Shown piece after piece: positions 1 through 64,000 of a stretch of DNA of 64,000 nucleotides. The DNA comes from Arthrobacter crystallopoietes. GTDB lineage: Bacteria; Actinomycetota; Actinomycetes; Actinomycetales; Micrococcaceae. Location: contig NZ_CP072014.1 in assembly GCF_017603825.1 (NCBI RefSeq), forward strand, positions 496,001 through 560,000, given 5' to 3'. The number at the start of each line of letters is the position of its first letter. The stretch's first letter is position 1. Under the pieces are notes generated by a model that saw only the letters and a program-made list of their open reading frames with translations, made no database searches and was not told the DNA's origin. Made by a program: the position numbers and the translations under genes.

Positions 1-918
1 GTGCTCTTCCACCTTGGCCACGGGGTAGGGCATGTGGAAACCGCCCACCCGCAGGACCGGGGCCTCGAGGCTGAAGAAGGCGCGTTCGGAGATACGTGCG
101 GCAATCTCGCCGCCGACGCCGCCGAACGTGGGTGCCTCGTGAGTGACGATCAGGTGCCCGGTCTTGCGCACCGACGTCGTAATGGTGTCGAAGTCGATCG
201 GCGAGATGGAGCGCAGATCGATCACCTCCACGCTGTTGCCGTCATCTTCGGCAGCTTGCGCCGCTGCCAGTGCAACCGGCACCAGCGGGCCGTAAGCGAC
301 TATGGTGGCGTCCGTTCCCTCGCGGACCACCTTGGCGCTGAACGCGTCCTGGCCGGGACTCTCCGTGTCCACTTCGCCCTTGAGCCAATAGCGGCGCTTG
401 GGCTCGAACACGATGACCGGGTCGTTCGACTCGACGGCCTGCTGGATCATCCAGTAGGCGTCGTGCGGATTGGACGGGGTAATGATCCGCAGCCCCGCGG
501 TATGCGCGAAGAGCGCCTCCGGCGATTCCGAGTGGTGCTCGATGGAGCCGATACCGCCGCCGTAGGGAATGCGGATGACAACGGGCGCACTGAGATCGCC
601 GGAACTACGGGCATGGATTTTGGCCAGCTGCGTGGTGATCTGATTGAAGCCCGGGAACACGAAACCGTCGAACTGGATTTCGCAAATCGGCCGATAACCG
701 CGGAACGCCAGGCCGATCGCCGTGCCGATAATGCCGGATTCTGCAAGCGGGGTGTCGACCACGCGGGTCTTGCCGAACTCGGCCTGCAGGCCTTCGGTCA
801 CCCGGTAGACGCCGCCCAAAGCGCCGATATCCTCGCCCATAAGCATGGACTTCGGGTTGTTTTTCATCGTTTCGCGCAGGCCGGCGGTAATGGCCTTGGC
901 AATGGTCATGTTGGCCAC
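1..918 (-). CDS. 2-oxoacid dehydrogenase E1 component, beta subunit (partial)
   Basis: This is the beta subunit of a thiamine-pyrophosphate-dependent 2-oxoacid dehydrogenase E1 (pyruvate or branched-chain type), which together with the alpha subunit decarboxylates the 2-oxoacid and transfers the acyl group to lipoyl-E2. The minus strand reads without a stop for 306 codons to the window edge. It carries the family features GEDIG near residue 29, an ESGIIGTAIGLA segment, a QFDGFVFP block and an RIPYGGGIG block, followed by the C-terminal transketolase-like domain with a conserved HEAPTFGGVGG-like stretch. The GTG start at 918-916 shares its first G with the alpha-subunit stop codon; an in-frame ATG at 909 is an alternative. 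About 20 C-terminal residues lie outside the window. The E2 gene probably follows there. Confidence 0.93.
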   Translation of the reverse strand, partial: MANMTIAKAITAGLRETMKNNPKSMLMGEDIGALGGVYRVTEGLQAEFGKTRVVDTPLAESGIIGTAIGLAFRGYRPICEIQFDGFVFPGFNQITTQLAKIHARSSGDLSAPVVIRIPYGGGIGSIEHHSESPEALFAHTAGLRIITPSNPHDAYWMIQQAVESNDPVIVFEPKRRYWLKGEVDTESPGQDAFSAKVVREGTDATIVAYGPLVPVALAAAQAAEDDGNSVEVIDLRSISPIDFDTITTSVRKTGHLIVTHEAPTFGGVGGEIAARISERAFFSLEAPVLRVGGFHMPYPVAKVEEH

Positions 919-2090
919 TAGTTGTTCTCCCCTGCCTCGTCGGCGTCCGCGAAGCCTGCCTCATACTCCCGGTGCCAGGCGAGCTCTTCGGCGACCAGCG
1001 GGTGCGGGTCGGCGTAGACGTTGTTGAAGCTCTGCACCATTTCCGGACCGGTCATGGCCAGGACCTCGGCGCGGACCTTGGCTGCCAGCTCATCGCCCTG
1101 GACTTCAACCTGCTCGAAAAAGGAGTCATCCGCGGTGTTGCTGGAGCGCAGATACCGTTCCAGGCGCTTAAGCGGGTCTTTTTCCTTCCACGCGTCCTCC
1201 TCGGCGGAGAGCCGGTACTTGGTGGGATCGTCGGCGGTGGTGTGCGCGCTCATCCGGTAGGTGAACGCCTCGATGAGCACCGGGCCACGGCCGGAACGGG
1301 CATGCTCCAACGCCCAGCGCATGACGGCGTGGACGGCAACCACATCATTGCCGTCCACCCGGATCCCCGGGAAGCCGTAGCCGCTGGCACGGTTCGACAG
1401 CGGGATCCGCGACTGCACTTCGGTAGGCACGGAGATGGCCCAGTGGTTGTTCTGGCAGAAGAAGACCACGGGAGACTGGTTCGAGGCCGCGAAGACCATC
1501 GACTCGTGAACGTCCCCCTCGGAGCTGGCTCCATCGCCGAAGTAGGCGACACTGACGCCGTCCTCACTGTCCCGCTGCAGGCCCATGGCGTAGCCGACGG
1601 CGTGCAGGGTCTGGGCGGCGAGGACCAGCGTGTAGAGGTGGAAGTTCTTTTCCCGGGGATCCCAACCGCCGCTGGAAACACCGCGGAAGAGCTTGAGCAA
1701 GGCGGACAGCTCGAGCCCGCGGGTCAGCGCCACACCGTGCTCACGATACGTCGGGAAGACATAGTCATTCGCCTGCAATGCGGTCCCGGAGCCTATCTGG
1801 GCGGCTTCCTGCCCCAGCAACGGCGGCCACATAACGAGTTGCCCCTGGCGCTGCAGCGCCACGGCTTCCTGGTCGAAGCGCCTCACCAGGAACATGTCCC
1901 GGTACAGCCCGCGCAGGGCCTCGCCGTCCAGATGCGCGGCGTAGGGCCCGTACTGGACGTCCTCCCGCAGCGTTCCGTCCGAGGCAAGTAGCTGCACCAT
2001 TTCCGGAGCGTCTGCGGGGTCGCTGGAGGTCATGGACTGCTCAAGTTCCTCAATGTCGAATTCAGAGGTGGGCAGGTGCTCAGCGCCCAT
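918..2090 (-). CDS. 2-oxoacid dehydrogenase E1 component, alpha subunit
   Basis: The 390-residue alpha subunit of the thiamine-dependent E1 carries the diphosphate-binding signature: GDGASSEGD begins at residue 185 and the paired Asn is at 214-215, the classical GDG-x(26)-NN spacing. The segment PTYREHGV near residue 113 and the phosphorylation-loop-like region YRMSAHTTADDP also fit the E1-alpha family. The long acidic N-terminal extension of about 50 residues is usual for actinobacterial branched-chain-type enzymes. The gene overlaps its beta subunit by one base, so the pair is translationally coupled. Substrate (pyruvate or branched-chain oxoacids) cannot be settled from sequence alone; the aminotransferase just upstream mildly favours amino-acid-derived oxoacids. 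Confidence 0.93.
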   Translation of the reverse strand: MGAEHLPTSEFDIEELEQSMTSSDPADAPEMVQLLASDGTLREDVQYGPYAAHLDGEALRGLYRDMFLVRRFDQEAVALQRQGQLVMWPPLLGQEAAQIGSGTALQANDYVFPTYREHGVALTRGLELSALLKLFRGVSSGGWDPREKNFHLYTLVLAAQTLHAVGYAMGLQRDSEDGVSVAYFGDGASSEGDVHESMVFAASNQSPVVFFCQNNHWAISVPTEVQSRIPLSNRASGYGFPGIRVDGNDVVAVHAVMRWALEHARSGRGPVLIEAFTYRMSAHTTADDPTKYRLSAEEDAWKEKDPLKRLERYLRSSNTADDSFFEQVEVQGDELAAKVRAEVLAMTGPEMVQSFNNVYADPHPLVAEELAWHREYEAGFADADEAGENN

Positions 2091-2139
2091 ACGAACTCCT
2101 CGCCGGCATGCCGCCCGTCGACGGTTACCTTAGCTGCTG

Positions 2140-2181
2140 ATATATGCCTTGCGCGGAATGCATTACCCGAAAGGCATATAT
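2140..2181. promoter_or_regulatory. 11-bp inverted repeat upstream of E1 alpha
   Basis: ATATATGCCTT at 2140-2150 is repeated as its exact reverse complement at 2171-2181, with a 20-base spacer. The repeat lies 50-90 bases upstream of the E1-alpha start in the 149-base gap after hisC. The arms are A/T-rich in a GC-rich genome, and centre-to-centre spacing of 31 bases is about three helical turns. That fits a regulator binding two half-sites on one DNA face. The regulator is unknown; Lrp- or GntR-type control of branched-chain dehydrogenases is known elsewhere. Confidence 0.5.
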
Positions 2182-2239
2182 TGGTCGGTTTTCTGTTCCA
2201 GCCTAACGATACCGGGCCTCGGCCCCGCTGTTGTTACGG

Positions 2240-3391
2240 TCAGGAAACGCCGGGGCCTTTTGTATAGTTCGCACACAGGGAGAGGAAACGGGTGTTGGCC
2301 TCCACCTCGCCGATGCTGACCCGGACCCCTTCATTGGGGAAGGCCCGCACGGATAGGGCCTGCTCCCCCGCGTAGGCGGCAAAGCCCTGGGCATTCTCGC
2401 CCAGCGGGAGCCAGACAAAGTTGCCCTGGGACTCCGGTATCTTCCAGCCAAGCTCGCTCAGGCCGGCCACCACACGGTCCCGTTCGTCCACGAGGCTTTG
2501 TACCCTTTCCACAACCTTGTCGTAGTGCTTCAGCGACGCAATTGCAGCATCCTCGGCAAGGCTGGACACGGCGAAGGGCGTCGCGGCGACCCGCAGGTGC
2601 TGGGTGAGCTCCGGGTTGGAGACGGAGTATCCAACCCGGAGATTAGCCAGGCCATGGGCCTTGGAAAAGGTGCGCAGGACGATCACGTTCGGGTACTTCT
2701 TGTACGCCTTGATGCCGTCCACGACTTCCGGATCCCGGACAAACTCGGTGTAGGCCTCGTCGATGACCACCACCACGTCCTGCGGGACCTTGGCCAGGAA
2801 GTCCTCCACCTGGGCGGTGGTAAGGGCCGGGCCGGTGGGATTGTTAGGGGTGCACAGCAGGACGACTTTGGTGCGCTCATTGAGGGCGGCCGCCATGGCC
2901 TCAAGGTCGTGCGAGCCGTCCGCCTGGTTGGGGATCTGCACGCTGGCTGCGCCGGAGAGGCCGATCATGATCGGGTAGGCCTCGAAGGAGCGCCAGGCGT
3001 ACACCACCTCATCCGCCGTGCCGTCCTCGCTCTGGCCAGCGAAGGTCTGCAGGATCTGGACCAGTGCGCCCAGGCTGCCGGCTCCGGTGACGATGTCCTC
3101 GGCCGGCACATCCAGGAAACGGCTCAGTTCAGTGCGCAAGGCTGTCGACAGCGGATCCGGGTAGCGCTGGATGTTGTGCTGGGACTGGATAGCCTCCAGC
3201 ACTTCAGGGATCGGCGGAAGCGGGTTCTCATTGGAAGAGAGCTTGTACGGCTGCAGCCCTTCAATAACGGCCGGCGGTTTGCCTGCTGCATACTTGGGCA
3301 ATCGGTCCATCACCGGTCGGGGGCGGATCTGACGGTCCTGGGCTGCCGTCTGAACCGCAGCTACGTTGGTGGGGTTCTGGGTAGAAGTCAT
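2240..3391 (-). CDS. histidinol-phosphate / aromatic aminotransferase (fold type I, HisC-Pat family)
   Basis: This 383-residue PLP-dependent class I/II aminotransferase is of the HisC/Pat type. It shows SSNENPLPP at 52, the NNPTG motif at 183-187, DEAY at 211-214, the PLP-lysine motif TFSKAHGLA with Lys244, and the phosphate-binding RVGY at 252-255. Family members convert histidinol phosphate to imidazole acetol phosphate or transaminate aromatic amino acids; actinobacteria usually carry both paralogues. It is not in a his operon here but sits upstream of an E1 dehydrogenase, which favours the aromatic (Pat) role. That preference is inference only. The start ATG at 3391 is 84 bases from the divergent holin-like gene. 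Confidence 0.85.
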   Translation of the reverse strand: MTSTQNPTNVAAVQTAAQDRQIRPRPVMDRLPKYAAGKPPAVIEGLQPYKLSSNENPLPPIPEVLEAIQSQHNIQRYPDPLSTALRTELSRFLDVPAEDIVTGAGSLGALVQILQTFAGQSEDGTADEVVYAWRSFEAYPIMIGLSGAASVQIPNQADGSHDLEAMAAALNERTKVVLLCTPNNPTGPALTTAQVEDFLAKVPQDVVVVIDEAYTEFVRDPEVVDGIKAYKKYPNVIVLRTFSKAHGLANLRVGYSVSNPELTQHLRVAATPFAVSSLAEDAAIASLKHYDKVVERVQSLVDERDRVVAGLSELGWKIPESQGNFVWLPLGENAQGFAAYAGEQALSVRAFPNEGVRVSIGEVEANTRFLSLCANYTKGPGVS

Positions 3392-3475
3392 GGGTTAAAG
3401 AATACGGTGATGCAACGAGGCGTCTGTCACGCCGGATCAAGTGCCCCGGGATCAGCGGTATGACAGCATAAAGCC

Positions 3476-3880
3476 ATGGGAAAGTTCATTGTGCGTGTTC
3501 TGATCAATGGCCTGGCGCTTTGGATAGCAAGCTGGGTCCTGCCGGGCATTACCGTGGAAAGCACAGCGGCAACGGAGGTTGCGCAGGGAAACTCAACGGC
3601 CGGCGTCGTACTTGCGTTCCTCTTTATCGGACTCATTTTCGGGCTCGTGAACGCCATTGTGCGGCCGATCGTCAGCTTCCTGTCGCTGCCGGTCACGATC
3701 CTGACGCTGGGCTTGTTCACCATCATTATCAACGCGCTCATGCTGTTGCTCACGGCGTGGCTCTCTTCCTACACACCGGTGAACTTTGTGGTGGACTCCT
3801 TTTTCTGGACCGCGGTAATCGGCTCGCTGATTATCAGTCTCGTGTCCCTGATCGCCGGATCGATCACGCGGACCAGGTAG
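3476..3880 (+). CDS. phage holin family 4-TMS membrane protein
   Basis: This 134-residue, almost wholly hydrophobic protein has about four membrane helices and a central RPIVSFLSLPVTILTLGLF segment. That segment is typical of the widespread bacterial family annotated as phage holin superfamily IV or YvlD-like. Despite the name, most chromosomal members are not phage genes; they are small inner-membrane proteins of unknown role, and no phage genes are nearby. The ATG at 3476 places the first helix at residues 4-24. The gene stands alone, divergent from hisC, with 137 bases before the nitrate transporter. Confidence 0.8.
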   Translation: MGKFIVRVLINGLALWIASWVLPGITVESTAATEVAQGNSTAGVVLAFLFIGLIFGLVNAIVRPIVSFLSLPVTILTLGLFTIIINALMLLLTAWLSSYTPVNFVVDSFFWTAVIGSLIISLVSLIAGSITRTR

Positions 3881-4017
3881 ACCTGCTGGTCTCACCGGCG
3901 GCCGGCGGCACGGTGAGGCACTTTTGATCCGCCCGTAACGTGTGGCCACTGCTACCGAAACACTCCGTTCCTACAGTCTTACCAACAGGGTGAAACCGCT
4001 CCCTTTTGGAGGACTGA

Positions 4018-5426
4018 ATGAGTGTTGACCAGATCAGGACCACCGGCGCCGGGCGCGCCGGCGCTGAGGCAGATTCGCGGCTGCAGATACGTCCGGGCCG
4101 GTGGGTGGACGGCTGGGATCCGGAAGACAAGGACTTCTGGGAAACCGCAGGCCGGCCGATCGCGCGGACCAACCTGAACTGGTCCATCTTCTGCGAGTTC
4201 CTGGGCTTTGTCGTCTGGCAGTTGTGGTCGATCATGGCTGTCCAACTCCCTGCGGCAGGGTTCGACTTCACTAACTCGCAGATCTTCTGGCTGATCTCGA
4301 TTCCGAGCCTGGTCGGAGCCACCCTGCGGATTCCGTACACCTTTATGGTGCCGAAGTTCGGTGGCCGGAACTGGACCGTGATCTCCGCCCTGCTGCTCCT
4401 GGTACCGTCCATCGGGCTGGCCGCGTGCGTGGCCAATCCCGAGACGCCCTTCGGCCTGATGCTGCTGATGGCGGGTCTGGCAGGCCTTGGCGGCGGCAAC
4501 TTCGCCAGTTCGATGGCCAACATCACCTACTTCTACCCCGCGGCCGAAAAGGGCTATGCGCTGGGGCTGAACGCCGCCGGCGGAAACCTTGGCGCCGCCG
4601 TCGCGCAGTTGGTGGTGCCATTGGTGATCACGCTCGGAGCGGCCGTTTCGCTCAACCTCCCGCTGGGCGGGCTGATCTGGGTGCCGCTGATCCTGCTGGC
4701 CGCCTGGGGTGCGCGGAAGTACATGCACAATCTCTCGCACGCGAAGGGCGACGCCGCCGGTTCCGTGGCAGCCTTGCGCGAGCCGCACCTGTGGATCATG
4801 GCGTTGCTCTACATCGGCACCTTCGGCTCCTTCATCGGTTTCTCCGGTGTCTTCCCGAAGCTCATCCACGACGTCTTCCCCGGGTTCTCCTCCTTTGCTG
4901 TGGGCTCGGCCGCTCTCTCGCTGGCGTTCCTGGGCCCGCTGGTGGGATCGCTGGCCCGGCCGCTGGGCGGCAAGCTGGCGGACCGCTTCGGCGGAGCAAG
5001 GATGACGGTAGCTTCGTTCGCAACCATGGCGTTGATTGCGCTGGCCGTGGTGTGGACGCTGCCGCTGGCGAACTTCTGGCTCTTCCTGCTGCTGTTCCTG
5101 GCACTGTTCACCGCGAGCGGCTTCGGCAACGGTGCCACCTACCGGATGATCCCGCGCATCTTCGCCATCCGCGGCCGGACCGGGACGACCCGCAGCAGCG
5201 TGGACGTCGGCAGCGAGCGCAAGGCGGCTGCGGCGCTCGGTCTGGTTTCCGCCATCGGCGCTTACGGGGGCTTCCTGATTCCGCAGGTGCTCAATGCCTC
5301 CAATACGGCCACCGGCAGTTACACCGGCGCGTTCTACGGATTCGTGGCGGCCTACGCGGTGATGCTGGCGGTGGCCTGGTTCTGCTACCTGCGGCCCGGT
5401 TCCGAGATGGCGCGGGGCGGTGTCTG

Positions 5427-5427
<1 letters not shown>
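4018..5427 (+). CDS. narK: nitrate/nitrite MFS transporter, NarK/NasA type
   Basis: This 469-residue major facilitator of the nitrate/nitrite porter family should bring nitrate into the cell or exchange it for nitrite. Two stretches of the family signature are visible: GLAGLGGGNFASSMANITYFYP (Gly-rich nitrate signature in TM5) and a matching Asn-rich stretch ASGFGNGATYRMIP in TM11. A soluble N-terminus of about 55 residues precedes TM1. The ATG at 4018 follows a GGAGG-like ribosome site. The stop TGA overlaps the ATG of the nitrate reductase (TGATG), so importer and enzyme are translationally coupled, which points to assimilatory use. Confidence 0.92.
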
Positions 5428-7606
<2,179 letters not shown>

Positions 7607-7610
<4 letters not shown>

Positions 7611-9250
7611 GCGGTCAGAACGTGGAAGGGATTGTGGAACGCGTTGTCATTGTCGGCTTCGGTCCGGTGGCAGCCCGCCTTGTCGATGAGGTCCGTCCCG
7701 CGGTCCGCGAGGGCCGGCTGGACCTGACGGTCATCGGCGCCGAAGGTGTGGCGGCCTACAACCGTGTCCTGGTTGCCGACGTCGGTACAGGGCGAACCAG
7801 CGGCGAGGCCATCGGGCTGGCCGATGCCGCCCAGCTCCGCGGCGACGGTGCCACGGTGCTGCTGGGCCGCACCGTCCGTCGGATCGACCGGGCGCGCAGG
7901 ACCGTGCTGCTGGATGACGGAACACAGGAGCCCTTCGACCGCCTGGTGCTCGCCACCGGCGCGCAGGCCGTGGTCCCTACGCTGGCCGGCCTGAACCCTG
8001 ACCCGGCCGCCGTGCATTTGCTGCCGCCCGGCGTGACAGCTCTGCGGGATCTGGAGGATGCGGCGAAGCTGCGTGCCGTTGTCGGTTCCCGCGGCCGGGT
8101 CGTCGTTCTTGGCGGCGGAATTCTTGGCATCGAAGCGGCGCTGGCCGCGGCCGAGGAAGGAGCCGACGTCACCGTGGTCCATCACGGACCGCACCCGCTG
8201 GCCCGCAACCTTGATCCCGGCGGCGGACGAATGCTGGCCAGTGCGCTGCAAACCAACGGAGTCCGGCTGGCGTCCGATGTCCGTTCCACCGGGGTTGTTT
8301 TCCGCCCGTCCGCGGGAGTCCGTCACCAGTTCCACGCGCTGGTACTCGAGGACGGGACCGAGCTTCCCGCCGATCTTCTGCTCCTCTCCTGCGGGGTGCG
8401 GGCGAGGACCGAACTGGCTGCCGGTTGCGGACTGGGGGTGGACAAGGGCATCCTGGTGAACCACAGGCTCGAAGCCGATGTGGAAGGACGGATATTCGCC
8501 ATCGGCGACTGCGCCCAGGTAGCGTGCGGCGATGGCGGCTGCGCGGAATGTTCAGGCAGTAGTGCGGGACCGGCGGGGCTAATCGGCCCGGGCTGGCGCC
8601 AAGCCGAATACGTTGCCCGGCGTTTGCTGGAGCTCGCGCCACGGCGGCAGGTGGCCTTCGCAGGCGGGACAACGGCGCAGCCCCAGGCGGCGCCGCTGGC
8701 ACCGGAACGGCCCGGCGTCATGCTGCTGAAGGCACGAGGACTGGACATCGCCTCGGCGGGGAACATCTCACCCGAGCTCTGGGACGCTTGGCCGCCGGAA
8801 CGCGATGGTGGCGGGGATTCGCCAGGTCGCCCGCCCATCCAGGTAGCCCAGTGGGCCGACCCGGAACATGGGCGGTACGCCAAAATGGTGACCCGGGCCG
8901 GAGTGCTTGAAGGACTGGTCTGCGTCGGCATGCCCCGGACCGCGGCCGAACTGGTGCTGTTGTATGAGCGTGGCGCCGAACTGCCGGCGGACCGCACCGC
9001 CCTGTTCCGGTTGGACTCGGTCGAGCAGCAGGATGACGGGCCGGCACCTGCCGATCCGGACTCCACTTTGTGCCGCTGCAGCGGGGCAACGCTCGGCGGG
9101 GTGGAGAACGCGATAGCCGGCGGCTGCAGCAGCGTTGAGGAGGTTTCTGCCTGTACCCGGGCCGGCACCGGGTGCGGCGGTTGCAAATCGCGCATTGGGG
9201 AATTGATCGAGGCGTATGCGTCAGTAGCCGTGCGGGCGGTTCCGAAATGA
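7607..9250 (+). CDS. nasB: nitrate reductase electron-transfer subunit (FAD/NAD(P) oxidoreductase with BFD-like [2Fe-2S] domain)
   Basis: This 547-residue flavoprotein resembles the N-terminal half of nitrite reductase NirB but lacks the sirohaem/[4Fe-4S] domain. It probably passes electrons from NAD(P)H to NasC. Visible parts: first Rossmann motif VVIVGFGPVAAR near residue 13, second VVVLGGGILGIEAA near 165, the FAD-closing motif FAIGDCAQVA near 300, and a C-terminal bacterioferritin-associated-ferredoxin-like domain with Cys ligands LCRCSG ... CTRAGTGCGGC (about 483-525). The GTG start overlaps the nasC stop (GTGA). The 3' end overlaps the converging hydrolase gene by 30 bases. No nitrite reductase gene is adjacent. 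Confidence 0.88.
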
Positions 9251-10678
9251 GGACGATGCCCGCTTATGCGGCGGCACGGGTTCGCGGGCAGGTACCTGGC
9301 GGGTAAGGGTGAACAGGTGCCGGCTTGCCAGGCCTCCGCCTACAGCGGCGCCGAGCGCCAGTCCGGCATCTGTCACCGAGACGTCCGAGCTGTCCTGCAG
9401 CAGCCGGGCTCCGGCCACGTAGTTCCCGAAGTCGTGTCCGGGGCCAAGGCCGCCGTCTTCGCCGTCAGGCGTCGCTACGTCGTTGGTCAGGGTCACGGTT
9501 ACCCGGTCTCTGGTATCCGGGCTGGCACGTCCGTCTGCACCGGGCACCCAGTCCTGGACATGTTCCAGGTGCAGGCTTCTGAGTCCTTCCGGCAGATTTA
9601 CGTCGCCTACCGGGGAGCCGGCCGTGAGCACATAGGAAACGTTGTGCTCGGCCAGGAATGCCTTGTCCGCGGCCATGTTCATGGCGTGGATGCCGCCTTG
9701 GCTGTACCCGACCAGGACCACATGGTCCGCGGCCTCCGCGCCGGCCTCCTCCAGGGCCGCCGAAACCGCTGCGGAGACATGGCGGCTGTCATAGGCGAGC
9801 GCTTCGGCTACCCCTGTCTCATCGAATGGATTGGCCGTGGCCTCCGGCCCCTGGGACTGGGTTCCCGGCAGTGAGACAACCCAGCTCTTGCCGGTGGCAG
9901 CTTCCGTTTCCAGAATCTCGATAGTTCCCGGTCCGGCAGCTGCCGCAGCCCCGGCACGAGCGAGCAGTCCTGCCGGTGTGGCCTCCAGCGGCACCGCCCC
10001 GGCCGCCAGTTCCCCTCCGGGTCCGTTTCCGGCATCGGCGCGGCGGGTTACCGCAATAGGAGCAGGCTGCAACAGGCCCAGCCCATTCGCGGTCTCGACG
10101 AGGTTTGGGACAAGACGCTCGGTGGTCGATGCGGGTTCAGAGTAGCGGGAATCATCCGGTGGTCCGGGTACCGGCGGCAGCGCCAGCAGGCCGCGGGTTC
10201 CGTTGTTGATCAGCGACTCAGTGCCCATCAGGGTGGGCCGCAGCTCATTTCCCAACGCCCCCAGGGGCGTACTCAGCCACCAGGTTCCTTGCATCAAGCC
10301 GTTCAGGGCACCGTTGGCAGCTGCCTCGGCCTGCCCGTAAGCCTCCCTCGCCCTGGATACCTGGTCCGCTATTTCGCGGACCTCGTCAGCCGATGCCTGG
10401 ACGGCCGCCAACGCCCGCCGCATGGCGTCCTGTGCAGACACCCGCCCGGGCACCATGAAGATGCGGCTGTCCTGGATGGTCAGCTGCAGTGCATAGATGT
10501 CGAAATAGATCCGATCCGCATCCGCGGCTATGGACCGCAGCCGGACCGCGGCGTCCTCAAGTTCTTCCCACTGGAAGGCCGCGCCGCCGATTCCGCCCGT
10601 CACACGATAGCCGCCAAGATCGCCGGAGCTCCCGTCCAGCCGGGTCAGGGCAGGCAACCATTCTGGATCGCCGGTCAT
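9221..10678 (-). CDS. alpha/beta hydrolase with N-terminal helical (WXG-like) region
   Basis: This 485-residue protein has a C-terminal alpha/beta-hydrolase core with nucleophile motif GYSQG (Ser326). A plausible acid lies in the DWVPGADG segment and the His in GPGHDFGNYV. Residues 1-160 are predicted helical with no signal peptide, rich in Ala/Glu and containing WWLSTPLG, similar to the WXG-type N-terminal regions of proteins exported by ESX/type VII routes. Start ATG overlaps the stop of the small upstream gene (ATGA), coupling the two. Substrate is unknown; lipase/esterase or cutinase-like action is only a family-level guess. It converges on nasB with a 30-base overlap. Confidence 0.72.
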   Translation of the reverse strand: MTGDPEWLPALTRLDGSSGDLGGYRVTGGIGGAAFQWEELEDAAVRLRSIAADADRIYFDIYALQLTIQDSRIFMVPGRVSAQDAMRRALAAVQASADEVREIADQVSRAREAYGQAEAAANGALNGLMQGTWWLSTPLGALGNELRPTLMGTESLINNGTRGLLALPPVPGPPDDSRYSEPASTTERLVPNLVETANGLGLLQPAPIAVTRRADAGNGPGGELAAGAVPLEATPAGLLARAGAAAAAGPGTIEILETEAATGKSWVVSLPGTQSQGPEATANPFDETGVAEALAYDSRHVSAAVSAALEEAGAEAADHVVLVGYSQGGIHAMNMAADKAFLAEHNVSYVLTAGSPVGDVNLPEGLRSLHLEHVQDWVPGADGRASPDTRDRVTVTLTNDVATPDGEDGGLGPGHDFGNYVAGARLLQDSSDVSVTDAGLALGAAVGGGLASRHLFTLTRQVPAREPVPPHKRASSSFRNRPHGY

Positions 10679-10983
10679 GGGCCCGGCTGGATCAGGTGGG
10701 CCGCCTCAACCGCTACGCCGAAGGCATTGACGGCCGCGGCTGCCTCCCTGACTTCTGTTGCCGCGTTGTCCATCCGCAATTGCCGTTCCACCAAGCTGCG
10801 GCGGAAGGCCTGTCCGGCTGGCGACACCCAGGCCGCCAGTTCCAGTCCCGCCAGCTGGCCATTGAGCTCCAGCAATGCGTTCTCGCAGGCGTACAGCCGC
10901 TGGGCAGCTAGCCGCAGATCATCGGCTCCAGTCGCGCCGACCGCAAGCCCCGACGTCGTACTCTGCAACCAACCGACCATCAT
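10675..10983 (-). CDS. small WXG100-like helical protein
   Basis: This 102-residue, largely helical protein contains AAWVSPAGQAF at about residues 50-60. That resembles the W-x-G turn and following A-F of WXG100 (EsxA-like) proteins, flanked by heptad-like helices. There is no signal peptide or membrane segment. It is coupled by a 4-base overlap to an alpha/beta hydrolase whose own N-terminus is helical. The layout suggests a partner or chaperone for the hydrolase, perhaps for type VII export, but no ESX core genes lie in the window. The gene is divergent from purB across about 190 bases. Confidence 0.6.
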   Translation of the reverse strand: MMVGWLQSTTSGLAVGATGADDLRLAAQRLYACENALLELNGQLAGLELAAWVSPAGQAFRRSLVERQLRMDNAATEVREAAAAVNAFGVAVEAAHLIQPGP

Positions 10984-11183
10984 TCTTCCTTCCCTTGCAT
11001 CGACGTTATGGCCACGGCACAGGATGGCGTGCAGGCCAGTTCAGGTATGTGCGCAAAGGCTGCCGGGGGTGTGCTGTGGAGATCGGGTCCTCCGGCACAC
11101 GCCGGCGGACGGCCAACGAACGGCGCGTGAAAGATAGCGGACAGGTTAGGGAATCGTGCCCGACTCTTGAAAGAATGGGGTCC

Positions 11184-12596
11184 ATGGCTGAAACTCCCCG
11201 CGTCTCCTTGGCAGACGTCACTCCTGCAATCGCCCTTGGCCCCCTTGACGGCCGTTACCGCTCCGCCGTCGCGCCGTTGGTCGACTATCTCTCCGAGGCT
11301 GCGCTGAACCGCGACCGCGTCCACGTGGAAGTCGAGTGGTTGATCCATCTCACCAGCCAGTCCGTACTGCCCGGGGCCGGGCCGCTCAGCGGCGAGCAGC
11401 AGGCCGCGCTGCGCAAGATCGTCACCGATTTCGACGGCAACTCCGTCCGCGAACTGGCCGAAATCGAGGCCGTCACGGTCCACGACGTCAAGGCCGTGGA
11501 GTACTACATAGGCCGTCGGCTGGAGGACATCGGCATCAATAACCTCAAAGCCATGGTGCATTTCGGCTGCACCTCGGAGGACATCAACAATCTCTCCTAC
11601 GCCGTCGGCATCAAGGGTGCCGTGGAGCAGGCCTGGCTGCCGGCCGCCCGCTCGCTCGTGGCGCAGATCAGTGACATGGCGGAGGCCAACCGGGATATTC
11701 CGATGCTCTCGCGCACCCACGGCCAGCCGGCGACGCCCACCACGCTGGGCAAGGAACTGGCGGTCATCGCGCACCGGCTGACCCGCCAGCTCGAGCGGAT
11801 CGCCCGCACCGAGTACCTGGGCAAGATCAACGGCGCCACCGGCACCTACGCCGCCCACTACGCTTCGGTGCCTGGCGCCGACTGGCAGGCCGTTTCCAAG
11901 AGCTTCGTTGAGGGTCTGGGCCTGATCTGGAACCCGCTGACCACGCAGATCGAATCGCATGACTGGCAGGCCGAGCTGTACGCGGACATTGCCCGGTTCA
12001 ACCGGATCCTGCACAACGTGTGCACGGACATCTGGAGCTACATCTCCATCGGCTACTTCGCCCAGATTCCGGTGGAAGGCGCCACCGGTTCCTCCACCAT
12101 GCCGCACAAGGTCAACCCCATCCGGTTCGAGAACGCCGAGGCCAACCTGGAGATCTCCAACGGCCTGCTGGACACCCTTGCTGCCACCTTGGTTACCTCC
12201 CGCTGGCAGCGCGACCTGACCGATTCTTCCTCGCAGCGCAATATCGGCGTGGCTTTCGGGCACTCGATGTTGGCCATCTCGAACGTCGCCAAGGGCCTGG
12301 AACGGCTCGATGTGCCGGCCGCAGTGCTGGCCGCGGACCTGGACCAGAACTGGGAGGTGCTCGGCGAAGCGATCCAGATGGTCATGCGCGCCGAAGCCAT
12401 CGCCGGTGTCGAGGGTATGGACGACCCGTACGAACGGCTGAAGGACCTCACCCGCGGACACCGCGTTGACGCCGAACGCATGAAGGAATTCGTCTCCGGC
12501 CTGGGACTGTCCACCGAGGCTGAAGCCCGCCTGCTGGCGTTGACCCCGGGCAGCTATACCGGGATTGCCAACCAGCTGGTGGACCATCTCAAGTAG
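11184..12596 (+). CDS. purB: adenylosuccinate lyase
   Basis: This 470-residue fumarase/aspartase-superfamily lyase acts twice in purine synthesis, splitting SAICAR to AICAR and adenylosuccinate to AMP. Hallmarks are ALGPLDGRYR near the N-terminus, HFGCTSEDINN, SRTHGQPATPTTLGKE, and the signature loop GATGSSTMPHKVNP with the mobile catalytic Ser. The layout is that of the PurB group with GPLDGRY. The ATG at 11184 is preferred because homologues begin close to it; an ATG at 11175 is also in frame. A 14-bp hairpin follows the gene. A very long open frame on the opposite strand is a GC-bias artefact. Confidence 0.95.
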   Translation: MAETPRVSLADVTPAIALGPLDGRYRSAVAPLVDYLSEAALNRDRVHVEVEWLIHLTSQSVLPGAGPLSGEQQAALRKIVTDFDGNSVRELAEIEAVTVHDVKAVEYYIGRRLEDIGINNLKAMVHFGCTSEDINNLSYAVGIKGAVEQAWLPAARSLVAQISDMAEANRDIPMLSRTHGQPATPTTLGKELAVIAHRLTRQLERIARTEYLGKINGATGTYAAHYASVPGADWQAVSKSFVEGLGLIWNPLTTQIESHDWQAELYADIARFNRILHNVCTDIWSYISIGYFAQIPVEGATGSSTMPHKVNPIRFENAEANLEISNGLLDTLAATLVTSRWQRDLTDSSSQRNIGVAFGHSMLAISNVAKGLERLDVPAAVLAADLDQNWEVLGEAIQMVMRAEAIAGVEGMDDPYERLKDLTRGHRVDAERMKEFVSGLGLSTEAEARLLALTPGSYTGIANQLVDHLK

Positions 12597-12610
12597 CCCG
12601 AACAAGCGTA

Positions 12611-12645
12611 AGTACGACGCCGGAGCTTAATTCCGGCGTCGTACT
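12611..12645 (+). terminator. hairpin terminator after purB
   Basis: A perfect 14-bp stem (AGTACGACGCCGGA at 12611-12624 with its complement at 12632-12645) encloses a 7-base loop, 15 bases past the purB stop. No T-run follows, so it may act as an intrinsic-like or Rho-assisted terminator, as is common in high-GC actinobacteria. Confidence 0.65.
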
Positions 12646-12766
12646 GCGTTGGGAAGCGCTCCATCCGGCGGAAACCTGCCGGTCATTTCCCCTGCCTAAA
12701 GTCGCAATCCCGACTTGCCCGCCCTCCCCCGGGCCGGCCACCGAGCTGCCCCTGCAGTCGGGATGC

Positions 12767-13957
12767 ATGAAAGGCACGAAAATGAGCACGAACTCCCCCA
12801 ATCTCGGACGCCGCGGACTGATCGCCGGCGGCACCGGCGCTATCTTGGCCGGCATGCTGGCCGCGGCCCCCGGCGCCAACGCCGCAGTCCCCCTCCGGCC
12901 GAGGGGCAGCGCGAAGATGCCGCTGGCGTTCGGCCCCGACGGCAAGTTCCGCGTGGTCCAGTTCAACGACACCCAGGATGGGCCGCGCACCGACCGGCGG
13001 ACCGTCGAGTTCATGGGCAAGGTCCTCGACTCCGAGAAGCCAGGCTTCGCCTTGATCAACGGCGACGTGATCAACGGATCGCCCAAGACCGCCGAGGAGG
13101 TGCGCCAGTCCATCAACAACGTAGTGCAGCCGATGGAATCCCGCGGCATCCAGTGGGCCGTCACTTTCGGCAACCACGACGAGGACTCGATGGCGAACGG
13201 CACCGGCATGACCGAGGCCAGGATGCTGGAGTTCGTCCGCGGCTACCAGCACAACGTCAACGTCGGGCCGGAGAAGGGCGTCGACGGCTCGTCCAATGCG
13301 CAGCTGCTCATCCGCTCCGCCAGCAGCAACAAGCCTGCCTTCGGCATTTGGCTGCTCGACTCCGGCCGGTATGCCCCCGAGAACCTCGGTGCACAGGACT
13401 TCGAAGGTCTGATGGGCTACGACTGGATCCGCCCCAGCCAGATCCAGTGGTACCGGGAAGCGTCCAAGGCCGCTGAAAGGCAGCACGGCAAGATCCCTTC
13501 GCTGATGTTCTTCCACATCCCGCTGTTCGAGCACCATCACATGTGGTTCGGCTCCCAGTTCAGTTCCGACGACGCCGGCCACGCGGCTGCCGTGGCCAAG
13601 CACAGCATCGTCGGCGTCAAGAACGAAAGCGTCTACACTGGTGCCTTCAACTCCGGCCTTTTCAGCGCCCTGCAGGAGCGCGGCGACGTCCGCGGTGTCT
13701 TTGTGGGCCACGACCACATCAACACCTACTCGGGTAATTACTTCGGCATCGAGCTGGGCTACGGTCCCGGCACGGGCTTCGGCACCTACGGACTTGGCGG
13801 CGCCAAGGAACACCATCTGCGCGGTGCCCGCGTGTTCGAACTCGACGAGCGCAAAGAGCACGTCTACACCGCGACCAGGACCGTGTTCGCGAAGGACCTT
13901 GGCATCGACATGGACCCGAAGAGCCAGCCGCTGGACGAACCGCTCCCGCTGCCGTAG
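12767..13957 (+). CDS. Tat-exported metallophosphoesterase
   Basis: This 396-residue calcineurin-like phosphoesterase carries, in order, FNDTQDG (metal ligand Asp), NGDVING, the GNHDED core, FHIPLFEHHH and VGHDHINTY. These are the five blocks of the dinuclear metallophosphatase fold. The N-terminus has a twin-arginine signal (GRRGLIAGG, then a hydrophobic run and an Ala-x-Ala cut near residue 40), so it is probably folded in the cytoplasm and exported by Tat. It resembles the family annotated as phosphohydrolase / Icc-like, and substrate is unknown. Start ATG 12767 has an in-frame alternative at 12782 (MSTNSPN); either keeps the whole signal peptide. Confidence 0.85.
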   Translation: MKGTKMSTNSPNLGRRGLIAGGTGAILAGMLAAAPGANAAVPLRPRGSAKMPLAFGPDGKFRVVQFNDTQDGPRTDRRTVEFMGKVLDSEKPGFALINGDVINGSPKTAEEVRQSINNVVQPMESRGIQWAVTFGNHDEDSMANGTGMTEARMLEFVRGYQHNVNVGPEKGVDGSSNAQLLIRSASSNKPAFGIWLLDSGRYAPENLGAQDFEGLMGYDWIRPSQIQWYREASKAAERQHGKIPSLMFFHIPLFEHHHMWFGSQFSSDDAGHAAAVAKHSIVGVKNESVYTGAFNSGLFSALQERGDVRGVFVGHDHINTYSGNYFGIELGYGPGTGFGTYGLGGAKEHHLRGARVFELDERKEHVYTATRTVFAKDLGIDMDPKSQPLDEPLPLP

Positions 13958-14083
13958 CCGTTCAGGAATCAGCGTGGCCTGACGGCATGCTGCCTCGCGA
14001 ATCGGGCCAACGGGCGCGGATTCGTGAGGCAGCTCACCAAATTCGTCGTTTGGGTACTTAGGGGTCTAGAGTCATAACTACGC

Positions 14084-14157
<74 letters not shown>

Positions 14158-14164
14158 CGAACAG

Positions 14165-14204
14165 GAAAGGCCGTCAGTCCGCATTGCGCGGCTGGCGGCC
14201 TTTC
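14165..14204 (+). terminator. terminator after initiator tRNA
   Basis: GAAAGGCCG at 14165-14173 pairs with CGGCCTTTC at 14196-14204. The stem continues inward with G-U wobbles (about 15 pairs in total), starting eight bases after the tRNA. Confidence 0.65.
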
Positions 14205-14419
14205 TGCTTCCGCGGGCCGCTCAGTCCTGCTGTTCATGTCCCGCCGCAATCTGCCCGGCGGGAAAACCTTTCGAATCAGGATCGTATGGCGGAAGAACGT
14301 CAGCCATATGCGCGGCCCTACCAAACATCCCGATCAGCAGGGTCCGCCACGGGCGTTCCCACCGCCAGGGACCCAAGCCGTTGAATTCGCCCTGCTCATT
14401 CATCGGTTAGGGTCAACTC

Positions 14420-14857
14420 ATGAACAATGGCGACATCACCTTCCATACCCGCAAATGGGTGCGGCCCGAAGACCTCAATGCCAACGGCACGCTCTTCGGC
14501 GGCAGCCTGCTGCGCTGGATCGACGAGGAAGCCGCCATCTACGCCATCGTCCAACTCGGCAACGGGATGGCGGTGACCAAGTACATGTCCGAGATCAACT
14601 TTGTCAGTTCTGCCCAGCAGGGTGACCTGATCGAGATGGGGCTGACAGCCACGCATTTCGGCCGTACCTCCCTGACGATGCGGGCAGAAGTACGCAACAT
14701 GTTCACCCGCCAGTCCATCCTGACCATCGAGAAAATCGTCTTCGTCAACCTCGGTCCGGACGGCTTGCCCGCGCCGCACGGCTACACCGAAATTACGTAT
14801 GACCGCGACCGGGTGCCGTCCCAGCACCTGGACCGCATGCCGCCGCTACAGCCCTGA
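14420..14857 (+). CDS. acyl-CoA thioesterase, YciA-like hot-dog fold
   Basis: This 145-residue single hot-dog domain hydrolyses acyl-CoA to free acid and CoA. The helix motif NANGTLFGGSLLRWIDEEAA carries the Asn/Asp pair (about residues 20 and 36) used by YciA/BFIT-type thioesterases. It is followed by the YMSEINFVSSAQQGDLIE beta strands and FVNLGPDG. It is probably hexameric and cytoplasmic. The gene stands alone after the tRNA; its substrate chain length cannot be read from sequence. Confidence 0.85.
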   Translation: MNNGDITFHTRKWVRPEDLNANGTLFGGSLLRWIDEEAAIYAIVQLGNGMAVTKYMSEINFVSSAQQGDLIEMGLTATHFGRTSLTMRAEVRNMFTRQSILTIEKIVFVNLGPDGLPAPHGYTEITYDRDRVPSQHLDRMPPLQP

Positions 14858-14876
14858 CACAAGGGCTCCGTGCACC

Positions 14877-14914
14877 GACCAACCAACCAACCAACCAACC
14901 AACCAACCGACCAA
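14877..14914. repeat. ACCA tetranucleotide microsatellite
   Basis: About nine tandem copies of a 4-base unit (ACCA/CCAA), with single-base interruptions at both ends (CGACC), fill 14877-14914. They lie in the gap between the 3' ends of the thioesterase and the converging aminotransferase. Copy number is likely to vary by slippage, but no start codon or promoter depends on it. Confidence 0.9.
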
Positions 14915-14993
14915 CGACGGCGGCACCCGGCCACGTTCCACAGCGGCACTCACCAGCGGGGAACCGGCCGGCTTATAACTGGCGCAATACCCT

Positions 14994-16208
14994 TCAGGCC
15001 TGGCTGCGGCTCTCCTGGAAGTGGATGATCCGCTCCACGGCTTCGGCCACTGCCTCCCTACCCGCAGCGAAAGAGAGCCTGACGGACCGGCGGCCGTTGA
15101 CGGCGTCGAAATCGGAGCCCGGCACCAGTGCGACACCTTCCTGTTCCAGCAGTGCCCGGCAGTATTCGCCGGAGTCCGCGAAACCGGCCAACTGGTCTCC
15201 CAACTCGGCGTAGAGATAGAACGCCCCGTCGGCTGGCGCGGCTGTCCCCCACTGCAGCCTGCCGAGGTTGTCCAGCAGGATCTGCCGGATCGCGGCGAAC
15301 TCGGCCACGGCGGCCTCCGCCTGGCTGTAGGAATCCGCAGTGAAGGCTTCGACGGCCGCCAGTTGAGCCGGCGCAGGCGGGCAGAGTGCCACATTGCCGG
15401 CGAGCGCTTCCATCGCCGGAGCCAGGTCCCGCGGCATCAGTGCCCAGCCCAGCCGCCAGCCGGTCATCCCCCAGTACTTCGAAAACGAGGAAATAACGAC
15501 GCCGTTCCGGTCCAATTCCCAGGCACACACACCTCGGGCGTCGGGCGCCTGGGGGTCGGCGGGGTAGGTGATGCCGTGGTAGATTTCGTCGCTGACCAGC
15601 CGCACTCCGTTGGCCGCGCACCACTGCGTCAGCGCCGCAAGCTCGGCACGGGAGACCATCGTTCCCGTGGGGTTCGCCGGCGAGGCGAGGATCAGTCCAG
15701 CGAGCGGACCGTGGGCGGCGGTTGCAGCGTCCAGCAGGGCGGGCGTCGGCTGGTAGCGCTCGGCCGTACCGCAGTCGATCTCCACCACTTCGCAGCCCAG
15801 CGAGCTGAGGATGTTCCGGTAAGCGGGGTACCCGGGCCGGGCCAGCGCCACCCGGTCGCCAGGGTTGAAGGCGGCCAGGAACGTGAGCATGAACGCGCCC
15901 GAGGAGCCTGTGGTGATGGCCACCTCGTCGGCTTCAAGTTCCAGCCCGTACCAGCGGCGGTAGTGCCCCGCCACGGCGTCGCGCAGTTCGCTGATCCCCA
16001 GGGCGCTGGTGTATGTCAAGGGTATGCCGGACGCGTGAACCTCCGCAGCCTTCGCCGACACTCCCCGAGGCGCCCCGCCGGAGGGTTCGCCGGCGCAAAG
16101 CGAGACCACGTCCCGTCCCGCCGCCCGCATCTGGGCGACCCTGTGCAGGATCTTCATGACTTCGAAGTGCGGAACGAGGGCGCGGTCAGCCACCTTCAGC
16201 GAGTTCAA
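14994..16208 (-). CDS. PLP-dependent class I aminotransferase
   Basis: This 404-residue fold-type I aminotransferase of the AspC/ArAT subfamily shows ITTGSSGAF, PGYPAYRN, ASPANPTGT (about 175), SDEIYHGITY (Asp-x-x-Tyr PLP contacts) and the PLP-lysine motif SSFSKYWGMTGWRLGW near residue 245, with the substrate-carboxylate Arg in SVRLSFA near the C-terminus. The most upstream start is TTG at 16208 after a GCGGGA site; GTG at 16193 is an alternative. The gene is followed downstream only by a microsatellite. The amino donor is probably aspartate, alanine or an aromatic acid; this is not resolvable here. Confidence 0.85.
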   Translation of the reverse strand: MNSLKVADRALVPHFEVMKILHRVAQMRAAGRDVVSLCAGEPSGGAPRGVSAKAAEVHASGIPLTYTSALGISELRDAVAGHYRRWYGLELEADEVAITTGSSGAFMLTFLAAFNPGDRVALARPGYPAYRNILSSLGCEVVEIDCGTAERYQPTPALLDAATAAHGPLAGLILASPANPTGTMVSRAELAALTQWCAANGVRLVSDEIYHGITYPADPQAPDARGVCAWELDRNGVVISSFSKYWGMTGWRLGWALMPRDLAPAMEALAGNVALCPPAPAQLAAVEAFTADSYSQAEAAVAEFAAIRQILLDNLGRLQWGTAAPADGAFYLYAELGDQLAGFADSGEYCRALLEQEGVALVPGSDFDAVNGRRSVRLSFAAGREAVAEAVERIIHFQESRSQA

Positions 16209-16222
16209 TCAGGTTCCCGCTC

Positions 16223-16648
16223 TCAGGAGTCGGTCCTGGCGATGTACACGTCGCAGGATGCGCGCTGCGCCACGGACGTTGCCACGCTCCCGAGCACGCG
16301 ACCCAGCCCCTTCATCCCCACATTGCCCACCACGATCAACTGGGCGTCAACCCGCTCTGCCTCGTCGATCAGGACGTCCTGCGGCTTGCCATGAAGCGCG
16401 GCATAGCTGGTGGCCAGCCCCTCTGTGGCGAGATCACCGGCAGCTTGCTTCGCCACTTTTTCGGCCGTTGCCGAGTCCGACAGATACCACTTGTCGTTCC
16501 CGATGCGCACCACCTCGGCGTTATCTTTTGCATGGGCGGTGACCACCCTCAGCTCCGCCGAGAGTCCGGCGGCAAGCCGTGCGGCAGTTCGGGCAGCCTT
16601 CATCGATGTTTCGCTGCCATCCACTCCAACAATGATGATTCCTGCCAT
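16223..16648 (-). CDS. universal stress protein (UspA family)
   Basis: This 141-residue single Usp domain has IIVGVDGSETSMKA at the N-terminus and the nucleotide-binding loop VVGNVGMKGLGRVLGSVATSVAQRA (G-x2-G-x9-G(S/T) form), so it is of the ATP-binding type. A GAGGAG ribosome site precedes ATG 16648. It lies 14 bases upstream of the aminotransferase and may be cotranscribed with it. It is divergent from the galactarate dehydratase, with the operator region between them. Confidence 0.88.
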   Translation of the reverse strand: MAGIIIVGVDGSETSMKAARTAARLAAGLSAELRVVTAHAKDNAEVVRIGNDKWYLSDSATAEKVAKQAAGDLATEGLATSYAALHGKPQDVLIDEAERVDAQLIVVGNVGMKGLGRVLGSVATSVAQRASCDVYIARTDS

Positions 16649-16739
16649 CGGGGTCTCCTCTTCGAGAATGTCATCGGGACCGCTCGGGGCGGCTTGAAAC
16701 CAACATACATGCGTTCCCGCAATGCCAGCCGCAAGAGGT

Positions 16740-16770
16740 ACTTGTAGTACAAGTCTTCCACTTGTACTAT
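16740..16770 (+). promoter_or_regulatory. promoter with FadR/GntR-type operator for galactarate dehydratase
   Basis: TTGTAG (16742-16747) and TACTAT (16765-16770), 17 bases apart, form a sigma-70-like promoter 34 bases upstream of the dehydratase ATG. A perfect 15-base palindrome, ACTTGTAGTACAAGT (16740-16754), covers the -35 box, and the 7-mer ACTTGTA recurs at 16760-16766 over the spacer and the start of the -10. Such palindromes fit the FCD-domain GntR regulator encoded two genes on; the arrangement implies repression relieved by a sugar acid. Confidence 0.65.
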
Positions 16771-16803
16771 TTCAAGCATCGCCAACCCGATTAAAGGACC
16801 CCG

Positions 16804-17982
16804 ATGACCGCCACCACCTTCTCCAATCCACTCGCCGCCATCTCGGGCGGTGAAGCCACCACTGACCGCATCCGGCATGTGAAGCTCTCGACGCTGACAC
16901 TCCCGCTACAGACGCCAATCAGCGATGCCAAAGTCCTGACCGGCCGGCAGAAGCCGATGACCGAGATCGTGTTCCTCTTCGCCGAGATCACCACGCAAGA
17001 CGGCCACCACGGCATTGGCTTCAGCTACTCCAAGCGTGCCGGCGGCCCCGCCCAGTACGCCCACGCCAAGGAGGTCGCGGACAATCTGATCGGTGAGGAC
17101 CCGAATGACATCGGACGGGTCTACCAGAAGCTGCTCTGGGCCGGCGCCTCGGTGGGCCGCAGCGGCGTCGCCACCCAAGCCATCGCAGCGCTGGACATCG
17201 CGCTCTACGACCTCAAGGCCAAGCGGGCCAACCTGCCGCTGGCCAAACTGCTGGGCGCCTACCGCGATTCCGTGCAGACCTACAACACCTCCGGCGGCTT
17301 CCTGCAAGCACCCATCGAGGAGGTCAAGGAGCGCGCCAGCGCCTCGCTCGCCGCGGGCATCGGCGGCATCAAGATCAAAGTGGGCCAGCCGGATACCAAG
17401 CTTGATCTGGCTCGCGTCACCGCCGTGCGCGAGCATCTCGGCGACGACGTGCCGCTGATGGTTGATGCCAACCAGCAGTGGGACCGGCCCACGGCCATGC
17501 GCTTCGGCCGGGTGCTGGAGCAGTTCAATCTGGTCTGGATCGAGGAACCCCTGGATGCTTACGACGCGGAAGGCCACGCCCAGCTGGCCAACGCCTTGGA
17601 TACCTCGATCGCCACGGGGGAGATGCTTTCCAGCGTCACCGAGCACATCAGCCTGATCGATAACCGCAGCGTGGACATCATCCAGCCGGACGCCCCGCGG
17701 ATCGGCGGCATCACACCCTTCCTCCGCTTGGCAGCCTTGGCGGACCAGGCCGGACTCCAACTGGCACCGCACTTCGCCATGGAGATCCACCTGCACCTGG
17801 CCGCGGCTTACCCGCGCGAGCCCTGGGTGGAGCACTTCGAATGGCTCAACCCACTGTTCAACGAGCGCCTGGAAACCCGCGACGGCCGCATGATCGTCCC
17901 CAACCGGCCGGGCCTGGGCTTCACGCTCAGCGAGCAGGCCCATGCCTGGACCACGGACACGGTAGAGTTCGGCACGAACTAG
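16804..17982 (+). CDS. L-talarate/galactarate dehydratase (enolase superfamily)
   Basis: This 392-residue enolase-superfamily dehydratase removes water from galactarate (mucate) or L-talarate to give 5-keto-4-deoxy-D-glucarate. The sequence follows the Salmonella TalrD/GalrD enzyme closely (for example SDAKVLTGRQKP and LLWAGASVGRSG). All catalytic residues appear at a constant five-residue offset from that enzyme as I remember it: Lys190 and Lys192 (K-x-K), metal ligands Asp221, Glu247 and Glu273, and His323. The product feeds the dehydratase at 23.5 kb. A FadR-type regulator follows 25 bases downstream, and an operator lies upstream. Confidence 0.9.
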   Translation: MTATTFSNPLAAISGGEATTDRIRHVKLSTLTLPLQTPISDAKVLTGRQKPMTEIVFLFAEITTQDGHHGIGFSYSKRAGGPAQYAHAKEVADNLIGEDPNDIGRVYQKLLWAGASVGRSGVATQAIAALDIALYDLKAKRANLPLAKLLGAYRDSVQTYNTSGGFLQAPIEEVKERASASLAAGIGGIKIKVGQPDTKLDLARVTAVREHLGDDVPLMVDANQQWDRPTAMRFGRVLEQFNLVWIEEPLDAYDAEGHAQLANALDTSIATGEMLSSVTEHISLIDNRSVDIIQPDAPRIGGITPFLRLAALADQAGLQLAPHFAMEIHLHLAAAYPREPWVEHFEWLNPLFNERLETRDGRMIVPNRPGLGFTLSEQAHAWTTDTVEFGTN

Positions 17983-18007
17983 CCCACCGAGAACAACAAG
18001 GACCACC

Positions 18008-18730
18008 ATGGCCGAGCCCGCCGCCGTCGACCGCGGATCCTCCCGCAGCCTCACCCACTCCGTGGTGGAGCAGATCAGGAGCAGCATTGTCGACGGCGGC
18101 ATCGGCCCCGGCGACAAACTGCCGGCGGAAAGCGCGCTCATGGAGCAGTTCGCCGTCAGCCGCACCGTCATCCGCGAGGCGATCTCGCGGCTGCAGGCGG
18201 CCGGACTGGTGGAGACCTACCGCGGCAAGGGCACCTATGTGCTGACCCGGCCCAGCGAGGAGTCCTTCACCGCCGGGCCCGAGCAGATCCGCACCCCCGA
18301 GGACCGGCTGCAGCTGCTCGACTTCCGGCTCGGCCTGGAGGTGGAGGCCTCGGCCCTGGCCGCGCTGCACCGCACCCCCACCCAGCTTGCCAAGATCGGC
18401 AGCGCGCTGGCGGACTTCCGCTCCGCCCGGGACAAACCCAGCGAAGCGGTGGAGGCGGACTTCCGGTTCCACCGGGCCATCGCCGTCGCCACCAACAACC
18501 GGTTCTATGTGGACCTGCTCGCCTCGCTCGGGCCTGCGATGATCGCCATGCCCCAAACCCGGCTGCTGGCAAACAACGACGACGGCGAGGAGACGCACTT
18601 CTCCCGCGTAGCCTTCGAACACGAGACGGTCTTCGACGCCATCGGCCGGCAGGACGCGCAATCCGCCGCAGCCGCCATGCGCACGCATCTGGCCAACTCC
18701 CGCGCGCGGCTGGCACGCCGCCCCGACTAG
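18008..18730 (+). CDS. FadR/GntR-family transcriptional regulator (FCD domain)
   Basis: This 240-residue GntR regulator has an N-terminal winged helix (residues 10-78) with DKLPAESALMEQFAVSRTVIREAISRLQAAG, then an FCD ligand domain (about 98-230) with Asp/His metal-site residues including FRFHRAIAVA. FCD regulators commonly sense sugar acids or small carboxylates bound near a metal ion. Position directly after the galactarate dehydratase and the palindrome in that promoter make it the likely repressor of the island. It converges on the stress-protein/Tct operon, with a terminator between. Confidence 0.87.
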   Translation: MAEPAAVDRGSSRSLTHSVVEQIRSSIVDGGIGPGDKLPAESALMEQFAVSRTVIREAISRLQAAGLVETYRGKGTYVLTRPSEESFTAGPEQIRTPEDRLQLLDFRLGLEVEASALAALHRTPTQLAKIGSALADFRSARDKPSEAVEADFRFHRAIAVATNNRFYVDLLASLGPAMIAMPQTRLLANNDDGEETHFSRVAFEHETVFDAIGRQDAQSAAAAMRTHLANSRARLARRPD

Positions 18731-18756
18731 CAGCAAACTCCGCCCAAAGCACAGCA

Positions 18757-18794
18757 GCGGCTGCCGGCCTTTCGAACGAAAAGCCGGCAGCCGC
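18757..18794. terminator. bidirectional terminator between regulator and usp-tct operon
   Basis: GCGGCTGCCGGC (18757-18768) pairs with GCCGGCAGCCGC (18783-18794), and the interior continues as CTTTCG/CGAAA, giving a near-continuous 17-bp hairpin with short A/T runs. It lies between converging genes and can serve both strands. Confidence 0.75.
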
Positions 18795-18808
18795 CGTCGT
18801 ACGCGGTA

Positions 18809-19210
18809 TTAGAAGCCGTCCGGCGCCTTGACCGCGAGGACCGGGCGGTCCGCCTGGAGCAGGATCCGCTGGGCTTGGCTGCCCATGATGAACTTGCCCA
18901 CCTGGGAGCGCTTGCGCAGGCCGATGACGATCAGGGACGCGTTGACAGCGTCCGCCACCTCCATGAATTCATCGGTCAGGTCATCGGTGTGGCCGGGCTG
19001 GCGGACGGTGGCGGTGATGCCCGCGTCCGCGGCCCGCTGTACCAGCTCGGCAACCTGCTCGGGCGAGGCCAGCGCGGCATCCACCGGGGCACCCTTGCGC
19101 GGGGAATTGAGAATCACCATATCCAGCCCGCGCAGCTTGGCTTCGGCAATGCCGGCGGTGAGCGCGGCTTCGCCTTCGGGGGTGGGCAGGTAGCCGACCA
19201 GAATACTCAT
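18809..19210 (-). CDS. universal stress protein coupled to the Tct transporter
   Basis: This 133-residue Usp-domain protein has ILVGYLPTPEGEAALTAGIAEA at the start and the C-terminal nucleotide loop VIGLRKRSQVGKFIMGSQAQRILLQADRPVLAV. Its ATG overlaps the tctA stop codon by four bases, so it is translated with the transporter permease. Usp proteins fused to or encoded beside secondary transporters are known to modulate transport in response to nucleotide. A regulatory role on TctA is therefore plausible but inferred. Confidence 0.85.
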   Translation of the reverse strand: MSILVGYLPTPEGEAALTAGIAEAKLRGLDMVILNSPRKGAPVDAALASPEQVAELVQRAADAGITATVRQPGHTDDLTDEFMEVADAVNASLIVIGLRKRSQVGKFIMGSQAQRILLQADRPVLAVKAPDGF

Positions 19211-20748
19211 ACTGATTCCTTTTCATTCTTCCGCGACGGAGCGTCGGTGGTGATGGCCTTTTTGGCACGGGCTTTCTTGAACAGAGACTGGATCAGCGGC
19301 AGGAAGATGACCATCAGGAAGACCAGCAGCAGTACGCCGGAAATCGGACGGGTGACGAAGCCGGCCGCGTCGCCGCCGAAGACCAGCAGCGAACGGCGCA
19401 GGTTCTCTTCCAGCAGGGCGCCGAGCACGAAGGCCAGCACCAGCGGCCCCGGTTCGAAGCCGAACTTCTTCATCAAGTAGCCGATCACGCCGAAGAAGAT
19501 GACCAGCCAGATGTCGAAGATGCTGTTGCGGATGGTATAGACGCCGATCAGGGTGATCAGCACGGTGATCGGGGCCAGGATGGCGGCGCGGACGCGCAGG
19601 ATCTTGACGAAAATGCCCACCAGCGGGATGGACATGATCAGCAGCAGGATGTTCCCGATGTACATCGAGTTCACCACGCCCCAGAACAGTTCCGGGTCGT
19701 TGGCCACCAGCTGCGGGCCGGGCGTGACGCCCTGGATCAACAGCGCGCCGAAAATGATCGCCATGGTGGCGTTGGCGGGGATGCCCAGGGTCAGCAGCGG
19801 GATGAACGACGACGTTGCCGCCGCGTTGTTGGCCGTTTCCGGTGCGGCCACGCCCTCTACCGCGCCGCGGCCGAAGCGCTCGGGGTTCTTGGCCCGCTTC
19901 TTCTCCATGGCGTAGGCGGCCAGCGAGGAGAGCGTGGCGCCGCCGCCGGGCAGGATGCCCAGGAAGAAGCCCAGGACGGAGCCGCGGGCGATGGCGCCGG
20001 AGGACTGCTTGAGGTCCTGGCGCGAGGGCCAGACGTTGGCCACCTTCGCGGGAGCCTGCACCTTATTGTGGCGCTGTTCCAGGTTGTAGAGGATTTCACC
20101 GAGCCCAAAGATGCCCATGGCGATCGGCACGAAGTCCAGGCCGTCGGCCAGCGAGAGGCTGCCGAACGTGAAGCGGGATTCGCCGGTGAAGCCGTCTCGG
20201 CCCACCGTAGCCAGCAGCAGGCCGAGGCCCGCAGCGATGACGGACTTAAGCTTGCCCCCGTTGCTGACCGTGGCCACCAGAAGGATGCCCAGCAGCGCCA
20301 GGGCGGTGTATTCCGGCGGGCCGAAGTCCAGCGCGAAGCCGGCGACGATCGGGGCCAGCAGGGTCAGGCCGAAGATGGCAACGGTACCGCCGATGAACGA
20401 GCCGATGGCCGCGATGCCCAGCGCCGTTCCGGCCTTGCCCTGCTTGGCCAGCGCGTAGCCGTCGAACACCGTAACCACGGCGGAGGCTTCACCCGGCAGC
20501 CGCAGCAGGACGGACGTGATGGTGCCGCCGTACTGCGCACCGTAGAAGATGCCGGCCAGCATGATGATCGCGGTGACCGGCTCTACGCCGTAGGTCAGCG
20601 GCAGCAGGATCGCGATGGTCGCGGCGGGGCCCAGGCCAGGCAGCACACCGATCAGCATGCCGATCATGACGCCGAGCAGGCAGTACAACAGGTTCGTCGG
20701 TTCCAGCACCACGCCGAAACCGTTGATCACCGGTTCAAAAAATTCCAT
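19207..20748 (-). CDS. tctA: tripartite tricarboxylate-type transporter, large permease TctA
   Basis: This 513-residue integral membrane protein of the TctA family (about 10-12 helices) has the N-terminal family signature GVLPGLGPAATIAILLPLTY and the related PGGGATLSSLAAY / GIPANATMAI repeats that form the substrate path. With TctB and TctC it would take up a carboxylate using the ion gradient. TTT systems import citrate, aromatic acids and other carboxylates. Location inside a galactarate/glucarate gene cluster points to hexarate as the cargo. It lies nine bases after tctB and overlaps usp by four. Confidence 0.92.
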   Translation of the reverse strand: MEFFEPVINGFGVVLEPTNLLYCLLGVMIGMLIGVLPGLGPAATIAILLPLTYGVEPVTAIIMLAGIFYGAQYGGTITSVLLRLPGEASAVVTVFDGYALAKQGKAGTALGIAAIGSFIGGTVAIFGLTLLAPIVAGFALDFGPPEYTALALLGILLVATVSNGGKLKSVIAAGLGLLLATVGRDGFTGESRFTFGSLSLADGLDFVPIAMGIFGLGEILYNLEQRHNKVQAPAKVANVWPSRQDLKQSSGAIARGSVLGFFLGILPGGGATLSSLAAYAMEKKRAKNPERFGRGAVEGVAAPETANNAAATSSFIPLLTLGIPANATMAIIFGALLIQGVTPGPQLVANDPELFWGVVNSMYIGNILLLIMSIPLVGIFVKILRVRAAILAPITVLITLIGVYTIRNSIFDIWLVIFFGVIGYLMKKFGFEPGPLVLAFVLGALLEENLRRSLLVFGGDAAGFVTRPISGVLLLVFLMVIFLPLIQSLFKKARAKKAITTDAPSRKNEKESV

Positions 20749-20757
20749 GAGTCTTCC

Positions 20758-21327
20758 CTAGAACAAATGCGGGACGGGCACGCCGAGGGCCACGACGAAG
20801 ATCAGGTAGAAGGCCGCGACAACGGCGAAGCTGAGCACCGTGGACATCCGCCAGGTTTCCTTGCCCAGGAACCTCAGCCAGACGAACGTCAGCAGCAGGG
20901 ACGGGATCTCGAAACCGATGGTTCCCACCAGCAGCACGAAGCCGATCAGCGTGCCGACCCCGGCGAGCACGGCCCAGCTCGAGGAGGAGAACTTCTCGGC
21001 GTCCAGCATGTTCCGGCCGAAGACCGCCAACGCGGCAGCCAGGACAACCAGCACCACGCTGATGATGAACGGCCACATGCCCGGTTCCGGCGCCTCGGGC
21101 GTCCCCAGCCCCATGGTTAGGGACAGGAAGATACCGGCAACGCCAATAACGACGACGACGGCGGCCGCCGCAATGTTGGCCAGCGGGCCTGCTGCGGGGG
21201 GCTTGTCCTCGTCCCATTCGGCCGCGAGCTGCTCCGGCGTCAGATCATCGAGTACGGAGCCCGCCTCGGCGGCAGCGCGAACGTCGCTGCCGCCGAGGTT
21301 GGAGCCATCACCGTGTGGTGATGTCAC
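20758..21327 (-). CDS. tctB: tripartite tricarboxylate-type transporter, small permease TctB
   Basis: This 189-residue protein has about four membrane helices after a hydrophilic N-terminus of about 50 residues. It matches TctB in size, order and the helix pair FLSLTMGLGTPEAPEPGMWP (the conserved PG.WP motif). TctB is the poorly conserved small membrane subunit that partners TctA. The ATG overlaps the tctC stop by four bases. The long cytoplasmic N-terminus rich in acidic residues is longer than in many family members. Confidence 0.85.
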   Translation of the reverse strand: MTSPHGDGSNLGGSDVRAAAEAGSVLDDLTPEQLAAEWDEDKPPAAGPLANIAAAAVVVVIGVAGIFLSLTMGLGTPEAPEPGMWPFIISVVLVVLAAALAVFGRNMLDAEKFSSSSWAVLAGVGTLIGFVLLVGTIGFEIPSLLLTFVWLRFLGKETWRMSTVLSFAVVAAFYLIFVVALGVPVPHLF

Positions 21328-22340
21328 TTCTCGCCTCCGAGATCAATGCCGTATTCCTCGGTGAGGGCCTTGTACTTCTCGGCGTAGCCCTTCCAGTCTT
21401 CGGCCAGCTGCTCGCCGTCGATCTGGGTCGGAGTGAACAGATTCTGCTCGTTGAACTCCTTGTACTTCTCCGACTCGAACGCGGCGGTGAAGGCTTCCTT
21501 CAGCTCCGCGATGACCGGCTCCGGGGTGCCCTTCGGTGCGGCGACCGCACGGTACTGGGACACCGGAACGTCGTAGCCGGCCTCGATGGCTGTGGGTGTG
21601 TCGGGCAGGTACTGGTTGCGCTCTTCGGAGAAGGTCACGATCGGGGTCAGCTTGCCGGCCTCGATCTGCGGCATGGCCTCGCCGAGCTGGATGGTCGCCA
21701 GATCCACCTGGTTGCCCAGCAGGGCGGTCATGGCCGGGGAACCGCCGTCGAACGGAACGTCGGTTCCCTCAACCTCGGCCTGCTTGAACAGCAGCGCCTG
21801 GGCCAGTTGGCTGCCGGTGCCAACGCCGGTGGTGGCGAAGTTGAACTTCTTGTCGGCGCTGGTGATGTCCTCCATGGTCTTCAGGCCGGAATCCGCGTTG
21901 GCTACCAGTACGTAGTCGTCCTGGGAGATACCGGTGATGACTTCGACGTCATCCAGCGAGACCGCTTCGTCCTCGCTGACGGCGAGCGGCGTAATGGTGA
22001 TCAGGGAGGCGTTGAGCAGAATCAGGTTCTGGCCGTCCGGTTCCATGCCGGCAACTTCCTTGGTGGCCAGGGCGCCGTTGGCCCCGGGCTTGTTGACCAC
22101 GGGAATGGCCACGCCCAGCGGATCCGCGGCGTTCTCTGCCAGGGCACGGCCGATCCGGTCGGTGCTGCCGCCCGGGTCCTGGCCGATGGTCAAGGTCACG
22201 GGACCGGACGGAAACTCGCTGCCGTCTGCGGCCGCCCCGGAATCGGAAACGTTCCCGCCGCAGGCGGACAGGCTCAGGGCAAGCGCCAGGCCCGCGCTGG
22301 CGGACACGGCCGCGCGGCGGGTGAGCTTGGATGCGAACAT
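21324..22340 (-). CDS. tctC: tripartite tricarboxylate-type transporter, substrate-binding lipoprotein TctC
   Basis: This 338-residue extracytoplasmic binding protein of the Bug/TctC family captures the substrate for TctAB. A lipoprotein signal is visible: twin arginines at 8-9, a hydrophobic stretch and lipobox LSAC with Cys27. The mature part has the family pattern PVTLTIGQDPGGSTDRIGRALAE, VVNKPGANGALATKEVA and TGVGTGSQLAQALLFKQA (binding-cleft loops). It is first in the minus-strand operon tctC-tctB-tctA-usp and divergent from the LysR regulator 153 bases away. Confidence 0.92.
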   Translation of the reverse strand: MFASKLTRRAAVSASAGLALALSLSACGGNVSDSGAAADGSEFPSGPVTLTIGQDPGGSTDRIGRALAENAADPLGVAIPVVNKPGANGALATKEVAGMEPDGQNLILLNASLITITPLAVSEDEAVSLDDVEVITGISQDDYVLVANADSGLKTMEDITSADKKFNFATTGVGTGSQLAQALLFKQAEVEGTDVPFDGGSPAMTALLGNQVDLATIQLGEAMPQIEAGKLTPIVTFSEERNQYLPDTPTAIEAGYDVPVSQYRAVAAPKGTPEPVIAELKEAFTAAFESEKYKEFNEQNLFTPTQIDGEQLAEDWKGYAEKYKALTEEYGIDLGGEK

Positions 22341-22447
22341 TTAGGTCTCCTTTTGGATGGTGCAGGGTGTCGCTGCGGACCCAAGAACGGTTGTGAGGCC
22401 CATCACCACTGCAAGGTGCTTCTGGAAGCCTAGGGACAGCTCATGAT

Positions 22448-22458
22448 ACTTGTCCAAG
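22448..22458. promoter_or_regulatory. possible second regulator half-site in the tctC-lysR divergent region
   Basis: ACTTGTCCAAG (22448-22458) contains the CTTGtcCAAG palindrome and shares ACTTGT with the 15-base operator at 16740. It lies 36 bases before the LysR start. The match is short and could instead belong to a LysR-type box. Confidence 0.3.
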
Positions 22459-22493
22459 CCCAATAAGGCATGAAGTGATACCCTCTGTGCATC

Positions 22494-23372
22494 ATGTACT
22501 CACTCGACCAGCTTCGCGGTTTCGTGGCGGTTGCCGAAGAACTCCATTTCGGCCGCGCCGCAGAACGCCTCAATATGACCCAGCCGCCCCTGAGCCGGCA
22601 AATCCAAAAGCTTGAGCGGGCCATCCAGGTGCAACTCTTCGAGCGGGACAACCGCCGGGTGACCCTCACCTCGGCCGGCGAAGCCTTCCTCGTCGAAGCA
22701 CACAAACTGCTCGCCCTGGCAGACAGCGCCCCGGATCTGGCCCGGCGGATCTCGGCCGGCGCGGCGGGCACCATCCGCATCGGCTTCACCGCGGCTTCCA
22801 CCTACGGCCTGCTGGGCGCCCTGCTGAACGAGATCGGGACGCACCTGCCGGAGATCGACGTCGAGCTCACGGAGATGGTGACGCGCGAACAGATCCCGGC
22901 CCTGGTGAAGGGTGAGATCGATATCGGTCTGGCCCGGCCGCCCTTTGATGAGGAACTGTTCGACTCGCGGTTGCTGTACCGGGAACCGATGGTGGCCGCC
23001 TTGCCCGCCGGGCACCCGCTGGGGCGGCTGGGGCGCGCGATCACCGGGGAGGACCTGCGGAACGAAAACCTGATCATGCACTCCCCCACCCAAGCGCGCT
23101 ACTTCTACGACCTGGTGGTCCGGACGTTGCCGGTGACCAACACTAACTTCGTCCATACCGTGAGCCAGATCCTGACCATGGTGTTGTTGGTGGCGGCCGG
23201 TCGTGGCATTGCACTGGTCCCGCAGTCGGCAAGCGTGCTGGGCATCGACGGCGTGGAGTACGCACGGGTGGAGGGCTACGGCGAAGACCCGGTGGAGCTG
23301 TACGCCATTTGGCAACGGGATGCACGGAATCCCGCCCTCCAACGCGTGATGGACCTGATCGAGCAGGCTTGA
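22494..23372 (+). CDS. LysR-family transcriptional regulator
   Basis: This 292-residue LysR regulator has an N-terminal helix-turn-helix (residues 1-60) with FVAVAEELHFGRAAERLNMTQPPLSRQIQKLE and an effector domain from about 90 with the periplasmic-binding-protein fold. It reads divergently from tctC and sits upstream of the keto-deoxyglucarate dehydratase operon. It most likely activates one or both in response to a hexarate or a pathway intermediate. The region 22341-22493 should hold its operator. Confidence 0.9.
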   Translation: MYSLDQLRGFVAVAEELHFGRAAERLNMTQPPLSRQIQKLERAIQVQLFERDNRRVTLTSAGEAFLVEAHKLLALADSAPDLARRISAGAAGTIRIGFTAASTYGLLGALLNEIGTHLPEIDVELTEMVTREQIPALVKGEIDIGLARPPFDEELFDSRLLYREPMVAALPAGHPLGRLGRAITGEDLRNENLIMHSPTQARYFYDLVVRTLPVTNTNFVHTVSQILTMVLLVAAGRGIALVPQSASVLGIDGVEYARVEGYGEDPVELYAIWQRDARNPALQRVMDLIEQA

Positions 23373-23440
23373 GAATCCGCAGCGCCGCTGGGCCCCGCCG
23401 TCGTAATGCCGCGAAGGTATCAAACCATACAAAAACACTC

Positions 23441-23470
23441 TTGGACATGCATCGAAAGTGTTCCTAGGCT
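23441..23470 (+). promoter_or_regulatory. promoter of the kdgD-aldH-gudD operon
   Basis: TTGGAC (23441-23446) and TAGGCT (23465-23470) are separated by 18 bases, 70 bases before the GTG start. AACACT (23434-23439) and AGTGTT (23457-23462) form an inverted repeat spanning the -35 and spacer, and GTAT-N6-ATAC lies at 23417-23430. One or both could be regulator sites. Confidence 0.45.
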
Positions 23471-23539
23471 GGCAGCAATGCACATCCCCCTTCGGTGCCG
23501 AGGCAAGGACTTGGCGCCGCCGATTTAAGGACACAACAC

Positions 23540-24454
23540 GTGGCACAGCTGAACCCGGCCGAATTGGCAACCCAGATCAAATCCGGTCTGCTCTCTTTTC
23601 CGGTAACGCACTTCGATGCGGACCTGCAGTTTGACGAGGCCCGGTACCGCGAGCACCTCGCCTGGCAGGCCGGCTACGACGTTGCGGGTCTCTTCGCCGG
23701 CGGCGGCACAGGTGAAGGCTTCTCCCTCACCACCGCGGAAATGGACCGCGTAGTCCGGGTTGCGGTGGATGAAATCGGCGGCAAGGTCCCCGTCCTGGCC
23801 TCCGCCACCGGACCGACTTTCCAGGCCATCGAGCAGGCGAAGTCCGCCGAGGCCGCCGGCGCGGACGGCCTGCTGCTGCTGCCGCCGTACTTGACCGAGG
23901 CGGACCAGGAAGGCCTGATCGAACACGTCAGCGCCGTCTGTCGCGCCACGAACCTCGGCGTCATCGTCTACAGCCGGGCGAACGCCGTCCTGACGGACAC
24001 CTCGGTAGCTATCCTGGCCGAACGCAACCCGAACCTGATCGGCTTCAAGGACGGCATCGGCAACATCGAGCAGATGACCCGTATCTATGCCAAGGTGGGC
24101 GAGCGTCTCTCCTACATCGGCGGACTGCCGACGGCGGAGACCTTCGCGCTGCCGCTGCTGCAGCTGGGCGTGAGCACCTACTCCTCCGCGATGTTCAACT
24201 TCGTGCCCGAATTCGCGCTCGGTTTCTACAAGGATGTCCGCGCCGAAAACCGCACGGCCGTGTACCAGAAGCTCAACGACTTCGTTATTCCGTACCTCGA
24301 CATCCGCGACCGGGTGAAGGGCTACGGCGTGTCCATCGTCAAGGCCGGCCTGACCGCCGTGGGCCGCGACGGCGGCAAGGTCCGCCCGCCGCTGCAGGAC
24401 CTCACCGAGTCCGACCTGCACGAACTGACCACCCTGATCAACAAAATCAGCTAG
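23540..24454 (+). CDS. kdgD: 5-dehydro-4-deoxyglucarate dehydratase
   Basis: This 304-residue member of the DapA/NAL lyase family dehydrates and decarboxylates 5-keto-4-deoxyglucarate to alpha-ketoglutaric semialdehyde. The Schiff-base lysine is Lys170 in IGFKDGIGN and the catalytic tyrosine is Tyr144 in [21 protein letters not shown] (54-64) is the carboxylate-binding loop in the form seen in KdgD, not in DapA. The GTG at 23540 is chosen because TAAGGA sits 9 bases upstream; an ATG at 23495 adds 15 residues unlike the family. First gene of a three-gene operon. Confidence 0.92.
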
Positions 24455-24464
24455 GAGATTGCCC

Positions 24465-26051
24465 GTGCCCATTACAGGAAATTCCATCATCGCCGGCACC
24501 CCGGTCAACGGGACCGACGGCGAGGTCAATGCCATCAATCCGGCCACCGGCGAAAAGCTTGAGCCTGCCTTCGGCATGGTCAGCGTGGCACAGCTCGAAG
24601 ACGCCACCAAGGCCGCCGAAGCAGCCTTCGATACCTACCGCGCTACCTCCCCCGAGGTGCGCGCAGCGTTCCTTGAGCGTATCGCCGACAACATCGAAGC
24701 CATCGGCGCCGAGCTGACCGAACGCGGCACGGCCGAAACCGGCCTGCCCGCCGGCCGGCTGGAAGGCGAGCGCGGCCGCACCGTCGGACAGCTGCGGATG
24801 TTCGCCGCCGTCGTCCGTCAGGGCGACCACCTGCAGGTCCGCATCGATCCGGCGCAGCCGGACCGCAAACCGGCGGCTCGGGTGGACATCCGCCAGCGCC
24901 ACATTCCGCTGGGCCCCGTCGCCGTATTCGGCGCGAGCAACTTCCCGCTGGCGTTCTCTACCGCGGGCGGAGACACTGCCTCCGCGCTGGCCGCCGGCTG
25001 CCCGGTGATCGTCAAGGCGCACAACGCCCACCCCGGCACCGCCGAACTGGTGGGCCAAGCCGTGGCGAAGGCCGTCAAGGACAGCGACCTGCCCGACGGC
25101 GTCTTCTCGCTGCTCTTCGGCGCCGGCCGTTCGGTCGGCCAGGCCCTTGTGGCGGATCCGCGCATCAAGGCCGTGGGCTTCACCGGCTCGCAGGCCGGCG
25201 GCATCGCCCTGATGAAGACTGCAGCGGCGCGGCCGGAACCGATTCCGGTGTACGCCGAGATGTCTTCCATCAACCCGGTGTTTGTCCTGCCCGGCGCCAT
25301 CGCCGACGATACGGCTGCTCTGGCCGGCGACTTCGTCGGATCACTGACCATGGGGGCTGGCCAGTTCTGCACCAACCCCGGGCTGGTCTTTGTCCCCGAA
25401 GGCAAAACCGGCGACGCCTTCATCAGCGCCGCAGCCGGCTCGCTGAGTTCCTGCGCAGGCCAGACTATGCTCACGCCGGGCATCGCCGGCGCTTGGGAAG
25501 AAGGCGTGAAGGAACTGGCGGCGGCCGACGGCGTGGAGCAGGTCGCCGAGGGCACTCCGGGCGCCACCGAGAATGCCCCGGCACCACGGCTGTTCAGCAC
25601 CACCGCGGAGAACTTTGCGGCTTCCCCGCGGCTGCAGGAGGAAGTCTTCGGCGCGGCCGGGCTCTTCGTGCGGTACTCGGACGCGGGCGAGCTCGCCACC
25701 GCAACCGAGAACCTCCAGGGCCAGCTCACCGCCACAGTCCATTACGCGCCGGGCGATGAGGCAGCGGCCCGCGAGCTGCTCCCCGTACTGGAGCGCAGGG
25801 TAGGCCGCATCCTCTTCAACGGCTGGCCCACCGGCGTCGAAGTTGGACACGCGATGGTCCACGGCGGGCCGTTCCCGGCCACGTCCGACCCGCGGTCCAC
25901 CTCCGTAGGCAGCCTGGCCATCCACCGCTTCCAGCGCCCGGTCAGCTACCAGAACGTTCCGGCCGAGCTCCTGCCGGAGCCGCTGCAGGACAACAACCCG
26001 TGGAAACTGAACCGCCGCCTCGACGGCAGCGTAGAAACTCCGAAGGACTAG
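24465..26051 (+). CDS. alpha-ketoglutaric semialdehyde (2,5-dioxovalerate) dehydrogenase
   Basis: This 528-residue aldehyde dehydrogenase oxidises 2,5-dioxopentanoate to 2-oxoglutarate with NAD(P)+, the last step of hexarate breakdown. The catalytic Cys302 lies in GAGQFCTNPG and the general base Glu265 in VYAEMSSINP. The cofactor loop GFTGSQAGG and the FGASNFPLAFSTAGGD segment are those of the KGSADH subgroup. GTG at 24465 is preferred over TTG 24459 because AGGAG (24453-24457) stands 7 bases before it. It follows kdgD by 10 bases and precedes gudD by 3. Confidence 0.92.
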   Translation: MPITGNSIIAGTPVNGTDGEVNAINPATGEKLEPAFGMVSVAQLEDATKAAEAAFDTYRATSPEVRAAFLERIADNIEAIGAELTERGTAETGLPAGRLEGERGRTVGQLRMFAAVVRQGDHLQVRIDPAQPDRKPAARVDIRQRHIPLGPVAVFGASNFPLAFSTAGGDTASALAAGCPVIVKAHNAHPGTAELVGQAVAKAVKDSDLPDGVFSLLFGAGRSVGQALVADPRIKAVGFTGSQAGGIALMKTAAARPEPIPVYAEMSSINPVFVLPGAIADDTAALAGDFVGSLTMGAGQFCTNPGLVFVPEGKTGDAFISAAAGSLSSCAGQTMLTPGIAGAWEEGVKELAAADGVEQVAEGTPGATENAPAPRLFSTTAENFAASPRLQEEVFGAAGLFVRYSDAGELATATENLQGQLTATVHYAPGDEAAARELLPVLERRVGRILFNGWPTGVEVGHAMVHGGPFPATSDPRSTSVGSLAIHRFQRPVSYQNVPAELLPEPLQDNNPWKLNRRLDGSVETPKD

Positions 26052-26054
26052 CGC

Positions 26055-27386
26055 ATGGCAAGCAACACTCCCACGATCGTCTCGGTCGAAGCCGTCCCGG
26101 TTGCCGGCCACGACAGCATGCTCCTGAACCTCAGCGGTGCCCACGGCCCGTTCTTCACGCGGAACATCGCCATCATTACCGACAGCAACGGCAACACCGG
26201 TCTGGGTGAAGTGCCCGGCGGCGAAGCCATCCGCAGCACCATCGAGGAAGCTGGCAGCATCCTCGTCGGCCAGCCGATCTCGCTGTACCGTCAGCTCCTG
26301 CGCAAGGTCTCCGTCGCTTTCGCCGACCGGGATGCAGGTGGACGCGGCGCCCAAACCTTCGATCTGCGCACTACCATCCACGCCGTCACGGCGCTGGAAT
26401 CCGGGCTGCTGGATCTGATGGGTCAGCATCTGGGCGTGCCGGTGGCCGAGCTCCTCGGCGAAGGCCAGCAGCGGGACAAGGTCCAGATGCTCGGCTACCT
26501 GTTCTACGTTGCCGACCGGAAAAGGACCGACCTGCCGTATCTGGCCGAGGACAACCCGGCCGACGATTGGGAACGGCTGCGCCGCGAGGAGGCCATGACG
26601 CCGGAGGCGATTGTGGCCCTGGCCGAAGCCGCCCAGCAGCGCTACGGGTTCCAGGACTTCAAGCTTAAGGGCGGCGTGCTCTCCGGCAAGGAAGAGGTCG
26701 CCGCGGTAACCGCGCTGGCTAAGCGCTTCCCGGAGGCCCGGATTACGCTTGATCCCAACGGCGGCTGGCTACTGCAGGAAGCCATTGAACTCTGCAGCGG
26801 TTTGGGCGATGTGCTGGCGTATGCCGAGGATCCGTGCGGTCCGGAGGGAACCTACTCCGGCCGCGAGACCATGGCGGAGTTCAAGCGTGCCACCGGCCTG
26901 CCGACAGCCACCAACATGATCGCCACGGATTGGCGTCAGATGGCCCACGCCATCCGCACGAACGCCGTTGATATTCCGCTGGCGGATCCGCATTTCTGGA
27001 CCATGCAGGGCTCCGTCCGGGTGGCGCAGCTGTGCAACGACTTCGGTCTGACCTGGGGTTCGCACTCGAACAACCACTTCGATATCTCGCTGGCCATGTT
27101 CACCCAGGTCGGCGCGGCGGCACCAGGCAAGATCACTGCACTGGACACGCACTGGATCTGGCAGGACGGCCAGGGGCTGACCACGGACCCGCTGCAGATC
27201 AAGGGCGGCTACATCGAGGTTCCGGCGCGTCCTGGCCTCGGCGTCGAGCTGGACCGGCAGGCGCTCGACGCCGCACACCAGCTCTACCTCGCACACGGGC
27301 TCGGTGCCCGGGACGATGCCGCCGCCATGCAGTACCTGGTGCCCGGCTGGGAGTTCAACCCGAAGCGGCCGGCGCTGGTGCGTTAG
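26055..27386 (+). CDS. gudD: glucarate dehydratase
   Basis: This 443-residue enolase-superfamily enzyme converts D-glucarate (or L-idarate) to 5-keto-4-deoxyglucarate. The E. coli GudD active site, as remembered, is present at a constant offset of two: Lys203/Lys205 (K-x-K), Asp233 and Asn235 (TLDPNG), Glu258, Asn287, Asp311 and His337 (GSHSN). The N-terminal capping domain has [19 protein letters not shown], typical of GudD. It closes the operon, and a perfect 14-bp terminator begins 28 bases after the stop. Together with the galactarate enzyme it gives the cell entry points for both hexarates. Confidence 0.94.
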
Positions 27387-27413
27387 GAAAGCTGGTCCGC
27401 TAGTAAAGTCGAA

Positions 27414-27457
27414 GGGTCCGGCCCCGCTGTCCAAGGCGGCGGGGCCGGACCCTTTTT
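27414..27457 (+). terminator. intrinsic terminator after gudD
   Basis: GGGTCCGGCCCCGC (27414-27427) pairs perfectly with 27439-27452 around an 11-base loop, and TTTTT follows at 27453-27457. This is the clearest rho-independent terminator in the window and it ends the hexarate operon. Confidence 0.93.
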
Positions 27458-27479
27458 GCCTGAATTACGGAGGTATCTG

Positions 27480-28400
27480 TTGGTCGGCGTCCTGATTGGT
27501 TTCGCCATAGTCGGCGCCGTCATTGTGGTTGGCTACATTGCCGCCCGCTTCCAGATCGGCGGCCCGCACGCCGGACAGGCGCTGACCCAAACCGCCTTCT
27601 TCATCACCAATCCGGCGCTGCTGTTTACCGTGCTCGCCCAGGCAGATCTGGCGGCGGTCTTCTCCGCCTACGTGCCGATTGCCCTGATCACCGCGGTGGC
27701 GACGGCGGGGCTTTATGTGCTGCTCAGCCGGATCTGGTTCCGCCGTCCTGCCGCCGAAACCGCGGTGGGAGCCATGGCCAGCTCCTACGTCAATGCGAAT
27801 AACATCGGCATACCGATCGCCCTCTATGCCCTGGGGAACGCGACGCCGGTGGCGCCGGTGCTGCTGATCCAGCTGTTGTTGCTGGCACCGGCGTACCTGA
27901 CCATTCTGGATCTCTCCTCCGGACGCAAACCGTCGCTGAAAAACATCCTGACGCAGCCGTTCCGCAATCCGATGATCATCGCGTCGTTCCTGGGCGTGGC
28001 CGTGGCCTGGACCGGCGTCGAACTTCCCGAAGTGGTCTGGGAGCCCCTGATGCTGCTGGGCGGTGCGGCCGTTCCGCTGGTGCTGATGGCTTTCGGCATG
28101 TCGCTGCGCGGCAGCCGTCCGCTGAAGGTGAGCGAGGGGCGCACCGAGGTCATCGTCGCCACCGCCCTCAAGTCAGCGGTGATGCCGCTGCTCACTTACC
28201 TGGTGGCCACATTCCTGTTCCGGCTGGACGCGGGACTGGTCTTCGGGGCGGTCATCATGGCGGCCCTGCCTTCGGCGCAGAATGTGTTCCTCTTCGCCAG
28301 CCGCTACGGCCGCGGCGTCACGGTGGCCCGCGACGTGGTGCTGCTGTCCTCCGCGCTGGCGGTGCCGGCCCTCATCATCGCGGCCTGGCTGCTGGCCTAG
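27480..28400 (+). CDS. AEC-family permease (auxin efflux carrier type)
   Basis: This 306-residue protein has about ten membrane helices in two five-helix halves. It matches the AEC family by SSYVNANNIGIPIALYALG (Asn-rich motif at the crossover) and VVWEPLMLLGGAAVPLVLMAFGMSL. Family members export or import carboxylates such as malate or malonate. The TTG start at 27480 is chosen because GGAGG (27469-27473) lies 6 bases upstream. The gene starts 22 bases after the gudD terminator, so it is a separate transcript or depends on read-through. Confidence 0.83.
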   Translation: MVGVLIGFAIVGAVIVVGYIAARFQIGGPHAGQALTQTAFFITNPALLFTVLAQADLAAVFSAYVPIALITAVATAGLYVLLSRIWFRRPAAETAVGAMASSYVNANNIGIPIALYALGNATPVAPVLLIQLLLLAPAYLTILDLSSGRKPSLKNILTQPFRNPMIIASFLGVAVAWTGVELPEVVWEPLMLLGGAAVPLVLMAFGMSLRGSRPLKVSEGRTEVIVATALKSAVMPLLTYLVATFLFRLDAGLVFGAVIMAALPSAQNVFLFASRYGRGVTVARDVVLLSSALAVPALIIAAWLLA

Positions 28401-28425
28401 CCCCCGGCCGCCAACGCTGGCCGGC

Positions 28426-29277
28426 TCAGGGCTTCAAGCGCATCTGCTCCGGCTTTTCCAACAGGAGCCACCGCGGGCGTCCGTCACGATCATGCCCCCG
28501 CGGGGTGAACCGGTCGGCTTCGACAAGCTGCTCCAGCCCGAGTCCGGTAAGGGACTGGACGTCCTGCACGGGAACCTGGAAGGTCCGGTACGGCCCAAGC
28601 GGCGGAATCTCGCCCGCTGCCGTGGCGGCGGCGGTCTGCCTTTCCAGTTCGAGCTCGTCCAGCAAGGGAGACTGGTCCAGGATGTAGGCCGTGCTCGCGA
28701 TTCCTTCGGCCGCACGCCAGGCTGCCACTTTCCAGAACAGCAGTGGGATCGAAAAGCCCCGGTATTGCGGATCCGCACTGTCGAAGACCGGACCGGTAAA
28801 GACGCTGAGCCGGGTGTCGTAATTGTCGGCGTGGACCTAGAGGTAGTCCTCCAAGCCCAGCCACAGCTCCTTGGACTGGTTGAAGATGTTCACCTGCGGC
28901 GCCGCATTCGTATAGAAAAAGGTCTCGGTATTGGCCTTCGCGGCCTCGGCCCGGCTGCCCCACACCGGGTCCAGCCGCCGCACCAGGTGCCCGCGGTCCA
29001 GGTCGTTTCCGCGGTACAGCTCTTCACCGGCCTGCAGCTCCGCGGCCAGCCTCGGATCCAGCCGCCAGCTGTCTTCCCGTGGCAAGTCCTGGAGCTGGTC
29101 GCCGTCGATATTCACTGCGGCCAGCTCCGCGAGCCGTTGCTGTGTGTTGAGGCAAATCGTGAAATGCGTGTAATCCAGCACCTTCACTGCGGTTGCGGGA
29201 CGGGGAAGTTCAACGGTGGTCAGCAGGAAGTCCGCGCTGTAGCCCTGAGTCATGGTTCCATCCTGCAGCATCCTCAT
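28426..29277 (-). pseudogene. DNA/RNA non-specific endonuclease interrupted by an in-frame TAG
   Basis: The minus strand encodes an NUC1/EndoG-type beta-beta-alpha-metal nuclease. The catalytic DRGHLVRR motif and the downstream metal-binding Asn region (FFYTNAAPQVNIFNQ) are intact. Translation meets a single TAG at 28839-28837 within LEDYL*VHADNYDTRLSVFTGP, and the same frame continues for another 137 codons with clear family similarity (TGPVFDSADPQYRGFSIPLLFWKVAAW). One base change, for example TTG to TAG, would explain it. The probable start is ATG 29253 (MTQGYSADF), preceded by GCAGGATGG; ATG 29277 is the widest. The truncated product would keep the catalytic His but lose the second half of the fold. 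A sequencing error is possible. Confidence 0.8.
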
Positions 29278-29339
29278 GAACGGCAGGAAGCGCCAACCGG
29301 AAATCCGGTTGACGCTTCCGCGACCGTCAGTCTGCCGTC

Positions 29340-29543
29340 CTAGTCTACGAATTCGGACTGCGTCTCAATGAAGTCCCAGTCCTTCTGCGCGAGCGTTGTG
29401 TCTTTAAGATCCGGGCCGCCCGCGTCATAAACCTCGAGGGCGACATCCGACTCAATGCTCTCGGCCCGCAAGTTCTGCCGGAACCATTGTTTGGTTGCCG
29501 TATGCAGCTCCGGCCACCATTGTTCAATGCTCTTCTCAGTCAT
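29340..29543 (-). CDS. small acidic hypothetical protein
   Basis: This gene encodes 67 residues (MTEKSIEQWWPELHTATKQW at the start) rich in Glu, Asp and Trp, with no membrane segment. I do not recognise a family with certainty. ATG 29543 is preferred over 29606 because GGAGGG lies 8 bases before it. It stands 60 bases upstream of the interrupted nuclease in the same direction and could be cotranscribed. An inhibitor or partner role for the nuclease would be speculation. Confidence 0.6.
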   Translation of the reverse strand: MTEKSIEQWWPELHTATKQWFRQNLRAESIESDVALEVYDAGGPDLKDTTLAQKDWDFIETQSEFVD

Positions 29544-29634
29544 CTCAGGCCCTCCGTTGTCGTCTGGTTCCACCGTAAGTGCGGACAGCGACGGGTACAA
29601 GGTCATCCCGGGAACGAGCTACTGAAGGATGTAG

Positions 29635-30198
29635 TTAGCGCAACCAGCGCAGGGCCGGGGACGAGGTCAGGGCTGACCACTGGCGGCCCAGGCCAAACGT
29701 GTTGCCGGCGTGTGTTGCGGCCAGGACGATCATTGCCGCCGCGTAGACGATGTGCTCGTCGATGACCGGATTGGACTTGAGCGGCAGCGAAGACAGCCAC
29801 ATCAGGATCATGAGGGCGGTGCCGCCGACAGCGGCTGCACGGAGCGCGATGCCAAGAACCAGTGCCGTACCAACGGCCAGCAGGCCAAGCATGAAGGCCC
29901 AGTCCACGACCGGCGCGCCAGCCAGCGACTGGAACAGTCCTGCGAACGAACCTTCCACGCTGCCTAAGTAGCCTGCAGTGGGCGAGCCGCCCGCGAGCCA
30001 GGCCTTCTCGGGTGCTGTGGCGAAACCCAGGCCGAAGGTCTTATCGAAGAAGGCCCAGAGAAAGACCGACCCCAGCAGGATCCGCAGTATCGCCAGCGGA
30101 CGGGCACGCCGCGGGAGCGCGGCCTGGCGCAGCTGTACGGGGTCGGCCGTGGAAGTCGACGCCGTCATCGTGGGAGGTGTTTCCTGCATGGTTGACAT
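29635..30198 (-). CDS. DoxX-family membrane protein
   Basis: This 187-residue protein has four to five membrane helices after a hydrophilic Thr-rich N-terminus of about 30 residues. It contains RILLGSVFLWAFFDKTFGLGF and the helix pair AFMLGLLAVGTALVLGIALRAAAVGGTALM, typical of the DoxX/DoxD-like family. Family members are linked to thiosulfate/quinone chemistry or oxidative-stress complexes. No partner gene is seen, so the role is open. Two tandem 20-base repeats lie about 65-100 bases upstream of its start. Confidence 0.8.
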   Translation of the reverse strand: MSTMQETPPTMTASTSTADPVQLRQAALPRRARPLAILRILLGSVFLWAFFDKTFGLGFATAPEKAWLAGGSPTAGYLGSVEGSFAGLFQSLAGAPVVDWAFMLGLLAVGTALVLGIALRAAAVGGTALMILMWLSSLPLKSNPVIDEHIVYAAAMIVLAATHAGNTFGLGRQWSALTSSPALRWLR

Positions 30199-30817
30199 GG
30201 GTGTTTTCTCCTGGGGAGTGGGAAAAGTGGTCTGTGGCGGGGCTGTCTATCTGACCGGTTCGCACTGTCCTGCGCGTTCACGCACTGTCTTGCGCGTTGC
30301 CGGGAGCCCCTGCCAGCCGAAGATCCCGGCGCAGTGCCGGTCGATCCGTCCAGGAGAAGTCACGGCGACTCCTTCTCGGGCTGGTTAGTTTGGTACCGTA
30401 CCGTCGGGAATTTCCATGAGGCAAATCTTCTGTGACGTATATTTGCGCCCCTTCGGTGTGATTGCGTGACACGCGCCACATTGACCTGCCGCTGGCGACA
30501 CTCCCGCTTAAACGAAAAACTCAATGGCAGCAAAGGGCCGCGCGGGTCGCGCTTCCGGGTCGCAGCCGCGACACCCTCCCCGTGACCAAGGTCATACAAG
30601 AAGCCCCCCGTTCCAAAGACTCTTTCAGGCGCTCGACGACGACAAAGCTTGCTGGCCGCGGCCGCCCCTTTCGCGCAACGCACCCGGTGGTGGCGATCAC
30701 GGCGGAAGGGTGGATCCGCCGTCGTTCTTGGGTTTACACCTACGCATGGCGCAGTATGGTGTGAGTCACAGGATGATTCTCAAGCACGTCTAACGAGGGC
30801 GCTGAGGAGATTGAGGC
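30199..30817. other. 619-base intergenic region between doxX and xdhA
   Basis: The open frames in this divergent gap have no family resemblance, no convincing ribosome sites and biased composition, so I call no gene. It contains the tandem 20-base repeats at 30261-30300, a GGTACCGTACC palindrome near 30392, and a weak promoter for xdhA (TTTACA 30733-30738, TATGGT 30755-30760). Confidence 0.6.
30261..30300. repeat. two tandem 20-bp repeats upstream of doxX
   Basis: CGCACTGTCCTGCGCGTTCA (30261-30280) is followed directly by CGCACTGTCTTGCGCGTTGC. The copies differ at three positions. A 20-base period is close to two helical turns, as in tandem operator sites. Confidence 0.7.
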
Positions 30818-32323
30818 ATGGGCGATAGCCAGATAACGGTCAACGGCCAACTGCGCGATTGCGGCGGGGCCGGTCCGCACACCCGGCTGCTCGACTGGTT
30901 GAGAACAGAGGGGTTGACCGGGGCGAAGGAAGGGTGCGCCGAGGGTGAGTGCGGTGCGTGTGCCATCCTCGTCGCCCGCCCCAACGGGGCCGACCGAAGC
31001 CGCTGGACCTCAATCAACGCGTGCCTGCCTCCTGCCTTGGCGTTCGACGGCCAGGAAATCGTGACTGCAGAGGGCCTCGGTACCGCACCGGGGCCTTGCT
31101 CCGAGGAGGCCCTGCACCCCGTTCAACGGGAGATGGCGGACCGCGGCGGAGCGCAATGCGGCTACTGCACGCCGGGGTTCATCTGCTCCATGGCCGCCGA
31201 GTACTACCGCCCCGAGCGGGATGCTGCCCGCTCCGGTGCCGCGGTGCAGACCGGGACCGCGGTGGCCGGCGAGGAGCATGCGACCGACCATGAAAGCGGA
31301 CCCAACGGCTTCGACCTGCACGCCCTGAGCGGCAATCTGTGCCGCTGCACCGGCTACCGGCCCATCCGGGACGCCGCGTACGCGCTCGGCTCCCCCGATG
31401 GATCCGACCCGCTGCTTGTCCGGCAGGGTGGCCCCGCACCTGCCGCTCAACCCACGGAAAAAATTGTCGACGGCGCCCGCTTCGTCCGGCCTGCAGCCAT
31501 GGAAGAGCTCTTCGACCTGCTCGAGCAGAATCCGGAAGCCAAGCTGGTCGCCGGCGCCACGGACCTCGGAGTGGAGGTGAACCTGCGGCACACGCGGCCG
31601 CCGCTGACCCTTGCCATCGACCGGCTCGAACCGCTGCGGACGCTGGAGGTCGGCAGCGACCGGATCACCATCGGGGCGGCCCTGAGCCTCAGCGAGATCG
31701 ATCGCGGGCTCTCGGGGCGCGTCCCGTTGCTGAGCCAGCTCTTCCCCCAGTTCGCCTCTCCGCTGATCCGCAATACGGCAAGCCTGGGCGGCAACCTCGC
31801 GACAGGATCGCCGATCGGTGATTCGGCGCCAGCGCTGCTGGCCCTGAACGCGTCGGTCGTGCTGGCCTCCGCAGGCGGTGAGCGGGAAGTCGCACTGGCT
31901 GAATACTTCACCGGGTACCGCCAGAGCGTCAGGAAATCCGGCGAGCTCCTGCGCGAGGTGCGGATCCCGCTGCCGCTGGCGGAAAACACCGCCTTTTACA
32001 AGATCGCCAAGCGCCGTTTTGACGACATTTCGAGTGTCGCCGTCGCTTTCGCCATGCAGCTCGACGGCGGCACCGTCTCCTCCGTTCGGATAGGGGTCGG
32101 GGGCGTAGCGGCCACGCCGATCCGGGCAACCAGCACGGAGCAGGCGCTGGCGGGCCAGCCGTGGACAGGTGAAACGGCCGAGGCTGCCGCCGCCGTCATG
32201 TCCGCTGAAGGCACTCCGATCGACGATTTCAGGGCGAGCGCCAAGTATCGTTCGGCCATGCTCGGACAGGCGTTGCTCAAGTTTTATGCGGAAACGGCAT
32301 CCGCTGTGGAGGTAGCCCGATGA
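30818..32323 (+). CDS. xdhA: xanthine dehydrogenase small subunit ([2Fe-2S] + FAD)
   Basis: This 501-residue subunit carries the two [2Fe-2S] clusters and FAD of xanthine dehydrogenase. The plant-type cluster ligands are Cys40, Cys45, Cys48 and Cys69; the second uses Cys114, Cys117 (QCGYCTPGF) and Cys175, Cys177 (LCRCTGY). The FAD domain follows, with LVAGATDLGVEVN and RNTASLGGNLATGSPIGDSAP. Between the two halves of the second cluster site there is a hydrophilic insertion of about 26 residues compared with the usual spacing of 32. The stop overlaps the xdhB ATG by four bases (ATGA). Confidence 0.93.
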   Translation: MGDSQITVNGQLRDCGGAGPHTRLLDWLRTEGLTGAKEGCAEGECGACAILVARPNGADRSRWTSINACLPPALAFDGQEIVTAEGLGTAPGPCSEEALHPVQREMADRGGAQCGYCTPGFICSMAAEYYRPERDAARSGAAVQTGTAVAGEEHATDHESGPNGFDLHALSGNLCRCTGYRPIRDAAYALGSPDGSDPLLVRQGGPAPAAQPTEKIVDGARFVRPAAMEELFDLLEQNPEAKLVAGATDLGVEVNLRHTRPPLTLAIDRLEPLRTLEVGSDRITIGAALSLSEIDRGLSGRVPLLSQLFPQFASPLIRNTASLGGNLATGSPIGDSAPALLALNASVVLASAGGEREVALAEYFTGYRQSVRKSGELLREVRIPLPLAENTAFYKIAKRRFDDISSVAVAFAMQLDGGTVSSVRIGVGGVAATPIRATSTEQALAGQPWTGETAEAAAAVMSAEGTPIDDFRASAKYRSAMLGQALLKFYAETASAVEVAR

Positions 32324-34725
32324 AATCCCTTGCCGACCGCCCGGTCAATCCCGTCGTTGGCGTGTCGGTGCCGCACGAATCCGCCGCACTGCATGTCACG
32401 GGTACCGCCCTCTACACCGACGACCTCATCGTGGGCCGCCAGAATGTGCTGCATGCCTGGCCCGTCCAGGCACCCCATGCCCACGCCGTCGTAACCTCCT
32501 TGCGAACCGAACCGGCGCTGCAGGTCCCGGGAGTAGTCCGGGTGCTGACCGGAGCGGACGTTCCCGGCGTTAACGACGCCGGCACCAAGCACGACGAGCC
32601 GCTTTTTCCCACCGAGGTCATGTACTACGGCCATGCCATCTGCTGGGTGCTTGGCGAAACACCCGAGGCCGCGCGGCTGGGCGCGGAGGCCGTCGAAGTT
32701 AGCTACGACCCGCTCCCCTCGCTGCTGACGCTCACGGAAGCCATCGAGGCGGAGAGCTTCCAGGGCCTCCAGCCGACCCTCAGCAGGGGCGACGCCGACG
32801 CGGCTCTGCAGGGATCTGCGCACCGGTTTTCCGGCGAGATCGAGTACGGCGGCCAGGAGCACTTTTATCTGGAGACCCACGCATCGTTCGCGTACCTCGA
32901 TGAGGGCGGGCAGATCTTTGTCCACAGCAGCACGCAGCATCCGTCGGAGACACAGGAAATCGTGGCGCACGTGTTGGGCCGGCACAACCACGATGTCACC
33001 GTCCAGTGCCTGCGCATGGGCGGCGGCTTCGGCGGCAAGGAAATGCAGCCCCACGGCTTCGGCGCGGTCGCCGCGCTGGGCGCCGTTCTCACCGGCCGGC
33101 CGGTGCGCCTGCGCCTTAACCGCACCCAGGACATCACGATGACGGGCAAGCGCCACCCGTTCCACGCCAGGTGGGAGGCCGGCTTCGACCAGGATGGCCG
33201 CATCCAGGCGCTGAAGGCTACGCTGACCAGCGACGGCGGGTGGAGCCTTGATCTTTCGGAGCCAGTCCTGACCCGTGCGTTGTGCCACGTGGACAATTCC
33301 TACTGGATCCCTAACGTGCACGTTGATGGCCGGATCGCGAAGACCAACAAGACGTCCCAGACGGCGTTCCGCGGCTTCGGCGGCCCGCAGGGCATGTTCC
33401 TCATCGAGGAGGTCATGGGCAGAGCCGCCCCGGCACTGGGGCTCGACCCGGGCGAACTGCGGCAGCGCAACCTCTACGTTCCCGGGCAGACCACGCCGTA
33501 CGGCCAGCCGGTCCGCCATGCCGAGCGGCTGCACAACATCTGGCAAACCCTGCTGGAACGTGCCGACGTCGTGCGCCGGCGGGCAGATATCGACGCCTTC
33601 AACGCCGCGCACCCGCATAACCGGCGTGCCCTCGCCATCACTCCGGTGAAGTTCGGCATCTCGTTCAACCTCACGGCCTTCAACCAAGCCGGCGCGCTCG
33701 TGCACGTATATAAGGACGGCTCCGTCCTGATCAATCACGGCGGCACGGAAATGGGCCAGGGCCTGCACACCAAAATGTGCCAGGTCGCTGCCACTGCCTT
33801 GGGCGTTCCGCTGGATTTCATCCGTCTGGCCCCCACCCGCACGGACAAGGTGCCGAACACGTCGGCCACGGCGGCCAGCTCAGGAGCGGACCTGAACGGC
33901 GGGGCCATCAAGGACGCCTGCGAGCATATCAGCGCACGGCTGGCCGAGGTGGCGGCCCGCAAGATGAACATCCACCCCGATGACGTCCGGTTCGCCAACG
34001 GGAAAGTGACCGGCATCGGCTTCCACGACAGGGACATTGCCTTCGCCGATCTGGCCAACGACGCTTACTTCCAGCGGATTCCGCTTTGGGCGGCCGGTTA
34101 CTACCGCACCTCGGGATTGCACTGGGACAGCGCCCGCATGCAAGGGGAGCCGTTCAAGTACTTCGCCTACGGGGCAGCCGTTTCCGAGGTGGAGGTGGAC
34201 GGGTTCACCGGCGCGTACCGCCAGCTGCGGACGGACATTGTCCACGATGTCGGCGACAGCCTCTCCCCGCTCATCGACCTCGGCCAGATCGAGGGTGGCT
34301 TCGTCCAGGGCGCCGGATGGCTGACGCTTGAGGAACTGCGCTGGGACGAGTCCGACGGCGAGCACCGGGGGCGTCTGGCGACCCAGTCCGCCAGCACCTA
34401 CAAGCTGCCCAGCTTCTCCGAGATGCCCGAGGAGTTCAACGTCCATCTCTTCGAGCAGGCCACCGAAAGCGGCGTCGTCTATGGTTCCAAAGCGGTGGGT
34501 GAACCGCCGCTCATGCTTGCCTTCAGCGTCAGGGAGGCCCTGCGCCAGGCCGTGGCTGCGTTCGGTGCCGGGGACCAGCCCGTCGAATTGGCCAGCCCGG
34601 CAACCCCCGAGGCGGTCTTCTGGGCGATCCAGTCAGCGCGGGAGACAACCTCGAAGGCTTACGACGGCGGGGCCCGGGCAGGGGACGAATCCGCGCCTTC
34701 ATCTGTTAGTACCGCAGCAGGCTGA
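32320..34725 (+). CDS. xdhB: xanthine dehydrogenase molybdopterin-binding subunit
   Basis: This 801-residue large subunit holds the molybdenum cofactor and oxidises hypoxanthine and xanthine to urate. Family marks are MGGGFGGKEMQPHGF (Moco loop), TAFRGFGGPQGMFLIE (with the substrate-binding Arg), HGGTEMGQGLHTKM, and the catalytic Glu in KAVGEPPLMLAFSVREAL near the C-terminus. The order small-large-XdhC is the bacterial purine-catabolism arrangement. The xdhC start comes one base after the stop. Confidence 0.94.
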   Translation: MKSLADRPVNPVVGVSVPHESAALHVTGTALYTDDLIVGRQNVLHAWPVQAPHAHAVVTSLRTEPALQVPGVVRVLTGADVPGVNDAGTKHDEPLFPTEVMYYGHAICWVLGETPEAARLGAEAVEVSYDPLPSLLTLTEAIEAESFQGLQPTLSRGDADAALQGSAHRFSGEIEYGGQEHFYLETHASFAYLDEGGQIFVHSSTQHPSETQEIVAHVLGRHNHDVTVQCLRMGGGFGGKEMQPHGFGAVAALGAVLTGRPVRLRLNRTQDITMTGKRHPFHARWEAGFDQDGRIQALKATLTSDGGWSLDLSEPVLTRALCHVDNSYWIPNVHVDGRIAKTNKTSQTAFRGFGGPQGMFLIEEVMGRAAPALGLDPGELRQRNLYVPGQTTPYGQPVRHAERLHNIWQTLLERADVVRRRADIDAFNAAHPHNRRALAITPVKFGISFNLTAFNQAGALVHVYKDGSVLINHGGTEMGQGLHTKMCQVAATALGVPLDFIRLAPTRTDKVPNTSATAASSGADLNGGAIKDACEHISARLAEVAARKMNIHPDDVRFANGKVTGIGFHDRDIAFADLANDAYFQRIPLWAAGYYRTSGLHWDSARMQGEPFKYFAYGAAVSEVEVDGFTGAYRQLRTDIVHDVGDSLSPLIDLGQIEGGFVQGAGWLTLEELRWDESDGEHRGRLATQSASTYKLPSFSEMPEEFNVHLFEQATESGVVYGSKAVGEPPLMLAFSVREALRQAVAAFGAGDQPVELASPATPEAVFWAIQSARETTSKAYDGGARAGDESAPSSVSTAAG

Positions 34726-34726
34726 G

Positions 34727-35533
34727 ATGGACTGGCTGCAGGCGCTGCAGGATCTGCGCTCGGCTGGCCTGCCAAGCGTCTTGGCTACGGTCACCGAGGC
34801 GCGGGGCCATGCCCCGCGGGAGGCGGGGGCAAAGATGCTGGTCGGCGCCGAGTCCACCTGGGGCAGCATCGGGGGCGGCAACCTCGAGGCAACGGTCATC
34901 GACCGGGCACGCGCGCTGCTCCGGTCAGGAAGCACGGTCCCGGAATGCCTGCCGTTCCCGCTCAATGAACATGCCGTCACCGAGCATGGGCAGCAGTGCT
35001 GCGGAGGAGTAGTCAGTGTTCTGCTCGAGCCGTTTCCTGCCCGCGCCACCGTTGCCATCTTCGGCATGGGGCACGTAGGCCATGAACTGGCCCGGATCCT
35101 TTCCCGGCTGCCGATCCAACTGCACCTTGTGGACAACAGGGCCGACCAGCTTAATCCGGCGCACCTCGCCGACATCCTGGCGGGACCGGCCGAAGTCCAG
35201 CCCAAGCACAGCGCTGTTCCGGATACCACTTTGGCAGGACTGCCGCCGGGGTCCCACGTGTTCATCATGACCCACGACCATGCCGAAGACTTCCTGCTGT
35301 GCGACGCCGCGCTGCGCAGGGGCAACCTCGGCTCAGTCGGCCTCATCGGATCCTCGGCCAAGTGGTCCAGGTTCCGCCAGAAACTGCAGGCAGAAGGTCA
35401 CAGCTCCGAGGCCATCGACACCATCAGTTGCCCGATCGGGCTGCCCGGCCTCCCCGGTAAAGAACCGGCCGCCATCGCCGTCAGCGCAGCCGCCAGCCTG
35501 CTCCCGGCCCTGTCGAAGCACCTGGCCATCTGA
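34727..35533 (+). CDS. xdhC: xanthine dehydrogenase accessory protein XdhC
   Basis: This 268-residue chaperone binds and sulfurates the molybdenum cofactor and inserts it into XdhB. The N-terminal XdhC/CoxI domain has TWGSIGGGNLE and GQQCCGG; the C-terminal Rossmann domain has VAIFGMGHVGHELARIL and later VGLIGSSAKWSRF and CPIGLPG. Length is that of typical XdhC. ATG 34727 directly follows the xdhB stop, so the three-gene operon is tightly coupled. The longer open frame upstream is the shadow of xdhB. Confidence 0.93.
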   Translation: MDWLQALQDLRSAGLPSVLATVTEARGHAPREAGAKMLVGAESTWGSIGGGNLEATVIDRARALLRSGSTVPECLPFPLNEHAVTEHGQQCCGGVVSVLLEPFPARATVAIFGMGHVGHELARILSRLPIQLHLVDNRADQLNPAHLADILAGPAEVQPKHSAVPDTTLAGLPPGSHVFIMTHDHAEDFLLCDAALRRGNLGSVGLIGSSAKWSRFRQKLQAEGHSSEAIDTISCPIGLPGLPGKEPAAIAVSAAASLLPALSKHLAI

Positions 35534-35698
35534 CAGCTCGCGTTCCGCGCATATCCCCCCCTGAGGCCTGTCGGCATTTCCGGGCGGCGAACTATGGACC
35601 GAGGTATCCGGCTCATTTAAGGTGAACACTGTGCGCTTTGCACGCGATCAGCTCCACAAGTTCCTCTACTCGTTCATTCCACTTGATAAGGATCTGCC

Positions 35699-36145
35699 AT
35701 GGACCGCATGATTTTCGCCAACCTCCCCGTCTCCGACCTGCAGAAGGCTACGGACTTCTACCTCGGCCTGGGCTTCACCCTGAACCCGGACTTCAGTTCG
35801 GATGAGGGCTCCTGCATCGTCATCTCCGACACCATTTTTGTCATGCTTTTGAAGCAGGACTTCTTCGCAGGCTTCCTTGCCGAGGGCAGCACCCCGCATC
35901 TGGGCTCCTCCGCGAAGGAAGTCCTGAACTGCCTCACCGCCTCGTCGGTCGAAGAAGTCGATGACCTGGTGGGCAAGGCGCAGGCCAGCGGCGGCAGCGT
36001 CTACCTGCCAGCCAAGGAAAGCATGCCCGGCATGTACGGCGCCTCCATCGCCGACCCCGACGGCCACGTTTGGGAACTGCTCTGGATGTCCCAAGAGTCC
36101 GTGGACGAGCACGAGCATCAAGATGCCGGGGCCGCGCAGGCCTGA
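35699..36145 (+). CDS. VOC/glyoxalase-superfamily protein
   Basis: This 148-residue vicinal-oxygen-chelate protein has two beta-alpha-beta-beta-beta modules: FANLPVSDLQKATDFYLGLGF at the start and YGASIADPDGHVWELLWM near the end. The terminal Glu of the last motif (WEL) is a usual metal ligand, while the first-module ligand is less clear. Members include glyoxalases, dioxygenases and antibiotic-binding proteins; this one is of the lactoylglutathione-lyase-like YycE group with no assigned substrate. It stands alone, upstream of the converging arsC-like gene. Confidence 0.8.
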   Translation: MDRMIFANLPVSDLQKATDFYLGLGFTLNPDFSSDEGSCIVISDTIFVMLLKQDFFAGFLAEGSTPHLGSSAKEVLNCLTASSVEEVDDLVGKAQASGGSVYLPAKESMPGMYGASIADPDGHVWELLWMSQESVDEHEHQDAGAAQA

Positions 36146-36158
36146 TTGCCCGAGATCG

Positions 36159-36581
36159 TTACTCGCCGACGAGTTCTTCGTAGAGCCGGTGCACACGGGC
36201 GTCGATCTCGTCGCGCACCAAGCGCATCCGTTCCATGCCGTGGATGTCGCGCAGGCTCGGTTCGCTGATCTCCCAGCGCTCGTAGCGCGTGCCCGGCACC
36301 TCCTCCAGCTGCGCGTTGCTGCCCAAGATAACGACGACGTCGGCCGCCCGCTGCGCTTCTTCGGTCACCGCCGTAGGCGTGCCGCCGCTGATGTCGATGC
36401 CCTTCTCGAGCAGCGCCTCGGCCGATTCCTGGTTGACCGCGGTCCCGGGATTGGTGCCGCAGGAGTGCACATCCACCGTGCCGTTGGCGAGTTTTTCCAG
36501 CAAGCCGGCGGCCATCGGGGACTTGCCGCTGTTGGAGGAGCAGACAAAGAGGACGCTGGGCTTACCTGGCTGCGGGGTCAT
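36159..36581 (-). CDS. low-molecular-weight phosphatase / arsenate reductase-like protein with variant P-loop
   Basis: This 140-residue protein has the low-molecular-weight tyrosine phosphatase fold used by mycothiol-dependent arsenate reductases. Its P-loop is CSSNSGKS (Cys14), with Lys20 where classical members have Arg. The usual DP acid loop is replaced by ISEPSLRD. This Lys/EPS combination is one I recall from an actinobacterial subgroup annotated ArsC-like, so it may be a conserved variant, not decay. It is divergent from a canonical paralogue 204 bases away. Confidence 0.75.
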   Translation of the reverse strand: MTPQPGKPSVLFVCSSNSGKSPMAAGLLEKLANGTVDVHSCGTNPGTAVNQESAEALLEKGIDISGGTPTAVTEEAQRAADVVVILGSNAQLEEVPGTRYERWEISEPSLRDIHGMERMRLVRDEIDARVHRLYEELVGE

Positions 36582-36785
36582 GAGGTCGCTTTCTGCTGGC
36601 TGGTTCCGAAGAAGGGCGTGGAGTCCATTATGCGCAGATCGGCTGCCGGGAGGGTCTTCGCGCCTGCCGGGAAGGCGAAGGCTCTTGATACTAGCCGCGG
36701 TTCTTGTTGCACTGGTCTATACAGCCCGCGCCGGAACGTTTCTTCACCCACTAGAGGCACTGCCGGCAGAAGCAAAGGACCCGCC

Positions 36786-37220
36786 ATGACCGAGACCAAC
36801 AGCCACAAGCCCACCGTCCTCTTCGTCTGCGTCCACAACGCGGGCCGCTCGCAAATGGCCGCCGCCTATCTGGAGCACCTGTCCAGAGGCGCCATCGATG
36901 TCCGGTCCGCCGGTTCACGGCCGGCAAAAGAGGTCAATCCGGCGGTAGTGGAAGCCATGGCGGAGGACGGAATCGACATTTCCGGCCGCACCACCAGGCA
37001 GCTCACCACGGAGCAGCTCCATGACGCCAATATGGTCATCACCTTGGGCGGCGGCGTCGATGTTCCGGTCATCCCCGGCCGGAAGTACGAGGACTGGGAG
37101 CTGAGGGACCCTGCAGGCAAGGACGTTGGGGCCGCCCGCGTCCTGCGCGATGACATCAAGGCACGCGTCCAGAGCCTGGTTTCCGGCCTGCTCCCCGCGC
37201 TGCACCCGGACGCCAGCTAG
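36786..37220 (+). CDS. arsC: arsenate reductase, low-molecular-weight phosphatase type
   Basis: This 144-residue arsenate-mycothiol transferase/LMW-phosphatase carries the canonical loop CVHNAGRS (Cys15 to Arg21, C-x5-R-S) and the acid loop LRDPAGKD. In actinobacteria such enzymes join arsenate to mycothiol, and mycoredoxin then releases arsenite. ATG 36786 follows AAAGGA. Thioredoxin reductase follows 32 bases downstream in the same direction, which suggests a shared redox or arsenate-resistance role. No arsenite pump (ArsB/Acr3) or ArsR is in the window. Confidence 0.85.
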   Translation: MTETNSHKPTVLFVCVHNAGRSQMAAAYLEHLSRGAIDVRSAGSRPAKEVNPAVVEAMAEDGIDISGRTTRQLTTEQLHDANMVITLGGGVDVPVIPGRKYEDWELRDPAGKDVGAARVLRDDIKARVQSLVSGLLPALHPDAS

Positions 37221-37252
37221 CCCGCGGCGACGGCACCTGAAGGAGAAACATC

Positions 37253-38227
37253 ATGAGCGAGAAGATCATCATTATCGGTTCCGGTCCCGCGGGCTACACG
37301 GCAGCGATCTACGCCGCGCGGGCCGGGCTGGAACCGCGCGTAATTGCCGGCGCCGTCACCGCGGGCGGCGCGCTGATGAACACGACGGATGTGGAGAATT
37401 TTCCGGGCTTTCCCGAGGGTATCCAGGGTCCGGAGCTGATGGAGAGCCTGCAGCAGCAGGCGGAGAAGTTCGGCGCGACCATTGAGTACGACGACGTCTC
37501 CTCCGTCTCGCTTGAAGGCCACCTTAAAGAAGTGGTCACCGCCGGCGAGAACGTCTACCAGGCGCCGGCGGTCATCCTGGCCACCGGCTCCGCCTACAAG
37601 GAACTCGGGCTGCCGGAGGAAAAGAAGTTCTCCGGCCACGGCGTCTCCTGGTGCGCCACCTGCGACGGGTTCTTCTTCCGAAACCAGGACATCATCGTCG
37701 TCGGCGGCGGGGATTCGGCCATGGAGGAAGCACTCTTCCTGACCCGCTTCGGAAAGTCCGTCACCGTCGTCGTACGTAGGGATGCGCTGCGGGCATCGAA
37801 GATCATGGCGCAGCGGGCGCGGGACAACGAGAAGATCCGCTTCGAATGGAACAGCACCGTTTCCGCCATCCACGGCAACGGCAAGGTCTCCGGCGTGACG
37901 CTGACGGACACTGTTACCGGGGCGACGCGCCAACTGGCCGCCACCGGGATCTTCGTGGCCATCGGTCACCTGCCGCGGACCGAACTGGTCAAGGGCCAGA
38001 TCGATCTGGATGCGGAGGGCTATATCAAGGTGGACTCCCCCACCACCGTGACCAGCCAGCGGGGCGTCTTCGCGTGCGGCGACGCCGTGGACCACCGCTA
38101 CCGGCAGGCCATCACCGCCGCGGGCACCGGCTGCGCTGCCGCGCTCGACGCCGAACGCTACCTCGCCGCACTGGAAGATTCGGACAGTATCGCCACCGCT
38201 TTGGTGGAAGAAGAAACGCATGCCTGA
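37253..38227 (+). CDS. trxB: thioredoxin-disulfide reductase
   Basis: This 324-residue flavoprotein reduces thioredoxin with NADPH. The FAD motif [14 protein letters not shown] is at residues 5-18, the redox-active CATC at Cys134-Cys137, the NADPH motif [15 protein letters not shown] near 155, and the FAD-closing [24 protein letters not shown] near 280. All are canonical TrxB blocks and the length is normal. It follows the arsC gene by 32 bases with a GGAG site. Actinobacteria often carry more than one TrxB, and this copy is not next to a thioredoxin gene. Confidence 0.93.
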
Positions 38228-38272
38228 CGCCCGCGCCGGGTCGATTCCGGCCGGCCGGTAGTCCGCTCAGCC

Positions 38273-38812
38273 TTAGATGCGCTCCACCAGTGCGTCTACC
38301 TGCTCCAGCAGCGCTTCCAATTCTGCTTCGGTAACTTTGGCGGGCTGGCTAGCCCCGGAGAAAAAGGTAGCGCTGTAATAGAGTCCGTCCCCCATCAGCT
38401 TGATGGCCTGTGCAACCGGCCTGCTGCCGAGGGCCTTCTCCAGCGCATCCAGCCAAAGCCCCTCGATACGGGCAAAGGTCTGGGCGGCCGCGGGATGCCC
38501 CTGCTGCACCAAGCGGGCCACGGCGACGATGGCCCGGTCCAGCGGCGAGTCCACATATAAAGAAGTGCGCACGTAGTAGCGGGCCGCTCCTTCGGGCGCC
38601 TTGCCGATCTTCTCCGCATCCTCCGCTGTCAGCGCCGCGAGCCGTTCGCAGAGCCCTTCTACCATGGCCTCCTTGGAGGGGAAGTGGTAGAGCAGCCCTC
38701 CCTTGGACACCCCTGCCGCCGCCGCAACGGCATCCATAGTGGCCGCCCGTTCGCCCTCCTTGATGAGGATGTCTTCAAAGCTGTCGAGGATCCGGTCTTT
38801 TGCGCTGGCCAT
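38273..38812 (-). CDS. TetR/AcrR-family transcriptional regulator
   Basis: This 179-residue TetR regulator has an N-terminal helix-turn-helix (residues 5-50): RILDSFEDILIKEGERAATM then AAGVSKGGLLYHFPSKEAMVEGL. The ligand-binding C-terminal domain has about six helices. It is divergent from the MFS efflux gene; an operator-like inverted repeat lies in the 87-base gap. It is therefore the probable repressor of that pump. Confidence 0.9.
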   Translation of the reverse strand: MASAKDRILDSFEDILIKEGERAATMDAVAAAAGVSKGGLLYHFPSKEAMVEGLCERLAALTAEDAEKIGKAPEGAARYYVRTSLYVDSPLDRAIVAVARLVQQGHPAAAQTFARIEGLWLDALEKALGSRPVAQAIKLMGDGLYYSATFFSGASQPAKVTEAELEALLEQVDALVERI

Positions 38813-38838
38813 CCATCCATCCTAGCTTTCGATCCGCT

Positions 38839-38867
38839 TGCCACTAAACCGTCCAGCCGGTACAGTA
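38839..38867 (+). promoter_or_regulatory. promoter and TetR-type operator of the MFS pump
   Basis: TTGCCA (38839-38844) and TACAGT (38862-38867) are 17 bases apart. An imperfect palindrome, ACTAAACCG...CGGTACAGT (38844-38867, seven of nine arm positions matching), fills the spacer and covers the -10. Repressor binding there would block the MFS promoter. Confidence 0.55.
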
Positions 38868-38899
38868 AATGCGTCCCCGCAATTTTCAGGAGGTGCACT

Positions 38900-40402
38900 A
38901 TGCTCACCATCACCCAACGTGCCGGCCGGAAAGAATGGACCGCTCTGGCAGCACTCATGCTGCCGGTACTGCTGGTCGCCGTGGACAATACGGTGCTGAG
39001 CTTTGCCCTGCCTGCCATCTCGCTGGAGTTCAACACCAGCGGGACTACCCTGCTCTGGATCATCGACATCTATCCCCTGGTTCTCGCCGGCCTGCTGGTC
39101 GCCATGGGGAGCTTGGGCGACCGGTTCGGCCGCCGGCGCATGCTCATCACGGGCGCCGTGGGCTTTGCCGTCTTCTCGGCGCTCGCAGCCTTCGCACCAA
39201 GCGCCGAGGTACTGGTGGCCGCGCGTGCCGGCCTGGGCGTCTTCGGTGCCATGCTGATGCCGGCCACGCTCTCCCTGATCCGCAACATCTTCACCGACCG
39301 CGGACAGCGCCGTCTGGCCATCGCGGTCTGGGCCGCCGGCTTCTCCGCCGGCGCCGCGCTGGGCCCGATCCTGGGCGGACTGCTGCTGGAACACTTCTGG
39401 TGGGGATCCGTGTTCCTGCTGGCCGTTCCGGTGCTGGTGCTGATGCTGATCCTGACCCCGCTTTTCGTGCCGGAATCCAAGGATCCGGCACCGGGCGCCG
39501 TCGATATTTGGAGCATTTTCCTCTCCATCGCAACGATGCTGCCGGTGGTCTACGCCATCAAGAACCTCGCCAACGGCGGCAACCTCATGGCCACCCTGGG
39601 CATTGCCGTGCTCGGAGTGACTGCCGGCTGGCTGTTCACCCGGCGCCAGCTCCGCCGCTCCCAGCCGATGCTGGACGTACGGCTTTTCACGGTCCGGCCC
39701 TTCACCGGTGCGGTACTGGTCAACCTGCTGGCGGTGTTCTCGCTGGTCGGCTTCCTGTACTTCGTGTCCCAGCACCTGCAGCTGGTCCTCGGGCTGAGCC
39801 CGCTCGATGCCGGGCTGGTACTGCTGCCCGGTCTGGCGATCACCATCACTGCCGGCCTGCTGGCGGTGCCGCTGGTGCGCCGGATCCGCCCGCATCTGGT
39901 GGTGTCAGCCGCGCTGCTGCTTTCTGCAACGGCCTACTGGATGGTGGCCGCAACCCCCGGCGCTTCGGCCGGAAACCTCATGCTGGCCTTTGCGGTACTT
40001 GGCGCGGGAGTGGGAGCTTCGGAGACGCTCTCCAACGACCTGATCCTCTCCAGCGTTCCGGCGGCCAAGGCCGGTGCCGCGTCGGCGGTTTCCGAAACGG
40101 CCTACGAAGTGGGCTCGGTCTTCGGCACCGCGGTACTCGGCAGCATCCTGGTGGCGGCCTACCGGCAGAACATCGACCTGCCCGCGAACCTCACGGCGTC
40201 GCAACAGACCATCGCGAGCGAAACATTGGGCGGCGCCATCAACACTGCCGCCGAACTTCCCGGCAGGACGGCGGACCCGCTCCTGGAGTCGGCTTTCCAC
40301 GCCTTCGACAGCGGTGTCACGGTCACGGCCGGAATCGCCTCCGTGCTGATGGTTGCCGCGGCCTGGCTGGCCTTCCGCACCTTGCGCGACACCCAGTCCT
40401 GA
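38900..40402 (+). CDS. MFS drug efflux transporter, DHA2 (14-helix) family
   Basis: This 500-residue, 14-helix major facilitator of the EmrB/QacA/SmvA type probably expels amphiphilic cations or antiseptics by proton antiport. Visible: motif D1-like LLVAVDNTVLSFALPAI in TM1 with Asp, motif A GSLGDRFGRRRMLITG in loop 2-3, and the motif-C region WAAGFSAGAALGPILGG in TM5. ATG 38900 has CAGGAGG eight bases upstream. The pairing with a divergent TetR gene is the standard efflux arrangement. Confidence 0.9.
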   Translation: MLTITQRAGRKEWTALAALMLPVLLVAVDNTVLSFALPAISLEFNTSGTTLLWIIDIYPLVLAGLLVAMGSLGDRFGRRRMLITGAVGFAVFSALAAFAPSAEVLVAARAGLGVFGAMLMPATLSLIRNIFTDRGQRRLAIAVWAAGFSAGAALGPILGGLLLEHFWWGSVFLLAVPVLVLMLILTPLFVPESKDPAPGAVDIWSIFLSIATMLPVVYAIKNLANGGNLMATLGIAVLGVTAGWLFTRRQLRRSQPMLDVRLFTVRPFTGAVLVNLLAVFSLVGFLYFVSQHLQLVLGLSPLDAGLVLLPGLAITITAGLLAVPLVRRIRPHLVVSAALLLSATAYWMVAATPGASAGNLMLAFAVLGAGVGASETLSNDLILSSVPAAKAGAASAVSETAYEVGSVFGTAVLGSILVAAYRQNIDLPANLTASQQTIASETLGGAINTAAELPGRTADPLLESAFHAFDSGVTVTAGIASVLMVAAAWLAFRTLRDTQS

Positions 40403-40443
40403 GTCCTGGGTCCGAATCCTCTGGCCCGGACCAGCATTCCGCC

Positions 40444-40494
40444 GCGAGAACGTCCCTTACCTGCCCGACACCCGGGAGTAAGGGACGTTCTCGC
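40444..40494. repeat. 17-bp perfect inverted repeat, possible dispersed palindrome
   Basis: GCGAGAACGTCCCTTAC (40444-40460) and its exact reverse complement (40478-40494) flank a 17-base spacer. A degraded third copy (TTAAGGCACGTTCCCGCC) follows at 40497-40514. It can end MFS transcription, but size and the extra copy suggest a repeat element. I recall similar GTCCCTTAC palindromes in Arthrobacter genomes. Confidence 0.75.
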
Positions 40495-40592
40495 GTTTAA
40501 GGCACGTTCCCGCCGTGACGAGGCCCGGCGGCGAGAAGTCACACTCCGACATCGCACTGAATCTCCAGTGCTGAGGCGTCGGCCACACGCCC

Positions 40593-40621
40593 TTGATTCA
40601 TACCCCCAAGGGGTATACATT
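40593..40621 (+). promoter_or_regulatory. copper operon promoter with CsoR operator
   Basis: TTGATT (40593-40598) and TACATT (40616-40621) are 17 bases apart. Between them lies ATACCCCCAAGGGGTAT (40600-40616), a perfect 7-bp inverted repeat of the known CsoR form (TACCC...GGGTA). CsoR without copper would occupy the spacer and block the polymerase; Cu(I) would release it. Confidence 0.85.
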
Positions 40622-40649
40622 GAACCTAGTAATCCACGGAAGGAACGCC

Positions 40650-41015
40650 ATGAGCCACACAGAACTTCCCGCGGCCGAGCCGTCGGTCCTTGAGGATGCC
40701 CTCGCAGCCGACGAGCACATCGGGCACGCCTACACCACCGACAAGGCGGCCTACCTGCGCAGGCTCAAGCGGATCGAGGGCCAGGTCCGGGGTATCGCCC
40801 GCATGGTGGACGAGGACAAGTACTGCATCGACATCCTCACGCAGGTGTCCGCAGTCAACAAGGCCCTGCACGCCGTCAGCATCGGCCTGCTCGAGGACCA
40901 CATCGCGCACTGCGTCGTCGGCGCCGCGAAGGACTCCGAAGCCGCCGGAGACCCAGCGATCGTCCAGGACAAGGTCAAGGAAGCCTCGGACGCTATCGGC
41001 CGGCTGCTGCGCTAG
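40650..41015 (+). CDS. csoR: copper-sensing repressor CsoR
   Basis: This 121-residue all-helical metal-sensing repressor has Cu(I) ligands Cys59, His84 and Cys88, exactly the spacing of Mycobacterium tuberculosis CsoR (Cys36, His61, Cys65). The DNA-binding helix region AAYLRRLKRIEGQVRGIARM is present. The N-terminal 30 residues, before the DUF156 core, are longer than in many relatives. ATG 40650 (GGAAGGA site) is chosen over the in-frame 40593, which would place the promoter inside the gene. First gene of csoR-copZ-copA. Confidence 0.93.
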   Translation: MSHTELPAAEPSVLEDALAADEHIGHAYTTDKAAYLRRLKRIEGQVRGIARMVDEDKYCIDILTQVSAVNKALHAVSIGLLEDHIAHCVVGAAKDSEAAGDPAIVQDKVKEASDAIGRLLR

Positions 41016-41048
41016 GCCAGAACAGAATCAATTCCAACAGGAGGAACC

Positions 41049-41276
41049 ATGAGCACCATCACCAAAGTCAGCATTGACGGCATGACCTGCGGCCACTGCA
41101 TTGACGCAGTCACCGAAGAACTCAAGGCCATCAAGGGCGTGCAGGATGTGGCCATCGAGCTGAACAAGGGCGGCATTTCCACCGCGACCGTCAACTCCAC
41201 CGATGCCCTGGATCCGGAACAGATCGGCGAAGCCGTAGCCGAAGCGGGTTACCTGGTCGTGGCAGCAGACGCGTAA
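41049..41276 (+). CDS. copZ: copper chaperone CopZ (heavy-metal-associated domain)
   Basis: This 75-residue single HMA domain has the metal-binding motif GMTCGHC (Cys14 and Cys17). It delivers Cu(I) to the CopA ATPase or to CsoR. It sits 33 bases after csoR with a strong AGGAGG-like site and 69 bases before copA. The gap to copA contains a GC-rich hairpin that could adjust the amount of read-through. Confidence 0.92.
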   Translation: MSTITKVSIDGMTCGHCIDAVTEELKAIKGVQDVAIELNKGGISTATVNSTDALDPEQIGEAVAEAGYLVVAADA

Positions 41277-41285
41277 GAGTACGAC

Positions 41286-41319
41286 GGCGGGCCCAGCGTC
41301 AAGCGAACGGCCCGCCTTT
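41286..41319 (+). terminator. hairpin between copZ and copA
   Basis: GGCGGGCC (41286-41293) pairs with GGCCCGCC (41309-41316), followed by TTT. The position inside an operon suggests partial termination or an mRNA-processing/stability boundary that lets copZ be made in excess of copA. Confidence 0.5.
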
Positions 41320-41345
41320 GACAATCGAAGGGGAAGAAGGCAATC

Positions 41346-43823
41346 ATGGCCCAGAACACGGGTGCCCGGATTACTAGCAGCAACCAGGCCGGCTCCGCCG
41401 GAATCAGCGGTATGCAGGTGGCTCCGACCCGCCTGGTCGAGCTGGAGATCGAAGGCATGACGTGCGCGTCCTGCGTCAACCGCGTGGAGCGCAAACTGGG
41501 CAAGCTCGAAGGTGTCCAAGCCAGCGTCAACCTCCCCCTCGAATCGGCGCAGGTCACCGTGCCCGAAAACGTGTCGGACCAGCAGTTGCTCGACACGGTC
41601 AAGGCCACCGGCTACCGTGCCCGCATCAAATCCTCGCCCCAGGACGCCACCCATCGCGAGGCCCCGGAGGCGGGCGCATCCGGGCAGCACGAGTTGTGGC
41701 GCAGCGAGGAATCAGGAGAGCCTGCGAACATTACTGCGTCTAGGCGCAGGGACGCCCGCGAAGGCGCCCCGCATAACGAGCACGCCGACCACGAGGACCA
41801 CATGGCGCACGGCGGCACGGCGTCGCAACTGCGGCCACGGCTGTGGGCAGCCACCATCCTGACCCTCCCGATCTTCGCCATCTCGATGATTCCGGGCGCG
41901 CAGTTCCCGCACTGGGGGTGGGTTGTCTTCCCATTGTCCATCCCCGTGGTCTTCTGGTCGGCCTGGCCTTTCCACCGCGCCGCGGCGATCAACGCACGGC
42001 ATCTGGCCTCGACCATGGACACGCTGGTGTCGATCGGCGTCCTCGCGGCGTTCTTCTTCTCCGCATGGCAACTGCTGATGGACCCGATGATGACGGAGCA
42101 CGTCCACGGCAGCATGGCCGACCACGCGCTCTACTTCGAGACCGCCGCCGTCGTCACGACCTTCCTGCTGCTGGGCCGCTATCTCGAAGCCAACGCCAAA
42201 CAGAAGGCAGGCAACGCGCTCAAATCCTTGCTGGATCTCGGGGCCAAGGAAGCCACCGTACTGCGCGATGGCGCCGAGGCGAAAGTATCCGCGGACCAAC
42301 TGGTTCCCGGCGACCTCATCGTGGTCCGCCCCGGTGAAAAGATCGCCACGGACGGCTACGTGGTCGAGGGACATTCCGCCGTCGATACGTCCCTGATCAC
42401 CGGCGAATCCGTCCCGGTGGAAGTGGACGTGGACGACACTGTCACCGGCGCCACCATCAACACGTCCGGCCGCCTGCTGGTCCGGGCGACCCGCGTCGGC
42501 TCGGACACGACGTTGGCGCAGATGGGCCGGCTGGTCAGCCAGGCACAGGCAGGCAAAGCGCCCATCGCGCGGCTGGCGGACCGCATCAGCTCGGTCTTCG
42601 TCCCCATCGTGATCGCCATCGCCGTCGTTACTTTTGTCCTCTGGCTGGTCCTCACCGGTGACCTGGAGTCCGCCTTCACCGCCGCGGTGACGGTGCTGGT
42701 CATCGCCTGCCCCTGCGCATTGGGGCTGGCCACGCCGACCGCGCTGCTCACCGGTACGGGCAGGGGCGCGCAGCTGGGCATCCTGATCAAGGGCCCGCAG
42801 ATCCTTGAGGACACCCGGCATGTGGACACCATTCTGCTGGACAAGACGGGCACGGTGACCACCGGCAAGCAGGCTGTTTCCGGCGTCGTCGCCCTTGGTT
42901 CTCATGCGGAAGACGAAGTACTGGCGCTGGCCGGCGCGGTCGAATCCGGCTCCGAGCACCCGATCGCCCACGCGATCGTCGACGCAGCCAAGGAGCGCCT
43001 CGCCTCGGCCGCCGCCGGGGCAGCCGTAAGCGCGTCAGGGCAGCCCGGCTTGCCGGCTCTGGCGGATTTCCACAGTGCGGCCGGCGGCGGTGTGCGCGGC
43101 ACCGTGACAAATAGCGACGGCGGACGGCTCACCGTGGTGGCCGGCCGGACCGGGTGGTTGGAAGAGAACGGCGTCAACCTGTCGGCGCAGGACCGCGCCA
43201 TGCTGCTGGAACAGCAGGAGTCCGGCGCGACCGCCATCTGGGTGGCCGTGGACGGCGAACTTGCCGGCATCGTCAACCTCAAGGACACCATCAAGGACAG
43301 CTCGGCCACGGCGATTGCCCGCCTCAAGGAACTGGGCCTCCGCCCGATCCTGCTGACCGGAGACAACGGCGCGGTCGCCGCCCAGGTTGCCGCCGCCGTC
43401 GGAATTGCCGCTGAAGACGTCTTCGCCGACGTCCTCCCCGAGGGCAAGGTCGAGGCCGTGCAGAAGCTGCAGGACGCAGGCAAGACCGTGGCGATGGTCG
43501 GCGACGGCGTGAATGATGCTGCTGCTTTGGCGCAGGCCGACCTCGGGATCGCCATGGGTGCAGGGACGGATGTTGCCATCGAGGCCGCGGACATCACGGT
43601 GATGGGCAGCGATCTGGGCCAGGTGGTGCAGTCCATCGAGCTGAGCCGCAAGACCTTGAGCACCATCAAGAGCAACCTGTTCTGGGCCTTCGCCTACAAC
43701 ACCCTCGGCATCCCGGTGGCGGCGTTCGGGTTGCTGAACCCGATGATCGCCGGCGCTGCGATGGCCGCGAGCTCGGTACTGGTGGTGGCGAACTCCCTGC
43801 GGCTGCGGGCCTTCGCCCGGTAA
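41346..43823 (+). CDS. copA: Cu(I)-exporting P1B-type ATPase CopA
   Basis: This 825-residue copper-exporting P-type ATPase has an N-terminal HMA domain with GMTCASC (Cys40, Cys43), transmembrane metal site CPC at 455-457 (VIACPCALGLATP), phosphorylation site DKTGT with Asp499, the nucleotide-binding SEHP motif, GDGVNDA hinge, and the Cu(I)-type YN...MxxS residues in the last helices (FAYNTLGIP, MAASSVLV). A His-rich linker (about residues 142-157) follows the HMA domain and is unusual. It makes the protein longer than most CopA proteins and may be an extra metal-binding segment. Last gene of the copper operon. Confidence 0.95.
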   Translation: MAQNTGARITSSNQAGSAGISGMQVAPTRLVELEIEGMTCASCVNRVERKLGKLEGVQASVNLPLESAQVTVPENVSDQQLLDTVKATGYRARIKSSPQDATHREAPEAGASGQHELWRSEESGEPANITASRRRDAREGAPHNEHADHEDHMAHGGTASQLRPRLWAATILTLPIFAISMIPGAQFPHWGWVVFPLSIPVVFWSAWPFHRAAAINARHLASTMDTLVSIGVLAAFFFSAWQLLMDPMMTEHVHGSMADHALYFETAAVVTTFLLLGRYLEANAKQKAGNALKSLLDLGAKEATVLRDGAEAKVSADQLVPGDLIVVRPGEKIATDGYVVEGHSAVDTSLITGESVPVEVDVDDTVTGATINTSGRLLVRATRVGSDTTLAQMGRLVSQAQAGKAPIARLADRISSVFVPIVIAIAVVTFVLWLVLTGDLESAFTAAVTVLVIACPCALGLATPTALLTGTGRGAQLGILIKGPQILEDTRHVDTILLDKTGTVTTGKQAVSGVVALGSHAEDEVLALAGAVESGSEHPIAHAIVDAAKERLASAAAGAAVSASGQPGLPALADFHSAAGGGVRGTVTNSDGGRLTVVAGRTGWLEENGVNLSAQDRAMLLEQQESGATAIWVAVDGELAGIVNLKDTIKDSSATAIARLKELGLRPILLTGDNGAVAAQVAAAVGIAAEDVFADVLPEGKVEAVQKLQDAGKTVAMVGDGVNDAAALAQADLGIAMGAGTDVAIEAADITVMGSDLGQVVQSIELSRKTLSTIKSNLFWAFAYNTLGIPVAAFGLLNPMIAGAAMAASSVLVVANSLRLRAFAR

Positions 43824-43844
43824 CCAGCGCCTTCCGCTCCGGAT

Positions 43845-43883
43845 GGGCGGCGGCTCCCCGGCGTCGGAGAGCCCCCGCCCTTT
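43845..43883 (+). terminator. terminator after copA
   Basis: GGGCGGCGGCTCC (43845-43857) pairs, with small bulges, with GGAGAGCCCCCGCCC (43866-43880) and is followed by TTT. It ends the copper operon, ahead of a converging gene. Confidence 0.6.
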
Positions 43884-43894
43884 CCGGGGCGGCA

Positions 43895-44335
43895 TTACCC
43901 CCGGACGAGTTCCCGACGCACAATTTCCGGATGGGGGTTGGTGACAACCCCGTCGCGCAGGATGACCGTGGGTACCGTTTCATTCCCGTCATTATGCTCG
44001 CGGACAAACGCGGCCGCCTCGGCATCGCGCCAGATATTGACCCACTGCGCCTTGCGCCGGGTCCGGCTCAGCGAGGCCATCATCCGCATGCAGTAGACAC
44101 AGCCCGGCCGCCAGAAGATCACCACTCCGGGCTCGTACTGTTGGCGCTGCCGAAGCGTTGACCACGGTTTTTGCCGGCCGCCGTAAACGGGACTGACAAA
44201 CCATGCGGCGGCCAGCAGGATAGCGGCGACCACGAGCGCCTGCACCCATTGGCCCCGGTTGCCGTAAACGACCAGCATCATGCCGGCGACAGCGACCAGG
44301 ACGATCGCATTGGACCAGCGCAGGAGCGACTTCAC
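43895..44335 (-). CDS. membrane-anchored glutaredoxin/mycoredoxin-like protein
   Basis: This 146-residue protein has two N-terminal membrane helices (about 9-26 and 32-48) and a C-terminal thioredoxin-fold domain. Its redox motif is CVYC in WRPGCVYCMRMM (about residues 79-82), with the cis-Pro in ETVPTVILRDG. Such glutaredoxin-like domains in actinobacteria act as mycoredoxins, reducing mycothiol mixed disulfides; here it is tethered to the membrane. It converges on copA and is followed upstream by a DUF2277 gene whose stop codon lies three bases from its start. Confidence 0.8.
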   Translation of the reverse strand: MKSLLRWSNAIVLVAVAGMMLVVYGNRGQWVQALVVAAILLAAAWFVSPVYGGRQKPWSTLRQRQQYEPGVVIFWRPGCVYCMRMMASLSRTRRKAQWVNIWRDAEAAAFVREHNDGNETVPTVILRDGVVTNPHPEIVRRELVRG

Positions 44336-44338
44336 CGG

Positions 44339-44614
44339 CTACCCGGCGGCGCCATAGCGGACGGCCGCGCGGGCCTTCGCCTTGGCTGCTTCTTCATCGC
44401 GGTTCTTCGGCGGTGCTGTGGTCACGAGCGAATCGAGCAGGTGCGCCGTTATGTGCGCGATTTCGTGTACCGCCTCGTTGAAGGCCTCTTCATTGGCCTT
44501 GGAGGGTTTGTTGGTGCCGCTGACTTTGCGGACGTACTGCAATGCGGCGGCCTCGACCTCGGCGCTCGTGGCGGACGGCTCGAAATTGTAGAGACGGCGG
44601 ATGTTGCGGCACAT
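44339..44614 (-). CDS. DUF2277 domain protein
   Basis: This 91-residue protein starts MCRNIRRLYNFEP, the invariant start of the DUF2277 family, and continues with AALQYVRKVSGTNKPSKANEEAF. The family has no assigned function; the short conserved Cys-Arg-Asn start and helical body suggest a small soluble protein. ATG 44614 has a GAGGAG site. A much longer open frame in the same reading frame is a shadow of the MFS gene further upstream. It is probably cotranscribed with the glutaredoxin. Confidence 0.85.
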   Translation of the reverse strand: MCRNIRRLYNFEPSATSAEVEAAALQYVRKVSGTNKPSKANEEAFNEAVHEIAHITAHLLDSLVTTAPPKNRDEEAAKAKARAAVRYGAAG

Positions 44615-44680
44615 GGAAAGCTCCTCGGGTTTCTGGATTGCCTCTTTCCAGTGTGCGCCAGAGTGCCGGTGGGATGTAAG

Positions 44681-44722
44681 AGGAAAGGCCCCCGCCGCCG
44701 TCGTAATCGGCAGCAGGGGCCC
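44681..44722 (-). terminator. terminator of the aromatic-acid-type MFS gene
   Basis: Read on the minus strand, GGCCCCTGCTGCCG pairs with CGGCGGGGGCC with a two-base bulge and runs into TTTCCT. It lies 27 bases past the MFS stop. The 3' arm includes the recurrent CCGCCGTCGT motif. Confidence 0.7.
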
Positions 44723-44748
44723 CTCCCGCATCAAACTCTCCAGGGTAA

Positions 44749-46110
44749 CTAGTGGCTGTTGGTCAGCTCCCGCTCGCTTGCGCCGCTCTGGGCGCCGGCG
44801 GCGGCAGGCTCGCCCAGGACGGGCTTGCCCAGCATGGAGATCACCACGGCGCCGATCAGCATCGGAATGATGAACAGGAAGTACAGGTCGGTCGGCTGCC
44901 AGCCGCCGTCCATCAAGGTACCGGCGATCATCGGGGATGCGATGGCGCCCACGCGGCCCATGCCGATGACAAGGCCCAGCGCCGTGCCGCGGACCTCGGA
45001 GGTGTAGTAGGTCGGGCTGATGGCGAGCATGCCGGCAATCGGGGCGTTTGAGCCGAAACCGACCAAGGCCGCCGCCAGCAGGGCGCCGGCGAGCGATCCT
45101 GTGGACAGCGAGAACGCGCCGAAGGTGAGGCCGCCCATGACGAAGAAGACGGCCAGGACCTTGCGCATCGGGAAGCGTGCACCGAAGAATCCCAGTACGA
45201 CGGCGCCAATGATGGCCCCCGTGCTGAAGAGGACGCCGGCCGTGATGCCGTCCTGCTCGCTGAAGCCGCTGGCGGTCACCAGTTTCGGGGTCCAGGAGTT
45301 GGCGAAGTAGAAGCTGGCCATCAGGATGAAGTACGCCAGCGAGATGAGGATAGTGCGGCGGGCGTTGACACCGGTAAGCACGTCTGCGAAACGGGATTTC
45401 TTTTTGGCCGGAGCCGGGGCCGGCGCGGGCAATTCCGTGACCGCCGGCTGTTCGATTCGGGCCAGGACCTTGTTGACGCGCTCCAGAGCGTTGACCGGCC
45501 GGCGGACCAGCAGGTAGTCCACGGACTCCGGCACGGCACGGAGGATGAACGGAATCATGATGGCGGTGATGATCGCGCCGAACAGGAAGGCCGACCGCCA
45601 ACCGAACTGCAGGATCAGCACGCCGGTGGCCATGCCGCCCAGCACGCCGCCGATCGGCTGGCCGATGCTGACGATCGCCAGGGAGGTGGAGCGCCGCTTG
45701 GCGTTGGTGAACTCGGACGCGAGGACATTTGCGGTGGCCTGCAACGTGCCCACGGCCAGGCCGGTGATGAAGCGAAGCACGACCAGAAGTTCGTAGCTCG
45801 GTACGAAAGCCGAGGCGAGCATGCCCAGGGCGACAACCAAGGCTCCGAGCGCCAGCGTCTTCTGGCGGCCGATAATGTCAGCGATGGTGGAGACGAAGAT
45901 CGAGCCGATGGCCATGCCGACCAGGGCGGAGCTGAGCAGGATGCCGAGCTGGGACGCACTCAGGCCCCAGTATTCACTGACGGCGTTGGCGCTGAACGCC
46001 ATGACGAGGACGTCGAAGCCGTCGATCATGTACAGCGCGGTGCAGATGGCAATGACGCCGACCTGGGTGCGCTTCATGGGGGCCGCTTCGATGCGCGACT
46101 TGATATCCAT
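44749..46110 (-). CDS. MFS transporter, aromatic acid:H+ symporter (AAHS) family
   Basis: This 453-residue 12-helix major facilitator has the AAHS signature in TM1 (YMIDGFDVLVMAFSA, with the functionally important Asp) and motif A GSIFVSTIADIIGRQKTLALG. A charged/Pro-rich central loop (LPAPAPAPAKKK) separates the two halves. Relatives PcaK, BenK and MhpT carry benzoate-type acids. No aromatic-degradation genes are adjacent, so the substrate is open. It is a monocistronic minus-strand gene with its own terminator. Confidence 0.88.
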   Translation of the reverse strand: MDIKSRIEAAPMKRTQVGVIAICTALYMIDGFDVLVMAFSANAVSEYWGLSASQLGILLSSALVGMAIGSIFVSTIADIIGRQKTLALGALVVALGMLASAFVPSYELLVVLRFITGLAVGTLQATANVLASEFTNAKRRSTSLAIVSIGQPIGGVLGGMATGVLILQFGWRSAFLFGAIITAIMIPFILRAVPESVDYLLVRRPVNALERVNKVLARIEQPAVTELPAPAPAPAKKKSRFADVLTGVNARRTILISLAYFILMASFYFANSWTPKLVTASGFSEQDGITAGVLFSTGAIIGAVVLGFFGARFPMRKVLAVFFVMGGLTFGAFSLSTGSLAGALLAAALVGFGSNAPIAGMLAISPTYYTSEVRGTALGLVIGMGRVGAIASPMIAGTLMDGGWQPTDLYFLFIIPMLIGAVVISMLGKPVLGEPAAAGAQSGASERELTNSH

Positions 46111-46284
46111 TGCAGGGCCTTACTGTTGCTGACTTGGGCCGTGAGCCAACGGGAGAACGTCGGCCACACGGGGCGGTGTTCGTGCTGCGAACAAGTGTTC
46201 AAAATCACCGCAGCCATTAACTATATGAGCTCCGCTACGCCACCATGTGCCGCAGGCCATAGCTTGAGACACAACTCACAGCAC

Positions 46285-47256
46285 CTACGCCTGTACCCTC
46301 AGCCGCGGGCCCCGCAGTTCATCCAGCCGGACAAGCACTACGCCCAGCACGATCAGCGCACCGCCCAGCAGCTGGATGGCTGCGGGTAGTTCGCCCAGCA
46401 GCAGCCATGCCCACAGCACGGCAAAGAGCACCTCGGTCAGGGAGACGAAAGACGCCACCTTGGTGCCGAGCGCCCGGGCAGCCATGATGCCCGTGACGTA
46501 GGAGATCACGGTGGACAGCAGCACCAGCGCCGCCAGCGGCACCCACCAGCTCGTCCGCCAACCGGCCAGGCTAACATCCGCGGTGCTCACCGCCATGGGC
46601 AGAACCCGGGCCGCACCCAGCACCACCATGGACGCACCACCCACCAGCAGTCCGCCTGCCGCCAGAACCAGCGGCGGCAGGGAGTCATTGTGCCGCGCGG
46701 TGATGAAGAAGTAGATGACCAGGCACACTGCGGCCGCGAGGCCCCAGAGGATGCCGCCGAGGTCGAGGCGCACGTCGCCGAAAACATCCAGCACCAGCAC
46801 CAGTCCGGCCACGGCCAGGACGGTGCCGGCCATCGTGGCGGAGCGGGGCCGCCGGCGGCTCGTCAGCCACAGCCAGAGCACAATCAGCACGGGGGCCATG
46901 AACTCGAGCAGCAACGCTACACCAACGGAGAGAGTCGATACGGCGTTGAAATAGGCGAGCTGGCAGCCAGCCACCCCGATCAGCCCGAACAGCACGATGG
47001 TCTTCCAGTTCTGCCGGACCTGGCTCCAGCGGCCGTGCAGCACAATGAGCGCCGGAACGGTGAGCACCAATGCGGCCCCGAGCATGCGGACGGCAACGGC
47101 GGCGCCGGGTGTCCAGCCCGCCTCCAGCAGGGACTTTGCAAAAGACCCCGACAACCCGAACACCGCCGAAGAGAACAGGGCGATGCCCACCCCGGATACG
47201 GCGGAGGATCTAATGATGCCTCTTGCAGGCTTGACCGACACGGTACCGCCGCCCAT
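46285..47256 (-). CDS. EamA-family (DMT) transporter
   Basis: This ten-helix drug/metabolite transporter has two EamA repeats, FSSAVFGLSGSFAKSLLEAG and the second starting LDLGGILWGLAAAVCLVIYF. It is probably an exporter of amino acids or another metabolite. ATG 47256 (MGGGTVSVKP) is preferred; a further ATG at 47319 would add 21 residues that overlap the likely promoter. It is divergent from the CGNR regulator-like gene, a pairing that suggests local control. Confidence 0.85.
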   Translation of the reverse strand: MGGGTVSVKPARGIIRSSAVSGVGIALFSSAVFGLSGSFAKSLLEAGWTPGAAVAVRMLGAALVLTVPALIVLHGRWSQVRQNWKTIVLFGLIGVAGCQLAYFNAVSTLSVGVALLLEFMAPVLIVLWLWLTSRRRPRSATMAGTVLAVAGLVLVLDVFGDVRLDLGGILWGLAAAVCLVIYFFITARHNDSLPPLVLAAGGLLVGGASMVVLGAARVLPMAVSTADVSLAGWRTSWWVPLAALVLLSTVISYVTGIMAARALGTKVASFVSLTEVLFAVLWAWLLLGELPAAIQLLGGALIVLGVVLVRLDELRGPRLRVQA

Positions 47257-47379
47257 GGTTACCTCGAATGCGCTAATTGACGGCCCGCCACCCCGGATGA
47301 ACGCGGAAAATTGGAGCATGTCAGGACCTAAAGATGGATATAGTAGTGACAGTAATGCCGAGCATATTCAGGAGTCAAG

Positions 47380-47922
47380 ATGGTGTTTGCCCATGACACG
47401 GAAAGATCGCTGATCGACGCGGCCAAGTTGATCAACACCGCCGAGTCCGAGGTGGACCAGCTGAACACCTTGGCAGACCTGGACGAGTTCGTGAAGGCGA
47501 ACGAGTACTCCGGCTCACGCAGCCACACCATGGGGGAACTGCGCGCGGTGCGTCACCTGCGGCCACGGCTACGGGCAGTCTGGACGGCGGAGGAAGACGA
47601 AGCCGTGCGCCTGGTCAACAACATCCTGCGCAACGGCCGCGCCTTACCCCAACTGGTCCAACACGACGGTTGGGACTACCACCTGCACGCCACCACGCCG
47701 GATGCGCCGCTGGACATCCGGATGGCGGTTGATGCGGCCATGGCCTTGGTGGACGTGATCCGCGAGAAGGAACTCGACCGGCTGCGGGTCTGCGCCGCCG
47801 AGGACTGCAACGCCGTCCTGGTAGACCTCTCCCGCAACCGCTCCAAGCGCTTCTGCGATACCGGCAACTGCGCCAACCGCACCCACGTGGCTGCCTACCG
47901 CGCCCGCAAAGCTACCGCATAA
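47380..47922 (+). CDS. CGNR zinc-finger, ABATE-domain putative transcriptional regulator
   Basis: This 180-residue protein has an N-terminal ABATE-like helical domain and a C-terminal CGNR zinc finger: Cys ligands in RVCAAEDCNAVLVDLSRNRSKRFCDTGNCANR (C-x4-C...C-x4-C with the CANR form of the CGNR box). The family is thought to bind DNA and control adjacent genes, often transporters. ATG 47380 has AGGAG eight bases upstream. The divergent EamA transporter is the obvious target. Confidence 0.88.
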   Translation: MVFAHDTERSLIDAAKLINTAESEVDQLNTLADLDEFVKANEYSGSRSHTMGELRAVRHLRPRLRAVWTAEEDEAVRLVNNILRNGRALPQLVQHDGWDYHLHATTPDAPLDIRMAVDAAMALVDVIREKELDRLRVCAAEDCNAVLVDLSRNRSKRFCDTGNCANRTHVAAYRARKATA

Positions 47923-48009
47923 GTACCATCCGGATATTGCGCATTACCGAATCATCAGTAGGCTGAGGAATAGTCCGGCAACAGTGTCAGATGAACTGGA
48001 GGAGCCCTC

Positions 48010-48378
48010 ATGTTGAAGAAGATTGTGTTTGTAGCGGGCGTCGGCGCGGGCTTTGTGCTTGGTTCCCGGGCCGGCCGCGAAAGCTACGAGAAGATCAAGG
48101 TCCAGGCCCAGAAGCTATGGAATGATCCCAAGGTCCAGCACAAGGTGTCCGAAGGCACTGAATGGGCCAAGGAAAAGGCGCCGCAGCTGCAGGAAAAGGT
48201 AACCGAAAAGGCGAAGGGGGTTCTGCATAAGAACGACGCCGGATCCTCCTCGTCCGGCACCTCCGGTTCGGGCAGCTACAGCGGCACTCCCAGCACCGGC
48301 GTCCCAGGCTCCACCGGGACAACGGGAACTCCGGGATCCCCTGAAACCACGGGCACCACCACCGGCATGATCCCGTAG
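48010..48378 (+). CDS. YtxH-like small protein with Ser/Thr/Gly-rich tail
   Basis: This 122-residue protein has one N-terminal hydrophobic segment (IVFVAGVGAGFVLGSRAGR), then a charged amphipathic helix with Lys/Glu repeats (to about 75) and a low-complexity Gly/Ser/Thr/Pro tail. The GSRAGRE... turn after the helix is typical of YtxH-like envelope proteins. They are common in Micrococcaceae and have no firm function. A GGAGGAG site precedes ATG 48010. It converges on the DUF1206 gene. Confidence 0.75.
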   Translation: MLKKIVFVAGVGAGFVLGSRAGRESYEKIKVQAQKLWNDPKVQHKVSEGTEWAKEKAPQLQEKVTEKAKGVLHKNDAGSSSSGTSGSGSYSGTPSTGVPGSTGTTGTPGSPETTGTTTGMIP

Positions 48379-48398
48379 CTCTGCGCTATCAGAAACCC

Positions 48399-48438
48399 AG
48401 GGCCGGTCCGCTCCCGATTCCGGGTGCGGACCGGCCCT
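48399..48438. terminator. bidirectional terminator
   Basis: AGGGCCGGTCCGC (48399-48411) pairs perfectly with 48426-48438 around a 14-base loop, between the converging ytxH-like and DUF1206 genes. Confidence 0.8.
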
Positions 48439-48449
48439 TCATCTCTGCG

Positions 48450-49289
48450 CTACATGCGCCCGTAGCGGGCACGGATGATCGCGAAGACCCCGTAACACAT
48501 CAGTCCGACGGCGATGGCGACCAGGGCGACGATGCCGAAGGGCTGCTCCGGGAGGGCCTTCAGGCTGCCGTCCAGCCCGGTGGATTGGCTCGGCCGGTGC
48601 GTGACGCCGGCGATGATAATCAGCAGCCCGACGAGGAACAGGGCAACACCCTTCGCGATATGTCCCGCTACGCCGAGGACGCGCAACGCCCTGCCGCGCT
48701 TCGAATCGCCGAAGTCCAGTTCATCTGTGAACTGCCTGCGCAACGCCTTGACCACAAAGTAGATCCCGATGCCGATGACTGTGCCGCCCACCGCCAGGAG
48801 GAACGGCACGCCCAGGGGATGCCGGAGCATCGCGATGGTGAAGTCTTTGGTGGATTCGCCTGAGTCGGATTCGTCACCGAGGGCGAACCGGGCGAACATG
48901 AACGCGAACAGGGCATACGTCACGCTCAAGGAACCGGAGGAGATGCCCTTGGAGATCTGTTCCTTGCGCGGCAGGTGCCGGGCACGCAGGGATGCCTCGC
49001 TGAGTTGCCACAGTGCGAGGCCCAGACAGCTGGCAAAGCAGGTCCACATCATCAGCGGGCCCAGCACCGGCCGTGATGCCAGGATCTCCACGGCGCCGGC
49101 AGGATCAGCCTCGCCGTAGCCGCCCAAGGCGATCCGCAGGGCAATGGCCCCGATGAGAATGTGGATCAGGCCGAGTACGGCGAAGCCGACGCGGGCAAAG
49201 ACATCCAGCGTCGTCGTGTTGGAGAGCTCTTCGGCGGCGTCCGCTGCATGTGCTGCCGAAGAGCGTGGTTCATTACCGGCCGCACTCAT
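48450..49289 (-). CDS. DUF1206 six-helix membrane protein
   Basis: This 279-residue integral membrane protein is made of three tandem two-helix repeats, each opening with a pattern like ARVGFAVLGLIHILIGAIALRI, LRARHLPRKEQISKGISSGSLS or VLGVAGHIAKGVALFLVGLLII. That threefold repeat defines DUF1206. Function is unknown. The soluble N-terminus of about 25 residues has no signal. It stands alone, sharing a bidirectional terminator with its converging neighbour. Confidence 0.88.
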   Translation of the reverse strand: MSAAGNEPRSSAAHAADAAEELSNTTTLDVFARVGFAVLGLIHILIGAIALRIALGGYGEADPAGAVEILASRPVLGPLMMWTCFASCLGLALWQLSEASLRARHLPRKEQISKGISSGSLSVTYALFAFMFARFALGDESDSGESTKDFTIAMLRHPLGVPFLLAVGGTVIGIGIYFVVKALRRQFTDELDFGDSKRGRALRVLGVAGHIAKGVALFLVGLLIIIAGVTHRPSQSTGLDGSLKALPEQPFGIVALVAIAVGLMCYGVFAIIRARYGRM

Positions 49290-49320
49290 ACCAGAGTCTT
49301 ACCAGCAGCCGCCCTGCACC

Positions 49321-50145
49321 TCAACTACGGCGCCCGGCGGCAAAGGGCGCCCCGGGCTCCAGATCGATGACGCTGCGCAGCGGCCCGATCAGCGAGTCTT
49401 CCCAGGAACAGGTCAGCACCAAGCCGTCCGGACCGTTCAAGGTGGTGCCGCCTGCGATCACCGGCCCGTTCTCGTAGAGGTAGGCGGCCACGTTGAAGGC
49501 CAGCTCCACCAGCATGTTGGGGTCCTTGTCCCGGAAGTGGATCTGCACATCGGGCAGGCCCAGTTGGTGCATGCCCAGGCTGTCCACCACCATGGCTCCC
49601 TCGTCATTGGTCACCAGGAAGAACCGCATGTTAACCGGCCCGGCCAGCGGATGTGCCGCCTCGAGTTCGCCCGGTTCCCGCCAATGGGAGTTGTGCAACC
49701 ACCGGATGGCCGCCGGGTTGGTCTCCCCAACCAGGAACTGGAGGACGCTGCGGAAAGACTCCACCCGCGGCCGCGGTTCAAAGGTGCTGGAGAGGACTTC
49801 GGTGACCAGGATCCGGTGCGTGCAGCTGGGCACCACTTGGCCGGCATCGGGCCAGGTCCAGCTTTGGTCGGTGGGCGTGGCTTCGAGCGCGTCCGCTGCG
49901 GGCAGCGGCTCGGACGGCTCCGCCAGCCCGGTGCTGAGGCTGACGGTCTTGCCTCGGAGTTCAAACGAATGCTCCCGGTGCGGGAGCAGGGTGACGCCTT
50001 CGGAGAAGGCAGCCCCGGGGAACCGGGCCTCAAGCTTGTCCCGCAACCCGGCCGAGGAGAGCCCGGGATCGCCCCGGTACCAGAGCTCGGCTAACAGCAG
50101 GGTCTTGCCCTCGGCGGTCTCACCTGTCTCCTGTCCAAAAGTCAT
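49321..50145 (-). CDS. DUF4261 domain protein
   Basis: This 274-residue soluble protein has a C-terminal block matching DUF4261: AIRWLHNS, then VVDSLGMHQLGLPDVQIHFRDKDP and AFNVAAYLYENGPVIAGGTT. An N-terminal part (LLLAELWYRGDPGLSSAGLRDKLEARFPGA) resembles the first domain of the same family. DUF4261 proteins are widespread and uncharacterised, and some sit in immunity loci of polymorphic toxins. No toxin gene is adjacent here, so I assign no function. Confidence 0.75.
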   Translation of the reverse strand: MTFGQETGETAEGKTLLLAELWYRGDPGLSSAGLRDKLEARFPGAAFSEGVTLLPHREHSFELRGKTVSLSTGLAEPSEPLPAADALEATPTDQSWTWPDAGQVVPSCTHRILVTEVLSSTFEPRPRVESFRSVLQFLVGETNPAAIRWLHNSHWREPGELEAAHPLAGPVNMRFFLVTNDEGAMVVDSLGMHQLGLPDVQIHFRDKDPNMLVELAFNVAAYLYENGPVIAGGTTLNGPDGLVLTCSWEDSLIGPLRSVIDLEPGAPFAAGRRS

Positions 50146-50214
50146 GGCCCCAGCTTGTCAGCTCGGGGCCATGGAAAGCCAGCGGGTAGATTCGCCGGCG
50201 AAAGCGTCAGACGC

Positions 50215-50616
50215 TCACACCTGCGGACGGTGGCTGCCGCCGTCGTCGTTCTGGTCTTCATCGCGAATGGTGTCGGGATCCGTCTGGGGCTCGCGGGGAG
50301 CACGCGTAGTCCCGCCTACGCTGCCGGCGCCGCCCGGGATCTTCGCCGAGCTGCGATTGACGCCCGACCCTTGGCTCAGGTGGTCCGGGTTGTCCTTGCC
50401 CGCCATGGTCAGCACGGCCACCACCAGCAATGTGGCGATGAAGGCGATGCCGGCCGCGGTGATGCCCAGGTCCCAGCGCAGCTGGTTTTCGGCGCCGCCG
50501 GTGGAGAAGATCATCGTGCAGAAACCGGCGATCACGCCGAGCGCAGCGGAGAAAATCAGCGGCCCCTTGACCGACATCCGCGGTCCGTTCGGCTCGCCCG
50601 AAGCGTTGTTGCCCAC
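50215..50616 (-). CDS. two-helix membrane protein, hypothetical
   Basis: This 133-residue protein has two membrane helices (about 22-43 and 58-80) separated by a short loop, and a charged C-terminal tail rich in Asp, Gly and Arg. No family is recognised with confidence; Micrococcaceae carry similar amino-acid-transport-adjacent small proteins. GTG 50616 is chosen because AGGAGG stands eight bases upstream; the wider frame to 50703 lacks such a site. Confidence 0.65.
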   Translation of the reverse strand: MGNNASGEPNGPRMSVKGPLIFSAALGVIAGFCTMIFSTGGAENQLRWDLGITAAGIAFIATLLVVAVLTMAGKDNPDHLSQGSGVNRSSAKIPGGAGSVGGTTRAPREPQTDPDTIRDEDQNDDGGSHRPQV

Positions 50617-50719
50617 GATGAATTCCTCCTGATTACTGCGAAAAGTCTCACTCCAGTCTACCGGCTGTAGAAGACGTCGGGATTTCGGTGTGGGCGCAGT
50701 CACGGCTGCGGGGCCGGGG

Positions 50720-51280
50720 TTAGCCGGCGGCGGCCTTGCGGGAATCGAAGCGGTAGGTCAGGGCGGCGATCCCCAGTACGACGGCGGTGATGATCGCCGC
50801 GCCGCCGAGGACACCCAGCAGCGCGTGCGCGCCAAGGTAGGTGAAGAACGGCAGGGCCGCGCCGAAGCCCACCAAGGCGGTGCCGACGATCAGCCAGTCC
50901 TTGGACAGGACCGAGCCCTGCGGGCCGCGGTTCTGCCACCACAGCACCAGTTCCGCGCCGCCACCGATGAGCAGCGCCGCCGTGGCGAGGATGGTGAAGG
51001 TGGATGGGGTCTGCAGCGCGAACGCCAGCGCCCCCGCGACGGCGAACGCGCCGGCTTCGAGCTGCAGCAGCGTCCGGTACTCGCTGGCCTCGGGCTTGCG
51101 CGCCAGCAGCCACACCGCCGCGCCGCTGAGCAGCAGGAACGCACCGCCGGCCAGGGCCATGACCGTGTCCCCCGGCTCGGGCCAGAAAATGGTGAGGATG
51201 CCGAACGCGGCCGCGACAAGCGCCCGCATCAAAACGGGCTGCCAGTAGGCTGCGGCCTGGACAGTGCTGTTAGTGCTCAC
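50720..51280 (-). CDS. six-helix membrane protein, hypothetical (HdeD/DUF308-like)
   Basis: This 186-residue hydrophobic protein has about six helices in pairs: VLMRALVAAAFGILTIFWP, VMALAGGAFLLLSGAAVWLLA and later LGVLGGAAIITAVVLGIAAL. The helix-pair pattern and the RALVAAAFGILTIFWP start resemble acid-resistance HdeD/DUF308 proteins, but similarity is only by eye. It lies 9 bases downstream of the MATE gene on the same strand and may be cotranscribed. Confidence 0.7.
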   Translation of the reverse strand: MSTNSTVQAAAYWQPVLMRALVAAAFGILTIFWPEPGDTVMALAGGAFLLLSGAAVWLLARKPEASEYRTLLQLEAGAFAVAGALAFALQTPSTFTILATAALLIGGGAELVLWWQNRGPQGSVLSKDWLIVGTALVGFGAALPFFTYLGAHALLGVLGGAAIITAVVLGIAALTYRFDSRKAAAG

Positions 51281-51289
51281 CCCTCGAGT

Positions 51290-52639
51290 TTAGTGCGCTC
51301 CGGTGACCATCCATGCATCCGTGCGGACCCGCCAGCCGAGCGTCAGGCCCCGCGCGGCCATGTAGCCCAGCCCGAATGCCGCCCAAAGCCAGGCCAATCC
51401 GGCGACGCCGCTGAGCGCCGACAGCTGCACCCAGGCCAGCAGCGGCACGTAGACCAAGAGATTTACGACGCCGGCAATCGCCAGATACTTTGCGTCACCG
51501 GCGCCGATCAGCACGCCGTCGAGCACGAAGACGAAACCGCAGATCGGCTGGCTGAGCGCCAGCAGCAGCACTCCGATGGCGAACGCATCCTGCACGGCTG
51601 CGTCGGACGAGAAGATCCAGCCCAGGTGCGGTCCGGCGAGTGCCAGCAGCACGCCGGTGATGACCCCGAAGCCGACGCCCCAGACAATCATCCGGCGGGT
51701 CAGCGAATGTGCCAGAGCCTTGTTGCCCGCCCCGAGTTCCTTGCCGATCAGCGCCTGCGCCGCGATCGCGATGGCGTCCAGCGCGAAGGCGAGGAAGGTG
51801 AAGACCGTCATGACCAGTTGGTGCGCAGCCAGGCTCACCGGCCCCTGTGCCGTGGCCACGAAGACCGTGGCGAGGATCGCGACCCGCAGACTCAGGGTAC
51901 GCAGCATCAGCCACGAGCCCACGTGTGTGGTGGCCTTAACCCCGGTCCAGGTGGGCGCCAGCGGCACGCCGTATTTCACGCTGCCGCGGTAGACGATGAC
52001 CAAATAAACGGCGGCCATCCCCCACTGCACCAGGCTGGTGCCCATGGCCGATCCAGCCACGGACAGATCCAGCCCGTAGACCAGCACGAAATTCAGCCCG
52101 ATGTTAACCAGGAAGCCGATGCCGGCCACCAGCAGCGGGGTCTTAGTGTCCTGCAGCCCGCGCAGCACACCGGTAGCCGCTAGCACGATCAACATCGCGG
52201 TCAGCCCCGGCATCGACCAGCGCAGATAATCCACCGCATAGCCGTGCACCTCGCCTGCCGCCCCCATCGCGGACGCGAGAGCGGGAGCCGACACCCAGCC
52301 GGCCACGGAGAGCACCAGGCCGAGGAAGAAGGCGAGCCAAATACCGTCCCGGCCGACGGCGAGCGCATCCGCATGTCGCCCTGCACCGAGCAGCCGGGCC
52401 ACAGCGGGCGTGGTCGAATAGGCCAGGAACACCATCAGGCCCACCACGGTCTGCACCACGGTGGCCGCGAGTCCCACGCCGGCCAGTTGGGCCACACCCA
52501 AGTGGCCGACAATCGCCGAATCAGCCAGCAGGAACAGCGGCTCGGCGATCAGCGCGCCGAAGGCCGGCAGCGCGAGGGCGAGAATGGCACGGTTCAGGCC
52601 CTGCCCAGTGACGGGCGCGACAGGTTGTTTAGGACTCAC
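51290..52639 (-). CDS. MATE-family efflux transporter (DinF-like)
   Basis: This 449-residue, 12-helix multidrug and toxin extrusion protein has two MATE repeats. The first has LPAFGALIAEPLFLLADSAIVGHLG and the second ALDAIAIAAQALIGKELGAGNKALA. The Pro/Asp residues of TM1 and the LGxxQ-like helix typical of DinF-type MATE pumps are visible. It would expel cationic compounds using H+ or Na+. It is read from GTG/ATG 52639. Confidence 0.88.
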   Translation of the reverse strand: MSPKQPVAPVTGQGLNRAILALALPAFGALIAEPLFLLADSAIVGHLGVAQLAGVGLAATVVQTVVGLMVFLAYSTTPAVARLLGAGRHADALAVGRDGIWLAFFLGLVLSVAGWVSAPALASAMGAAGEVHGYAVDYLRWSMPGLTAMLIVLAATGVLRGLQDTKTPLLVAGIGFLVNIGLNFVLVYGLDLSVAGSAMGTSLVQWGMAAVYLVIVYRGSVKYGVPLAPTWTGVKATTHVGSWLMLRTLSLRVAILATVFVATAQGPVSLAAHQLVMTVFTFLAFALDAIAIAAQALIGKELGAGNKALAHSLTRRMIVWGVGFGVITGVLLALAGPHLGWIFSSDAAVQDAFAIGVLLLALSQPICGFVFVLDGVLIGAGDAKYLAIAGVVNLLVYVPLLAWVQLSALSGVAGLAWLWAAFGLGYMAARGLTLGWRVRTDAWMVTGAH

Positions 52640-52735
52640 GCCTCCCAGCTTAGGACTCCGTACCGTCTATCCAGGCGTGCGGGAGAGGCGACCGGTCCGT
52701 CCGCCGTCGTTAGTGGCTCTTGCCGCCGCCTATTG

Positions 52736-52894
52736 AACCGGCGGCCCTGTTCCCGGCGGTTCGGCGCGCCCAGCACTACCGAGTCCAGCGGATTGTGGCC
52801 GAACAGTTCCACCGTGCCGGGGTCGCGCCGGCGGAGGCCAGTGAGCAAACTGATCAGCCTGGACTTACCCGCTGTTGGGACCAAGCAGGCCCAT
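52736..52894 (-). pseudogene. ABC-transporter ATPase remnant, frameshifted in the Walker A
   Basis: The minus strand shows the first quarter of an ABC ATPase. From ATG 52894 it reads MGLLGPNSG then stop; a shift of frame restores AGKSRLISLLTGLRRRDPGTVELFGHNP. The expected GPNGAGKS has lost two bases at about 52874, and homology fades after about 52740 with no Walker B, signature or permease. It lies just downstream of a winged-helix regulator and a membrane protein, so it is the relic of a third gene of that operon. Confidence 0.75.
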
Positions 52895-52934
52895 CGGTGA
52901 TCCTGAGTGATTGCGGATACTTGCCGGTGCATGA

Positions 52935-53231
52935 CTAAGGCAGGCCGGTGAGCAGTTCGCGCAGCGCCACCCGGTACTGCGCATAGGCGGCCTTGCCCTT
53001 GGCGGTGATGCCCACGTAGGTGGCGGGGGTCCGGCCCTCGATGGTCTTGGTGACCTCCACATAACCGGCGTCTTCGAGCTTGCGCAGGTGGGTGGAGAGG
53101 TTGCCGGCGGTCATGTCCAGCATCTTGCGCAGCTTGGTGAAGGCAATCTTGTCCCGCTCCCCCACCTCGTTCAGGATGGTGATGGCGCGCAGCCGGGATT
53201 CGGCGTGGATCACCGGGTCCAGTTCGGGCAC
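52935..53231 (-). CDS. winged-helix transcriptional regulator (HTH_34/MarR-ArsR-like)
   Basis: This 98-residue single winged-helix protein has HAESRLRAITILNEVGERDKIAFTKLRKMLDMTAGNLSTHLRKLEDAGYVEV, followed by a beta wing EGRTPATYVGIT. Such short regulators usually precede ABC-transporter genes. GTG 53231 starts two bases after the stop of the membrane-protein gene; the longer frame to 53321 only overlaps that gene. The ABC ATPase it probably controlled survives only as a fragment. Confidence 0.83.
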   Translation of the reverse strand: MPELDPVIHAESRLRAITILNEVGERDKIAFTKLRKMLDMTAGNLSTHLRKLEDAGYVEVTKTIEGRTPATYVGITAKGKAAYAQYRVALRELLTGLP

Positions 53232-53233
53232 GG

Positions 53234-53905
53234 TTACACCCGCCCGTTGCGCAGCCGCCGGCGCCGGCGGAATTCGGCCACGGCTCCTGCGAAGAAGCCG
53301 AGCGGACCGAGGATGAAGCACACGGTCACGAAGTTTTCCGGACCGGCCAGAATTGCGGCGAGGTTCACCACGAGGAACCAGATGCCCAGCCGGGCCTGGC
53401 TCTTGTCGTTGAACATGGCGCCACCGACCATATACATCAGTCCCACAATCAGCAGCGCGATCCCGTTGATGATCATGCCGGTGAGCCAGAAGTCATCGAC
53501 GGCGCCGCCGACTACACCGGCCAACGCGCCCATCACGATGAAGCCGAGCGCCCATGCGCCCCCGTACATGGCGCCGACGAAGGACGAGTGGCCGCGGATG
53601 CCGCGCCGTTGGCGGGTCACGATGTAGACCGTGGTCGACAGCGCGACCGTAATGCACGCGGCGAAGACTGTCAGCGACGCCCCGGCACCGAGCGGGAGCC
53701 AGCCGAACCGGGCCCCGTGCATGGAACCGTAGCCAAGCAGCCAGGCGAAACCCCAGATCAGGTAGACGCCGGCCTCGTTGCCCTGGAGTTCGTCCCGGGC
53801 CTTGGTTTCGGAGTCGTTGACCAGGCGCAGCGCGGCGTGCAGGTCCAGCGGCGCTTCTTCCGGTTCGCCGGGCTGGGCGCCAGTGTTGTTGGAATGCGGT
53901 GCCAT
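53234..53905 (-). CDS. six-helix membrane protein upstream of the regulator
   Basis: This 223-residue protein has a soluble N-terminus of about 40 residues (ending LRLVNDSETKARDELQGNEA) and about six membrane helices. The sequence VYLIWGFAWLLGYGSMHG at the first helix is recognisable in actinobacterial proteins annotated only as membrane protein. The stop TAA is two bases before the regulator's GTG, so the two form one unit. It may be a sensor or transporter accessory; the function is not known. Confidence 0.75.
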   Translation of the reverse strand: MAPHSNNTGAQPGEPEEAPLDLHAALRLVNDSETKARDELQGNEAGVYLIWGFAWLLGYGSMHGARFGWLPLGAGASLTVFAACITVALSTTVYIVTRQRRGIRGHSSFVGAMYGGAWALGFIVMGALAGVVGGAVDDFWLTGMIINGIALLIVGLMYMVGGAMFNDKSQARLGIWFLVVNLAAILAGPENFVTVCFILGPLGFFAGAVAEFRRRRRLRNGRV

Positions 53906-54009
53906 GCTCGCGGGCCTTTCGTCGTAGTGGACTCTGCAAACTAGTTTGCATTACAAACCGGTTTGCGTCAACGCCACTGGGAAGGCGGCTTGTGTTGCCG
54001 CCGTTGTCT

Positions 54010-54807
54010 CTACTTCCCGGGGATGGTCCCAATAACGACTGCGGCATCCAGTTCCGCGGAAAAGTTGGCTTGAACGGCAAAACCGTTGCATGCGAAAACC
54101 CTGGCGGTCTCGGGCAGTTGGCTCGGGCCGGTCTCGACCAGCAGGTAGCCCCCGGGCGCCAGCCACTCGTGGGCATCGACTATGCGCCGCTGGATATCCA
54201 GTCCGTCCGTCCCGCCGTCGAGCGCAATCTGCGGTTCATGCAGACGGGCTTCCGGCGGCATCAGTCCGATCGCTCCGGTGGGAACGTAAGGTGCATTGGC
54301 GACGAGGACGTCCACCCGGCCGCGCAGGTCAATGGGCAGGGCATCGTAGAGATCCCCTTCGAAGACCTTGCCGGCCGTGCCGATATTGCGGCGAGCGCAG
54401 TTTACGGCCGCCTGGTCGATATCCGCTGCATACAGCTCCAGCCCGCTGACTGTGCTGGCCAGCGCGGCTGCGACAGCACCCGAGCCGCAGCAAAGGTCAA
54501 CCGCTACCGGTAGTCCGTCCACGCGGCAAGCCAAATCGATGGCCTTGGAAGCCAGAAACTCCGTCCGGCGGCGGGGCACAAACACGCCGGGCTCCACGGC
54601 GATCCGCAGGCCGCAAAACTCCGCCCAGCCGAGAATCTGCTCCAGCGGCAGCCCGGCAACCCGCCGGGCAAGCATGTCCTCAAGCACCGCCGGTGTCACC
54701 GCAGCAGCGACCAGCAACTGCGCCTCGTCCTCGGCAAAGACACAGCCCGCAGCGCGGAGCCTCTCCTCAACCAAGACCTGCGCGTGCGATGACAACTGAA
54801 CTGGCAT
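54010..54807 (-). CDS. putative protein N5-glutamine methyltransferase (PrmC/HemK-like) with NAPY motif
   Basis: This 265-residue SAM-dependent methyltransferase of the PrmC/HemK family has an N-terminal helical domain with LPLEQILGWAEFCGLRIAV, SAM loop VDLCCGSGAVAAALA (about 103-117), acidic AADID (128), and the family tail EPQIALDGGTDGLDIQRRIV. The catalytic NPPY motif that binds the target Gln is NAPY here (Asn171-Tyr174). The genome must have a housekeeping PrmC elsewhere; this is the divergent paralogue found in many actinobacteria. ATG 54807 is the first with family-like sequence. Confidence 0.8.
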   Translation of the reverse strand: MPVQLSSHAQVLVEERLRAAGCVFAEDEAQLLVAAAVTPAVLEDMLARRVAGLPLEQILGWAEFCGLRIAVEPGVFVPRRRTEFLASKAIDLACRVDGLPVAVDLCCGSGAVAAALASTVSGLELYAADIDQAAVNCARRNIGTAGKVFEGDLYDALPIDLRGRVDVLVANAPYVPTGAIGLMPPEARLHEPQIALDGGTDGLDIQRRIVDAHEWLAPGGYLLVETGPSQLPETARVFACNGFAVQANFSAELDAAVVIGTIPGK

Positions 54808-54909
54808 GGAACCAACTTTCGGTCTCTCCGTAGTCTTCCCTACCCGTAGCCACTGGTAAATAATCAACCTTGGACAGCACACGAGCATGACCAACAAAGG
54901 AGTTCGATC

Positions 54910-55329
54910 ATGGCAACGCGCCTCAACCCGTACCTTAGCTTCCGCGACAATGCCCGGCAGGCCATGGACTTTTACCACGCAGCCTTCGGCGGCGAACTGA
55001 GCCGCAGCACATTCGCCGACTTGCACGCGAGTGACGATCCGGCCGAAGGGGAGAAGATCATGCACTCCATGCTGGAAACCCCGAACGGCCTCACCCTCAT
55101 GTGCGCGGACACCCCGAACGGCATGGCCTACAACCCCGGGGACAACATCTCGGTCTCGCTCAGCGGCGACGACGAAGCAGAACTGTGCGGCTACTGGGAC
55201 AAGCTGACCGAGGGCGCCACCATCGCCGAACCGCTGGAGAAGGCCCCCTGGGGCGACACCTTCGGCATGTTCACGGACAAATTCGGCATCAACTGGCTGG
55301 TCAATATCGCCGGCCAGCCCCAGCAGTAG
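54910..55329 (+). CDS. VOC-family protein, PhnB-like
   Basis: This 139-residue VOC protein of the PhnB/DUF1338-like 3-demethylubiquinone-methyltransferase fold family has LNPYLSFRDNARQAMDFYHAAFGGEL at the start and WGDTFGMFTDKFGINWLVNI at the end. The central loop has PNGLTLMCAD and GDNISVSLSGDD. The enzyme activity of the group is unproven. A GGAGTT site precedes ATG 54910. A strong hairpin follows. Confidence 0.85.
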   Translation: MATRLNPYLSFRDNARQAMDFYHAAFGGELSRSTFADLHASDDPAEGEKIMHSMLETPNGLTLMCADTPNGMAYNPGDNISVSLSGDDEAELCGYWDKLTEGATIAEPLEKAPWGDTFGMFTDKFGINWLVNIAGQPQQ

Positions 55330-55352
55330 GGCCACCCGGCCAGGAGCCTCGA

Positions 55353-55384
55353 ACGGCCGCCTTCCCGAACGGGAGGGCGGCCGT
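55353..55384. terminator. bidirectional terminator after the VOC gene
   Basis: ACGGCCGCCTTCCC (55353-55366) and GGGAGGGCGGCCGT (55371-55384) form a 14-bp stem with one G-U pair and a GAAC tetraloop, between the VOC gene and the converging gene fragment. Confidence 0.8.
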
Positions 55385-55454
55385 CGTCGTTAGTTGGTGG
55401 ATGTCGTCGGCGGGGCCGGCAGCAGTCAGCAGGCCGAATCCGGTAGCCGGTGGG

Positions 55455-55882
55455 CTAGATGCAGGAGTAGTCGTAGTCGAAGCCGCGCGAGACGAACTGC
55501 GTGACGGACACGAAGCCGCCGGGAGTAAGCGGCGCAGAGGAGCAGTTGTTCTTGGCCCCGTTGGCTGTCCGGGCGCCGGCCAGCCAACTCGGGAGCCCCG
55601 CCAGGCTGCTGTCCGCGCTGACACGGCCAACGATCTGGCCCCACTGGACGCTGGTGGAATAGATGCCGACGTCGGCGCCGATGCTCTCGAAGTAGTCGGT
55701 CATGCCCTCCAGATCGGCGGCGTTAGCGACCTTGTCAGTCGACCAGCTATTCTCGGTTTCGACGTCGAGCCACCACAGATAGTCCTCGGGGTTGCTGATG
55801 CCGCGGATATTGGCGTCGTCGTAAGCCTTGGCCCAGCCGTACATGTAGGCGCAGGCCGCATCTTCGGCCCCGCTGCACACTG
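55455..55882 (-). pseudogene. C-terminal fragment of a glycoside-hydrolase-like (TIM-barrel) secreted protein
   Basis: The minus strand encodes about 140 residues of a GH25/Rv2525c-like glycoside-hydrolase-like domain: CAYMYGWAKAYDDA, YLWWLDVETENSW (acidic active-site pair), VGIYSTSVQWGQI and an SVTQFVSRGFDYDYSC end. The signal peptide and first half are missing. Family-like sequence stops at about 55877, where the IS110 element begins. An open frame to 56000 that could add residues is IS left-end sequence. The region right of the element does not encode the missing half in any frame I could see, so deletion accompanied or preceded insertion. Confidence 0.75.
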
Positions 55883-55894
55883 AGGAATGATGGA

Positions 55895-56095
55895 TGCCAT
55901 GTGGCAGGGGAGGGGCTCCTGACTTACCCGCTGCGTGACGGCCAGCACTGACTGCTGGAACTGTCCAGGAGGAGATATGTCGGTTCCGTTCCCCTGCCAC
56001 TCACCATGGGCGACCGGGCCGGACGGGAGATGTGACTTGATAGGAACGTGCAGCTTAGCTCTTCAGTGCTTTGTCCGCCCGGCCCGGTCCACCGT
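55895..56095 (+). ncRNA. candidate IS110 bridge RNA
   Basis: Two long hairpins fill the left end. Hairpin 1: GTGGCAGGGGA (55901-55911) with 55990-56000, enclosing a second helix (55916-55921 with 55966-55971) and a CCAGCA/TGCTGG hairpin (55942-55958). Hairpin 2: GACCGGGCCGG (56012-56022) with 56079-56089, enclosing a 56-base loop. Tandem long-stemmed loops upstream of the recombinase are what IS110-group bridge RNAs use as target- and donor-binding loops. Prediction was by eye; transcript ends are unknown. Confidence 0.5.
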
Positions 56096-56133
56096 GCTCG
56101 CCTCAACCCTTCCCTCTACCGGAATGAGAGAGC

Positions 56134-57198
56134 ATGACTCTAACAACGACACAAACGATCACTACCGTCACGATCGGTGTGGACACCCACTCTCTGGTCC
56201 ACCACGCCGCCGCACTGGATTCACTGGGGCAGGTTCTGGGCGACCGGAAGTTTTCCACGGACCTAGCCGGCTACCAGGAGCTTCTGGACTGGGCCGCCGG
56301 CTTTGGAATCATCAACGCCTTCGGAGTCGAATGCACCGGGTCTTACGGGGCAGGGCTGACGAGGCACTTGCTCGCGGCCGGTGTGGACGTCGTCGAAGTC
56401 AACCGGGGCCACGCCCTGACGCGCAGCCGGTCTGGCAAGAACGATGCCATCGACGCGGAAGAAGCCGCGCGGAAAGTCCTCTCCGGGGAATGTTCCTCGC
56501 CTGCGAAGGACACCACCGGCACGATTGAAGCCATCCGGAATCTGCATCTTGTGCGGGACTCAGCAATCAAGTCCCGCACAGCAGCACTTGTACAGCTACG
56601 CGACATCCTTGTCACCGCGCCCGGGACACTGAGGCAGCGCCTTGATGCCAAAACTCTTCAGGCAAAAGCCACGCAAGCCAGGTCGCTTCGGCCGGATTTG
56701 GATCGGCTAAACCAGCCCGAGCAGGCAGCCAAATACGCGCTGCGTGAACTCGGGCGCCGAGTTGAAGACCTCACCGCACAGATCAACGCTGCGGATAAAC
56801 ATCTGCACCGCCTCCTCCACGCCGTTGCGCCCACGGTTATGGCACTGCCCCAAGTCGGACCGGTCAGCGCCGCCCAGCTGCTGATCACGGCCGGCGAAAA
56901 CATTGAAAGATTTCCCAGCGAAGCCGCCTTCGCACGGCTCTGCGGAGTCGCTCCCGTGCCTGTCTCATCAGGTAAATCTCACCGGATGCGGCTTCACCGC
57001 GGCGGCAACCGCCAAGCCAACAGGGTCATTTACCTCATCACTGTCGGCAGGCTGAAAATCGATCCGAAATCGCAGGCATACCGTGATCGGAAAATCAGCC
57101 AGGGGCATTCCAAATCAGACGTAATCCGCAGCCTCAAACGCTACGTCGCCAGAGAGCTCTACTACGCCCTGAAGAACGATCTCTCGCAATCCGTTTGA
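56134..57198 (+). CDS. IS110-family transposase (DEDD recombinase)
   Basis: This 354-residue recombinase has an N-terminal RuvC-like DEDD domain with Asp17 (IGVDTHS), Glu66 (ECTGSYG), Asp104 and Asp107 (KNDAIDAEEAAR), a central coiled region, and a C-terminal Tnp_20 domain. The latter contains LPQVGPVSAAQLL and the catalytic-serine region PVSSGKSHRMRLHRGGNRQAN (Ser278/279). Both domains look intact and full length, so the element may be active. IS110 enzymes recombine DNA guided by an RNA from their own non-coding end. GAGAG precedes ATG 56134. Confidence 0.93.
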   Translation: MTLTTTQTITTVTIGVDTHSLVHHAAALDSLGQVLGDRKFSTDLAGYQELLDWAAGFGIINAFGVECTGSYGAGLTRHLLAAGVDVVEVNRGHALTRSRSGKNDAIDAEEAARKVLSGECSSPAKDTTGTIEAIRNLHLVRDSAIKSRTAALVQLRDILVTAPGTLRQRLDAKTLQAKATQARSLRPDLDRLNQPEQAAKYALRELGRRVEDLTAQINAADKHLHRLLHAVAPTVMALPQVGPVSAAQLLITAGENIERFPSEAAFARLCGVAPVPVSSGKSHRMRLHRGGNRQANRVIYLITVGRLKIDPKSQAYRDRKISQGHSKSDVIRSLKRYVARELYYALKNDLSQSV

Positions 57199-57320
57199 GG
57201 ATCGATTACCGGACGATCATGAGTAGTTTCTAGCGGCGACGGACATATAGTTAGGTTCGCTCATCTGAGCCAGTCGTTTATGGCTCCTTTGGTCGGGAGG
57301 CATCAGCCTAGAATCAATGG

Positions 57321-57935
57321 GTGAGCGAGCACACCATACTTCTTTGGACCATGATCGGGACCTGCGCGACTGCTGCCGCCACCATAGGGCTGGTCGTCGG
57401 AGCGTTAAAGGCATGGCAAACAGCCAAGGCAACACTGGATCAAATGAAGCATGACAGCCGCTCCCAGACACGTCCTTACGTCTTCGCCTAGATTGTGCCA
57501 AGCATCGGAGGCAATCAAGCTTGGGATCTGATCCTGCGCAATTCTGGACGGTCGGCCGCCTATGATCTGAGACTGACCGTTTCGGCTTGGCCTGAAGAAG
57601 ACATTCTGACCAAAGCCCTCCGGACGATGTTCGAAACACCCCAGACACTTCCGCCGAACACAAGCATTCGGTCTTACTGGAGTTTGGGGCCGAGCAAGCA
57701 TCCCCGATCAAGCCATCCGGTGGGTTTCGATCAACCAGTTGATCTGACGGTCACCTATAAGAGCGACAACCGTGAAGCATCCGAGTACAGGGATACGTTC
57801 CGCCTGGACTCGACGGTATTGGGCATGACACCAATGGGAGCCTCCGGTATTGAACAGCCCAACGGTGCTACCCCGCACGAAAAGAAGATGCGCGAAATTG
57901 TGCGCGCTCTCAATGAGATGCGTAGAGGAAACTGA
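57321..57935 (+). pseudogene. membrane-anchored hypothetical protein interrupted by in-frame TAG
   Basis: From GTG 57321 the frame encodes one N-terminal helix (LLWTMIGTCATAAATIGLVVGAL), a short coiled segment (KAWQTAKATLDQMKHDSRSQ) and RPYVFA, then TAG at 57489-57491. The same frame then runs without another stop to 57935 with a beta-rich domain (DLILRNSGRSAAYDLRLTVS). The helix-coil-beta layout is that of common actinobacterial hypothetical proteins with one uninterrupted frame, so TAG likely replaced GAG (Glu) or similar. Position 80 bases from the IS suggests a decaying zone. An independent start after the stop is possible but no site is evident. Confidence 0.7.
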
Positions 57936-58120
57936 ATGGCAGGCCAAAGACCGGTGTGAAAGTTAGTTCAGGACGTTGGAGTCTTCACAGTTCGGGTTGG
58001 CGGTCGCTGGTCCGATAAGCCTGATCGTCATAGAGACCTGTTTTAGTCATTCGCTGGCCGCTGCTAAATCGCGACCTTGTATGGCGATCTGAAGCGCAGT
58101 TGCTATGCAATACTGCCGAG

Positions 58121-58843
58121 GTGGAGACCTTGAAGGATCGGCACTATTGGCTTAGCGAGGCATCAGGTCCGGGCCGACCCTGGACTGTGGCTGCTGTTGC
58201 TGTGTCGATTATCGGCATCCTGTTGCTCCTACTGAGGCTGGGGACCCGGCCCGACCCTGAGCTGCTGCCCGGATATGTGGTTGTCTACGCCCTGATTGGG
58301 CTGTTCATGTTCGGCCCGGGCATCAGGGAGGTTTCCTGGGGCCAGCTGCTGGCCTTCGTCGTGCCCGGTCTTGTGATGGTGGCGTTGTGGGCGCTGGGCA
58401 CCGGCTACTGGGGCGGGCTCTGGCTGCTGGGTCTGCCGGCATGGGCCATCATCTGCCGGCGCTGGCGCAGCTACGGCAGGGGACGGCAGGCCGGAAAGCT
58501 GGCACTGTTCGTGGCGCTCCTGGCGGCGTCGTCGCTGTTCTTCGTCCTTTACGGGTTCTATCCCATCTTGGGCCTCGCCCTACTCGCCGTGGTGCCAGCG
58601 GTTCCACTGGCTCACTTCATTGCATCGCCCGGCTACAGGCACCGGCCCCTGCAGGCCGCCACGGAGTTCCTGCTGTCCTGCGCAGTCGTAGCCGTGGCTC
58701 TGACGTTGCCGGAGCTAGGTTGGACCTCGCCGGAGGGCTTCGCAAGCGCAGGGGTTTTGGTAGGGCTTTTGATGGCAGGCTGGGCAGGACGCCGCCCGAT
58801 CCAATCCTCGAACCAGCCTCATCTGGAGAACCACCAGAGGTGA
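58121..58843 (+). CDS. multi-helix membrane protein, hypothetical
   Basis: This protein of about 240 residues has six to seven membrane helices and no recognised family. Features are PGRPWTVAAVAVSIIGILLLLLRLG in the first helix, a WGGLWLLGLPAWAIICRRWRSYGRG turn and a short charged tail. The start is uncertain: GTG 58121, TTG 58130 (GGTGGAG just upstream) and TTG 58100 are all in frame. It follows the interrupted gene and begins a run of small membrane proteins. Confidence 0.65.
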   Translation: METLKDRHYWLSEASGPGRPWTVAAVAVSIIGILLLLLRLGTRPDPELLPGYVVVYALIGLFMFGPGIREVSWGQLLAFVVPGLVMVALWALGTGYWGGLWLLGLPAWAIICRRWRSYGRGRQAGKLALFVALLAASSLFFVLYGFYPILGLALLAVVPAVPLAHFIASPGYRHRPLQAATEFLLSCAVVAVALTLPELGWTSPEGFASAGVLVGLLMAGWAGRRPIQSSNQPHLENHQR

Positions 58844-58961
58844 TCTAGACTTGCACCTTTGCCGTTCCAAGTAGCGATCCTTCTGCGCGACGACTCGTAC
58901 AAGGAAAGAGGGATCAATGCTGCCCTAGGAAAAGCACAGCTGGACGTTGATAGCCTCAGCC

Positions 58962-59186
58962 ATGGCCGGTTCTGATTCAGACGCGAAATTGCGGCGACCC
59001 CTCCTCAATGCTTCCTTTGCCTTGGGCATGGCTCTTGTGGGCTCCGGCATGTTTTTGGCGTCGCTGATGATGAGCGTTCCTCTAACCGGAACGGCTTTCA
59101 ACCTGGCCTGGATACTGGTGACGGTGGGGCTTTGCATGGCTCTTTTCTGGCTGGTTGTCTACCGGCGTGTCATGCGAAGGAGATAG
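58962..59186 (+). CDS. small two-helix membrane protein
   Basis: This gene encodes 74 residues with two hydrophobic helices (about 17-36 and 47-67) and a basic C-terminus VVYRRVMRRR. No family is recognised. ATG 58962 is the first good start; there is no obvious ribosome site. Basic residues after the second helix fit an N-in/C-in topology. Confidence 0.5.
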   Translation: MAGSDSDAKLRRPLLNASFALGMALVGSGMFLASLMMSVPLTGTAFNLAWILVTVGLCMALFWLVVYRRVMRRR

Positions 59187-59252
59187 CGCCCGTCCCGTTG
59201 GCGAATGCCTTCAATGAAACTGAGGTTATGAAACATCGATCGGAGGACACCA

Positions 59253-59456
59253 ATGAACACCCGAGGATTTCCCGACGTGGGGGGTGTAGTAGTAGGTCTC
59301 GTCACAGGAACGGCTGCTTTATTCACACCCGTCTCGACGCCAGGCTGGGTGACTTTTAAAATCGTGCTGGTGGTTGCGACTTTTGGATTCGCCGCCGCCA
59401 ATCTCATCGGACTACTCATAAAACGTCGCCGCTCTCGTAGGGACAGACAGGCCTAG
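59253..59456 (+). CDS. small two-helix membrane protein with basic tail
   Basis: This gene encodes 67 residues with two hydrophobic segments (about 10-30 and 33-55) and a C-terminal KRRRSRRDRQ. No family is recognised. CGGAGG sits 7 bases before ATG 59253, which supports translation. It differs in sequence from its upstream neighbour but shares size and layout. Confidence 0.6.
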   Translation: MNTRGFPDVGGVVVGLVTGTAALFTPVSTPGWVTFKIVLVVATFGFAAANLIGLLIKRRRSRRDRQA

Positions 59457-59595
59457 CCGCATAGCGAAAGTGCCCGTTGAAGGGATCCTTTACCGTGCGT
59501 CTAGAGCGTCCGGTCGGCCACCGACCAGGACACTTTCTCGCCGGCCCTGGCCGCGACAAGGGTAAAGAACCATTCGTCATCCCCCGGCTTGCAGG

Positions 59596-59640
59596 TTGCA
59601 TACTCCGTATGCAAGTATTCAGATGCTAGATACTGAGTAT
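59596..59640 (+). promoter_or_regulatory. PadR-type operator upstream of the ABC exporter operon
   Basis: TTGCATAC-TCC-GTATGCAA (59596-59614) is a perfect palindrome with 8-bp arms, and ATACT-G-AGTAT (59630-59640) is a second perfect palindrome 15 bases on. Both share the core ATAC/GTAT and lie 21-65 bases before the PadR ATG. PadR repressors often bind their own promoters at such sites. Confidence 0.7.
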
Positions 59641-59660
59641 GCATTTCTAAGGGGTCGGTC

Positions 59661-60290
59661 ATGTCGGTGCGTCACGGGTTATTGGCCTTGTTGGGGGAGC
59701 GGCCGCGTTACGGCTACCAGTTGAGGGCCGAGTTTGAGCAACGAACGGGCTCAACCTGGCCGCTCAACGTTGGCCAGGTCTACAGCACGCTGGACCGTCT
59801 GGAACGGGACGGTCTGGTGGCTAACGACGGTGACGACGGTGAAGGCCATGTGATGTACCGGCTGACCCCGGCAGGCGCGGCGGAGGTTGATCAGTGGTTT
59901 TCGCAACCGGTGACCATGACCAACCCACCCCGGAACGAGCTGGCCATCAAACTGGCCCTGGCAGTCACGCTGCCGGGGGTGGATGTTGCCCGGTTGGTCC
60001 AGGCCCAACGCACGGCCTCGATCCGGTCGCTGCAGAACTACAACAAGGCCAGGCGCGACACCGCTGCGGCCGGCCGGGTCGACGACACGGCCTGGCTGCT
60101 GGTGCTGGACTCGCTGATCTTCAGCACCGAGGCCGAAGTGCGCTGGCTGGATCACTGCGAATCGCGGCTGACCCAGCTGGCCAAGGATGCATCCGGTATC
60201 GGCAACGGTGTCCGGCCCCTGCACCAGGGGCCGGACACCCGACAGGCAGCAGCCGGCGCCTCAGCGGCAACCACGGAACGGAAGGGCTGA
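59661..60290 (+). CDS. PadR-family transcriptional regulator
   Basis: This 209-residue PadR regulator has an N-terminal winged helix (residues 1-90) with LLALLGERPRYGYQLRAEFEQRTGSTWPLNVGQVYSTLDRLERDGLV and a C-terminal Vir_act_alpha_C helical dimerisation region (about 95-175). An extra 30-residue tail rich in Ala/Gly/Thr is present. AAGGGG precedes ATG 59661. It is the first gene of a three-gene exporter operon and probably represses it through the palindromes just upstream. Confidence 0.9.
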   Translation: MSVRHGLLALLGERPRYGYQLRAEFEQRTGSTWPLNVGQVYSTLDRLERDGLVANDGDDGEGHVMYRLTPAGAAEVDQWFSQPVTMTNPPRNELAIKLALAVTLPGVDVARLVQAQRTASIRSLQNYNKARRDTAAAGRVDDTAWLLVLDSLIFSTEAEVRWLDHCESRLTQLAKDASGIGNGVRPLHQGPDTRQAAAGASAATTERKG

Positions 60291-60295
60291 CCGTC

Positions 60296-61018
60296 ATGCC
60301 GGAAGCTTTGCAACTGGCCGGAGTGTGCCGAACCTACGGAGAAGGCGCCACGGCGGTCGCGGCCCTGCGCGACGTGGACCTGACAATCCACACCGGTGAA
60401 TTCATCGCGGTAATGGGACCGTCCGGTTCCGGGAAATCCTCGCTCCTCTCCATTGCCGGCGGCCTGGACCGGCCGACCGCGGGGGACGTGTATGTCGGAT
60501 CAGTGCCGTTGGCGAAACTGGACCAGGACGGGCTGGCGCAGCTGCGCCGCCGCTCGGTCGGCTACGTTTTCCAGGACTTCAACCTCATTCCGACGCTGAC
60601 CGCGGCCGAGAATGTGGCCCTGCCACGCGAACTCGATGGAGTCCCGCTGCGCAAGGCACGAAGGCAGGCCGTCGATGCGCTGCGCCAGGTGGGCATTGAA
60701 CACCTCGCCGGACGTTTCATGGACCAGCTTTCCGGCGGGCAGCAGCAACGGGTTGCCATCGCGCGCGCCATTGTTGGTGACCGCCGGCTAATCCTGGCTG
60801 ACGAACCGACCGGAGCGTTGGACTCCGCGACCGGGGACGAGATCCTCTCGGTCCTGCGTGCCAGAGCTGATGCCGGCTGCGCCGTCATGCTCGTGACCCA
60901 TGAGGCACGACATGCTGCCTGGGCAGACCGGGTCGTGTTCATCCGCGACGGACGGATAATCGATGAATCGGCGCCTGCCCGGAATCCTGCCGATCTCCTC
61001 TCGGGAAGCTGGCAATGA
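60296..61018 (+). CDS. ABC transporter ATP-binding protein (LolD/MacB type)
   Basis: This 240-residue ABC ATPase has Walker A GPSGSGKSS (about 40), Q-loop FQDFNLIPTLTAAENV, signature LSGGQQQRVAIARAI, Walker B LILADEPTGALD and the switch His (VTHE). The TAxENVxLP pattern after the Q-loop is that of LolD/MacB-type ATPases that drive FtsX-like permeases. ATG 60296 has GAAGGG upstream; the wider frame is a shadow of padR. Its stop overlaps the permease ATG by four bases. Confidence 0.93.
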   Translation: MPEALQLAGVCRTYGEGATAVAALRDVDLTIHTGEFIAVMGPSGSGKSSLLSIAGGLDRPTAGDVYVGSVPLAKLDQDGLAQLRRRSVGYVFQDFNLIPTLTAAENVALPRELDGVPLRKARRQAVDALRQVGIEHLAGRFMDQLSGGQQQRVAIARAIVGDRRLILADEPTGALDSATGDEILSVLRARADAGCAVMLVTHEARHAAWADRVVFIRDGRIIDESAPARNPADLLSGSWQ

Positions 61019-63753
61019 AACGCACACCGGCCCGACGCCGAAATTCGATACAGCTCTCCCGGTTGTCGTTCCGCCTTGCCTGGAGGGACATCCTGGCGCA
61101 CCGGGCCCGCAGCCTGCTGATTGTCGCCCTGATTGCACTTCCGGTCGCAGCACTTGCCGCTGCCGCCACGGTAGCGGCCAGCACACAGCCGCTACCGCAG
61201 GAAACAGCCCAGCGCGAACTCGGGCAGACACAGGCAAGGCTCTCGGTAGCCGATGGGTACCCGTTGCCGTTGACCCAGCATCCGCTGAACGAATCGCTGA
61301 TTCTCGGCATCGGAGAAGCTGACCCTGATCTGGTTCCGGCTAGCCTCGACGCCGCCGCTCCGGACGGGCACGCCACACTGACCGAATCACTGGGTGCCGT
61401 TGATGTGCTCAAGGGCGAAGTCCCGGTTTCTGTGGAACTCGCTGCCGTGGACGCCCTCGACCCCGCCTTTGCCGGCAAATACGAACTCGCCGATGGTGCA
61501 GCCCCCGGAGCCGGGGAAGTGCTGGCCAGCCAGGGCCTCATGGAGCGACTGGGCATCGGCGTCGGGGACCGGATCAACACTGCCGATGGCAGTTACACCG
61601 TCAGCGGTGTTCTGCACCAGACGGGTGTGTTGAAATCGGCCGAGGTCCTGTACGTGGCCCCCGCCCATCCACTCTCCGACTTCGCCGACCGGGACCGGCT
61701 GTACCTCGCCGGCGATGCTCCCCTCGCATGGGCGGAAGTTCGAGCCCTCAACAGGGTCGGCGTTGTCGCCTTGTCCCGTGCCGTTATCATGAATCCGCCC
61801 GCCGCCGAAGACTATGCCGACTTCGGCGCACTCTCCTCGACGATCAAACCCGAGATGGTGCTGCTGGGCGCAGTCGCAGGACTCCTTGCACTGGCCGAGA
61901 CCACTATGCTCGCAGGCGCTGCCTTCGCTGTCGGAGTGCGGAAACAACGCCGCGCCCTCGCCCTCCTTTCGGCTACCGGTGCCGAGGCCTCCAGACTCCA
62001 GGGCGTAGTCCTGAGCTCCGGCATCATCCTCGGCGGCATCGCGGGTTTCGGCGGTGCAGTTCTGGGTCTCGGTTTGGCTTGGCTCACCACGACGGCATTC
62101 CATGCCGCGGATGTACTGCCAATTCCCGGCTATCACGTTCCCTGGCCGGCGCTGGCCCTGATCGCACTGCTGGGCACTGTTGCAGCCCTCATCGCGGCTC
62201 TGGTTCCCGCCCGGGCGGTCGCCCGCCAGGACGCGTTCGCGGCGCTACGCAGTTCCCAGGCCCCGCCCCAGCAGCCTGCACGGATCAGAACCGCCCTGGT
62301 CTTGCTCACCACGGCACTGGTTTCGGGCAGCGCGGGCGGCCTGCTGGCAGCCGGTGGCTCGGCAACGAGCGGGTCGCTACGGTTCGTAGTCAGCCTCGTT
62401 GCCCTCGGATCAGCGGCACTGTGCCTGTTGCTCGGGCTTGTCATGCTGACCGGGCGGGTCCTCGAAACGGTTGCCTCACTCGCCGGCCGGCTTCCCGTCC
62501 CGCTGCGCATGGCCGCCCGTGATGCGACACGGAACCGGGCCCGCAGCGTGCCCTCCATCGCGGCAATTCTGGCAGCCACTGCCATGGCAACACTGGCCAT
62601 GACCGGAACAGCCGCCTTCTATGAAAAGGCCAAGAACGACCATCACTGGACCCTGCAGGAAACAGACGCCGTCCTCGGACTGCAGCAACTAGAGGAACCA
62701 GCATCGCCCGGACAGGCCGGAACACTTGAACAACTCGACCACCAACCTCTCCTCGACGCCGTCGAGGACGTCATGGGACCAGTGCACCAATCCATGATCA
62801 TCAGTTCCGTCATGAGTGCCTGCACCGACTTATACAACTGCACCCAGTACCAGATGGCCATACCGGAAACGAACACCTGCCCTCAACCAGACGGCACCGC
62901 CCCTGATCCCGCTGACTGGAGGTGCGCCGACGCGCCGACAGGAGCCTCCGGTTTCCCACAGCTGTTGGTCGGGGGCGAGTCCGAACTTGCAGCACTGCTC
63001 GGAAAGGAACCCGATGCTCAAACGCTGAGCGCACTGGAAACGGGAAGCGCCGTGCTGCTCAACCCGGTATATGAAGACAGCGGCAAGGCGACCATCGAGG
63101 TGATTGACCCCAGCGGCGGCGGAGCGATTGGTGAGAAGCTCGGCCCCTCTGTCGTCGAGTCCCATGAGCTGAACGCATTCCTGACAGAAGGCGTGCGCGA
63201 CATCGATGTCATGGGCATGATCTCTCCCCAGACCGCCGACGAACTCGGCATCCCCACATGGGACTACGGGCTGTGGGTAGACATGGAACGCACACCGACC
63301 ACGGACGAAGCAGATCGGGTCCAGCAGCAACTGGCATCCACCAACAGCACCAACACCCCCTTTGCCTATGAACCCGGACCACCGGCCGGCTCGCAAATAA
63401 TCGCGTGGTCTGTTGCGGCGTTCGCTGCCCTGGTTGCACTCACTGCAGCCGGCATCACCGCCGGGCTCGCCCTCGCCGACGGTCGGGCAGACCAGACGAC
63501 CCTTGCCGGCGTTGGGGCTGCACCACGGATGCGGAAAGCACTTGCAGCCGCCCAAAGTCTGCTGACCTCAGGGATAGGAGGAACGCTGGGCGTCGTGGCC
63601 GGGCTGCTGCCGGCCATCGCCATCCTGGCTCTCATCCGGGACTACAGCGTTATCGTCCCCTGGGCCCAAGTCATCGCCGTCCTCATCGTCGTCCCACTCC
63701 TCGGAGCCGTAGCCGCCTGGCTATCCACACGCTCCCTTCCACAGATGCGCTGA
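61015..63753 (+). CDS. FtsX-like ABC transporter permease, large
   Basis: This 912-residue permease has about ten membrane helices and two FtsX domains: one at about 280-400 (LLGAVAGLLALAETTMLAGAAFAVGV) and one at the C-terminus (about 795-905). A first extracytoplasmic domain spans about 50-270. A second (about 530-790) contains a Cys-bearing loop (CTDLYNC, then two more Cys, near 602-640) that could form disulfides. Such actinobacterial exporters with a PadR regulator often export peptides or give antibiotic resistance; the cargo is unknown. The gene is full length. Confidence 0.9.
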   Translation: MKRTPARRRNSIQLSRLSFRLAWRDILAHRARSLLIVALIALPVAALAAAATVAASTQPLPQETAQRELGQTQARLSVADGYPLPLTQHPLNESLILGIGEADPDLVPASLDAAAPDGHATLTESLGAVDVLKGEVPVSVELAAVDALDPAFAGKYELADGAAPGAGEVLASQGLMERLGIGVGDRINTADGSYTVSGVLHQTGVLKSAEVLYVAPAHPLSDFADRDRLYLAGDAPLAWAEVRALNRVGVVALSRAVIMNPPAAEDYADFGALSSTIKPEMVLLGAVAGLLALAETTMLAGAAFAVGVRKQRRALALLSATGAEASRLQGVVLSSGIILGGIAGFGGAVLGLGLAWLTTTAFHAADVLPIPGYHVPWPALALIALLGTVAALIAALVPARAVARQDAFAALRSSQAPPQQPARIRTALVLLTTALVSGSAGGLLAAGGSATSGSLRFVVSLVALGSAALCLLLGLVMLTGRVLETVASLAGRLPVPLRMAARDATRNRARSVPSIAAILAATAMATLAMTGTAAFYEKAKNDHHWTLQETDAVLGLQQLEEPASPGQAGTLEQLDHQPLLDAVEDVMGPVHQSMIISSVMSACTDLYNCTQYQMAIPETNTCPQPDGTAPDPADWRCADAPTGASGFPQLLVGGESELAALLGKEPDAQTLSALETGSAVLLNPVYEDSGKATIEVIDPSGGGAIGEKLGPSVVESHELNAFLTEGVRDIDVMGMISPQTADELGIPTWDYGLWVDMERTPTTDEADRVQQQLASTNSTNTPFAYEPGPPAGSQIIAWSVAAFAALVALTAAGITAGLALADGRADQTTLAGVGAAPRMRKALAAAQSLLTSGIGGTLGVVAGLLPAIAILALIRDYSVIVPWAQVIAVLIVVPLLGAVAAWLSTRSLPQMR

Positions 63754-64000
63754 TGCCCATGCCTGACCCTGCGCAGACGCGCGTACAAACAAGGTTCCGA
63801 AATTAGAATGGCCATCGGCGCCAGACCCGGCGCTGCCGTAGAGGAGAAGAAATCCGCTGTACTTGGCGTCGAGGAATAGGCTGCGCCATCTACCGCTGCG
63901 CTAGTGCGCCAGAATGTCCCGTAACCTGATCCTCCAGCGTGCCCTGCTTGTAACCCCAGTAGTCACACGAACATTGTGGGCTTACCCTGAATGCCGCCGC

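Follow-up and report, generated by a model that had tools for sequence, protein, structure and literature searches.

The window analysed here, a stretch of 64,000 nucleotides of Arthrobacter crystallopoietes, contains the left end of what we consider, at a probability of roughly 85%, to be an 18,120-bp transposon of the IS110 group with a bridge RNA and with cargo between the enzyme and the right end. The right end lies about 10 kb beyond the window, 16.8 kb downstream of the stop codon of the transposase. The positions of the features are collected in Table 1.

Boundaries and insertion site of the element

The element interrupts a host gene, with the 3' part of that gene forming the left flank and the other half restarting at G000:C1:569998, 18.1 kb to the right. 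The split gene probably encodes a secreted protein; its fragment frame gave no Pfam match. The target gene is uninterrupted in three genomes of the same genus (G105, G151 and G163). In two of these empty sites (L093 and L094) the two 100-base flanks of the window element align to adjacent positions, in register and with zero gap, while in the third (L095) the alignment of the right flank begins at its fifth base, with the rest at the place expected for a gapless junction. Since the flanks are in register without a gap in all three empty sites, the insertion, 18,120 bp in length, left no scar, and the flank alignments with the three relatives show no target-site duplication. The core common to both junctions is a single C (position 55878), which is also the only base that they have in common with the target, and the next base differs (CA on the left, CT on the right). 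The right junction, at G000:C1:569997/569998, reads GACTTGCCTATAGGAACAT up to the boundary and CTCCCCGTAAGG beyond it.

The left non-coding end measures 256 nt (55878-56133), and the right end carries a motif of about 20 nt, which is conserved but distal. The element is present in single copy in its genome (4.38 Mb), with one motif of the donor-binding loop (DBL) and one right-end motif. The recombinase gave a remote sequence match to the ISCro4 and IS621 recombinases of known structure. Judged from its sequence, the element is predicted to form a circle and may be active at present.

These boundaries bear on several claims of an earlier note on this DNA. A short right end next to the transposase, as proposed there, did not hold up, as the sequence straight after the coding sequence is not the end of the element and the true end is found 16.8 kb downstream. 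The assignment of the ends to the IS110 group fits the long structured left end and the short right-end motif, but not a right end positioned directly behind the gene. Likewise, the suggested full-length system is borne out by the intact recombinase frame and the existence of both ends, but at 18.1 kb and with its right end outside the window it is not compact.

Other positions of the right end were considered and rejected. For a right end immediately behind the stop codon, 14 downstream sequences were compared and contained no common motif; among those 14, L006 and L034 are alike throughout (98% over 1.2 kb), and L037 and L077 resemble each other further down (72-78%). A donor-left motif in the last codons (KKDL) was a candidate until the distal motif was found, and the end of the 8.5-kb block common to G255 and G192 was dismissed because the edge of the block is the end of a gene.

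Table 1. Features of the element and its insertion site (window positions unless a contig is named).
Feature	Position	Strand	Remarks
Split host gene, 3' part	55455..55877	-	Uninterrupted in relatives
Inserted element	55878..64000, on to G000:C1:569997 (= window position 73997)	+	18,120 bp in total
Left element end, right-donor (RD) sequence CACTGAGGAATG	55878..55889	+	Start conserved in relatives; complementary to RDG 56060-56069
Candidate -10 (AATGAT)	55886..55891	+	With right-end TTGCCT as -35, spacer 18; would form only in the circle
Predicted bridge RNA	55898..56090	+	About 193 nt, both ends predicted
Target-binding loop (TBL) hairpin	55901..56000	+	Outer stem GTGGCAGGGGA, 55901-55911 with 55990-56000
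Left target guide (LTG) ACCCGCTGCG	55926..55935	+	Target left side CCCCGCTGCA; 8 identical + 1 wobble of 10
Right target guide (RTG) GGAGGAG	55968..55974	+	Target right side CTCCCCG; first 4 paired, 5/7
Donor-binding loop (DBL) hairpin	56012..56089	+	Outer stem GACCGGGCCGG, 56012-56022 with 56079-56089
Left donor guide (LDG) GATAGGAACGT	56039..56049	+	Right end TATAGGAACAT; 9/11 identical + 1 wobble
Right donor guide (RDG) TCTTCAGTGC	56060..56069	+	Left end CACTGAGGA; 8 pairs + 1 wobble of 9; conserved
IS110 (DEDD) recombinase	56134..57198	+	354 aa, frame intact; PF01548 + PF02371, both above curated cut-off
Cargo: PadR-type regulator	59661..60290	+	PF03551, PF10400
Cargo: ABC transporter ATPase	60293..61018	+	PF00005; start codon provisional
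Cargo: FtsX/MacB-like permease	61015..63753	+	912 aa; PF02687

The predicted bridge RNA and its guides

The folded stretch of the left end is very probably the guide (bridge) RNA of the mobile element, for which transcription and binding by the recombinase are predicted. The region 55880-56110 folds at -109.2 kcal/mol, compared with -89.8 (sd 5.05) for shuffled sequences (z -3.84, with 0 of 200 shuffles as stable), and its minimum-energy fold contains both of the perfect 11-bp stems, which lie exactly where the earlier note had put them. An Rfam search gave no gathering-score match for the bridge RNA region, the sole such match being a tRNA. Upstream (5') of the TBL there is just a 4-bp hairpin in the predicted fold, and no evident IS621-like 5' stem-loop. 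The left ends of the close relatives, which can be aligned from about CACTGAGG to the gene, each have the TBL hairpin first and the DBL hairpin second. In the TBL the left target guide follows a TGACTT motif, which shows small variants, and the right target guide lies within a GGAGA..TGTC segment; in the DBL this TGACTT is found again ahead of the LDG, and the RDG is complementary to the first bases of the element.

Compensatory changes are present in the TBL stem. With the structure taken from the fold of the window, 92.1% of the cells are paired in 22 TBL hairpins, and 16 cells changed on both sides compare with 6.6 in shuffles (0/500 reach 16) and seven pairs with such changes with 3.5 (3/500 reach 7), although related sequences can exceed shuffles; sliding one arm lowers the pairing to 36-59%. 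As the outer stem of the DBL is almost invariant within the close clade, covariation is only weakly tested there. Across three clades (28 distinct rows) 69.9% of the DBL cells are paired, a figure confused by a register shift in the group of 28-37% identity, and covariation appears weak: 21 cells are changed on both sides vs 9.6 in shuffles (0/500), but there is no excess of pairs with changes on both sides (five, reached by 111/500 shuffles), and one slid register surpasses the true one in such pairs (6 vs 5).

The donor loop is complementary to both ends of the element, the LDG to the right end and the RDG to the left end, and the match of the LTG to the left target is at a pairing level (9/10) that is reached by 59 of the 63,990 10-mers in the window. 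For 18 insertions the LTG matches with their own guides sum to 141, against a mean of 131.8 for permuted sites (p 0.009), a set that includes three copies of the Sphe3 element, in which some insertions have identical guides or homologous targets and not all are independent; an earlier scoring on 13 insertions gave p 0.0003. The match is poor for MN0502 (4/10, or 5/9 in the earlier scoring) and reaches just 6/10 in OV608 and G391a, while the G263 LTG has 4/10 in the fixed register and 7 + 2 wobbles of 9 in a freer one. With regard to the right targets, 11/13 begin with CTCC, the exceptions being OV608 (CACTGAGG) and G192 (CTCA); beyond this constant CTCC the agreement between RTG and right target was not above that of permuted pairs (p 0.25, n=13; 0.36 and 0.54 earlier). 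Several targets (L145, L146, L147, L148, L150, L082) are GC-rich inverted repeats, e.g. GGCGGCGGCC..GGCCGCCGCC, and look terminator- or REP-like.

The 8-mer of each locus's own LDG was also sought near the stop codon in 44 comparator loci, and was found at -4 to +12 nt of it in 34 of these (at most one mismatch): 20 are exact, and the 14 with one mismatch belong to the group of 28-37% identity, where several are copies in one genome. Six of the remaining ten loci have their own LDG at 269 to 2,347 nt behind the gene. The letters of LDG and right end change together between clades (ATAGGAAC, ATAGGACC, ATAGGAGC, ATAGGGGC).

The reading of this stretch as a bridge RNA with a target and a donor loop, already put forward in the earlier note, is thus upheld by homology, by architecture, by the donor and left-target guides and by the covariation of the TBL stem; for the right target guide, agreement was seen in the constant CTCC and no further. 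Of the compensatory changes that it had suggested looking for in both stems, those of the TBL were found, but the DBL stem is near-invariant in the close clade and covaries weakly across clades.

We propose that excision joins the two ends, so that the right end would supply the -35 and the left end the -10, and that the left end would then be transcribed into a bridge RNA of about 190 nt. The TBL would recognise a target of the type CCCGCTGC..CTCC and the DBL the joined element ends (TATAGGAACAT + CACTGAGGA), upon which the recombinase would insert the circle without target duplication. An enzyme that reads no more than short sequences at the ends would not require the right end to adjoin the gene, and cargo could be carried in between. 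A TTGNCT in the right end and -10-like letters in the left end would be 17 or 18 bases apart when joined in 12 of 12 elements, but the scores of this candidate promoter mostly do not exceed those of shuffles (1 to 197 of 300 shuffles score as well, 31 for the window element), and they clearly do so in only one element.

A second TBL hairpin, further upstream, is found in 6 of 16 elements (pASPHE301, M2012083, OV608, CM16, G391a and G387), giving an architecture of two TBL hairpins before one DBL. The left target fits the first loop in CM16 (10/10 vs 6/10), pASPHE301 (8 vs 6) and, slightly, G387 (9 vs 8), and the second loop in M2012083 (9/10 vs 6/10) and in the Sphe3 copies on pASPHE302 (9/10 vs 6/10) and the chromosome (8 vs 6); in OV608 and G391a neither loop fits well (6 and 6). 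The right targets are mixed overall: the first loop fits better in G391a (7/7 vs 5) and in the Sphe3 chromosome copy (6 vs 5, opposite to its left target), the second in M2012083 (6 vs 5) and OV608 (5 vs 3), and the two are tied in pASPHE301 and G387. These matches are suggestive of both target loops being used in two-loop elements, and a duplicated target loop that proves functional would make the bridge RNA naturally multi-target. That the Micrococcaceae clade is one of RNA-guided cargo transposons, with circles reaching at least 18 kb that move genes for metal resistance, transport and catabolism, and in which a sub-branch with two TBLs and one DBL chooses two target classes, is a tentative reading, to which we give somewhat less than an even chance.

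Relatives, distal right ends and rival explanations

Relatives were sought by protein search, which gave matches in 35 of 295 genomes of the family (E up to 1e-60), and at 1e-95 in 2/10 genomes of the same genus, its own genome counted, and in 7/38 of another genus. The family searched is probably the Micrococcaceae, G304 having a plasmid in common with Arthrobacter sp. MN05-02 (AP018698). Genome contigs contain 42 loci, mostly distant, while on plasmids three records at 60-80% identity were found among 1,272 matches and three records have a similar left end; viral contigs contained no exact copy of the DBL motif and one distant transposase. The close set consists of 16 distinct elements, including that of the window, with about 72-86% protein identity where the transposase is present; identical copies were counted once, and G221:C34 was left out because its left end is cut by the end of the contig.

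The right-end motif was searched for with right-end sequences taken from more distant relatives. Downstream of the transposase and in the same orientation, CTATAGGAACAT followed by CTC (CAC in OV608) is present in 12 of the 16 distinct elements, and the 20-base motif (at most two mismatches) in 14/16 records, of which G304/W03 and G310/G337 hold the same sequence twice; a reversed control had 0 matches. No right end was found for G221:C1, G310, CM16 and G391b within the sequence stretches examined. The stretch between gene and right end is shortest in G387 (about 0.5 kb) and longest in the window element (16.8 kb), lengths that rest on an approximate gene end and, for G255, on the nearer of two right ends, and its cargo differs between elements. 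Given the motif in 12/16 close elements and the own LDG at 269-2,347 nt behind the gene elsewhere, a distal right end is the rule in the close clade as far as seen, and occurs in other clades. In a separate branch of about 40% identity, six elements (L194-L199) have 269-2,347 nt between the gene and the right end, which suggests that the feature arose more than once or is older.

Evidence for movement comes from strain Sphe3 (P. phenanthrenivorans, which we infer to be G395), in which a 4.07-kb element is present in the chromosome and on pASPHE301 at 99.8% identity, with flanks that differ on both sides. With 99.8% identical copies at two sites, this element has moved as a unit; beyond the predicted ends the alignment of the copies runs on for 19 and 9 bases, over letters in which the two targets resemble each other. 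The flanks of a further copy on pASPHE302 resemble those on pASPHE301, and its right end probably spans the start of the record. Both the chromosomal and the pASPHE301 copy have a gene annotated in the plasmid record as an IS256 family transposase inside the element (L145:4956-6275). G255 and G192 share 8.5 kb at 88.7%, a block made up of the left end, the transposase and some 7 kb of cargo, and have different left targets. The transposases of OV608, G263, G192 and CM16 are split in tblastn, and so part of the clade looks broken.

Other histories of the window element have to be weighed against a cargo-carrying transposon. A short IS110 element may have lost its own right end and been joined, by deletion or homologous recombination, to that of another copy in the same target, in which case the 18 kb would have been assembled in place and never moved whole. 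Such joining could account for the two right ends behind one transposase in G255:C32 (at 11018 and 25205) and G221:C34 (at 1580 and 3535, whose right targets agree in their first 18 letters), and for right ends lacking an adjacent close-clade transposase (G105:C35, G310:C9, G221:C30). We nevertheless regard it as unlikely, with one DBL motif and one right-end motif in the genome of the window, the common 8.5 kb of G255 and G192 lying behind different left targets, and the Sphe3 element having moved as a unit.

The element could also be defective or domesticated, its left end and enzyme being preserved only through recent arrival and its bridge RNA no longer working. Although its single copy, the mismatches in its RTG and the split transposases in four relatives would fit such a state, the unbroken frame of 354 aa, the intact ends and conserved guides, and the 99.8% identical relative at two sites leave this only a minor chance. 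Stable hairpins ahead of transposase genes can block read-through, and the two hairpins might be mere attenuators, terminators or palindromes that guide nothing; since the letters of the loops fit not only the two ends of the element but also the left target, and in other clades vary in step with the right end, we consider this very improbable. The reading as a cargo-carrying transposon with a bridge RNA is preferred.

Right-end motifs were also observed in pairs without a recognised left end between them: at 1580 and 3535 in L090 (G221:C34), 1,955 bp apart and with the same right target, and about 14.2 kb apart in L139 (G255:C32; 1018/15205) and L140 (G221:C30; 154/14334), hinting at stacked or merged elements. 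In L142 (G105:C35, at 10360) and L143 (G310:C9, at 4614) a right-end motif is present but no transposase of the close clade was seen in the stretch read, and L141 (G221:C36, motif at 4143) has only a 57% transposase fragment. Finally, the left end at L186:11247-11460 (G391:C11) has a single TBL and a DBL but no transposase match in the 20-kb stretch, and is either an orphan end or a non-autonomous element.

Known systems and cargo

IS117 belongs to the IS110 family. This 2.5-kb minicircle of Streptomyces coelicolor has three ORFs (orf1, 2, 3) and a circular form (PMC2194683), and is thus a precedent for more than one gene per IS110-family element, although it is far smaller than the window element, and the portions of that paper drawn on here mention neither resistance or transport genes nor a bridge RNA. 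As a multi-ORF element of the family is already known, the novelty lies in large cargo-carrying bridge-RNA transposons, some of them in this clade perhaps with two target guides. In the literature searched, mostly open-access journal papers, we found no report of natural IS110 elements with large cargo.

The window element resembles IS621 and the IS110 group, as described in the parts of PMC11208160 used here, in the domains of the recombinase, an RNA in the long left end before the gene, a target loop followed by a donor loop, guides on both sides of the loops and a joined-end promoter (here a candidate). It differs from IS621 in that 16.8 kb, including cargo, separate the gene from the right end, and no clear 5' stem-loop is seen in it. 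In the IS1111 group the RNA is located in the right end and the inverted repeats, of 7-17 bp, are subterminal; the window element has its structured RNA in the left end. For the seekRNA systems ISEc11 and ISEc21, RNA-guided IS1111/IS110 movement is described, and a cargo gene placed between the ends moves as well; that cargo was added by the authors (PMC11187229, in the parts cited), whereas that of the window element is natural.

The boundary search of Durrant et al. 2024 took the coding sequence with 1,000 bp at each flank as its starting point (PMC11208160), and we infer that elements with a distal right end would probably have been missed; cargo-bearing IS110 elements can escape any survey that sets out from 1 kb around the gene. 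Bridge recombinases are under development as programmable genome editors, and the IS110 elements in the cited parts of these papers are compact; a clade in which the enzyme and the right end are separated by about 0.5 to 16.8 kb of other DNA shows which payloads nature may move by this chemistry.

The cargo of the relatives, with functions assigned by family name only, includes an arsenic-type set in G263 (ArsB, two low-molecular-weight phosphatases, two pyridine-nucleotide oxidoreductases and a MerR regulator), a P-type ATPase, DUF305 proteins and a ZIP transporter in G255, universal stress, CBS, DUF1538 and Na/H exchanger proteins in G311, and ornithine cyclodeaminase, a protein of the proline racemase family and TetR in MN0502. 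Arsenic- and metal-type gene clusters may travel in this way in soil actinobacteria. Of the ten cargo frames of the window put to Pfam, seven gave no match. One cargo frame, at 57301-57935, has an in-frame TAG near 57490 and is possibly a broken membrane-protein gene.
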